Assembly (NCBI GenBank): GCA_018806985.1
Contig: JADANN010000404.1
Location: 620,001-684,000 of the forward strand
Reading direction: 5' to 3'
Length of the DNA: 64,000 nucleotides
From: Angiostrongylus vasorum
Taxonomy: Eukaryota > Nematoda > Chromadorea > Rhabditida > Metastrongylidae
Shown: one piece after another, positions 1 through 64,000 of the stretch
Position numbering within the stretch: the stretch's first letter is position 1
Layout of the letters: every line of letters begins with the position of its first letter
Translations under genes and position numbers: made by a program
Notes under the pieces: model-generated
Told to the model about the DNA's origin: nothing
Database searches by the model: none
What the model saw: only the letters and a program-made list of their open reading frames with translations

Positions 1-1802
1 CAATGACGCTGTCAATTATTTAAACTCTTCTATCCTTTAGCAATTCTTGGAGAACTATTAACTTTCTTTGTTGATCCCATGTAAATGTTGTGTACGAACT
101 CCTGTGTTTCCAACGGTGCAGCTTCAGCTGTTTTGAGCCGAAGAGGATGAATAAATTAAAGACAAGGAATGAAGTAAGCGACGCTTGCACGTCGATTAAA
201 ATGCGTTGTAAACTTCGTAGAAGATTGTTTTTTTTAGGAACAGCAACGTAAAAATATTGAGGAAACAACCCATAACAGATGCGCGCCATTTAGGGTGGCT
301 CTCCAAATAGAAAACGAGTAATTTTTCGTCGGCTGCGAACTTTCTGGTCTTTCAGCAATAATTTTTCAATAACTGGAGTACTTCAGGGGTAATGAACATG
401 ATACAATTGTAAAGAGACTTTGTTCTATCGTTCTATTAGTATGCACAATATGCATGTTACTACTTACTCTGGTCCATTATGGAAATACATTGCTGTCAGC
501 ACTTGCAAGTATTTCGAACCCTATATTGAGTCTGCCTTAGTGTTTTTTTATATCCACAAATTCCATACGATGAAGATTGCGATCAAAATGAAATAAAAGT
601 TATTTGTTGGTTAAACTACAGGTCAAAGAACTTTTTTCGATAAAACGATTTTTGTATTTCATTGAGTATAAAGCATGGTTTTCCTGGTACCATCCTCATT
701 CTTTTGACCTGCTCTCGACTATCTACAGAATAAACATACATAGCGTGGTACTGGAACCCATACCCCTCGGAATGGACGCTATAGTGTCCACTCCGGAGAT
801 TATGCGTCTAACAATGCCACATGACTCCACTGGTGCACACATGCAGATAATTTGACTTTAAAAAATATTGAATTCAAAGCTCCCCGCAATGTATGATGAA
901 AAGTAACAGTTTAAGATAAAAAGAAAAAATGTCGGCGTCGTGCTATCAGTTTAAGAGTCCTTTAAAATTCTTGGAAAATCCAAAATGGACGTCAGACAAT
1001 AATGGTTAGTGTTTGGTAGGTTACAGAAAGGAAAATTTCTTTGAAGCGGTGGAAATACAACATAAAATCAATACTATCATTAACAACAACAGGAAATGTG
1101 CACGAATTAAAAGGAAGGCAGTAAGTAGTGATTGGTCATACGATCCTCCTACAGTTCAACAGCGTCCGCCTACATATTTCACGAATCCTCATCCAAAAAC
1201 CTGATGACTTCCAAACCCCAGAAATCCGAAAACATGCTCTAACGGATTTCGATTCTTTTATAAAACACCTTAGTCACTTTCTAAAGCACAAAATAATCAA
1301 AAATCAACAAATTACTAAAAAGCTGAGTAAACACGTTGGTTTTGGAATGAATTACAATATGGTCAGCAGAGATAGCCATTCCTTCCTGAGCAGCCATCGT
1401 GCTTAACTCAACGGAAAGGTGTGTTCCACCCACTTCACACCAAGTCACCTAAGGTAGCTCGAATTGGTCGTGGCCCTAATCCTCCAACTATGAAAATGTA
1501 TGAGCCATGATTCCGTAATTTTAGGTACTGTGACCAGCTTTCACAGCGTGGAAGCCAATAAAATAATACGGAAGATAGTAAAGTGTTCTGTTCTAAAAGT
1601 TTTCCGAGTCAGCACATACAACGAAAACAAAGTAGAGCTGATGCTCATCGCCTGTGCGGACATCGCTAAAGGGACAATGACATAAGCGTATATATGATTA
1701 GCAGACTTTTAGTTGATTTCATAGAGGTTTGGAAGAAGTGCGAAACTTGAGTTGTGGTTGTGCAAATCACCAGTAGATAAATCATGATACAAAGCAAAAC
1801 TC
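1..1802. other. No supported gene (left edge)
   Basis: Only short open frames without a matching splice context are visible here. The first clear coding signal on the minus strand is the terminal exon that ends at 1803. Confidence 0.4.
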
Positions 1803-4591
1803 TCACAGCGTTTCATCAGGCAATGGATAATTCTCTTTTTCCATACGATCTCCCACTTTGCGAATGACCTTCAGTCCAGCTGGAATACGAATCCGCGAAG
1901 CCAGACCACGATATCTGGATATAAAGTCTATTTCTAAGCACGTTACAGTACTATGGCTCTCTACAGGTTGTCACCTAAACCGATTACCTTGGATAGAGTA
2001 CAGCTGGTTGGTCGTAACCGTCCATGTGACCTCGGACATTATAGCGAGATAGTGTTTCGGTGGAAATTCGCTAAACGTGATATACATGGAATCTTTTGTG
2101 GGGAAAATAGTTAAACATCACTGCAAACGGCCCACAAAATAAACAACTAGGACACACCTCAATACCAAGCATCATACGAAGTTGGAGCATGTCATTTTGC
2201 TCTATGCCAGCCATTTCGCTTATATCCACGCTTTCATTCCAAAGATACTTGATGTGCGGATCAGGTTGTGCAGGTGGCATCATTCCACCTTGATCCAGTG
2301 GTCGAGGTGACGGAGCGTCCGAGCTGAATGGCCAAGGATATCTACTACCAATGGGGCTAGTCAGAGACCATGCAGCAGAAAAATTGTTAAAATTATCATC
2401 TGGACTCCCTTAAGAACACCACGGATACTTTCCATTGTTGTACTTTGTTCATTCCCGAACACACCTGGTAGAGCACTGCTGGATAAAAACGGAGCGCCAA
2501 GATTAGCGCACAGTACGGAGAGGAAGCAGAGAACTTCGGTGGGGATACTATTGATGATGGCCGTCAGCGAGGCGAAAAAGTACAAACTCCTCAAAAAAAT
2601 CCGGAGTTTAACACGAATTTCGGAAGGGTTCCATAATGCGACGATGCAAAGGCATCAACCATGGTATGGTAAAACACTGAGTTGGAAAGTACATTAGAGC
2701 AGTTAACTAATGACTTGGCAGTAAGCAGGTATAAGTCATGTCGTAGATATAGAGGTAGGTGAGGTGAAAAGCTAAAAAAATTTCTAAACAGATCATACTG
2801 AAACGTTCTCTATGAGGGAAGATCAGGCGACTTTTTACCCTGCTCATGATAAAAACAACTAAAAACCACTGAAATTTCGTATATATCGATGCCATGAGAT
2901 GCCAGTGGAATCTGTAGTACCTTCGTGTAGAACAAGCAGAGTCAGCACGACGATGAGAATCGCGAAACCACTCGGCCCATTCGAGGTCTTCATCCTCAGC
3001 TGTAGAAAAATCGGGATCCGAATCGATGAGTGGGACGTCGTTCGGACCCGGGGAGTATGAGATAATCATCCATATTCTACACTATGCATAGTATTAAAGT
3101 AAAGAAAAATTTTTTAACTAGAAATCAACCCAGAAAGAGAACGCAGTGACGACGAGTCTTAGCAAAGCCACCTGAGGCACTGAACATCATGACTAAGCTA
3201 CAGAAATAGATGAACACCGTCCAGAATGTCTTGTCGTCCATATGAAGGGGCGGGTGCGTTTTAGAAGGACGAAGACGTTGGTAACGCGTGACTAAGCGAT
3301 TTTGTCCCCAATAGCGCGGCGTGCCAGCTATTGTCCACCAGCGGAAGGCCACTTTACCGCTTCGAAACGCATTATTATGGCACCGACATGAAATGGTTCG
3401 CATCAAAGCCCCAGCGAAACAAGCATCGACAACACAGTCAACACACTGGAGCTATCAATTTATCATCAGAATGGAGCACTGCGCAATGACGGACAAATAG
3501 CAGCATTGTTGACAATTATGAAAATTTGAAGTTTGTAAACAGCTTAATACTCCAAACAATGACATTAACATTTCTTGAGGTAAAAGCATGGATATTATGG
3601 AAGCATTCACTGATCTCAAAACGCGGGTATTTTTTTTCTCAACGCCAAACGCACCGAGCATAAGCAATGAGAAATTGTTCGGCCGAATAGTCAGCTGAGC
3701 ATGTCAGCGAAAACACCACTAAACACGTCTTAGGCCATGGAAACAACTTCAACCGTTATCACCCATGAACACCAATAAAAAAACGAAGTAAAGGGCGGAA
3801 ACAACCAGTGTTATTTTGACATTGAGGGAACTTATACGTTAATACTTCTCTAATATGGGCATGGGTACACGAACACCATTCGAAGTGGACATAAGAAACC
3901 TTAATCACTACATAAGAACAGAGGGCGGAAGTTCATAAAGGTCCCAGTAAACAAAAAATGTCGACAAAAGCAAGTGCTAAGTACCGGAAGCACTTCCATT
4001 TGCTCAGATACCAACAACAAAGTGATTCGACTGCATTTATATACTTCGAAGAGGGTGTCACCAGAGCTTTTCAAGCGCTTGAACGGTATCTTAGTGGATA
4101 CTTCTAAGGAAAGGAAACAACACCATATATGGAACTCTAACATTATGAATAGAGAACGGTGTGGGGATCATTCCTTAGCCAGAACAGGGCCCATTGGATT
4201 AATCGCCACACAGAAATGTGCTTGCTTGTTACCCGTAAATAGCCTCTTAACATTGTCGTGGTGTTAAATAGGAATACTAGGAAACTCACTCATCTCGAGC
4301 TCGTCGCTGATTGTCTTTTTTGGCATTATCACGCTCTTTGAGTTGATTCATCAGATTCAAGTAGCTTACCCGATCGTATAAGTCGGAATCTAACTGCAAT
4401 GGTATAAATGAATGTTGTGAAATCAGTGTTATTTCTAACAGGTAATTGGCGCGTGGACACCTAACTGCCACCATAGTTCTAACCTCTTCCGGGGTCTCCA
4501 TTAGGCGTAGTTGTTCCTCTTTTTCAATTCTTTCTTTCACCCTGGCCTCCGACTCAGCAGACGCTTCCAATTTATTGGTAGCCACAGACTT
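1803..4591 (-). CDS. Unrecognised multi-exon gene with membrane and coiled-coil segments
   Basis: I do not recognise the family. Exons read on the minus strand: 4484-4591 and 4290-4393 (charged, helix-forming; contains ETPEE, LDSDLYDR and a KKDNQRRARDE tail), 3172-about 3451 (WWTIAGTPRYWGQN, then the hydrophobic TFWTVFIYFCSLVMMF), 2921-about 3070 (acidic, DEDLEWAEWFRDSHRR), 2465-2589 (hydrophobic, SLYFFASLTAIINS), 2158-2323, 1988-2070 and 1803-1914. The last three join in frame through GTGTGT and GTAATC donors and end at DETL and a TGA. The 2921/2589 junction also joins in frame (AG plus G makes Arg). The phases do not reconcile between 3172 and 3070, between 2465 and 2323, or between 4290 and the next exon, so some exons or boundaries are missing and this could be two genes. 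The start codon was not found. A possible further exon lies near 3990-4110 (STKIPFKRLKSSGDTLFE). Confidence 0.55.
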
Positions 4592-4619
4592 CTGAAAACG
4601 TAGTCAATTTTTTCATGAT

Positions 4620-5430
4620 AGAGCAGAAATATTTCCGCCTAAGTTGAGGTGAAGGGGGCTGTAAAGGTGGCAGCGGCTTACCAAGTGCGTTCAAGCACTA
4701 AATAAATATCATGTGAAAACATAAGAGTTGCACGATAATGAAAAAATGTGTGACTGGTAAGTAATGGCTGACAGAGAAATCGCTACAGAGAAGTAAAAGC
4801 GAGAATAGGCGGAGCTTTGTGGACGGATATCTCGTTGCATCGTAAAGTACGATTACCTTTCCAATACTTCCTATCCCACAAGTATACGTACTAAGAAATA
4901 ATTAGAAAGAATAGTAGCCACATGAAACGACTAACTACATCTTATTCCATAGCAGTTTCAAAAAATTGCAATCGAAGCATTCTTAGGCAACGAGGTGTGG
5001 AATTTTCCAGCAGTCACAAAATCGACATCGAAAATTGTACTACTTGACATTAACTACTTAAGGCTTTTAGAAATAGATCATAAAGCAATGTAGTAGCTAC
5101 GATTAATGTGCGCATAACCAGTGAAGGCTGCTAGAAGAATGCGCTATCCATAAACAAGTGGTATTCTTGACAGGAAAAGAGCCATTATGATCTCTGTCCC
5201 CGTCCGGCACTACACAATTCGGCTTAGCACTGCCATTACTATTACTTTACTATTACTATTCCCACTAACATTATCACTAATGCTACAATTACTACTGTTA
5301 TTATTATCACATTTTCATTACTATTAGCAACATCCTTACCACTATCAGATTGTAGGGAAATTAAAGCATCATTTCAACCAGTAGTTTTACAGCGACATAT
5401 CTCAAGTCGAAATAAGTTTTATTAATCGGA
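4620..5430. other. No gene; short ATT/ACT-rich stretch
   Basis: No coding exon is visible. About 5225-5345 is an irregular ATT/ACT-rich low-complexity run. It is either intronic to the flanking minus-strand exons or intergenic. Confidence 0.4.
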
Positions 5431-5435
5431 GTAAG

Positions 5436-6315
5436 GACCATTAGAACCTAAACATTTTTGCAAACAGAAATCCATTCATGTATTTAGGTTGCTTAAAACT
5501 TAGGGAGTTCTGGAATCGATGAAATCGTTCTGAAGGATGTTTCGACCTCGGCTTAGTTTCTGTGTAGCATTTCTCATACAAGTTACTAAGACGCTTGAAC
5601 AAGTGGCATTCAATATGCAGGCGCTCCAGTGAGTATGGTGCTCGAGGCAGAGTTTCCAACCCCAACTCGTTCAACCTTTGTAAGTTGGACAGTGCAATTT
5701 GCAGATGAGCGTTATCCTGGAGAAGATTTGGTTATTTTCTGTCGAAGAAGGTCGGCCGCAAAGGTCAGTTGTTCGCACATCTTGTCGATTTCATAGGCGT
5801 ACTCCTAGTTTCCTTACAGTACCCCTAATGGATCCAATCAGATTCAAGAGACCGAAATATCCAGGGTGACCTTCTCTTACGGTAATTTCGGTCATCAAAA
5901 GTGTTACGAAGTTTCATCGCGTTCCAACGGCCGACACGATCGGAGCAGCTTTTCACAGATGATCCATTTCTGGTCGCACGTTACAATCAATGGACAATAC
6001 GACTGAAAAACGGATCGTCCTAGTTGCCTCGATGAAGCGCCAAAGTACTTACAACGACGATTTTTTTGATTTTCATTCAATTCATACAATTATCTTTAGA
6101 TATCCTTAAACAGTTCAGGTGCTTCAATCTAGTTCCTCTACAAATTCAAGAACAGTTGTGGATCTATTTGCTTTAGCCAAAGCCTTTAATTCATGGTCGT
6201 CAATAAGTACGCGATTTCTCATCTTCAACGTCGAACTCGCCACGATGAGATTTTTGAAACAAACGCAGCACTGTTCATTCGTTAATAGTTCATTGAAATC
6301 GTAACTCAACAATGT
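5436..6315 (-). mobile_element. Mariner-family transposase remnant
   Basis: Pieces of a mariner transposase run in the correct order on the minus strand. About 6124-6312 encodes the N-terminal part (DDHELKALAKANRS, EFVEELD). About 5904-6089 encodes the block around the first catalytic Asp (ELNENQKNRR, then IVTCDQKWI). About 5441-5720 encodes the C-terminal block with LNELGLETLPRAPYS, the counterpart of the usual PHPPYSPDL motif, followed by HLFKRL. The frame is broken by stops and shifts, and the usual HDNARPH block is eroded, so no active protein is possible. No terminal inverted repeats were identified. The match to the SETMAR/cecropia-like mariner branch is from family knowledge. Confidence 0.8.
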
Positions 6316-6319
6316 TTCA

Positions 6320-6640
6320 AGCCGCTTCGCTGCAATACCTCCAAGTTTGAATCCGTAACATTAAGTTTGTAAAAATTACTGTTTTCACATCTGAAACTAT
6401 AGCGTTCAAATTTACCAAGGACACAATTTTTACCATAATTTATCTACACTGAATGAAAATTCATTAAATAAGGCTGGCGCAGATATATTATCGCACAGCG
6501 TGCAAAAAAAACCGCTAAAACATTTGCAAGGAAAGCAGAATTATAAATGCTCTAATTTCGGGGCAACGAAATATTTATTAGTGGTATTTATTACGAAACA
6601 TTACTTATTCTCATCATTAATACTATCACTTATTAACGTT
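6320..6640. other. No recognisable feature
   Basis: AT-rich sequence with no exon or repeat that I recognise. Confidence 0.4.
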
Positions 6641-6644
6641 CTTT

Positions 6645-6790
6645 CCCAAACTATTCACCGCCTTATCGTGGCCGAGCGGTGTTTCCCAGGTGTCATACTC
6701 TGATATACAACAGGAAGTGCTCATCCATGAACAAGGTTACCCATGTTGAGTATCTCAACACTTCCACACAGAAACATAACTACGAGTTAA
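6645..6790 (+). repeat. Degenerate 5' part of family B retroposon
   Basis: The 'accgccttatcgtggc' block followed by 'ggtgtttcccaggtgtc' matches the head of the family B repeats seen intact at 41548 and 34549. The rest has decayed beyond confident alignment. Confidence 0.45.
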
Positions 6791-6991
6791 CATGAATCTC
6801 GGCCCACCAAAAGAAACAGGAAAGCACAGTACCAGAAAGAAGGCGGCCGTGTCCTTTGAGCAAATGCAGCCTACTGAGGAGCTCTGGCTCGCGGTACTTT
6901 GCTGGTTCTCGGTCGAAATTAAAGGGATTACAGTATTCTGTGCTCAGCTACTATTATTGTCGTCATTCTTACTACTGCTACTGTGATCAAT

Positions 6992-7021
6992 ATTATGGTT
7001 AATAATAATAATAATAATAAC

Positions 7022-7054
<33 letters not shown>

Positions 7055-7075
7055 CACAATAATAATAATCGCTAA
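6992..7075. repeat. (AAT)n microsatellite
   Basis: Near-continuous AAT/AAC trinucleotide repeats. The apparent poly-Ile or poly-Asn reading frames here are artefacts of the repeat. Confidence 0.9.
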
Positions 7076-7210
7076 AACTAGCTTAGAGAGAGGCGAAACG
7101 AAGGACCCGCATGGTGTGGTGGTGAACGCGTTACTCCCTGGAAAGGACAATAGCGCGTTCGTTCCCCACCGCAGACACCTGCGGGCCGGAGTTTTGCAAA
7201 TATGTCAGCA
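7076..7210 (+). repeat. Half copy (right arm) of foldback element
   Basis: About 135 bp closely match the right arm of the foldback element at 49724-50057, including 'ggacccgcatggtgtggtgg' and 'gacaatagcgcgttcgttcc'. The left arm is absent and the AAT microsatellite abuts the break, so this is a truncated copy. Confidence 0.8.
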
Positions 7211-7284
7211 ATCTTGTGGTTGTATTTCGCTTAATACCCTGCCATAAAAATTATAGAAGGCAGGAAATAAAAAAGCAAACATTG

Positions 7285-7400
7285 TGAATAATAATAATGA
7301 TAATAATAATGACAAATAGTAATAATTAATAATAATAACTAATAATAATTAATAATAATGATAGTAATAATGATAATAACAATAGTAATAATAATAATGA
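7285..7400. repeat. (AAT)n microsatellite, second block
   Basis: Interrupted AAT/GAT trinucleotide repeats that continue the low-complexity zone after the foldback half copy. Confidence 0.85.
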
Positions 7401-9018
7401 GCACCAATCACCGCTGTTAATAACATCATTTCAATATCATCTTATCAATGAATATCATTTTTATAAGAACAAAAAAATAAAAAGAAGACACAAGCCATCC
7501 ACAAAACGAGTGATGCAAACTGGCAGCAAGAAACTTTACCTTTGAATGGATTGATATGATGAGGAATTATAAAGAAAACCAAACACTAAGACAGAAGAAT
7601 TTCAACGCTCTAGAAAACAGGACCTTACCGCAAGCTTTTCCTGCGACGAAGATTCTTCTGTATTCCTCAGTGTAGCTGTTTCTATGCTGTTTTTCTCACC
7701 GGTACACTTCAGACAATCCTTTTTCATCACCAAATATCTTCAAAGGCATGAAATCACATGGTTCGTGAATGCGAAGGCATATAGGCGAACATTCATAGGA
7801 TAAAAGCATGATGAAGAGTAGTTAGGGACAAAGAAATGGTAAATCTATTCCAACAGTGGATGTGCGTGTTCATTTAAACACTGAAAATGACACGTCTCGA
7901 ACCAGTAGCCACTGAGTACTACGTTGAACACGGACAGCTGGCATTGCTGGTCAATTGTTTCCTGAGTGCGGAAGGAAGTGAAGAAATAGGTAAAAGGAGG
8001 GGTCTGCCGTCGATATTTCCGCAAGGCATATTCCAATTGCACACCTCACTGCTACATGTATACCACAAATGGCGCCCTGTTTTAATCAATCCACTACAGC
8101 CATGTTATACGAAACATTGCAATAACTGAATGGGACAAACATGGCACGCTAAATACGAACAATGAGGATGACAGTATATCTGGAAAGTAAGAACTCACTA
8201 GATTACTTAGGTTCATAACACACAGGATAGCTAGTCGTAATCACGAACGTTCTGGACATAGAATCTGGAAGTATAGGAAAACAGGATGTGGAAGAGAAGA
8301 AAAACCAAGACAGGAGTCAAACAATAGAGAGAAAAGGAACAATTCCTCTCTATGGTCCAAGGTTGTAAACAGATTCATAGACCTGCTTCGGATAAGCAGA
8401 ATATATAGTCACGATTTAAAAAGTAGCTCCTCGCAATCAATTTGGTCTACATAATTCTTTTTCACGGTCTTCATTCGTATTACTCATAACATTTAAATTG
8501 CATTCTTCATAAATCAGATAGCGCGGAAGCCAGGACAGTTTTCACTTGACTGGTAATTTGTTCATTGAGCGAGATTACTTCTCTGGAAGGCCGTGCAAGC
8601 GTTTCCCCCAGCTTGTCACCACTTCCTATTCAGTAGCGAATTTGTTAAGACTGCAGTTTTTGGCGCACGCTTAATCTTAGTTAGGTTTTGGGATGGAATG
8701 TAGAACGCTTTAAGCTTGGAAGACCATGATATGGGATGAGCATCCGTTGCATATCACAAGGCGATGACCACCCTCCAGTTACAACCCAGTTTTAGACCTC
8801 ATTTAAAAATTAATAACGGTAATACTAATGATACCATGTAACTCTCGAATGTCTCCAGCACATGACATACTACACATGTCGTGGTGTTATCCAATCCCGA
8901 GATATAACATGACAATTCTGCACCACAGAATGCACAGTCTACGAGTAGGAAGTTACCATATGCCTAAAGACATCAAACAGTTTAGAATTCATTTATAATT
9001 GAGAGATCGGCCACTTAC
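7401..9018. other. No recognisable gene
   Basis: No exon with a consistent frame and splice sites, and no repeat family member, was identified in this stretch. Confidence 0.35.
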
Positions 9019-9144
9019 CACTTTTCTATAATGAATTCGTTGATGACCTAATTCTTCGGCAAGTTGAGATCTTGTAAGTGGAACATGGGCAGAAGCATCA
9101 GCTAACACTGCCTCAAGTACAGAAGATGAAAAGCTGGCGCGTCG
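9019..9144 (-). CDS. Isolated candidate coding exon
   Basis: A 126-nt open block lies between a TTTAG acceptor and a GTAAGT donor, exactly 42 codons in phase 0. It contains SVLEAVLADASAH, then TRSQLAEELGHQRIHYRK. The composition and the strong splice sites suggest a real exon, perhaps of the minus-strand gene at 1.8-4.6 kb, but I cannot link it or name it. Confidence 0.45.
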
Positions 9145-9149
9145 CTAAA

Positions 9150-10660
9150 TAGAGCGCTATATCGGGTTTTTAATAAGGAGAAAGAAAAAAAAACGACGAG
9201 TAGAGTGGAACTGCAGAAGTTTTTTCACAATCATACCCTAGTATTATCCCACTTAAGAAGGAAACCACGGCCGAGTGCACATAACTATGGGTGCACTGCA
9301 GTGAGATTATTCCGGAATAGCATTACAGCTCCCGAATTTGACTTATTCCTAACGATACTGCATAGTGCAAAGTGCTAAAAAGCGTAACTCTCAATAACCT
9401 CGCAGAAGTTCAAAAGTATGCAGCTTTTACAAATCCTCAAAATTTATGCAACCTTAGTCATATCAAAAATCACACGGTCAGAGATCAGTCACAAAGTTGT
9501 CAGTGATCATCATAACGAAGGTCCGCACATGAAAACCTCCCTCATCTACAAAACTTCTTTTCTGAAACCATTCCCACACTCTCACTCACTCACGCGGTGG
9601 CAGCCTTAAAGAATAATACTAAAAAATAATACTAATAAAGACCTCATTCTTCGAATTCCAAGAAACACCGAAGCAAAGTGACCGGTTCTTCGAATAAAAC
9701 ACCTGAAAAAAGAAATAAATCCCAGTCCTCGTCACCCTTTTTGCTCTGAAGAATCTACTCATATTTACATCACGCAGTGGGGTCATACATTTCAATACAC
9801 TGGTGAAGTTCCGATGTACTTGAGGAAATTGGCGTAGCACGCAAATGCTTTTCATAAAATTGAAAAGAACAAGCAGTAGAGCGTCCAGCTACTTACACTT
9901 TCGCAATCACACCTGCAAAAAGAATTTATTCCTCGCAAGAAACGTCGAACAATTTCTGAACTGGACAAGCCAATTTTCGTTCTCATCACAACAAGGTAAT
10001 CAACGGCGACACACATTGCAACTCTAGAACCACAAGGAGCAGTCCTTTATTAATGAAATCACATTTTACAGGTAGTAATTCACAGCACACATCACATCGA
10101 ACACTAAAGAATTTTAGCACCAAACAACAGAATAAACAAGAAGGACATCCCCCATATTGAGCCAAACTAGTAAAACGAACAGCGCGCTAAGAATAGAAAT
10201 CCATAAAACAATTACTCGTAAGTTCTGGAATTAAATGCAGTACATTTTTTTTTGGTTGAAAACAGTTGAAAGATACTCATAACACGGGAATACCAAATAA
10301 AATAACAATTTTCAACAAGTTTCATCTAAATCTATAGCAACTTCTTCCTCACTTGACCGATGTTCTGTCGGACTCAAGCCGCATAAAACATCGCGTGGAA
10401 CGTAGGTGTCTGATCTAAAGCGAAAATATTTCTACACACTTTTTTTTGCTCCATAATGGGAAAATATTCAGACTACCATACATAGTTGTGGTCTAAAATA
10501 CATTGACCAAGAAATCAAAGCAGATTCTACTCAGGTAATTTCAGAATAAATGGCACATCGTACATGTACTACGCAATTTCTCCACACCCTTAATAAAACT
10601 AGAAACGATTATGATGAAGGCATTAAGTGAAACAATAACCTGATGACAAGTGAAGTACTA
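9150..10660. other. No recognisable gene
   Basis: AT-rich sequence with scattered short open frames and no consistent splice context. Confidence 0.35.
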
Positions 10661-10662
10661 CT

Positions 10663-10876
10663 TTAAAGTTTTTGCTTTTTACGGAACGATATGCCTTCGT
10701 TAGTTTGTGCTTTTATGCCACCGTCTTCAAATATTACGCGAATCCCAAGATCCCCCTCATTTATCTCTCTGAAATCCGGTCTCGAATCTGTGTGTAGGTT
10801 CGATTCCACTTTGAAGATCCGGTCTTCTTCATAGATATCGTTGAGTGTTGGTCGAATTGATTCAAGCACTCGCAAG
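10663..10876 (-). CDS. Candidate terminal exon just downstream of hamartin
   Basis: After an AAAAG acceptor, one frame runs 70 codons to TAA. It contains SIRPTLNDIYEEDRIF and GDLGIRVIFEDGG and ends in a basic RKKQKL tail. It begins about 150 bp beyond the hamartin stop on the same strand. It could be the next gene, for example in an operon, or an alternative 3' exon. A tiny upstream exon at 10920-10958 (ATG, GTGAGT donor) does not match this frame. The product is unknown. Confidence 0.4.
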
Positions 10877-11029
10877 CTTTTGTGGATCGGAGGAAGTTTT
10901 TAACAGATAACTCACTCACCCATGTCTTGATTCCCAAGACGGGTAGAATTAACGACATGCATTGTACGGCATCTCTAAGCTTCTCGCTTTCCTTTCAATA
11001 ATTTAAAAAGCACATTACGAAAAAATTTC

Positions 11030-14000
11030 TCACAGACTGCTATCAAATGAATGAATTTCGGACGGAACACGCGTTGGCGGCAAGTTTTGAGACGAAGACG
11101 ATGGACCGGTTTGCAGTCGTCTTAGTACATCATCTCTTTCCTGAACTATTGCATTAAAACGTATAAAAAATTATCAACTCAGCCGTATGCAGATATCTGA
11201 CTTTATTCCGCTTTTATACAAGCTAAATGCAGACCTCTACACGACGGTATAAGTCGAATATATGCTCCTCTTGTTTGCGAACTACAGCTTGAAGAGAAAG
11301 AAACTTTTGTTCGGCAGCTTCTTTTTGTTCACGAAGCAACTAAAACCAGTTGACCGCAAAACATGTTCTCCCTCTATCAAAGTTTTCTGGGAAAAAACTC
11401 GCTAAAAATTCGTATAATCAACTCGGACCCATAAGAGCTTTGAAATTTCAAACGCTACTCAGGATGGTCTAACTCACATTTGTGGCTCGCTCCAACAATC
11501 CTTTCAATTCTGTGCTCCGCACACTTTCTGTTTTGCATATATGTTCCCATTCTAAGGCTCGAGATCTAAAACTGTTAGAAGAATAACCACATATGGCTAA
11601 CTCATAACGGTCCGCTACCGTATTTCGCAGTTCTCCCAAACGAATACAAGCAATTTTCATGCCAACTGCATATCACAGCTGAACTCATCCGCGCCTCACT
11701 ACGACGTTAATTAATACCTGTCACCAAGCTGATTTTGCGGCGGTGCACCGTTTTTTTTTTCGTCAAATTAAGAGGCTTCGGGAGTTTTGACCCCAATACT
11801 TTTAGTTTTGAAGCGAACATCTCCATCCTTAAACAGCCTTATAGCGCCCAAAGTACTGAATCAAGTAGTTACACTGCAACGATCGCATTGTTCATGCACG
11901 ATAAACTACCTTACTTAGACACAGAGAGCTGGAAAATGTAAATAAGTATGTCAGGAGCATGAGAGAAGGAAGCATGTCCTGAGATTAGCCGCGAATTTGC
12001 TGACTTTGTAGTAAATACTTTATCCTAAGGACGTGGCTAGCGCAGTGGTTAGAGGTGCCCTGCAACACACACATGTTCGATCTCGCGCCTCATGCTCATC
12101 AAGTTTCCATTCCTCCACGGTCGACAAGTTGCAATCAGACATGTCTGGGAGAATAGCACCAATCACTCGATACATCGGTAGGGAACTTCGAGTCATTACA
12201 TAGGCCAGAGCATTCAATCACCTTCAACAACGCTTAATGAAGTCGAATGCATGGCGCACTCCTGAGGGATTGAACAACTTACTGAGTGCTTTATCCTCTC
12301 TATAATTTCACTCTGTATTATTTCATTATCCGATTTTTTTGACTTCTTTCTTGCTTTTCTATTGCTTTTATAATTTTTGTTTTTCATTGTTGTTTTCTGG
12401 TATAGCGACTGATGCTTCTAGGGTCACGAAGAAGGTGAAAACAAAGAGGACAATGTGAAACGTTGCTGTCAAGGGAACTAGTAAGTATTTAAGCCTTTCC
12501 TTTAAATAGTTCTTGCGAATCTTTCTTTCCCATAGTTCAGGTATATCAGCTCATTTCAATGCATGTTTTCTAGGTGCATGGGAGATCTATTGCGACTACC
12601 TGCAAACAATTACGGCCGATGACTTGATGACACAAGTATTACGAAGCTGTTGTTGCTTTCCGATTGTGCGTTGTCCATTGTTGGTTGCAGATGAGAATCG
12701 ATTATGTGTCTATGGTGCAGTTTATGAAATAAATGTTTTTATACACTTCTGATGGGCGTGTGTTGCGCAGCGGTCGGAGGTGCCCTGTGACACACACATG
12801 GGATCGATCCTCGCGCGCGTGGTTCACCAAGCGTTCCATCTCCCCGGCTTCGGCAAACTGGTACCAGACTTGTCTGGAAGTATAGCAGCACTGGCTCGAT
12901 ACATCGGTAGGGCACCGCGAGTCATTGTAAAGGCGAGATATGCATTCAACCACCTCCAACGAAGCTTAATGAAGTTGAGTGCATGGCGCATCCCTCAGGG
13001 ATTGATCAACGCCGACAGCTTTATCCTTTTTTTACTCTTCTGATCCTCCTAACAATCTACATCCATATGGCGGCCAGGACATGTTCATGGGAGTCATGCT
13101 GCGGTGTACATGGTTCATCTCCTCAGCACGGCTTACCACGCTGAGAACGAGTTCGATGTTTCCATGCGCTTGCCCAGCTAAGATTAGACCAACACCACAA
13201 AGCACCACCGTGTTGGTACCAAACTAGTTCCAATGTGGTAAACCTCCCTCTGATCCATAAAGGCGGCGACTGCCTGGGGTGCTGAAGACCTGAGGAATTC
13301 TTCGGCTAAGCTAAGCGCGGGACTTCAGGGGATAACAATAGCTAAATCAACAAAACTCCGACCTCAGTACACCACACATTCAGCGCTCCTATCTACGACG
13401 TCGGGCGGTGAGACATGAGAGGCGATCAAATCTCAGATTGGAAAGTACGTAATTTGAAACGGACAAAATGAGCAAGCCCACGACACGCCATGGAGACCGC
13501 TTCTTGATGTGGCCCTATAACGCCAGAACAGTCTGTTCAGAAGCCAAACTTCACGCTATTCTTGAAACTGATGCCACCTCATACGAAATCCTAGTACCAC
13601 GCTTCGCCATTCTATTTTTCCAGCTTGAGCGTCAAAAGGAAGTCAGAGTCATCAACCATTACTCACCAATTTGTACAGCTGATGAGAGAGAACTAGGCGT
13701 GCTTTACAATCATTTGGAGGGAGTGACCCACAACGAGAAGTCTTTCTATAAACTCTTGATAGAGACATCCACGCGAGATCAGGAATGGCCAATGAAAATG
13801 AGTGCAGGGCTGGAAAATTCAGAACAGGGGAACGAAACGAGAATGAAAACCGCTTTGTAGAACTTCTGTATGCAGCATGATTCTTCCACAGTGATTCATT
13901 TTTCGAAAAGAGAGAAAATCGCCGATGGACACTGGAACTATAGTGGCCAAACCAGCAAATGTAAATTATGCTGTGCCCCGCACAACCAGTGAAGACAGGC

Positions 14001-17000
14001 TATCTAAGTATCTCAGCAAGAAAGTGTATTTTTCCGACCGTATTGGAGCTTCACATACTCTTCCCTCACCTTCCAACAATGCGTGGGGTGGTTCGTGAGT
14101 TCAATCCTTCCACTAGTTGTTAGGAGAGAAACCGGTCCATAGGAGACGGTTAGTATCTGTCATGATCACCTGGAAAACGTTGTAGTAGTGTTCCCTTGAA
14201 ATTCAATGGTGAATTATATTCGACAAGCAATTATTTCAATATGTTAGTGGTGATGGGACACTCCATATGCTCAAAGTCAACTTCCTGCAAAAAATGAATC
14301 ACCTCTGTTGTTACGCGATCACTTGTATCACCTGTCGTTCCTTTGATGGTGAGTGGCCCAAGTGGGCGCCAGTAAATCTTCCATTTTCCCTATCGCGTGC
14401 AAAACTAGCCTAGTAGGTTCTCCTCCCTCCAGAAACTCTTTAAGCATGACATCTTACTTCTAGCATTTTCATGAAGAACTCCGACCACCAAGTCGGTTTC
14501 CTGCAGCACGTTTGACATTCCGTGGAATCTAGTCACTAACGGCTCTTGTCGATCGGTTGTCGTTCATACGCATTACGTGTCCGGGCCATCTTACCTTCGA
14601 TAACTTAGCGTATAGAGCGGTATCTTTGATTTTTGATCGCTGACGCAGGTCGGAGGTTCGGATTCCTTCCTTCGCTTGTGTGATACGGGAGACTTTTAGC
14701 ATCGTCTTTTCGTCTGCGCGTTCTATAACGCAGAGTGATTTTTCACCCTGCTTACGTAGCGACCAGGTTTTTGGAGTACATGTTACGGCAGAAAGAATCG
14801 TGGAGTCGAAAACGTGAGCACGAAGTCAGGTGTTCTTTGTTATCTTCACTATATCCTCAATGATCTTGACAGCTTCCCGAGTCGCTCGTTTCCTTCTGCT
14901 CAACTCTAGGGTTAAGTCGTTCATCAAGTTGATTTCCTGACCTAGATAGATATAACTGGAGCATTCGGAGGTATTCGTACCGTTGAGCGTTAATGGTGCA
15001 TAAGAAACCAATCCGTTTCTTTTGAACATCGTTTTTGTGAGATTTAGTCGAAGACCAATTTAACATCGCTACAGAATGGCGATATTTTGGTCGCGAAATT
15101 TATATGGCTCACGAAGAATCTTTATAAAGAAAGTGAGACAGGACGGTTTCTTGTATTCTCGCGACACTTCAACGAGTCTTATTATCGCGTGGATTAGTCC
15201 ACTGTACTAAATCCTTTTCGAAACCTTGCATGTTCATAAGGTTGCTCTTCGTCCAATGTTCTGTCAGTCGAGCTTACGATGGCTCGAATGAAAAGTTTGT
15301 AGGCGATAGACAGTAAGCAGATTGGGCGATAGTTACCGATACCGTGGAGGTCATCCTTCTTGAACAATAGCAAGGTCTTGTTGGCCTTCCGCTGAGCAGT
15401 AACCTTGCCTTCAGACAGGTAACGTGTGAAGAGTGGAGCCAGTGTATTTATGAGAACTGGTGAAAGGTTCTTCAGGCGTTCAAATCTTATCCCGTCCGGG
15501 CCTGGTGTTGAACGATTCTTCAGTGACGAAATCGCATGTCGGATTTTGGAAGAGATAACCGGTGGTACGACAAACCCATCTTCCTTTACTTAATATGAGG
15601 GCAAGAGTACGTGGAAAACTGAAGAGATCTGAGCAGTAATCGTGACTGATTTTCTCCATTGCCTTTCTGGAAGCTGTAGCTGTTCAATTCCACTTCGCCC
15701 TTGTCGTACTTTCTCTTTCTTATCTGCACGATCAAGTCTTCTGTCGAGGACTCCGATGCAAGCATGCGGATTGTAGGTAAAGATTGTCGCCTTAGCCCTT
15801 TGCAATTTAGGCAGCATAGGATGGCCTCAGATTTTAGCAGCCTCTCGGTACTCGTCCCTACCCAACGCTGCTGTATGGGGGGGTTCATCCTGGGTCAGGG
15901 GGAATCAGGCCCGTTTACTTTTTTTTTTGTTTAGGTTTTTGATACCCACGTACAGCTTGCCGAGCTCTGAACGAGGGGGGCTGGGTATACTCATGGGTAG
16001 CTTTCCAGTCTCTTCAAAAGTGGACATGGAGGTTGTTTCTTGGAAGCGACTCCTAACCGCCTCCCATATACTTCTGTGCCACTTGACACATTGACACATG
16101 TCACACTGTAGGTTTTTGGCCGAACTGACTCGTATAACAAAATTCACATAAACGAGAACACACCCACGCAAGTATTCACAAATACGTACTCATAAACACA
16201 GAATATAAGAGGCTTGAGTCAAATCGTCACGTGGTGCAGGGAGTCCGTCCCCTGGATTCACCTGCGGCCCAAGAAGCAAACATCGCTTTAGGTCCGCGAT
16301 ACCCTTATCCGCCACCTGGAGACGCGCCACGTTTCCTCGCGATTAACCGACATGAGATTCCCCTATGAGGAAGATCCGTGGTGGCTATGAGATAATGAAA
16401 CAAACGAAGAAAGTCCCCCGAAATACTTTCAGAAGAGGTAATTATTGCGGATTAGAGAATATCTCAAAATAAACCGCACATCTGACACATGAAGTAGGCG
16501 GACTGAGCTGCCCAAGGCACACATTAACACAAGGAACACTTAATTTTGCTCAACAAATGTCATATCCTCCCAAGTGATACTAATGGTACGTTGTTTAATT
16601 TGATTCCGCTCACCACAACGGACCCGCTTGCCACTGATCAATGTGAAAGAGCAACTTGATAAATTGTGAAGGCTTTAGATGATAAGACAAGTGGTTTTGA
16701 GCAGTATTTTTGAAAACAGTGAAAAGTTATCACAGTAAGCATTCAAAACTGTTTCCAAACATGCAACGCGACAAATCACATCGTTGACCAACTACTTTGT
16801 CGGTGCCCATCGTTTTCTAAACATTATTTGTAGTTTTGTTGGCGTGTGCCATACATTTATTACTATATAACATGTGTAAAGTCCTTTCCATGGCCTATTT
16901 CCATATAATCTGTGTATTTTTCGAAGTGTTGCATGTTAGGGTGTATCGCTGCAAAATGAACTCTTCCGACAGGATGCTTTTTGTAAATAAGCAGGTGTAG

Positions 17001-20000
17001 AAAGTGGCTTTTTCTGGTCTCACCCCCTAATATTTCGACCTTCTTTCGACTAGCTGCTGAATTGCGGTAAAAAATAAACTCTGGAACCCACTAACTTCAA
17101 TATGGGCACTATAGTGTCCAAAGGGAGAGAGAGAGGGAGAGGGAGAGAGAGGGAGGGAGGGAGGGAGGGAGGGAGGGAGGGAGGGAGGGAGGGAGGGGGA
17201 GGGAGGGAGGGAGGGAGGGAGGGAGGGAGGGAGGGAGGGAGGGAGGGAGGGAGGGAGAGAGAGAGAGAGGGAGGGAGGGAGAGAGAGAGAGGGGGGAGGG
17301 TTGGGACTGAGCAGAAGAGCAGTACCTACCTAACACTCCATGTCAATAAGAAAAACGTCAGATTTTTTTTACATCCTCGATAGACAAGTAGTTCCAACTT
17401 TCCTTGTATAAAGATAATACACCCCTATTTGAGGACTCAAAACAAACACAAATTTGGTTCGATTTACAATTACTCTGCAATTTAAAATTTCTTACAATAT
17501 ACCCATAACAAGCCAACTACTAACACGCTTTCAGATAATGAAACGTGAGCAAAGCGTGCGAACAAGAAAACGCACTTGTACTCCTCAACATTACTTCGCT
17601 GATCAACAAGTTCCGCTTGTGCACGTTCTAAGTCTTGTCTAAGTCGTTCTCGTCTTACATTTCCATGTTTTAATCGTAGATAACGTTCTTCTTCACAACG
17701 TGATTCTAGCTAGAAAAAAAGACATCACAAAAAGTAAGAGTGACATTTGCAAGTCTTGCTGGCATTTGCTAATGGCAAATGTGTCACCTGATAAGGATCA
17801 GAACTGCGAATTGCAACATTGAAGAATGGATCACTAATATTTAAAGAATTGAAAAGTTAGCAACAAGATCCCAACAAAGTAAAAGATTTAGATAAAGATT
17901 AAAACTCTACCACACGCAGTTGATCGCGAAGTTGCTGGTTTACAGCGTGAGACTTCTTAAGCTCCTGCATCTTCGTCTGCAACTGAATGAGTTGAACGGA
18001 AACAAAACAACAAATCAGATAAAGAGCTAATTGCAGAGCTACCTCTAAAGAAACAAGCTGTAACCGTAACATACGTGCATGTTCCTCCGCATCATCAGTA
18101 CGTCTACGACAATGATCGATCTAAATAACTGGTTTACCAACAAAAACAGGATGATCATATCCAGAGAACATGGAATCATCCTAAACACCTGGCTTTTCCA
18201 CCGACTGAGTTCCAGATCTGCCGACTCCTTCTGAGATGTAGCTTCATACAACCTTTCGTTTAAACGATAGCACTCCGCTTCCAACTCCCTCATCTTATCA
18301 AGCATCTCACCTTCCGCTGTAGCACGATTTCTTTTTTCTGTGTCAAGTGAACGCCTGAGACCAGACAAAGCGGAGATCAATTCCTTTCTGAAATAGGAGA
18401 AGCAATGCAAGTATATGCTTCAGTGCTTAACGTACCGGTATAAAAATGCTCATTATATGAATAAGCTCACCTTTCACCACTAATAGCGTGGAGGTTTTCC
18501 TTCAGTTGTTCTAATTCGGCTTCGGTTACCTAAGTAAATGACAATCAAGAGAAAATTACAAAGGTGAATATCAACATAAATATGATACCTTCTGCAATTT
18601 AATTCTGCCAAAAAGCCTTCGATTACGATTTGCATGTAAAAGGCGACAACTCCGTTCATAAAGTAAGTGTTGATTGACTAAGACCAGCCGGGCTCGAAGA
18701 ACATCGCGCTGGGAATTCACACAACGTATTAGTGAACACAACAGTTCCAAAAAAGAAAAAAAAATTTTCAGGAAGAACTGCATCCATGTTGACCGTAAAT
18801 GTCCGATATGTAAAGCGTTCGGTATTGATCAATACTTTACATATGTATAATGCGTTCTACCCTATTAAACATAATAGAATTGAACGAATGCATATTTGGT
18901 CTATGCAATGACTGGAGACAATCTGCTAATATATCATGTGATTGTTTCTATCCCTTTAGACAAGTCTGAATCCAATTTTCCGATACTCAAGGGATGAAAG
19001 ATGAAAGGCTTACTTGCTTCGCAACGTAGGTTACCAACCTTGTGTGAAGGACACTTCTAACCAGGACTCTATACGCATCCCGATGTAAAGTATTTGATAT
19101 AAAAAATAAAACGAATGGCTGAGTAGTAATAATACCGGCAAGATCTAACACGTCACAAACCTGCTTCTCCATAGGAAGACCTTCAGTTATATGCGTCATA
19201 TCATCATAAATTCTTCCAGGAAGGCGGTCTGCTATTCCTAGTTCCTTGAGACAGTGATGGAAATCCTAATAACGTGGTCATTTAAACATTAAAAAATTTA
19301 ATTTAAAAATGTGAACTCTTAGGATTTTATGCAGACTCTGCTTCTTTCCATATAAGAAGCTCTTCGTAGTTCATGCTCACTTTCCAAGTAAGCTTCGATC
19401 TCTGCATCTGAAAGAACATATCCAAATTAAACGACATGAAAGATTTTAAAACATTCTTAAAAGTTGGTAAATTCCCAGATGTAGAACTCACAATGTTCTT
19501 TTTCCCGTGAGATGTAATGAGTCTGAGGTAGGGAAACCTCTCCAATAAATTTGCTTCTGCTGCCTTTGTGTTGATTTCAGCACGGACCAAACCGATGGGA
19601 GCTCGACTTTCACCAATAACATTGGGACATGACGTCACTCGGGTAAGGAAATGCACAGCTTCTTCTGAATGACGAGCATTTTGGTTGCTTGTAGACGGAA
19701 TAGTGGGGTGACGCTCACTAGCAAACCTCTGTCTGCATGAAGAAGGCCAAATTCATGCACGTAAAAAATCGTTGTTTCAAAAAGTAGTGCCCTAGAGGAC
19801 TGGAAATTGGATAAAATTCTAAGAAAGCAACCATACCGATTCAACTTAGAAAAGAACGATCCTATTGAAAATCGGTTTCGAGTACTTTCAGGGTTGTCAT
19901 TACTCCCAATATAGTCAGAATCGTTTTGCTTAAAAAGCAATATATTGGATCAAACCAACCAGGTGAAACTACAATAGTTGTAAAGAATAATACAAAGACT

Positions 20001-30809: not shown

Positions 30810-31540
30810 TGAATATAGAGAGATATTAGTTATTCATAGCCCACGGATAAATTAAAAACGGCTTCCTAAAAGAAGCACAGATAAGTTTTCAATAATTAAT
30901 TAGGTGTTGTAGTAACAATAATCTGTTGACACGAAAAGATTGCCACATTTCAGCAGTCGTGCTACTATGAAATGTGCGAATGATGGCAGCTGTCAAACGA
31001 TAGCTAGCTCATAGTAAAGCGGAGCGAATCTCTTCTTTCAAAACCTTTACAACAAATATATTTGTAAAAACCCACTATATTAAATCCCCCTAGAAAACAA
31101 ATATTTTCAGGTATTTAAAGGTTTAAGTGGAATGTAGATTTTCACAGTGTTACTTAGCACTCTTACCATGTTCTCCCACAAAACATTCAGAAGCGAAAAA
31201 TACGGTATGTAACTAAGAATGTGAGGTAATAAGAGAAGAAGCAACCTGGCTAAAAAGTGCGGACTCATCAGGATAACATATATCACTACTTTTAAGCATA
31301 TTTCAACAGTTCATCTTGTTCTTTCTGATTTGACTAGCACTGGAAAGTCTATTGACATTTATGACTGTGAAATACACTAAAGATCATAGCACTAGCTACG
31401 TTCAATGGACTCTTAATGGACTAAAAGTAACTGTGAGGACGATGTTGAAAAAAATATGCATGCGTAGACAAAATCCAACTAAACATAACGCTGAATAGTA
31501 GAGACGTGGAGAACACGACCAACGCCTAGTATGTACTATA
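30810..31540. other. No recognisable feature
   Basis: AT-rich sequence with no supported exon or identified repeat. Confidence 0.35.
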
Positions 31541-31549
31541 CACGCATCT

Positions 31550-31830
31550 TAATGCACTTGAAGACGAAAAAATTGCAACCGAGATAGAAATCGGATTTAT
31601 GACAACGCACATAGAAGGAAGTACTTCATTCCTTGATATACTGCATAACAGAAATGTTGAACGAGGGAGTGTGTCTTTATGCACAAATGGAAAGTCAACT
31701 ACTGCCAACTATCATGACGTGTATCGAATCGCACATGATGAATTCACCTTGGGTGCCCACTATTTGCAGTATTCGTTTCATCATTTCGCATTTCCACACT
31801 TTCGGGAACGTGTAGTGCAACACTCGGAAT
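31550..31830 (+). pseudogene. Possible Penelope-like reverse transcriptase fragment
   Basis: One frame reads TSFLDILHNRN, then KSTTANYHDVYR and LGAHYLQYSFHH. The order loosely resembles the C-terminal region of Penelope-like reverse transcriptases (an FLDV block, then a YRKPTHT-like block, then YLQYxSxHP). The key KPTHT residues are not preserved. This is a weak, inference-based call. Confidence 0.3.
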
Positions 31831-31832
31831 AG

Positions 31833-32085
31833 TTGGAGGTGCACTACAATGTGTACATGTGGTCGTTGGCTTCACTTTGCGTCCCAGGTTAACCAAGCCC
31901 TGCACCTTAGTGGGTTCGGCATATTTGTACCAGAGTTGTGTGGGAGGACGAAAACATTGATACGATATACTGATGGTTTCCCGCGATTCACATATGCTTT
32001 CAATCAACTCTACGTTGCTTGAAGAAGTCCAGTGCATGACAAGTCCTAGTGGGATAGATTGATGCCAAACACTTTCTCCTTTCTT
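31833..32085 (+). mobile_element. Degenerate SINE copy
   Basis: It follows the SINE order ('ccaagccctgcacctt', 'gtaccagagttgtgtgggagg', 'gaagtccagtgcatg') at clearly lower identity than the best copies, and with a decayed tRNA-like head. Confidence 0.65.
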
Positions 32086-32106
32086 TTTTCTCAATTAAAT
32101 TATATT

Positions 32107-32262
32107 GGAGGTGTCCTGCAATACAGAGTGGGCCAATCGCTGGTTCGATCCTGCGCTCTGGGCTCATTAAGGCTTCCATCCGTGGGATCGTCAGATCAGT
32201 ACCATTCTTGTACGGGAGAATATAAGCACTGACCTGATACTTTCGTTGTAAAAGACTTCTCT
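32107..32262 (+). mobile_element. Degenerate 5' part of a SINE
   Basis: 'ggaggtgtcctgcaatacagag' and the B-box-like 'ctggttcgatcctgcgc' are followed by 'aaggcttccatcc' and 'gtaccattcttgtacgggag'. It is truncated after the middle of the family body. Confidence 0.55.
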
Positions 32263-32315
32263 TACGTATTGATCAACTCCAGAAACTTTATCATTCGTCC
32301 GTTATTTATAGAAAT

Positions 32316-32590
32316 AAAGGATAAAGCTCTCGGCATTGATCAATTCCCTGAGGGATGCGCCATGCATTCGACTTCATTAAGCACCGTTTTGAGGTGATTG
32401 AATGCATATCTGGCCTTACAATGACTCGCGGTGGCCTACCGACCTATCGAGCCAGTGCTGGTATTCTCCCAGACAAGTCTTCTGCGAAATTGCCGACCCC
32501 GGAGGGATGGGAGGCCTGGTGAGCCATGGGCACAAGGATCGATTCCACGTACGTGTTGCAGGGCGCCTCTGACCACTGCGCTGCAAACGC
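32316..32590 (-). mobile_element. tRNA-derived SINE
   Basis: A full-length reverse copy. On the minus strand the head 'gcgcagtggtcagagg' and 'ggaatcgatccttgtgc' is followed by the body and a 'ctttatcctttat' tail. Confidence 0.82.
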
Positions 32591-32599
32591 ATTACACAC

Positions 32600-34138
32600 G
32601 TATATAAGTGTATGTATATAATATCACCAATTATGGAGCTGGGCTTACATTCAGCTAACTTAGTTCTTGTTAACCCAATCAATAATCAACGGAGGGATAG
32701 TGAACACTTGTTTAGTCTCGACTTTTCACCTGTTGCAGACGTATGAGTAATTTATCCAACCAGTTAACTCATTACTAAACAGAACCTGTTGTTTTATGCT
32801 TGAACACGAATGAGAATCGTAAACGGCACACGTCAATGGTATTGCTAAGCAACACATTAAAGAAGATGATGAAGGAACGCGTAATGAGGAAGAAAAACAA
32901 ACAGAGACTATAGAACACCACAACATAAGAAACTTAGCTTAATGTAAGGTCTCGAAACATGTACGTTTGGCAAGAATTAAATCCCTCAACAAATGGAATT
33001 ACATTTTTAAACAAGTTCACTTCAAAGTAGCTCAGCCAATGAACTGTCACCAATAGTAACTGGAACAGCTACAAAAGTTTCTTGAACTACTAATACATTT
33101 CGTACAAACATAAAAGCAGCTCAGGAATCTTTAAATTCAGTGAAGCCTCACTGTAACAATTGTGAAGTTCAAAAAGACATAATCCAAATAGCGAATATCT
33201 TTCAAAACAAGTGTCAAACGACTTTCTTTCGTGCTTCAAGTACTGCATGGCAATTAGGAATTGTTCCCTTGTCAGTCTATCTTCTTCTCAACTTAAACAC
33301 TCGAATTAAAATTAGAAATCGGATTCGAGAACGCTAAAACTAGAAAATGAATCATTTCAGCCTTCAGCTACTCATAAATCTCCTCCACAAGCCAAGCACG
33401 TCTATTTATAAGAGATCAAAGTTACAAGTCCAGAACATCATTGGGGAGTTCTTGTAACAATGACATTGAATTAGAGTGGAACATACTACTTCTAAACGTT
33501 CAATTTAAAGAAAAAAAAACCTGCAGTATACCAAGTAAACAAACCAACTAGTATGTGGTAACACTTAGATATGTGATGGTTCATGTTCCTTTCTGGGGAA
33601 CAGGGGACAAACTCTAACCATTGCTACTTTCAAAACCAGTAAATCCCAAATCAAGAATTACGTTTGTGACAGCAACGCAGAGTTCTTAAGCATTAAATTT
33701 TAGCTAATCCTTGAGCCGTGCATTGTCATCTGCTTTTTTCTTCTGCCATTAGTGTTCAGCCTTCCGAATGTTTTTTATCGATATTTTAGCGCATTCTTCG
33801 CTATATTCCATTATACATTTCAAAACGTCTAATGCTGCTAAGGATTAAATGTTTCTTGGGATATCAAATAGCATTGCAAAGTATCTCAACGAATGAAAAT
33901 CGATGTTTCGTAGTACAGAAAGCGTTAAGCTTGACAAGTGTCACGAAACGACTTTGCTATCGCTGACAGATGAGACGTGCTGGGACGGAAATAGAATTGT
34001 CGTTTATGCTTATTCCACCAAAATCTTTGAGTCACTGAGTTTCAATTTAAAGGAAAAAGATCACTTGCTAGTAATCTCGCTTCATAATCTTACTTAGTAG
34101 GTTAAAGTGCATAAAATTCTCAAGTATTTTCCCGACTA
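32600..34138. other. No recognisable gene
   Basis: No supported exon or repeat was identified in this AT-rich stretch. Confidence 0.35.
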
Positions 34139-34150
34139 TTATTGAGCCAT

Positions 34151-34433
34151 AGGACGCGTGTGCCGCAGTGGTTGGAGGCGCCCCTGCATCACACACGTGG
34201 AATCGATCCCCGCGCCCATGGCCCACCAAGCCTTCCATCGCTTCGGGGTCGGCAGATTGGTACCAGACTTGTCTGGGAGGATAGCAGCACTGGCTCGATA
34301 CATCGGTAGGCCACCGCGAGTCATTGTAAAGGCCAGATATGCATTCAATCACCTCCAACGACACATAATGAAGTCGAATGCATGGCGCATTCTTCAGGGA
34401 TTGATCAACTCCGAAAGCTTTGTCCTTTATCCT
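34151..34433 (+). mobile_element. tRNA-derived SINE with 12-bp target-site duplication
   Basis: The best-preserved copy in the window. It has box A 'ccgcagtggttggagg', box B 'gaatcgatcccc' and a TCCTTTATCC tail. The exact 12-bp direct repeat TTATTGAGCCAT flanks it at 34139-34150 and 34434-34445, which shows retroposition through target-primed insertion. Confidence 0.9.
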
Positions 34434-34548
34434 TTATTGAGCCATTGTGGAAACGAAGAATAGTTGGAAAGTGAATATTGCTGAAAACTGAACAGAAATT
34501 AGTGTATTAACCCAGCAATGGGAATATTTAGCTCTCATATACTGATGC

Positions 34549-34937
34549 CTCTCAACAGTTTACCTCCTCATCGTGGCTGGGAGGTGTTCCTGGGCGTCGG
34601 GCTGCGATGCAGAGCGGGGGGATTCATCCTCCATCTCCCAAGCTGAGAAGAGTCCAACTTTTCCATCAAGAAGCCCAGCTAAGAGTAAACCAACACCAGG
34701 GTCCACCACCGTCCTAGTACCAAATCAGTCGCATAGTGGAAAATCTCCTCTAATTCACAAGGGCTGCGATTGCCTGTGGTGGTAACGACCTGGGGCAGAC
34801 TTTGGTAAGGCTAAACTTGGGATTCCTAGGAAACTTAGTGGCTTAACCAGCAAACTTCCCAAAAAATGGAGATTATGCTGGAGTCCGCACAACCAGTGAG
34901 CACGGACCATCCAAGTATCCAAGCAAGTAAGCAAGTA
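34549..34937 (+). mobile_element. Family B retroposon, left partner of the tandem duplication
   Basis: A full-length copy flanked by a 12-bp direct repeat with one mismatch: ATATACTGATGC at 34537-34548 and ATACACTGATGC at 34938-34949. Its 3' half ('ggtaaggctaaacttggg') is the version found in the middle B copy at 38045. Confidence 0.9.
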
Positions 34938-35558
34938 ATACACTGATGCGCGGGACTCTCGCTGCATGAACATCAAACCTATGTGAATAGACCTCACGAT
35001 ATTATACAAGAACAGCAACATGATAAGACAAATAACAACTACATGGAAAAGCACATCAGATTTTTCCATGAACACTTACGGTAATTGGTTGATGGTGATT
35101 GTTTAAAAAGAGAGTCGAATGAAAAGGCAATGCTGGGACAAGTGATATTTGAAGAGGCGTCCAATATTAATTATAAACATAAGTGATATTCTGTACACTA
35201 CTTTACCCTAAACGACGTATTTAGGCATGAAACCATTGACGATCACAGTGTACAACATTCAGTTTCGTGAACGATGTAAGTACTTCAAGATGGAGGGCCA
35301 TTGAACGAACCCATATTATACTCGTTTGAAGACGTTATCTTAAACAGATCTACTCATAGCTGATCGAAAACATATAGAAGAACAATGAATAAGTAAAACT
35401 ATAAGCAAAAAGAACGGTTTCGAATTGACAAGGTAAAATCTGAAAACTAGGTGGTGAGCCAGTTTAGCAAATGGAAGGGGGAACCGCCGTTGAGAAGTTT
35501 GCTATGTGCTTCTTTTTGCATAGCAAGAATGACCCGTTTCTTGATTGCACAGTGACAT

Positions 35559-35825
35559 ATGACAAACGAGAAGAGAAAACGTAACAAACGCGTAGCATTT
35601 CAAGGATTTCGTTTAATGCTTAACAAAAAGTACACCTACTCTGTAAGAGCTACTCAAACGGTTGACATCTCCACCATTACGTGTGCTTACCACACACACT
35701 TCCGTCAAAATCTCGAAACATGTACGCTCATGGTGCATCGTTCGCCAAGGAGCGAAGCCAACTGCACAACCCAGCAGTGTGACAAGCATGAAAACAGATC
35801 TAACGGTGATCGAGTGTCTTATTGA
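35559..35825 (+). CDS. Hypothetical 88-codon open frame in duplicated unit 1
   Basis: A basic, Cys-containing frame without recognisable domains (KRKRNKRVAFQGF start). The identical copy at 39060-39326 reflects the recent duplication and is not independent evidence of coding. Confidence 0.2.
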   Translation: MTNEKRKRNKRVAFQGFRLMLNKKYTYSVRATQTVDISTITCAYHTHFRQNLETCTLMVHRSPRSEANCTTQQCDKHENRSNGDRVSY

Positions 35826-36219
35826 CTAAAATATCACGAATACTACAAACTATATGCGTTAAAGTGTGACTACCGTCATACTTCACTTTTATCTCCGAAT
35901 AAAACACCATGGTGCAGGACATAATTAGGAAAGTGAGAAGCGATGAAAGTTTTTTTTAAGCAATGTAACATTACTTTTTCTTAACGACAGCTATAATAAC
36001 TGAATAACTGAAAAATACCGTGGCTATTAAAGCCCAATTAGACGGTCTTTGCGCCTTTCCAAAAACTGGCGTGAAACAAAAAGCCGACAACAGTGCAGCT
36101 TTCAACAAAAGACTTACTGAAAGACTTACAGCTAAGATTCACAGTGAATGCCACTAAAACACTAAAAATATGATAATATTTGACAGACTCGCATTAGTGT
36201 TATGACGGATTTCTTCTAC

Positions 36220-36526
36220 TCAGTTAATATCACTGCGGTAGCCTAATTCGATCTCCTCCAAGTATCTGGATACTGACATCATGCGTTTATAATATTTATA
36301 ATACATCTTCTTGAACAGATATCTCAGCAGTGATTGCGATTTCTTCCCTCGCATGACCCCGCGTCTCAGCCACGTATCCGGGACTCTGAAAGACGGCGCT
36401 TTGCCTTCGGCTAATGGTGACACTGGCCAAGGGTTCGGTTCTGAAATACTGGATAAGTATTGAAAAGAAATCCTGTGATTTATTAGTAGCATTGCAGAAA
36501 CAAACACTCAATTTAACGCCACGCAT
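36220..36526 (-). CDS. 79-aa basic protein, two exons, copy 1
   Basis: Exon 1 (36508-36526) encodes MRGVKL plus one base. A 67-nt intron (GTGTTT...TTTCAG) follows, then exon 2 (36220-36440) runs to TGA. The product starts MRGVKLKPNPWPVSP and continues LAEGKAPSFRVPDTW. It is rich in Lys, Arg and Tyr and has no signal peptide or membrane helix. The PWPVSPLAEGKAPSF block is also encoded by an exon at 49002-49178 with the same acceptor phase, so this is a conserved family and not a chance frame. I do not recognise the function. The gene is duplicated with the 3.5-kb unit. Confidence 0.6.
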
Positions 36527-37032
36527 ACAGGTTTATTGATAAAAACTCCTCAATAGTGACGACTCCAGCAAATCCAAGAAATCTAACCCTCGCAAATTCA
36601 CTTTTACCACCTCATAATTTCAACTGAGTAGCACATACGCCAACTTGTTATAACCTAGATTGCAATAGGAATTTCTTTAGCGATGAAGCTGGTAGACTCC
36701 AAGGAAATAAATGTAAAATTGGGAAAAAAGTAGAAATAAAACAATCGTGATTTCACATTGCATTGCTATAGTTCTCAAATGGTACACAGTGGTAGTGATG
36801 CTGTTCAATATGCACAAAGCGCTGACCCGAGTACACCCTAATGCAATCAAGTCTCCCATCTTTACAAGACCAGGGATTGTCACCAAACTGGTATGGGAAT
36901 CTCCATGAGGTCCAAAGACCTAAGAATGACCTAGTATGGCTGTCTCACCATCGGCTTTAGGATAGCAAGTATCGACTTAACCAGAACTCAATGACATTTA
37001 TAAGCAATGTACTCAGTTTGCGGTGTCTCGTC

Positions 37033-37338
37033 ATCCCATTCATCCTCCCGGCGGAGTCTCCCGCGCTGGTCCAGCGTTTCAATAAGGAAGCCCAGCTAAG
37101 AGTAAACAAACCGTCACCGTCCTGGTACCAAACTAGTCGCATTGTGGAAAATCTTGCTCTGATCCACAAGGGCTGCGACTGCCTGTGGTGGTGACGACCT
37201 GGGGCAGACTTTGACATGGTTGACCTCGGGACTACAGGGAACGGTGGTGCCTAAACCAGCAGTACTCCGAAAAAATGGAGATTATGTTGGGACTCGCACA
37301 AGCAGCGAGGACGGGCCATCCAAGCATCCAAGTAAGTG
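37033..37338 (+). mobile_element. Family B retroposon, 5'-truncated, in unit 1
   Basis: It starts within the family near 'catcctcccggcggagtc', proceeds through 'ctgcctgtggtggtgacgac', and ends 'ccatccaagcatccaag'. It is duplicated at 40534-40840. Confidence 0.85.
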
Positions 37339-37549
37339 TGATTAAGTTAAATAAAGACGAGATAGCAAGAGTTCATGGGTAGGATAGAAATTTTGCCGGC
37401 CATAGCTTTCTCCTGCAAGATATTTTCTAAAGAAAACATTTCATAATGGCTTTCTTGTGCAGGTCATGTCACCAATTGTCACAGAGCTCTCAATTTTCTA
37501 ACAATACGACGCCTTTCCAAATATCAGAAGTTAGTGGGAAAAATTGATG

Positions 37550-37765
37550 CCGAGGAGTACTTTGTTTAGAGGTGCCAATCCGTGCGTGATACTCCGGGGT
37601 CGGAAAATGGGGACCAAATTTGCGTGGGTGAAGCTCCCACAGTTCTACAAGAGCCGGGGATTGCCAGTGATGAGAACCTGGAACGCTCTTCCTGATACAT
37701 GCCAGGATCCCAGACGAAATCAATTCGCTCAGCATTCAACGACGCTCGTCAAGAAGAACTGGTGA
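37550..37765 (+). pseudogene. Possible LINE ORF2 C-terminal remnant in unit 1
   Basis: The frame contains LPVMRTWNALPD, resembling the RxWNxLP motif near the C-terminus of many non-LTR retrotransposon proteins. Nothing upstream supports a reverse transcriptase. It is duplicated at 41052-41267. Tentative. Confidence 0.28.
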
Positions 37766-38044
37766 AGCAGCAGCCGAAACTACACGCAAGTTCGAAGATC
37801 TTGGTGGATGTCGAATGCAAGACGAGTAAACAAAAGAAGTGTTGGGATCTGTGCAAATTGAAGGTAGGTCGTCTAAACAAAGAAGCAAACTTTAACAAAA
37901 GTAACAATGACCAACAACCCGTCGCCGGACAAAAAGAAAGGCTTATATACAAAGAAGCTCCATTTTAATATATTTCATTTTCAACTCTGATTGGAAGGCT
38001 ACCAGACGGAATTAACCGGACTTATGGATGATATCGTTTCACGG

Positions 38045-38438
38045 TCCTCCCAACGGTTTACCACCTCATCGTGGCTGGGAGGTGTTCCTGGGTGTCGGAC
38101 TGCGATGTACAGCGGGGGATTCGTCCTCCCGGCACGGTCTCTCAAGCTGAGAAGGAGTCCGGCGTTTCCATCAAGAAGCCCAGCTAAGAGTAAACCAATA
38201 CCAGGGTCCACCACCGTCCTAGTACCAAATCAGTCGCATAGTGGAAAATCTCCTCTAATTCACAAGGGCTGCGATTGCCTGTGGTGGTAACGACCTGGGG
38301 CAGACTTTGGTAAGGCTAAACTTGGGATTCCTAGGAAACTTAGTGGCTTAACCAGCAAACTTCCCAAAAATGGAGATTATGCTGGAGTCCGCACAACCAG
38401 TGAGCACGGACCATCCAAGTATCCAAGTAAGTAAGCAA
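38045..38438 (+). mobile_element. Chimeric family B copy at the duplication junction
   Basis: Its left flank (TATCGTTTCACG) and left half match the copy at 41548. Its right half ('ggtaaggctaaacttggg') and right flank (ATACACTGAT) match the copy at 34549. It has no matching target-site duplication of its own. The switch lies between about 38200 and 38262. Confidence 0.93.
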
Positions 38439-39059
38439 GTAATACACTGATACGCGGGACTCTCGCTGCATGAACATCAAACCTATGTGAATAGACCTCA
38501 CGATATTATACAAGAACAGCAACATGATAAGACAAATAACAACTACATGGAAAAGCACATCAGATTTTTTCCATGAACACTTACGGTAATTGGTTGATGG
38601 TGATTGTTTAAAAGAGAGTCGAATGAAAAGGCAATGCTGGGACAAGTGATATTTGAAGAGGCGTCCAATATTAATTATAAACATAAGTGATATTCTGTAC
38701 ACTACTTTACCCTAAACGACGTATTTAGGCATGAAACCATTGACGATCACAGTGTACAACATTCAGTTTCGTGAACGATGTAAGTACTTCAAGATGGAGG
38801 GCCATTGAACGAACCCATATTATACTCGTTTGAAGACGTTATCTTAAACAGATCTACTCATAGCTGATCGAAAACATATAGAAGAACAATGAATAAGTAA
38901 AACTATAAGCAAAAGAACGGTTTCGAATTGACAAGGTAAAATCTGAAAACTAGGTGGTGAGCCAGTTTAGCAAATGGAAGGGGAACCGCCGTTGAGAAGT
39001 TTGCTATGTGCTTCTTTTGCATAGCAAGAATGACCCGTTTCTTGATTGCACAGTGACAT

Positions 39060-39326
39060 ATGACAAACGAGAAGAGAAAACGTAACAAACGCGTAGCATT
39101 TCAAGGATTTCGTTTAATGCTTAACAAAAAGTACACCTACTCTGTAAGAGCTACTCAAACGGTTGACATCTCCACCATTACGTGTGCTTACCACACACAC
39201 TTCCGTCAAAATCTCGAAACATGTACGCTCATGGTGCATCGTTCGCCAAGGAGCGAAGCCAACTGCACAACCCAGCAGTGTGACAAGCATGAAAACAGAT
39301 CTAACGGTGATCGAGTGTCTTATTGA
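39060..39326 (+). CDS. Hypothetical 88-codon open frame in duplicated unit 2
   Basis: An exact counterpart of the frame at 35559-35825. There is no domain and no splice evidence. Confidence 0.2.
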   Translation: MTNEKRKRNKRVAFQGFRLMLNKKYTYSVRATQTVDISTITCAYHTHFRQNLETCTLMVHRSPRSEANCTTQQCDKHENRSNGDRVSY

Positions 39327-39720
39327 CTAAAATATCACGAATACTACAAACTATATGCGTTAAAGTGTGACTACCGTCATACTTCACTTTTATCTCCGAA
39401 TAAAACACCATGGTGCAGGACATAATTAGGAAAGTGAGAAGCGATGAAAGTTTTTTTTAAGCAATGTAACATTACTTTTTCTTAACGACAGCTATAATAA
39501 CTGAATAACTGAAAAATACCGTGGCTATTAAAGCCCAATTAGACGGTCTTTGCGCCTTTCCAAAAACTGGCGTGAAACAAAAAGCCGACAACAGTGCAGC
39601 TTTCAACAAAAGACTTACTGAAAGACTTACAGCTAAGATTCACAGTGAATGCCACTAAAACACTAAAAATATGATAATATTTGACAGACTCGCATTAGTG
39701 TTATGACGGATTTCTTCTAC

Positions 39721-40027
39721 TCAGTTAATATCACTGCGGTAGCCTAATTCGATCTCCTCCAAGTATCTGGATACTGACATCATGCGTTTATAATATTTAT
39801 AATACATCTTCTTGAACAGATATCTCAGCAGTGATTGCGATTTCTTCCCTCGCATGACCCCGCGTCTCAGCCACGTATCCGGGACTCTGAAAGACGGCGC
39901 TTTGCCTTCGGCTAATGGTGACACTGGCCAAGGGTTCGGTTCTGAAATACTGGATAAGTATTGAAAAGAAATCCTGTGATTTATTAGTAGCATTGCAGAA
40001 ACAAACACTCAATTTAACGCCACGCAT
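39721..40027 (-). CDS. 79-aa basic protein, two exons, copy 2
   Basis: Exons 40009-40027 and 39721-39941 encode the same protein as the gene at 36220-36526. Both copies are intact, so either or both could be expressed. Family features are given in that entry. Confidence 0.58.
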
Positions 40028-40533
40028 ACAGGTTTATTGATAAAAAACTCCTCAATAGTGACGACTCCAGCAAATCCAAGAAATCTAACCCTCGCAAATT
40101 CACTTTTACCACCTCATAATTTCAACTGAGTAGCACATACGCCAACTTGTTATAACCTAGATTGCAATAGGAATTTCTTTAGCGATGAAGCTGGTAGACT
40201 CCAAGGAAATAAATGTAAAATTGGGAAAAAGTAGAAATAAAACAATCGTGATTTCACATTGCATTGCTATAGTTCTCAAATGGTGCACAGTGGTAGTGAT
40301 GCTGTTCAATATGCACAAAGCGCTGACCCGAGTACACCCTAATGCAATCAAGTCTCCCATCTTTACAAGACCAGGGATTGTCACCAAACTGGTATGGGAA
40401 TCTCCATGAGGTCCAAAGACCTAAGAATGACCTAGTATGGCTGTCTCACCATCGGCTTTAGGATAGCAAGTATCGACTTAACCAGAACTCAATGACATTT
40501 ATAAGCAATGTACTCAGTTTGCGGTGTCTCGTC

Positions 40534-40840
40534 ATCCCATTCATCCTCCCGGCGGAGTCTCCCGCGCTGGTCCAGCGTTTCAATAAGGAAGCCCAGCTAA
40601 GAGTAAACAAACCGTCACCGTCCTGGTACCAAACTAGTCGCATTGTGGAAAATCTTGCTCTGATCCACAAGGGCTGCGACTGCCTGTGGTGGTGACGACC
40701 TGGGGCAGACTTTGACATGGTTGACCTCGGGACTACAGGGAACGGTGGTGCCTAAACCAGCAGTACTCCGAAAAAAATGGAGATTATGTTGGGACTCGCA
40801 CAAGCAGCGAGGACGGGCCATCCAAGCATCCAAGTAAGTG
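40534..40840 (+). mobile_element. Family B retroposon, 5'-truncated, in unit 2
   Basis: The duplicate of the copy at 37033-37338, differing mainly in a homopolymer A run. Confidence 0.85.
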
Positions 40841-41547
40841 TGATTAAGTTAAATAAAGACGAGATAGCAAGAGTTCATGGGTAGGATAGAAATTTTGCCG
40901 GCCATAGCTTTCTCCTGCAAGATATTTTCTAAAGAAAACATTTCATAATGGCTTTCTTGTGCAGGTCATGTCACCAATTGTCACAGAGCTCTCAATTTTC
41001 TAACAATACGACGCCTTTCCAAATATCAGAAGTTAGTGGGAAAAATTGATGCCGAGGAGTACTTTGTTTAGAGGTGCCAATCCGTGCGTGATACTCCGGG
41101 GTCGGAAAATGGGGACCAAATTTGCGTGGGTGAAGCTCCCACAGTTCTACAAGAGCCGGGGATTGCCAGTGATGAGAACCTGGAACGCTCTTCCTGATAC
41201 ATGCCAGGATCCCAGACGAAATCAATTCGCTCAGCATTCAACGACGCTCGTCAAGAAGAACTGGTGAAGCAGCAGCCGAAACTACACGCAAGTTCGAAGA
41301 TCTTGGTGGATGTCGAATGCAAGACGAGTAAACAAAAGAAGTGTTGGGATCTGTGCAAATTGAAGGTAGGTCGTCTAAACAAAGAAGCAAACTTTAACAA
41401 AAGTAACAATGACCAACAACCCGTCGCCGGACAAAAAGAAAGGCTTATATACAAAGAAGCTCCATTTTAATATATTTCATTTTCAACTCTGATTGGAAGG
41501 CTACCAGACGGAATTAACCGGACTTATGGATGATATCGTTTCACGTT

Positions 41548-41929
41548 CCTCCCAACGGTTTACCACCTCATCGTGGCTGGGAGGTGTTCCTGGGTGTCGG
41601 ACTGCGATGTACAGCGGGGGATTCGTCCTCCCGGCACGGTCTCTCAAGCTGAGAAGGAGTCCGGCGTTTCCATCAAGAAGCCCAGCTAAGAGTAAACCAA
41701 TACCAGGGTCCACCACCGTCCTAGTACCAAATCAGTCGCATAGTGGAAAATCTCCTCTAATTCACAAGGACCGCGATTGCCTGTGGTGGTGACGACCTGG
41801 GGCAGACTTTGGCGAAGCTGACCTCGGAACTCCAGGGAACCATAAGTGGCTTAACCAGCAAATCTCTGAAAAATGGAGATTATGTTGGGGTCCGCACAAC
41901 CAGTGAGCACGGGCCAAGTATCAAGTAAG
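41548..41929 (+). mobile_element. Family B retroposon, right partner, perfect 14-bp target-site duplication
   Basis: A full-length 382-bp copy. The perfect 14-bp direct repeat TATCGTTTCACGTT flanks it at 41534-41547 and 41930-41943. This fixes the boundaries of family B: the body starts near 'cctcccaacgg' and ends with AAGTATC/AAGTAAG repeats. Confidence 0.93.
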
Positions 41930-41949
41930 TATCGTTTCACGTTAGAAGT

Positions 41950-42545
41950 ATGGATTCAAAAAAAAATTTCTCGAATAAGCTAACCAGGAAGTGGACGCTG
42001 TAGTGTTTCTCGCGGCTGAATAACCTCATTCCTGTTTCCACGCGTTTCACGAGGTCTCTGTGAGTTACGCCCACGCACCCCCCGTCTAAACGACCTGTGT
42101 CTGAAGCTGGATTCTCAACCAATGAAGGTAGTTTTTCGAGAGCTAGAGTACTTGAGCTGTTGAACTTTCAAAGATTTACAGAAGAGGTTCTGCTCTATAG
42201 CGTAATCGCAGATATGACCTTTGTAGAAATTTTTTTTCAGCTCTTACCATGTTTAGAACTAAAATTTAAAAAAGACTGAAACGAAATCAACACTTTTGAA
42301 ATTCGAAACTCTGTAAGACTAATGTTAAGAGAGAAAACCTAAGCCTTTAAAATTGGAAGAAGTGTTTCGTGGGCTCCAGAGAACCATTTAAGCAAGAAAA
42401 TTGCTCTAAATGGATAAAAACCAACTAATCGGAAACATCTACAACATTTGAAGAACTTGTTTTCACCTTCTGAAGAGGTTTCTCATTCGAGGCTTGCTTC
42501 TGCCGGCTAGTCGTAGAAGTTTCCTAAATGCTTGCTGCATAAACG
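41950..42545. other. No recognisable feature
   Basis: AT-rich sequence with no supported exon or identified repeat. Confidence 0.35.
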
Positions 42546-42548
42546 TAA

Positions 42549-42693
42549 TGTGGGAAAGACTTTGGCCAGGCTGCTCTCGGGATTCCAGGGAGCCACAGTA
42601 GATAAGTCAGCAAAACATCGAAAAAATGGAAATTATGCTGGGACCCGCACAACCTGTGAGGACGAGCTGTCCAAGAATCCAAGTATCCAAGTA
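42549..42693 (+). mobile_element. Family B retroposon, 3' end only
   Basis: 'ggccaggctgctctcggga' through 'atgctgggacccgcacaacc' to 'ccaagaatccaagtatccaa' is the last 145 bp of the family. The 5' part is missing. Confidence 0.8.
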
Positions 42694-42823
42694 TAAATGT
42701 AATGTATTGTCTATGTGTTTTAGATACTGTAAGGCAGTGATGAGGAAAACTTTCAGCTCTTCATTTCAACGTGTTAAGTCGAAAAACGAATGACAGAAAA
42801 AGCATTGGGTTTCGAACCTTGTT

Positions 42824-42954
42824 ACGAGGTGCTCGCGTGTTGCTTGTCGGTGGGTTTTGAACCTTTTTGGTGCGAGATGTCCCTGTGCTGCTTGTTGGTT
42901 CTTTGGCGGGGTTCTTTTGGCCGCGTATTGCTGCGGGCATACTGAAAAATTGTA
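42824..42954 (-). CDS. Candidate first coding exon (Lys/Pro/Thr-rich)
   Basis: After a TTTTTCAG acceptor one base precedes an ATG. The frame MPAAIRGQKNPAKEPTS continues to a GTTCGA donor after APRNK. An acceptor that close to an ATG fits a spliced-leader site. No downstream exon was identified on the minus strand, so the gene cannot be completed. Confidence 0.35.
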
Positions 42955-43206
42955 GTTGATTTATTGGCGAAAATCTTGGTCTAATCATGACGGAAGAAAT
43001 TTCTATAGAAGTTGCATACTACTGAAGCACATTCACGAGCAACATGAATGAGAAACACTAAGTATTTCCGAGAAAGCGAAACAAAATCATGAAAATACCT
43101 GCAGGCATCTACAAGTGGAACTGTTGCACATTTTTGATTCAGTCGATTTAAAATACGTATTCAGCCCGATATTTGAAAACCTGTCCAGCTTCTTTTAAAA
43201 CAAAAG

Positions 43207-43482
43207 GGATAAAGCTCTCGGTGTTTATCAATCTCTGAGGGATGCGTTATGCATTCGACTTCATTTAGATTCGTTTGGTGGTGATTGAATGCATATCTAC
43301 CCTTTACAATGGATCGCGATGGCCTACTGATGTATCGAGCCAGTGCTGCTATCCTCCCAGACAAGTCCGCTACCAATTTGCCGACACCGGGGGGATAGAA
43401 GGCTTGGTGAGCCAGGGGGCTCGGGGATCGATTCCACGTGTGCGTTGCAGCGTGTCTCCGACCACTGCGCCATACGCGCCCA
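43207..43482 (-). mobile_element. tRNA-derived SINE
   Basis: A full-length reverse copy. The head lies at the right end ('gcgcagtggtcggaga' on the minus strand) and a CTTTATCC tail at the left end. Confidence 0.82.
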
Positions 43483-43489
43483 GTTTCTT

Positions 43490-44300
43490 TAGAGTTTTCA
43501 AATGATTTTAATACAATTCTTTGTGAACTGCAGCCACAATGGATGCTAAGAGATGGTCAAACCTCTGGAACGTTAACTTGGCATCCTTACGGTTGTAGTT
43601 CACATCATGCGTTGCCACGAGAACAGAATAGGAAATAAACAAAAGTTAAGGACAAGTGTTGTGTTTCACTAATAGCTTAAGCTTTTCGGGATTCACAGAT
43701 CAACACAAATTACCTCTTCAATAGCTAGACAAAGTCACCAGCTCTACAGGAATGTTCCAGGTAAATCCAATTAAAACTGAAATGAGACGGCACACTTCAC
43801 CCTAAACCCGTTCAGAAATGGTAAAAAATGATTCCACTAACAATGATGATCGATGAAGATGAAGAAGGACAGTAAAAGAGTAAAGTGGGAAGTAGGAGTA
43901 CTGTTCACTAAACGTATTTAAACTCGACCTAAGCGTTTTGCAGCCACTGCGTCTTCGATCGATTGGCTATGGTGGGGATCAAAACGGCAGTGATCAAGTC
44001 GTCGCCGTCCACCCTCGTGCAGATTTCTAAGAACTTAAAGTAATTAACAGCATCATTATATATATAATTTTAGGACACGAATCACATCCGAAGAGTTCTC
44101 TTGCTGGAAAAAGTAGCACTAAACAATTTCGAAGGTAAACTGTGTTATAACGCCTTTCTCCGGTGGAAGACGGAGGGAGTTTGATCTACCCGAGGAGACT
44201 CCTCGTCCGGCGCTCGTAAGCACTTTCTTGTTATTCTTTCTTGTTCACTATCCTATGTAACTTGCTAATCGTTAACAACTTCAGTTGCCCTACACCACAG
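43490..44300. other. No recognisable feature
   Basis: No supported exon or identified repeat in this stretch. Confidence 0.35.
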
Positions 44301-44643
44301 ATGGACGATAGCTCAAAGCCGCAGCGTTTAGTGCCGACTGTGCTACGCAGTGAAGCCTTCACTTACGCCGTCATGTCGAAATACGGGTGGGTTTGTCAAC
44401 GGTTAAATTCCGACGACAACCTGCAAACCACGGCCGCTAGTGACTCTGGTCCTGCAGGATGTCGAGGGCAGGACAGCAATAGTGCTGTCCCGGCAGGCGT
44501 ACTTTTTCACGAAAGTCCTCGAGAAGCACGTGATGGATGCCGTTCGAGTTCTTGGTGCTGGCTTAATCTACCAGGGTGCTTCCAGATACAGCAGGGAAGG
44601 ACGGAGAGTTAGTGATCCAGGGTTAGTGTCACGCAACGATTAG
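44301..44643 (+). CDS. Candidate two-exon small protein
   Basis: An ATG immediately follows a CACCACAG acceptor-like sequence. Exon 1 (44301-44390) encodes MDDSSKPQRLVPTVLRSEAF and continues to a GTTTGT donor. A 67-nt intron ends CCTGCAG. Exon 2 (44458-44643) encodes DVEGRTAIVLSRQAYFF and VMDAVRVLGAGLIYQG, then stops at TAG. Phases match and the product is about 91 aa, without signal peptide or membrane helix. GTTAGT donors late in exon 2 leave open a longer, spliced 3' end. The family is not recognised. Confidence 0.45.
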
Positions 44644-44649
44644 CGAGCG

Positions 44650-45320
44650 CACAGTGATGGTACAGGTGTGATTAACAGTTGGATGGATCGCTAATGTACT
44701 GGGCGCGTTCTGCAAGATTTTGACGAAGATTGTAGTATTTCTCATATCAGGAAATCTGGATAAATTTCAACCAATTGAATACGAAGGTTTCTGTTCGGGA
44801 TTTTGATGCATAGTTCATATCCAAATCGTAAGTTTAGCTGAGTTCGTACAGGTCATTCGGGTGCCACCTTCGCTTAGTACTAAACTTCTTCTGACTAAAA
44901 TAAAGCGTTCTTCTTCCAACTGCCATCCATGACGGAGACTGAACTTGTTAGTAAAAATTGGTGCGTGGCGGTAACCGAAGCTTGATCTTTGTTAAGGGAA
45001 CGGTGCCGAAAAACTTCGTTAGCTTCTGCTTTTCTTGACTACGATTTCTCATCGAATACTTCTTTTATTAAACTTGCTTTACAGTACTTGTGAACAGTTC
45101 AAGGTAAGATGTAGCTCATACATCAATTTCGTTGCGATTTCATTGCAACATTCTTGTAGCACAAGTGAATTCGTCTAGGTATTCTCCTTGCAACGATGAT
45201 GACGAGATGCCATCCAACGAATTGGGCAAGTCTCCTACTTGGCAGAGACAACCAACGGTAAAGAACGAATTATAGTAAGTTGAAACATGTAATACTAGTT
45301 TTAATATGGTACCTTCCCCT
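44650..45320. other. No recognisable feature
   Basis: No supported exon or identified repeat in this stretch. Confidence 0.35.
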
Positions 45321-45322
45321 AC

Positions 45323-45632
45323 ACCTCCCAACGGTTTACGGTTTACCGTCTCATCATGGCTGGGAGGTGTTCCTGGGTGTAGGGCTGCGATGTACAGAGA
45401 GGCGATTCATCCACCTGTTAGGGTCTCCTAAGCTAAGAAGGAGTCCGGCGTTTCCATCAGGAAACCCAGCAAAGGGTACACCAATACCAAGATCCACCAC
45501 CGTCCTGGTGTCAAAGTCGCATGGCGGCAAATCTCCCTCCACAGCGGTTTAACTAGCAAATCTCCGAAAAATGCAGGTTATGCTGGGGCCCGCACAACCA
45601 ATGAGGACGGGCCATTCAAGTATGAAGTGAGT
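45323..45632 (+). mobile_element. Family B retroposon, internally shortened
   Basis: It contains the family head ('cctcccaacggtttacgg') and tail ('gccattcaagtatgaag'). The segment around 'gcgactgcctgtggtggtg' is missing. Confidence 0.82.
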
Positions 45633-45639
45633 ACCAACT

Positions 45640-46896
45640 ACAATCACTACATGGCTTTGTGATGATGCTGTCAGCTGCAAATGATCGCATAGCGTCGCAG
45701 GTCCTCCTCTCCTTGTCGGACTACTACCTTTTTTCTGTTTGCTTGAGATCCATTCAAATTTGCTCATTTTCTTCAAGAAATTTAGTTCCATCGGTATAGA
45801 TCCTGATGCCGAGTCATTCGTTTCTTTTGTGCTGTTACACTGGCACTCAATTTTATCAAACATGTTGAAATGCGTCCAGCAATCGGTGTCGATTTATGGA
45901 TTTCTGAAAAACTTAGTAACTTTTAGTAAAAGTGGAGACCGCACAGCAAATCGAATAGAAAAATGAAGAGGAGTTTGATAAATTTTCAAACGTTGGGTTA
46001 CATATGTGCTTCAAATCGGGGCCAAACCAAGAATCTTAAACCGTTTCAATTGTAGAGGCCTATAAGCACTTTCGTAATTGTGTCTTTCTTTTCTTCGTCC
46101 TTCTTTATTGAGCTATCGTTCTTACTAATGAATGAATGAGAATTTTGCAGTTTGCTTGCCCTACGAGCTGGGGTGGCGAGCGTTATCAGTATGCGCACAA
46201 GCGCCAGACGTCATCCACTAATCTCTCGTTTCATGGATCAAAGCGCAGTACCTGTCAGCCATCTGTCTTTATTTTGCTTGTAAAAAACACTTACAGGGAG
46301 TTCTTCCTGCCAGTACCTTACAATATCATGAAATATTTAAATGGCAGACTAAATTTATTTAGAATGTTCCTCCCAACGCTTTGTTGGAATTTCCACATAT
46401 GCATGTAAACGTCAAACAAGCTATGGAGAAGGTAGGAGAATTTCTGGCTTGGGTTTGATGCTTGGTGACCACAGCAAATGATCACATGCGAGTGCTGTGG
46501 GCAGCTGACGATCGGTGGTTCGTTACTGCTTCACACCACCACCACACCGTGGCTGGATGGTTTTTGCTGTTGGTCACCTGTTTTACTAGTTCGGAAACGG
46601 CTGCACAAATTGTCATTCTAAATCGCTAAGGCCTTAATTACTAACTCGAACCATCAACGAATGCTTAAATAACTCATTTAGATGGAAATACGCGCGAGAC
46701 TGCTCTTGCTGCGAACATATGCTGAAAGCAAGTATGACGTGAAACGAAGACCTCATTATACTGGTTAGCTGATTCTTAAAGTTCACTCCGAAGCGATGCT
46801 TCTAACGAATAGCGAACTTCACACCTTCCTTCGACTAATTCCGACGAGTTTCGGGTTTTAGCGCTCACGTAGTTGAGCTTAAATCAGAAAATTTCG

Positions 46897-46900
<4 letters not shown>
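45640..46900. other. No recognisable gene
   Basis: Short open frames only, without domain or splice support. Confidence 0.35.

Positions 46901-46902
<2 letters not shown>

Positions 46903-46932
<30 letters not shown>
46903..46932. repeat. (TA)n microsatellite
   Basis: About 15 TA dinucleotides. Confidence 0.9.
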
Positions 46933-46934
<2 letters not shown>

Positions 46935-47221
46935 GTATATATACCTTTCTTGTTTCTTCAGCGATGGTTCATTGACCATGATTAGCTCTACTAAGTGATC
47001 GCGATATTATCTTGGAGAAGTCGTAGTAGTTGTGAGAAAGATGAGAACTTTCTCTCATTGCTAGTATGACATGCACAATGGGAGGCTTTACGGTAAAGTA
47101 ACGCATTTTTTTCTGGATATTTTGCAGAATGATGCTCGTCTCTGTGTTCGATAAAAATTCTATCGTACCCTTGGATTTCTGCACTGTCGACTCCATTGTA
47201 TTGGTGTGATCATAATTCATT

Positions 47222-47612
47222 CTACCTCTTGGATACCTACTTGGATACTTGAATGGCCTGTCTTCACTGACCTCCAGCATAATCTCCACTATTTCGAAGT
47301 TTTGCTGGTTTAACCATTGTCGTTCCTTGAAGTCTCGAGGTCAGTCCAGGCCAAGTCTGCCCAGGTCGTCACCACCACAGGCAGTCCGCCCTTGTGGATC
47401 AGAGGAATATTTGCCACTATGCGACTTGTTTGGTACCAGAAAGGTGCTGGATCTTGGTATTCAGTTACTCTTCGCTGGGATTCCTGATGGAAAGGGCGGA
47501 TTCGTTCTAAGTTTGGAAGACACTGCCGAGCTGATGAATCACCCCGCTGTACATCGCAGCCCAACACCCAGGAGAACCTCATATCCACGATGAGGCGGTA
47601 AACCGTTGGAAA
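47222..47612 (-). mobile_element. Family B retroposon
   Basis: A reverse full-length copy, from the tail repeats 'cttggatacctacttggata' at the left to the head 'gaggcggtaaaccgttgg' at the right. Confidence 0.85.
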
Positions 47613-47619
47613 ACAGCTT

Positions 47620-49001
47620 TGTCTCACTACAGCCACGAGAACTGTATTGGAAAGCAAACAAGGTTGCTATGGTGTGATCATCCTTGTTGATGTGAATCTG
47701 TATTTTTGAAGACCCATATGATTGAACTCATCTGTTCATCATCCTTCGCTCATGTAATATACCAATCAACCGCCCCGCGTTCCACTTTGTTACATGCGTT
47801 ACTTAATCATAAAGGTTCAATATTCATTGAATTCTTTAGAAAAGGTTAGCCTTTAGCACTACTATGTTGTCTGATCTGCAAAGAATTTTCGAGTGCAATA
47901 AGATGAGTGAATGAAGCGGTGAAGCATTCGCTTGATGGAGGCGTCGGATCACGTCTTAGTTTTGTCGCACGAACGGAAACATAAATATGATGAGATGACA
48001 TGATGTTTTTTGTTGATTCGTGGTTTAATCAGTTACCCGAAGGCAGTTTTCTTCCTGTATTTCTGTGTCTATCCCTTCTCAATGTGCATATTGTGAACGA
48101 ACCTTTAGGCACATACAAGCGGCCTGGTCGTCCATCACAATTAGTTCCCTTATTTTCCACACATTCACCATTCCTACTGATATAGAGATCTTTGTTTTTG
48201 TTTTAGATAAGTGCGTTTCTGAACACTCTTTTTAATTCAGCGATGATATCTATGAATACAGTGATGTGATCGTCCAATTGAACGTCAGAGCTGCAATCAG
48301 GCACAGAATCCTTTACACAGAAAACCTGACTTACTCTTATTGGCTGTAGTGCTTATGACATTTGAAAAAGGAGCGTCCAGTTTTTGATGGGCTCACGTTA
48401 GTCCGTCGCTGGTGTTGAGCAGGCTTTATTTCATGAGTTCATAGAAGAACAATGGTGTTTAAATGTTCCGTTATCCACTGGTAACATTTGTTTCAGTTTT
48501 GACTCTAGAATGATAAATTCAAATTCCGAGATGATGAGCTACTTCTGAGAAATTATATGTGGCAGTCACGTCACTTCATTAACCTTTTGAGAACTTTACT
48601 AGACTACATTTATTGTTTGCCTTCATATCACACATATATTTAGGCGATGCATAGTACAGTGAAAACGAAATCAATTTCTTGTAGTTTCTCTCTGCGTAAA
48701 CTTGTTTTTCTCTCGCTCAATTTCCCATATCGTCTCCAGGATCGGCGCAACTCATAAGTAGAAAACCATCTGTTACAACTTGAGGTTGCGTAGGATGTAC
48801 CTAAGAAAATGCAAGACCAGTCTTGTCACATCTTTTTTTGAAATAATGAGGTGCTAACGATTAAGGTTGTAAAGGCGGGAAATTTGAAGAAAATTTGGTT
48901 CATCAACAAGTCCGTTTTTAAGGCAGAAATTTGACTGAGAAGTTTTACAAGATTAATAATAAAATATAAGATTTCGCTGCAATATTTGCCCAATATTTCA
49001 G
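47620..49001. other. No recognisable gene
   Basis: No exon or repeat could be supported. An upstream exon of the 49002 gene probably lies here or further left but was not found. Confidence 0.3.
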
Positions 49002-49178
49002 ACGCGAATTTGTGGCCGGTGTCACCTTTAGCTGAAGGTAAAGCGCCATCTTTCAAAGTCCCGCCGATTTGGCAAAGACCGATCAGGCATTGGAAGAAGA
49101 GTCCTGACTTGCGGCGAATGGTTCTCAAGAGTGCTTATGAACGAGCTCAAAAAAGGGGACGTTTCTACAATTTAACAG
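49002..49178 (+). CDS. Exon paralogous to the duplicated 79-aa gene
   Basis: After an ATATTTCAG acceptor in the same phase as exon 2 of the 79-aa gene, the exon encodes ANLWPVSPLAEGKAPSFKVP, then IRHWKKSPDLRR, and ends ACA G|GTACCT. The WPVSPLAEGKAPSF block is nearly identical to the duplicated gene, while the following 35 residues keep only the basic pattern. Unlike that gene, the frame continues past a donor. A possible next exon starts at 49365 (TIYGKEVSRYFNNK, then a hydrophobic stretch), but further joins are ambiguous. The first exon was not found and the function is unknown. Confidence 0.58.
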
Positions 49179-49723
49179 GTACCTCACGTCAGTTAACAGC
49201 ACACATTATCATATAACCGGCTGTTGACTACGCAATGTTTGAATGGCTTTAACACAGGCTTAATTTCAAGATCTCTTTGTGGAATTTTTGAAATTTGTCT
49301 TATTTTCGGATTTCAGATCACGATTTCTAATATTTCTAACGACTTAAATTGCAGCTACCATTTATGGAAAAGAAGTGTCACGTTACTTCAATAACAAGTT
49401 TCATTGCTTCACATCTGTTCACATTCTTTTCGGTCTTATTTGCACTATATCGTCTTTTCTGTTATATTATTTGTATTCGTAGTTATTTTACATTTATGTT
49501 TATTCATTTGCTTATTTTAGTGGGAAATGAAGATGATGCATCAAAGTTATCGCACACATATCATTGTATATTTCCGTCTTCATACACAAGGAGATATCTT
49601 CCAGATGTCGCTGGGCAACCAAAAGACAGGATTTTTTATTTCGCAAAGAAAAAACGCGGAACAAATTCCATAGCGACATCCCGTTGCTTATTTGCTCAAC
49701 AAATAGTACAACTACAACCATAT

Positions 49724-50057
49724 TGATGCTGAGATATTTGCAACACTCCGGACCGCAGATGTCCGCGGTGGAGAACGATTGCGCTATTACCCTTTCCAGG
49801 AGCTAACGCGTTCATCACTACACCATGCGAGCCCTTCGTTTCTCCTGCCTCTCAGCTAATTCCACCGATTGGTGCCATCAGCAATCACCCGTCAACGGGA
49901 TTGATCGAGAGATCGATGGAACTAGCTGAGAGACAGGCGAAACAAAGGACCCGCATGGTGTGGTGGTGAACGCGTTACTCCCCGGAAAGGACAATAGCGC
50001 GTTCGTTCCCCACCATAGGCACCTGCGGTCCAGAGTTTTGCAAATATCTCAGCATCA
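49724..50057. mobile_element. 334-bp foldback (long inverted repeat) element
   Basis: The left arm (49724 to about 49887) and right arm (about 49900-50057) are reverse complements along nearly their full length. The termini TGATGCTGAGATATTTGCAA and its complement are perfect. The loop is only about a dozen bases. There is no coding capacity. A separate right-arm copy lies at 7076-7210, so this is a dispersed family. I saw no clear target-site duplication. Confidence 0.88.
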
Positions 50058-50159
50058 TTGAAGTTATATTTCACAATGCTCTTTGTTCAGTGGAAAATGC
50101 TTGTCTCCTTGTAATCGGTGACGCGAAACTTTTATTGTGGTTATAGTACGGCTCTATTC

Positions 50160-50215
50160 ATATACATATATATTGTATATATTATGCTATATATATGTAT
50201 ATATATGTGTACAAT
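50160..50215. repeat. AT-rich TATA/TACATA simple repeat
   Basis: An irregular alternating AT/TA run with palindromic character. Confidence 0.6.
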
Positions 50216-50219
50216 GAGT

Positions 50220-52140
50220 CAATGACGAAATCATATGAAGAAGTTGGTTCGACTAGGTGGGATTAAGAATAAAAATAAGACACAAATTTGTAGCTCAAAT
50301 GAAAAGGACAGAGCTTGAGCACTAGTTTCACAACTGAATGGCAATTAGTAAATAATGTTGTGGAGTGGGTAAAAGCATCTGCATGGCCTGACGCGATGAA
50401 CACGATCGGCATGTTTCGAGGTCAGAGTAGTCGTGATGATCACGGGCTGCCTTAGGCTAGTGTGGAGTACGGATGAAGATGGTAAAAGCCATACCGCCAG
50501 TCACTCATAACCATAATCCTGAAGAATCTAAGTGTCACAAGCGATGCATGGTATACAGAACAGTGCTTGAACAACGTAATAAGTAGGTGACAGGAAAAGA
50601 AAGAGTATTTTCTACGAGATAGAGAACTGTCTCTGGGTAGTTGGATGATCGCTTTCACGAGAAATGCGAGCTACAATACATTCCCATCCGTTTTATTCCC
50701 TTTCAATCGCGGTCCGTAGTGTGACCTGCTTCGAAAATAGCGGCTACGTCTATTACATCGTAATCCTGTGATCGTTTCCAACAAGTACAGCTGCCTTGCT
50801 TGGACAACAAATATTTGGCAGCTGTAAGCGAGGAGTTCCGGTTCTGTTTAAGTAGTCCCTTTGAGCATCTTTCATTGGTTCTTGTATAGGAATAGTTAAC
50901 TCCTTGTTAGACGGGTGCTGATAATATTTAATTCCTTTTGATACTGTAAAATGTTTTTTTTTAGGCGACAGAGGTTAAACAAGAAGCAACTGGTACTCCT
51001 TAAAGGCTTCGACGAGTCTAACTGCTACATGAATATGGTCAACCCTTATCGGATTAGTGATTAATCATCTAGATAATTGATCATGGCATATCTTGGTGAC
51101 ATATTGTTTTCACTGGTTGCCGTACCCTCTGGACTGCCTGATTTCGTATGGTGAAGGGTTTATAGTGTGATGGACTAGGATTCACTGATTGTTTGCAGAA
51201 CGATTTCAAGCGAAGGTTTGTTACCAGCTTCTAATGGTGTTCCAGACCGAGCATAGTACGGTCAATCTCAATAATGTATTGTTTTGATTTTGGACTATGA
51301 TTTTCATCGGAGTCTGAAAGGTCATCTCCTCATACACTTTGTCACTCCGTATTGCGAATTAGGTTTTGTTAGTGCACGGATAGTTTCCAAGACCAGTTCA
51401 CTTGTGGCTGCAATTCTTAGTGAAATAATGAGTTCTATATTGGCTGACTCTATTAGTGATGTCTTTTCTTAAATGCACAAGGTTTTCCAGAACTGCTTTT
51501 TTTCTTACTAAATAGACGGAGAATATGCCCATCCTAATGTGAGAAGTTTGGAGTCCGTTAGTCGCAATTCATGGGCAGTGTACTCATGTGTGGGTGGGGC
51601 GTTATGTGAACCATGGGCAATCTTTACATGATCCTTCCTGCAATAGGGACTCCTTATTTATGTGGTGGACGGAATGATCATTTATGAGTGTGCGATGATG
51701 TGTGCACGTTCATGTGGACTGTGTTCTGCAGGCTGCTCATGGTTGCTTCGAACTACTAAACCACATAGGCCTGGGTTAATAAGGTGTATCGTTTTATGCC
51801 CAACATAACGTGCTATCTTCCAAAAACACAGAATAAGAGGTAAAATCTTGTCTAGTATAGGATATCAATGGAACTGGAACTTGGAAACAGCCGTTGAAGA
51901 TGATGGTCTTCTCATTCTTAAAGAGCATCAGCAGCTATTTATGCGACTTTTTTTTCTTAGGTCTCTTCTTATCACCTCTCTGTAGAGTTTCGTTAGTTCG
52001 AGCATGAGTTGATAATTGCCTATAAAGCTTATGCAAGCCAACGTTGCAACTACCATCTCGAAATTGTTTCTGGAATCAGAAGTGAGTGAATATCGATTTT
52101 TTTTAGCACTGACATGAATCTGTTGGATGAGTCCGTAGTA
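50220..52140. other. No recognisable gene
   Basis: No exon with matching splice phases was found. Open frames here are short and AT-driven. Confidence 0.35.
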
Positions 52141-52144
52141 CCAT

Positions 52145-52408
52145 TCATCGATGTCTTTTTAACGAGAACTTTCCAATAATTGGTGAATGATCAGGACGAA
52201 TTTCAACATGCCCTCGTGTCGTAATTTTCTCGAATTCTTGAATTTCACGGATTTCTTTTGTTCCTGCGCGAAATAGAAGAAAAATCATGGTTAGAGTAGG
52301 CGATACTACTATTGTAAGGCATTTATTTATTTTGATCTCATCTTCACCGTAGCTTGATGTTGAGGAAGAAGATGGCCAAAGCGAAATTCTTCCAATTCTT
52401 TTCAACAT
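52145..52408 (-). CDS. Candidate two-exon 59-aa protein
   Basis: Exon 1 (52348-52408) encodes MLKRIGRISLWPSSSSTSSY and ends phase 1 at G|GTGAAG. An 84-nt intron ends CGCGCAG. Exon 2 (52145-52263) encodes TKEIREIQEFEKITTRGHVE and continues to TGA after KRHR. The phases match. The basic, Ser-rich N-terminus could be a mitochondrial presequence (inference). The short product may be a complete small protein or the relic of a larger gene. The family is not recognised. Confidence 0.42.
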   Translation of the reverse strand: MLKRIGRISLWPSSSSTSSYGEDEIKINKCLTIVVSPTLTMIFLLFRAGTKEIREIQEFEKITTRGHVEIRPDHSPIIGKFSLKRHR

Positions 52409-52622
52409 GAATGTCTCATGCTGTCCCCCTAGTTGTTAAAAAAAGTCGATGGCCATAGAATCCATTCCCTAAATCAATTTACATCTCGGGCTGAATATAC
52501 AATAAGCTTTAATTTGTGCTTAACCTCCTTTCCTCTACCAAGGGACATGCATCGTAACTTTGCGATTGGGGAACTCAGTGAGGGAGGCTCGTAGCGCCCC
52601 AACAGCTGCCTCAAAAATCTAG

Positions 52623-52980
52623 GTGCTGCGTCAGCAAAATCCAAAAAGGGGTGAGCGCTTCCTCAAGCGCTGTCGAGAGGATGATGCTAGCAGTATGCTG
52701 TATTATTCAAATGAGAGGAAAGTCAAAGTTCTGCCTCGTGACGACGATTTGAAGGTAAAAACAATGCCGCATAAATATCGATGACAGAAATCAGATAGGT
52801 GAAACGTCCTAACGACAGCTGCTGTCAACGGTTCAATTTTTCTTCGTGTCCGTTAATAGAGCGAAACTTGATGCGGAACTGAGGCATGGCAGTGACAAAC
52901 AACAGTTTCACTGGACTCGTCACGAAGATCACAATTTGCTTTATTATCCAAAATTTGATACCAGTTCTCCCACACAGAAG
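52623..52980 (+). CDS. Candidate exons of an unrecognised plus-strand gene
   Basis: Exon 52623-52754 lies between TCTAG and a GTAAAA donor. It has 44 codons in phase 0 and contains QQNPKRGERFLKRCREDDAS and NERKVKVLPRDDDLK. A second open block, 52860-52980, lies between TTAATAG and GTGAAC and contains KLDAELRHGSDKQQFHW and HNLLYYPKFD. Both look like real protein sequence, but the second needs a phase-2 partner while the first ends in phase 0. An exon is missing, or one boundary is wrong. The function is unknown. Confidence 0.45.
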
Positions 52981-53089
52981 GTGAACTATAAACTAGAGTT
53001 TAGAATTTCATTTCCAACTACGATAACATTGCTATCACTCCTATTATATGCTGTTAAGTTGAGCAAGAAAAAATTTTTCTAAGTGATAA

Positions 53090-54220
53090 ATAGAGAACTC
53101 ATAGTTAGATGGAGTGCAACGACTTACCATGCTTTACCTGAGTGAGAACAGGTCCATGATGTGACATTTTTATTTATTCTTAAAAAAAGCCTCCAATATC
53201 ACCGCCAAACCGGGAGCTTCTACATCTTAGGAGTGGCAACTGTTCACGAACACATGTGCCAGCACTGCTACTTCGTTGAAGATGTTGGCCGTACTGACAA
53301 CAGTATGTTCGACACTGTATACTCTTTATCTTCTGATTTGTATTGAAAAATACATGAAACACCCACGTATGTTTTTTCTTTTTGAAGACAACATAAAATA
53401 GCCAGAATCACGAGTATGGTTGAATTTTGAATACATTTTGGGTACAACCGTCAACGATCGATGGTTGGATGAAAAGCAGATGATATGATCTGGTGAAAAC
53501 AATGATATGAAGGAGTTCACAACAAATTTAAAGATTAGATATGCACAGAAATAATAGTAAAGTGGAGTCGAATGAAACAGTCTAGAATACGATCGCATCC
53601 AGTTCAACGTCGTTACCGCCAGTGAAGACGAACTCAAGCTTAGGCGATGCTTCAAGTTTGGTTGCTGAAGAAGCCATGTTTTTCAGGAAACAACTGTGGA
53701 TGTCGGGAATTAAGCGCTCCATTTTAATCAAAAATGGAAGAAGTGTAGTTGCCATGCAACGTATAGTAGTTATTTATGTGATTTTTACGTTGCCTAGTCA
53801 TAGAACGCTTTTTTTTGAAAAGATGATCCGCAATAAAACACGATATGTGATTGGGTTTATGAATTTGACCAATATCTAGAAAGCAAAGAATATTTGCATA
53901 AGGAGTAATTTTTGAGTGCAATATTTTCTGTAAAAACCAGAAATGCCGTGAAAATAAGGACTGACGAAAAGGAGGGTAACAGTGTTCGCTAAGGTATACT
54001 ACACAAATTAATGAAAAGCACTCTATGAACTCTTGTTCGGAACTCTAACTAAGCTATCGCAAGGCGCATTGAGATCAATGTGATGGATATTATTTCTACA
54101 CTAGAGTAAAAGAGGTCGTAGCATCACGCTAATGCTGGAGAATTCAAATTTTGAAAAGCAAATCGGATTTCTAGGATCGTCCCAGTATTTAAGTGAACTG
54201 ACTTGCCTTTTCCGTTGTGC
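53090..54220. other. No recognisable gene
   Basis: Open frames on both strands lack convincing splice structure. Confidence 0.3.
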
Positions 54221-54225
54221 TGACC

Positions 54226-55059
54226 TTAGAAGTATTTTATTTCTTCTTCTGTCTTCCAACCGTTCACATACTTATAGTCTATTCCGGGCATGTCGACTTC
54301 CGTAATTTTCATTCCGTGATTCACAAATTTTGTAGTTTCGGATACATCTGATTGACAGAAGCCACAAGCACAAACCTTGTAGGTGAAGATAAATGAGGAA
54401 GAAATCATTCTATTAGGACTCAGTCTACTCTTCTTCTCGTCCATTTGTCGCCGATTCTCTTCACTATATGACCGGTCCACTTTTGTTTCGTCTTCGACGT
54501 GCATTCTCTAGGATCTAGAAGACGAGATAGTTTTTCGAATATTTAACTTCAATATTTGGTTCGAGCTTGTGTGCTTGTCAGCTGGATATCAGAAGACACC
54601 AATCGAACGCTCTGCAAGTTGCGTAACGCTCCACACTTCTTGTGTACAATTCTTGACATGGTTGGTATCAGTCCACGTTTTGGTTTTATAACAACAGGGA
54701 AAACCGTTGCAAACACTTCCTGTATTTTATCTAGATCACTGGCATCAGCGATCACTATTATTCTTCCTATATTATTCCTCTTTTGCACAATTGCTTCGTT
54801 ATATCATTATGAATGTAAATTGAACGCATTTCGATCTTTGAGCGATGCCAATTCTTCACTGATACTGTACGAAAAGGTGGCGTACCGTTGAAGGCGACCA
54901 CATAACTTTTTTGGCAGAAACTTTTTCATCAACATATGTGCCTTCAATTTTAATTTTTAATTCCAATTGGGTTACTTCAATAAATAACCTGATGGCGTAG
55001 CCATGTCGGACTCCACTTGATGCAACTACAATACTGGGTCGATTGAAGAGTCGCATCAC
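54226..55059 (-). CDS. Unrecognised three-exon gene
   Basis: Three coding-like blocks occur in order on the minus strand. The first starts near 55059 (RLFNRPSIVVASSGVRHGYA, then EGTYVDEKVSAKKVMW) and probably ends at a GTACGC donor after SPST. The second, about 54560-54775, reads GRIIVIADASDLDKIQEVFA, then VVIKPKRGLIPTMSRIVHKK. The third, 54226 to about 54510, reads HVEDETKVDRSYSEENRR, then CACGFCQSDVSETTKF and GIDYKYVNGWKTEEEIKY, and ends in TAA. The residue patterns look constrained, with alternating beta-strand-like stretches and a Cys-rich CxCGFC block. Exact splice sites and the start remain uncertain. I do not recognise the family. Confidence 0.45.
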
Positions 55060-55079
55060 CGTGGTGTAGTTGTGATAGC

Positions 55080-57900
55080 AGTAGGTTAGAGGGTTTGTGT
55101 AGCATTGGTAGACTCTTTTTTTTTATATGCGCTGGCAGAATAACATAAGATTCGACGCTGTTTAGTAGTTTTCCTCACTTGGGAAAGAAGCGATACAAGA
55201 AACAAGGGGGTATCCTTTGAAATTCTGCTAACCTAACTGGTTGAGTTCCAAACAAAGTTCTTGAAACGCGCGATGGAAAAGTCTTCATAGGAGCATTGTA
55301 CGACGCACTTAATGCGAAAACCGGACGATAATGCTTAGAATCGTTCAGCCATCCTCAAGTGGAGCAGCCGTTCGGAAGGCTCTTCATCGCTTTGAGTTTT
55401 TTTCTCTTTGGGGTTATGAGTTGAGAGAAGTGTAGCGAATTTTAATATTAAGATTTGCATCTCTAGTTCCAAAGAACTGAGTAGCAATGACGGGAAGGGA
55501 GGGAGTTCTAAAGGTTGCTCTTGGTAGCATATTGGCCTGCGGAGAAGAGAAATCGAGACCGTTTTGCTTCAAGTGGTACTTTTTTATCTAAAAAAACGTA
55601 ATGGAACGAGAAAGATTGCAATGGAACTCCCCCATTATATTATTGCAGATCAGTAGGAACAGTTGATGTATCTCAAATTCGCTCGTCAGGGGGTAACCAT
55701 TAGACGATTACTTTCCGAGAGGCGGTCTCTCATTTTAAGCTTTTCCACAAAGATTTTCTGCGGCTGCCACTTACTATTGCCCTTGTTAGGCGTATTAGAG
55801 TACGGCTAAGCTTCAGATGACTTCTGTTCTTTAGCAACTCCTTGGCAGTCTTGAAGATGTGATCTGGACCTTTTTATTGCAGAAATGGAGCGTGATCAAT
55901 ACAGTTTTAAGTCCTTTGGTGAACAACGTTTAAACATCGTTCAGGTTCTTCCTTTCCTGCCGATCAGACAGGAAAGGGACGTATTCAGAATGTCCACAGG
56001 CGACTATTTCTTTTGGAAAGAGAAATTTCCGTGAAGGAGACGCTCTGCTCAAGAGACGGCTTCTATTTTCATTCCGATCTTCTTTCTAAAGTTTTTGTAA
56101 TCCCATCCACATCCGACGGCATATCACAACTTCCCGCAGAAATATGCGGTACGAATTTTTAAACGAGCTTCTTATCGATGACCATTTCCAGTAACTAGGC
56201 GTAGAACACAACTAATTTACCATTTCTTGCATAGTCCGATCAATAAAAACTGACGATCCTCTTTGGATGAGTAGATTGGAGGCAGAGGATGGCTAGTAAA
56301 GCAATCTCGAGTGAGTCGACGAAATTCCTAACGGAAGAGCCAACGACAAAGTCTATGCCACTAAGATTTTATCTGATGATGTCACTTTTACTGTGCGCGA
56401 TACCCAGAGGCATTTATTGATGACTGAGGCAGCGTTCACAACTCCTCACTATAAGCACTAAGGGATCCAGGAAGATCGGAAAGAGTCTTACCACTTTGCA
56501 ATTACGTTTTTTCCAGAACGGTGGCGTGGGCAAGACACAGGTAAACTGTGGTAGCATTGGCAATAGTAGCAAGATTTAATAACGACTTGCTTAAGAGCTC
56601 ACATATGAAATCCACAAACTTCTTTTATGATCCAACATCACACATTGGTGGATCCCAGCACGTGTTCCACTCTATCCTTCTTTTTTTCGCGTCTATCACC
56701 CATAAATGCCTTCGGATGTGAATTCGGCTACAACTTTGTTTTGGTGTTCCATATGGATGTCGTCGAATGTTGATTGAATCAATTCTCCCTGTAACCCTTG
56801 CATAACCGTGCAAGAGCATTCTCAGGTCATCACTGTCTTTGTGAATCGGATGGACCTCTTTCCATACAAATCTGCTACCAATTCCTCACCCCAATAGGGA
56901 TGGGAAGCTTGGTTGGCCGGGTGGAATCAAACCAGGGCTTTGGGCTTATTGAACAGTGTCACCGCTCTACTTGTGGCGCTGTCTTCAAAGTATGAGAAAG
57001 AAAAAAAAATCCAACTATCTAAGCCAGAATACTTCAAGGATAAGCTCAATGTTAACTTACATCCCTCCTTTCTTTGTTTTGCCATTCCTGCTTGAAACTT
57101 GATGAGTTTGTATGTTGGACTAAAACAACTCATTTTTACAAGGAACTGATATTTCTATCTTAGGACAATCTATATCCTAGTATCTCTTAAAAGCCTGTAG
57201 ATTTAAACATCGTAGCAGCCTTATTTTTGTTAATTATTACCTGGAATTATTCCAGAAACGAAATGATGTGATCTACAATACTTTTCTAAGATTAGAGTGC
57301 CGAAAAACATTTATTTGTACAGTACAATCATAAACAGTTAACTGTTAGTGGGTCTACAAATCAATGTTAAATTATTGAAGACATTCCAAATTCATCAACT
57401 ATGAATGAAAACGATGATTACTTAGAATTAGAGTCGAGGAAAAATCTTCGTATTGTTACTAGAATTCTCAGCCAAGACAAAAAAAAACAGCGAATTGATA
57501 AATCGATGGTCTCCTTTGAGCCATAAGGTCAAAATGTAAGGTCAAACATGCCTTTAGTCACCTACGAATGGAGTAAAATGCGTGGAGTATATATTAGGGA
57601 TTGACTAACGTCAAATCATCGCCTCATACGCTTCTGATCATTTGTTGTCCATTATTAATCTTCCCAAAGCAGATAACTCACCGGAGTAAACAGTACCGAG
57701 TGATGATAAACGATCCAAGCTCTTGAATTTCTAGTCGACTTAGAAGATTACCAACACGAAATACTTCTCGTACTGTGTTCTCGGTTGTTTGGTATGAGAG
57801 CTTAAAAAGACAATGTAACAAGCTTGTTTATGATAACATGAGTATTTCCAATATGTACCCTTATTCCACCATTCGATTTTTGTCTTACTGGAAAATTTTA
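55080..57900. other. No recognisable gene; weak SINE-like remnant near 56820-56990
   Basis: About 56820-56990 on the minus strand has a B-box-like 'tggtttgattccacc' and partial similarity to the SINE middle ('aattggtagcagatttgta'). It is too diverged to assign firmly. A 9-bp stem (CCTTTCCTG / CAGGAAAGG) lies near 55950-55980. Nothing else was supported. Confidence 0.35.
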
Positions 57901-57906
57901 TAAGAC

Positions 57907-58185
57907 CTAAAGGAGAAAGCTATCCATGTTGATCAGTCCCTGAAGCTATGCATTCGACTTCATAAGCATCGTAATGAGTGACTAGAAGCATATCCAGCCT
58001 ATACAATGACTCGCGATGGCCTACCGATGTATCGAGTTAGTGCTGCTATCTTCCCAAACAAGTCTGGTACCCATTTGACGACACCGGAGGCATGGAAGGC
58101 TTAGTGAGCCTGGGGCGCGAAATCAACCCTTGATCTTATGTGCATTGCAGAGCGTCTCTAACCACTGCGCTATAAGCGAATAGCT
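57907..58185 (-). mobile_element. tRNA-derived SINE, moderately diverged
   Basis: A reverse copy with the head 'agcgcagtggttagaga' at the right and 'agctttctccttta' at the left end. Confidence 0.78.
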
Positions 58186-58289
58186 CTACACTAGCCAAAA
58201 TTCCTTTAAGCATAGATTTCCACAGTGGAAATAACGAGGATCTGAGATTTACAGAAATCAAATTGGTGGGATACGGACTAGCTAAAGGG

Positions 58290-58575
58290 AGCGCGTGACG
58301 CAGTGGTCGGAGGCGACCTGCAACCCACACATGGGATCGATCCCCGCGCCCCTGGTCCGCCAAGCCTTCCATCCCTTCGCGGTCCACAAATTGGTACCAG
58401 ACTGGTCTGGGAGGATGGTAGCACTGGCTGGGATACATCGGTAGGCGATCGCGAGTCATTGTAAAGGCCAGATATGCATTCAGTCACCTCTAACGGTGTT
58501 TAATGAAGTCGAGTGCATGGTACATTCCTCAGGGATTGATTACAGACCAACGCTTTATCCCTTGTCCTTTCATCG
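58290..58575 (+). mobile_element. tRNA-derived SINE
   Basis: A full-length copy with box A 'gacgcagtggtcggagg', box B 'gatcgatcccc', the family body and a tail of CTTTATCC/TTGTCC repeats. It lies about 100 bp from the reverse copy at 57907, giving a head-to-head pair. Confidence 0.85.
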
Positions 58576-58767
58576 TGGTGATAGAGCGTCCCACATTTCT
58601 AAGCATAACTCCAGTAACAATTTTAGTATCCGTGTGTCCGGGAACTGAATTTTCATAGAGTATTACACAGTAAGAATTGCTTGTTGTTTAGCTCTTGTTA
58701 CAGCATCTATGGTGTGATCAACTGAGTACAAAAGATATGACAGGAGAGCTCTAAATAGCAAAAGGAA

Positions 58768-59121
58768 TCAGCAAAAAACGAAATAATTTGGAAGCAGAAT
58801 GTAATGATTTTTTCTCAAATTGAGCAGTGCACTCAGTGCACACCCTTGCAAGACTAATGTACTATTTGGTAACATTCTACAAATCTTCCACTCTGCATGC
58901 GATGTAACAGCCTTGCCCACATCACTCCATGGTGGAGTCTGCTCATCTTCAACATCGCACTTTGGGTGCACGTTATGATCTAGGCAGACTGTTTTGTAAT
59001 GTCGGAAACGTATCAATATCCACCCATTCCTAAACAGTTCATAAGAAGTTCTGGGCAGTCTAAAAGGTTTGCCATTTAGTTGCAAACACGATTCTTTTCG
59101 TCGGTCTTTGCACTTCCACAA
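58768..59121 (-). CDS. Hypothetical Cys-containing open frame
   Basis: A 117-codon frame (WKCKDRRKESCLQLNG, then YKTVCLDHNVHPKCDVEDEQ and EWKICRMLPN) has a balanced composition unlike the surrounding AT-rich DNA. No start context, domain or splice partner was found. It may be one exon of a larger gene. Confidence 0.3.
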   Translation of the reverse strand: MWKCKDRRKESCLQLNGKPFRLPRTSYELFRNGWILIRFRHYKTVCLDHNVHPKCDVEDEQTPPWSDVGKAVTSHAEWKICRMLPNSTLVLQGCALSALLNLRKNHYILLPNYFVFC

Positions 59122-59129
59122 TGACTTGA

Positions 59130-59660
59130 CTCCTTTTAGCTGAGCTATTGTGGTCGCTGTTCTTCGTCCTGCTTAACCAGTCAACTCATTACAGAAGTCA
59201 TCCCTTCCTCTTGTTAACGTTATCCACAGAACTCTTCCAAGAATTCCATTATCTATGGAACACAATGAGACGCTCATGAGTTGTGTCCTAATATTACCTA
59301 ATCTTCCATTCTTCTCTTCCCGCCTATTTAATGATCTGTCCATAATTTTCCGTCTGATTTAAAGTTTCTATTTGAGCCTAGAAATTTTATTCAGTCAAAA
59401 AAGCACTTTAACCGAAAAACAAGTTGGGCTGATATATGGATGCAATTAAGCCTTCTTACCGGGATTTTGGCCAAAAGTAGCATGAGTTTCTTGTGAGTAA
59501 CGACCGTGCGAGGATCGATTGCTTTCAGAAAACACCGTCTGCCAATGATGTCGACGATTGCCGTAATATTCTAGAGAGAACTTTAACGTTTGCATTTCCT
59601 ACTTATGAATCCTGTGCGAAGATTCGCTCAATAAAAAGTTTTTTAAGAAAATTCTATTGC
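59130..59660. other. No recognisable feature
   Basis: No supported exon or identified repeat before the signal-peptide exon. Confidence 0.35.
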
Positions 59661-59672
59661 TGCGCTCACTCC

Positions 59673-59753
59673 ATGCGACAGTTTTACATAGCGTTGTATT
59701 GTTTTATACTATTACTACTCCTTGGATCTCTTTCACAAGGGGATATCAAGCCG
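59673..59753 (+). CDS. Candidate first exon encoding a signal peptide
   Basis: ATG starts MRQFYIALYCFILLLLLGSL, followed by SQGDIKP. This is a short basic start, a long hydrophobic core and a plausible signal peptidase site near the SQG. It ends in phase 0 at CCG|GTTAGT. The frame is also open upstream, so another start is possible. The next exon is not visible because an RTE LINE begins within about 15 bp. Confidence 0.42.
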
Positions 59754-59764
59754 GTTAGTTGTGA

Positions 59765-62700
59765 GGCAACCTAGTGTTCCTGAGTGGCTGATAGGGTATT
59801 AATCGCGGACCAAAAAGCGACCTTATGCTTCCCAGAGACGCAAACGGACCTAGGAGATGGACTCCATCGTATTGCTGCGCAGATTTGGCACGTACCTTCT
59901 GTATTTACAAGTACGTATTCATGCATGCGTGCGTATATGTGTTCTCGTTCACGTGGATTGCATTCTACGAGCCAGTTCGGCCAAAAGTCTGCAACCAAGT
60001 AACAGGGAATTATATGGGAGGCGGTTAGGAGTCAGACCTCACAAATAAGCTCCTTCTGTACTGTGTTATAGCTCAGCATGCTATACGTTGGTATCAAAAA
60101 GCTAAACATAGTAGAATGAACAGGCCCCGTTCCTCTGACCACGAAGGAGCCCCTGTATACCAGCGTTGAGGGAGACGAGTACGGAGAAGCTGCTAAAGTC
60201 TCAGAGCCATTCCACGCTGCCTAAATCGCAAATGACAAGGCGACGATCTTTACCTACAAAGCACACACACTTGCATCTGAATCCTCGATTGAAGACTTGA
60301 TTATGCAGATAAGAAAGAGAAAGTACGACGTCATCGCAGTGGCTGAGACCAGAAGGCGCCACCCATTCAACGGGTTCTGCGACACCGGAGAAGAACTGTT
60401 TCTCGGAACCACATCACAGTAGAGGAGTCGATGGCGTCGGCGTCCTCGTCAACACGAGTTTGTCCATGAACATTGATTCATTCGATTAACTAGCAACCTG
60501 AATCGGACGTTAACTGTTTAAAAGAAGTGAATCAATACCGGCTTTAACAATCTTTGTCGTTTACGCACTGATATCAAGCTGTGGCTATGAAGAATTCGAA
60601 GAGTTCTATATGGACTTGGAAATTTTCTACAGAGAAGGCAACACGTTTTTCAAGGTGGTCGTTGGAAGTCTTAACGCCAAGATTGGACCCAGAAGAACAT
60701 CTGAAGAACGACACACTGGGATCTACTGATTAGAATGGAACGATCAAGGTAAGCCGCTGTCTGACTTTATCGTGACGACCAAAACTCATTCATTGTAACT
60801 CGCTATTCCAGAGCCACCTTTCTCAACGCTGAACGTGGGAGACTTCCAGTGGAGAGTACCATAAGGAAATAAACAACACCATAGTAAGTCGAAGGTTTTG
60901 CCTCAGTGATGTCACTGTTGTCCAAAATTCTACACGAAATCAGACCATAGCCTCCTCGTGCAAGACTTCATTTCCCGCGGAAAGGAGAAAATACCACTAA
61001 ACAAATCGCAAAACCACCACAACCTGGGATTTATTCAGTTCATTAGCCGGCTGTTGAAAAGATGCCGTTCTCCATAACACCGACGAGGAATACTACGGGC
61101 TCATTCAACATCTTCACGTTAGCATATGGAAGATGAGAGTTCAAAAGTCACCAAGAGATGTGCGCCTCCAGAAATACTCAAGCTGATTCGTCAGCGTGCA
61201 ATCGCACGAGCTACAGGCAATTGCCAACTCACGTTCAAATTTGCAAAACAATGGAGACAGGCGCTAAAAAGAAGATCTTAAAGAGAGAGAGCAACAGTTA
61301 TGGTCGAAGGTGCAGAGGTTGGCAAAAGCATTCGCCTTCCAGAAAAGCGATGGAGAAAATCATTCACCATTACAACTCGGATCTTTTCAACAGCCGCATC
61401 CTTCTCTTATGTGAAATAAAGGACGGAAATGTCGTCCCACTGGGTGTCCCTTTCGAAATCTGACATGCTATTTCGTAGTGAAGAACAACACTAGGTCCGG
61501 AGAGGATAAGTTGTGAACACCTGGAAAACCTTCCACCAACCCTCATACACATATTGCCTCGGCTGTTCACAAATTAACTCTCTGAATGCAAGGTCCCTAC
61601 TCAGTAGAAGACGAGCAAGACCGTGTTGTTGTTCAGGAAGGGTGACCTGCACGATTTCGGCAACTATCGCCCAATCTGCTTGCTGTCTTTCGTCTACAAA
61701 CTTTTCCCTCGAGTCCTAGGTAGCGGTGACAAAACAGCGGAGCAAGGACAGCCATATGAGCAAGTAGGGTTTCGAAAAGGATTCAGTGCGATAGACCATA
61801 CCCACACGATAACGCGACGCATTGAAGTGTCGTGTGAGCACAAAAGATCGATCTGTCTCACTTTCATCGATTTAAAGAAGGCTTTTAACTCAGCCGAGAT
61901 CGAAGCAGTCATGGAAGCCCTGAACAGTCAAGGAGTCTCTACTCAATATATAAAGATTCTTCGTGACCTGCATAAGAATTTGGCAACCAGGGCATCACGA
62001 TTCTACATCGGTATTAACATCGACGTCAAAAGAGGGGTTAGGCGAGGCGATACCATCTCGTCAAAATTATTCACCGCCACCCTCGACAACATTGAGCATT
62101 GGAATGAGATAATAGGGCAATGAAAATTGATGATTAGAAATTACACTATTTTAGCTTTGCTGATGACATTGTTCTTATAATACTAGTCATTAACTAAGTG
62201 GAACAAATGCTAAGCGACTTTGATAACTGTTGTGGAAGGATTGGTTTTCGACGAAATCTCAAAAAAAGACGATGTTCATGAGGAACGGATTGGTTTCGTA
62301 AGCTCCATTCAGCCTCAGTAGTGCGAATGTCTGCGAATATTCCAACTACGTCTATTTTAGACGGAAAATAAGCATGATGAGCGACTTAGCTCTCGAGTTG
62401 AGCAGGTGGAAGCGAGCTGCTTAGGGAGCAACCAAAAGCATCAACGTTATAGGGAACAGAACAAAGAACACCCTGAGTCCATGCCCACCTTTTCGACTCA
62501 ACGGGACTTCCTGCCTTAACGTAAGCGTCAGAAACCTGGTCGCTGAGTAAGCAAGATGAATGGTCGCTCGGTGTTAGTGAACGTGAAATCGAAAGAACGA
62601 TGCTTGGAGTATCCTATATTCCGCAAGTAAGGGAAGGAATCCGGACCACAACGGCGATCAGAATTCTCATACGCCGTTCTATACGCCAAAATGTCGAAGA

Positions 62701-63030
62701 TATGGTGTGCCGAAATGAGTTTGGTAGATGACCGATGGACAGGAGCCGTTAGTAAGTGGATTCCCTCAGAATGTCAAACGTACTTCAGGAAGGTCACCAA
62801 ACCGATGGTCATAATTCTTCACCAAAACCCTAGAAGAAGTATTTGATGTTCAACAAGTCTCCAGAGTGAGCGGAACCCATAGGGTTATTCCCGACTGTGG
62901 CAAGGAAAAATGGTACATATACTGGCGCCGGCTCCAGCCACTCCACCATCAACGGGACGAAAGGTGGTGCAGGTGTCATTATTACTATTGTTGTTGTTAT
63001 GGCATAAAGTGTCTAACCTTCTTGAAATCG
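59765..63030 (+). mobile_element. RTE-type LINE, copy 2, defective
   Basis: The 5' leader matches copy 1. The endonuclease start (LASESSIEDLIMQIRKRKYD, then the catalytic-Glu block AETRRRHPF) lies at about 60250-60420. Reverse transcriptase is best seen at 61623-62123: NYRPICLLSFVYKLF, VGFRKGFSAIDH, FIDLKKAFNS, GVRRGDTISSKLF. The FADD active-site block survives near 62155 in another frame, and a WYIYWRRL-like C-terminus lies near 62915. Multiple stops and frameshifts make it inactive. Confidence 0.9.
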
Positions 63031-63059
63031 TGAAGAAATATAGACGGTCGATTGGTTCT

Positions 63060-63450
63060 AAGCCTTGGAACTTCAATTTTTTTCATATAACTGAAATAAC
63101 TTAAATTAAAATTGATGTCGAAGAATTTTCTTGTACGCATTCCCTATTAGGCTGTGACTATGGTACGCTGATTGTCATTGGTATTGTTGAGTGCGTTTTT
63201 ATTGAGAAATAATGGAAGTAGTGATTGATACTTTTGTTTAAAAATGATTAACATCTGAGACAGAAGTTTTTCGGGAAAATATTTTGGATCGTATTCGATT
63301 CTTTTGCTTGAAGAAAGCGCTGAACAGATCTCTTTCAGCCATTGCATGAAGTGAAGCAGCAACAGTTTTCCTAGTTTGCCTTAGTCGATGACTACATCGC
63401 ATTGAGAGTACGAAGTGCTATGTACCATTGACGCGCATCATGTCGTCTGA
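63060..63450. other. No recognisable feature
   Basis: AT-rich sequence after the LINE 3' end. Confidence 0.35.
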
Positions 63451-63454
63451 CGTA

Positions 63455-63525
63455 GACAAAGACGTTGAAACGTTAGCCGAATAGTAAATACTTGGTAACC
63501 ACCTCGTGCTAGCCTATCAATGAAA
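63455..63525 (+). repeat. Right-end fragment related to the 30.6-kb foldback element
   Basis: 'cttggtaaccacctcgtg' and the following 'tagcctatcaatgaaat' resemble the right end and flank of the element at 30558-30801. Confidence 0.4.
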
Positions 63526-63859
63526 TAAGGTATATTGATCATTCATACCGAGGTTATTAATTGGAACAACGGCTTACAATTGCATTGACTAAGTTTCCCT
63601 TTCTTCCCGTCCAGTGCAAGAGCAGCCCGATGAGTTCTACTCTCTCTTGCGACACGATGAGCATCACAGTTTTCTTCCATGATCTTCCCAAACAAGGTGT
63701 TCCTTTTACAATGACGCACTTGATATTTAGCTGAGATTAGTCGCTAACTACTGTCACACGTATCAGATCCATCTAATGTTTTACATCTTGCTGTAGCTGC
63801 ATCTTCTATCCTTGATTGTCTATATAGGTCAGAAAATTAGATTCTCTCTCTTTGATTTG

Positions 63860-64000
63860 TCAGGCAGGAGATACCGCAAGGATTACCTTCAGTAGCGTGT
63901 TCTATAACCCAGACATTTTTTTTCATGCTGCTTGCGTAACTTCTAGGTTTCCAAGGCGTCCTCTAAAGCAGAAAGAACTGCTGAGCAGAAAAAGTGGTCA
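63860..64000 (-). mobile_element. RTE-type LINE fragment running off the window
   Basis: 'tgttctataacccagac', 'tgctgcttgcgtaac' and 'gcagaaagaactg' align in order with the 3' coding region of RTE copy 1 at 14690-14810. Only this end is visible. Confidence 0.6.

What the first reader, a model, noticed from the sequence alone, without database searches (positions are those of the whole stretch)
11030..22966. Apparently intact hamartin (TSC1) gene in a nematode
The exons join into one open frame of about 1032 codons. Hamartin-specific blocks are kept at both ends: REPHDK, LYGIYPTNFISYLRNHF and RWHQRESHD in the core; NQHLLYERS, NRNRRL and EEHIFDLYRRVE in the coiled coil. C. elegans is generally described as lacking both TSC1 and TSC2 (established knowledge), so TORC1 control in that species is thought not to use the TSC complex. 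If this is a strongylid, hamartin was retained in parasitic relatives of Caenorhabditis and lost in that lineage, and these worms may keep TSC-Rheb control of growth and dormancy (inference).
Basis: partly seen in the sequence, partly recalled or inferred. Interest (0 to 1): 0.92.

Follow-up and report, generated by a model that had tools for sequence, protein, structure and literature searches.

The report
Hamartin (TSC1) gene in a lungworm
A parasitic lungworm's genome carries the growth-brake gene hamartin together with its partner tuberin and their target Rheb, a system that C. elegans has lost in part, and database relatives suggest the loss is confined to part of the genus Caenorhabditis rather than common to nematodes.

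Summary
The gene is real and is hamartin. On the minus strand, 24 exons (10312-22966) encode a TSC1 orthologue, 96% identical (1005 of 1046 aligned residues) to an unnamed Angiostrongylus cantonensis protein; the worm is a metastrongylid near that species. The quoted motifs are all there. The same 280-Mb assembly holds tuberin (TSC2), Rheb and RalGAP-alpha; TBC1D7 was not found (inconclusive). Public databases already hold hamartins from other strongylids, Mesorhabditis and, unexpectedly, Caenorhabditis auriculariae, and tuberins from Pristionchus, Auanema, Acrobeloides and others. So the TSC complex is widespread in these nematodes, free-living ones included, and the loss of TSC1 seems to lie inside Caenorhabditis. 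A published survey reports both genes absent from five Caenorhabditis species; in ten paper searches I saw no report of nematode TSC1/TSC2. Ordinary as a gene, useful as a correction.

The parts
22870..22966 (-). TSC1 exon E1, start codon at 22966 (MTDILKQ); a TTTCCAG acceptor-like site lies just upstream (possible trans-splice site, inference)
22707..22801 (-). TSC1 exon E2 (contains REPHDK)
   Evidence: 31/31 identical to P0001
22551..22617 (-). TSC1 exon E3; its donor is GC, not GT
   Evidence: 22/22 identical
21666..22486 (-). TSC1 exon E4, hamartin core (LYGIYPTNFISYLRNHF, RWHQRESHD)
   Evidence: Pfam Hamartin 4.3e-29; 266/273 identical to P0001
21499..21584 (-). TSC1 exon E5
   Evidence: 26/28 identical to P0001
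21374..21441 (-). TSC1 exon E6, out of register with E5 under the relative's splicing
   Evidence: 18/19 aligned residues identical in the homologous frame; junction fits poorly, 41 of 117
21237..21303 (-). TSC1 exon E7, out of register with E6
   Evidence: 17/19 aligned residues identical in the homologous frame; junction fits only with a displaced acceptor, four residues short, 89 of 126
21055..21162 (-). TSC1 exon E8
   Evidence: 31/35 identical; junction E7/E8 at expected sites but 79 of 119
20281..20420 (-). TSC1 exon E9
20004..20088 (-). TSC1 exon E10
19837..19928 (-). TSC1 exon E11
19492..19732 (-). TSC1 exon E12, its 3' end out of register with E13
   Evidence: 71/79 identical; junction fits only with displaced sites, 68 of 109
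19337..19407 (-). TSC1 exon E13
   Evidence: 21/23 identical
19161..19265 (-). TSC1 exon E14
18589..18708 (-). TSC1 exon E15, coiled-coil block NQHLLYERSCRLLHANRNRRL
   Evidence: 40/40 identical to P0001; motif scan of eight relatives
18471..18529 (-). TSC1 exon E16
18189..18387 (-). TSC1 exon E17
18043..18120 (-). TSC1 exon E18
17911..17976 (-). TSC1 exon E19
17576..17709 (-). TSC1 exon E20
11566..17575 (-). 6-kb intron holding a simple repeat, dispersed repeats and a degraded retroelement-like stretch (weak RVT_1 match, below cut-off); the repeats recur on contig C148 of the same assembly
11478..11565 (-). TSC1 exon E21 (an acceptor 6 nt upstream, exon start 11571, is also possible and is the one that reproduces P0001)
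   Evidence: 29/29 identical
11235..11339 (-). TSC1 exon E22 (EEHIFDLYRRVE)
   Evidence: 35/35 identical
11034..11140 (-).
   Evidence: 35/35 identical
10312..10414 (-).
   Evidence: 29/30 identical to P0001's C-terminus

Best explanation
This is the hamartin (TSC1) gene, found once, of a metastrongylid worm close to Angiostrongylus cantonensis. By orthology, its HEAT-repeat core and long coiled coil scaffold tuberin (TSC2, found on another contig of the same assembly), whose Rap-GAP domain switches off Rheb (also found) and so restrains TORC1 growth signalling. Shown here: gene, exon chain, partner, target and a pattern of purifying constraint. Inferred: protein complex, GAP activity, TORC1 control. 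The complex is most likely ancestral to these nematodes, and TSC1 was lost within Caenorhabditis after the C. auriculariae lineage split off. The three out-of-register junctions are most likely assembly indels or local changes absorbed by nearby splice sites, not long-standing decay.
Confidence: 0.85

Rival explanations
1. The gene is a recently disabled hamartin: the three out-of-register junctions are real lesions and this species or isolate no longer makes full-length hamartin.
For: 3 of 23 junctions out of register against 0 of 14 tested in tuberin of the same assembly; exon lengths do not sum to a multiple of three.
Against: No premature stop inside any of the 24 exons in its homologous frame, 96% protein identity to A. 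cantonensis, and only 2 of 473 strongylid-conserved columns changed in the window. Two of the three sites lie in the poorly conserved linker, and nearby splice sites give an open frame at all three.
Confidence: 0.12
2. The contig is contamination from another animal.
For: None found.
Against: Repeats in the TSC1 intron and the rest of the window recur on contig C148 of the same assembly (40 longest matches shown). Hamartin's best database match is A. cantonensis, and the tuberin exons match an A. cantonensis partial protein at mostly over 90%. The contig is 1.14 Mb.
Confidence: 0.01
3. Hamartin is present but works outside TORC1 in these worms, because RalGAP (C. elegans HGAP-1/2) does the Rheb-GAP job as proposed for C. 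elegans.
For: A RalGAP-alpha homologue is in the same genome (9qwp_A, 4.5e-19), and for C. elegans a paper cites hgap-1/2 loss as phenocopying mTORC1 activation (PMC5839386, passage seen).
Against: Tuberin with a Rap_GAP domain is kept beside it and in many other nematodes. Keeping both partners together with Rheb fits the canonical role better.
Confidence: 0.08

Closest known systems
Hypothetical protein Angca_003601 (P0001), Angiostrongylus cantonensis
   Same: Same gene: exon pieces aligned along its whole 1063 aa, 1005 of 1046 aligned residues identical.
   Different: Reads in one frame where the window does not at three junctions. The record bears no hamartin name.
Hamartin P0002, Parelaphostrongylus tenuis
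   Same: Full-length strongylid hamartin, already named hamartin in public databases.
   Different: 74% identical to my provisional query.
Hamartin P0014, Caenorhabditis auriculariae
   Same: Hamartin domain 2.8e-45, RWMQREPHD and NQHLLYEQSCRLLHSNRNRRL.
   Different: 31% identical to P0001, 1428 aa, long branch of its own; lies in a genus reported to lack TSC1.
Human TSC1 (9ce3, 7dl2) and S. pombe TSC1 (4kk0)
   Same: Core sequence (human chains match query residues 8-284) and, for orthologue P0001, the predicted fold.
   Different: Middle linker shows no match (one search stops at residue 284 of a 360-residue query); TBC1D7 partner not found here (inconclusive).

Membership tests
Hamartin / TSC1 (Pfam PF04388) | N-terminal core matching the Hamartin profile above its curated cut-off | tested here: met
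   102.3 bits against a cut-off of 25.9 for the E4 ORF alone; P0001 175.1 bits
Hamartin / TSC1 (Pfam PF04388) | C-terminal coiled coil with the conserved YER..RNRRL block | tested here: met
   E15 block identical to P0001 and found in eight of eight relatives scanned with small variants; helices 709-886 and 905-1008 in the P0001 model
Hamartin / TSC1 (Pfam PF04388) | Fold of solved TSC1 structures | tested here: met
Hamartin / TSC1 (Pfam PF04388) | Intact reading frame across all exons | tested here: inconclusive
   20 of 23 junctions in register, 3 not
TSC complex | Tuberin (TSC2) with DUF3384, Tuberin and Rap_GAP domains in the same genome | tested here: met
   (4 of 6 exon ORFs tested matched one of the three domains)
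TSC complex | Rheb, the GTPase substrate, in the same genome | tested here: met
TSC complex | TBC1D7, third subunit (called vertebrate-specific in PMC5745459) | tested here: inconclusive
TSC complex | TSC1-TSC2 binding and GAP activity towards Rheb | not testable with these tools
   needs biochemistry

The most novel reading that the evidence does not exclude
The hamartin-tuberin-Rheb axis is ancestral and widespread in nematodes of both Rhabditina and Tylenchina and was dismantled only inside Caenorhabditis, after the C. auriculariae lineage split off. C. elegans TORC1 control by RalGAP would then be a recent replacement, and C. auriculariae or Pristionchus would be the models in which to study nematode TSC.
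Probability: 0.6. Interest if true: 0.68.

Novelty: new member of a known kind. Interest (0 to 1): 0.52.

Why it matters
C. elegans is the reference for nematode growth, dauer and ageing, and its TORC1 pathway is described without TSC. If many nematodes, including P. pacificus and strongylid parasites, keep TSC1-TSC2-Rheb, that description is a special case. Conclusions about nutrient control of larval arrest drawn from C. elegans should then not be carried to parasites without a test. A hamartin in C. auriculariae places the loss of TSC1 inside the genus and gives tractable species in which loss and replacement can be compared.

Tried and rejected
TBC1D7: a human query found nothing in the genome; uninformative without a control. 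A possible extra exon near 11605-11660 (IACIRLGELRNTVADRYELA) was in my provisional query but is not in the aligned relatives; dropped. An apparent frame change in tuberin near 523930 of C148 turned out to be the annotated start of relative P0020: P0016 and P0017 agree with the genome's own frame. Gene neighbours: Pfam found nothing in 6 candidate ORF pieces at 2071-6360. One search listed only 4 proteins and not the other strongylid hamartins seen; candidates are capped, so absence there means nothing. The structure prediction and fold comparison were run on P0001 only. Paper searches showed no title or abstract start on nematode TSC1/TSC2; one search listed 12 of 2,522, 15 of 16, and most listed papers were not opened. 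Passages were seen in PMC5839386, PMC7565554, PMC5676073, PMC7991662, PMC5745459 and PMC12364575. A word search of the main text of PMC7991662 (C. auriculariae genome) found 0 'TSC1' and 0 'hamartin'. van Dam 2011 was not held.

Full report
What is there. The minus strand of 10312-22966 carries a 24-exon gene. I traced exons by hand on the sequence and then against the full-length Angiostrongylus cantonensis protein P0001 found by database search. The E4 ORF alone hits Pfam Hamartin with 102.3 bits against a cut-off of 25.9; human hamartin in the PDB matches at 3e-29. Read exon by exon in the relative's frame, 1005 of 1046 aligned residues equal P0001. A whole-genome search with the Hamartin profile gives one place, the window's own E4: G000:C404, an assembly of 279.9 Mb in 468 contigs.

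All quoted blocks are present. The stated 3' end is wrong: the codons at 11030 follow a normal donor, and a last exon at 10312-10414 gives the tail SDTYVPRDVLCGLSPTEHRSSEEEVAIDLDETC. The frame claim needs care. A script that looks for GT/GC-AG junctions keeping the relative's frame finds solutions at the expected sites, without length difference, at 20 of 23 junctions (one of them, E7/E8, with weaker similarity, 79 of 119). E5/E6 (41 of 117), E6/E7 (89 of 126, four residues short) and E12/E13 (68 of 109) fit only with displaced splice sites. The same script on tuberin of the same assembly, against the A. cantonensis partial protein P0022 (825 aa), finds 14 of 14 fitting; the N-terminal half of tuberin was not run through it.

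Error or decay? No premature stop lies inside any exon in its homologous frame. At 473 columns conserved in four other strongylids (P0002, P0004, P0005, P0006), window and P0001 differ at 7, the window departing at 2 and P0001 at 5; at 470 other columns they differ at 27; 103 aligned residues were dropped for gaps. With three relatives (P0002, P0005, P0006) the counts are 8 of 542 and 26 of 444. That is the pattern of a gene under purifying selection up to the present or very recent past. I lean to assembly error or locally absorbed changes, but the tuberin control keeps a recent lesion open (rival 1).

The partners. A Rap_GAP search of the genome gave five places. One (C148) is tuberin: its GAP exon ranks human tuberin first (7dl2_A 1.6e-9, 9ce3_A 1.7e-9), then 6ssh_A, called a GTPase activator-like protein (1.6e-8), then Rap1GAP (4.8e-4). 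The upstream exon lists 29 PDB matches: the two tuberin chains (1.3e-7, 1.4e-7) are the only ones with a stretch that passes on its own; the other 27, including the top row (2e-10), are armadillo-repeat proteins, nearly all designed, whose scores add up many weak repeats. Of six exon ORFs of this gene scanned, two match DUF3384 (3.7e-12; 5.6e-5, below its cut-off), one Tuberin (2.2e-15), one Rap_GAP (2.3e-15) and two nothing. The exons run colinearly along P0022 and P0020. Another place (C420) is RalGAP-alpha (9qwp_A, 4.5e-19). The other three places were labelled only by eye as SPAR/SIPA1-like and Rap1GAP-like. Rheb lies on C187: three colinear pieces of 48-51% identity, one of them with an in-frame TGA inside the matched stretch; the first piece's best 14 PDB hits are all Rheb or RhebL1, Ras following. 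TBC1D7 was not found with a human query, which shows nothing without a control; a survey calls it vertebrate-specific (PMC5745459).

Relatives. One search returned 13 proteins with Pfam PF04388: A. cantonensis (2), Parelaphostrongylus tenuis, Dictyocaulus, Nippostrongylus (2), Cylicocyclus, Strongylus, Ancylostoma ceylanicum, Mesorhabditis belari, two unnamed contigs and one fish. One search, seeded from Mesorhabditis and strongylids, returned 4, of which two were new: Mesorhabditis spiculigera P0015 and Caenorhabditis auriculariae P0014. P0014 has the Hamartin domain (2.8e-45) and the RW..RE.HD and NQHLLYE.SCRLLH.NRNRRL blocks, on a 676-kb contig. It sits on a long branch of its own in the tree, which speaks against strongylid contamination; I could not check its assembly. 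Its exact place is unresolved (long branches, fork open). The window groups with A. cantonensis (100/98). The tree used 12 rows, the window with its E1-E5 part only; P0003, P0007, P0008 and P0009 were left out, while the partial P0010 and P0011 were kept.

Tuberin relatives. One search returned 19 proteins, 18 named and all 18 nematodes: Ancylostoma, Necator (2), Nippostrongylus (2), P. tenuis, A. cantonensis, Dictyocaulus (2), Heligmosomoides, Oesophagostomum, Auanema, Heterorhabditis, three Pristionchus species including P. pacificus, Acrobeloides nanus and Diploscapter pachys; one contig is unnamed. 11 of 19 carry all three tuberin domains; Diploscapter's record holds the N-terminal domain only and Heterorhabditis' lacks Rap_GAP. 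P. pacificus P0030 has all three. The absence of other nematodes or of Caenorhabditis from these lists is not evidence, because the search scores only the candidates sharing most exact words.

Literature. Tatebe and Shiozaki 2017 (PMC5745459, passages seen) state that TSC1 and TSC2 are absent from five Caenorhabditis species and add that this depends on the annotation. PMC5839386 (passages seen) says no obvious homologues were found in the nematode and points to RalGAP HGAP-1/2. The C. auriculariae genome paper (PMC7991662, passages seen) places it with C. monodelphis and C. sonorae at the base of the genus, and its main text does not contain the words TSC1 or hamartin. Ten paper searches showed no title or abstract start on nematode TSC1/TSC2; most listed papers were not opened, one list was cut at 12 of 2,522, and the library lacks most subscription journals, so this is weak evidence of novelty.

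Mechanism and verdict. By orthology, hamartin scaffolds tuberin, whose GAP domain turns Rheb off and so restrains TORC1. Gene, partner and target are shown here; complex formation and activity are inferred. The finding is a new member of a known kind. Its value lies in the correction it suggests: the TSC complex is kept in many nematodes, and the loss of TSC1 known from C. elegans seems to lie inside its genus. Whether that matters for arrest and dormancy in parasites is untested.

Noticed in passing
C. auriculariae protein P0014 (not in the window): A Caenorhabditis species carries a hamartin with core and coiled-coil blocks although five other Caenorhabditis species are reported to lack it.
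   Followed up: partly
window 11566-17575: The 6-kb intron between E20 and E21 holds a long CCCT/CTCC simple repeat and a degraded retroelement-like stretch (weak RVT_1 match, E 0.011); parts of it match the same place on C148 that also matches window 61338-62975.
   Followed up: partly
window 22486-22551: The intron after E3 has a GC donor instead of GT; another A. cantonensis gene model (P0003) skips this exon.
   Followed up: partly
window 1812-6360, minus strand: Several coding-like ORF pieces downstream of TSC1 on the same strand (e.g. 4289-4600, 2923-3051, 6124-6360) look like a second gene; the six pieces tested gave no Pfam match.
   Followed up: partly
L002 (C364:5640650-5641189): A Rap_GAP protein encoded by one uninterrupted 779-codon frame, while the other four Rap_GAP places in the genome are short exon matches in frames of 82-123 codons.
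   Followed up: no
window 22967-22980, minus strand: An acceptor-like TTTCCAG and an out-of-frame ATG lie within 15 nt upstream of the start codon, as expected of a trans-spliced message with a short leader (inference).
   Followed up: no
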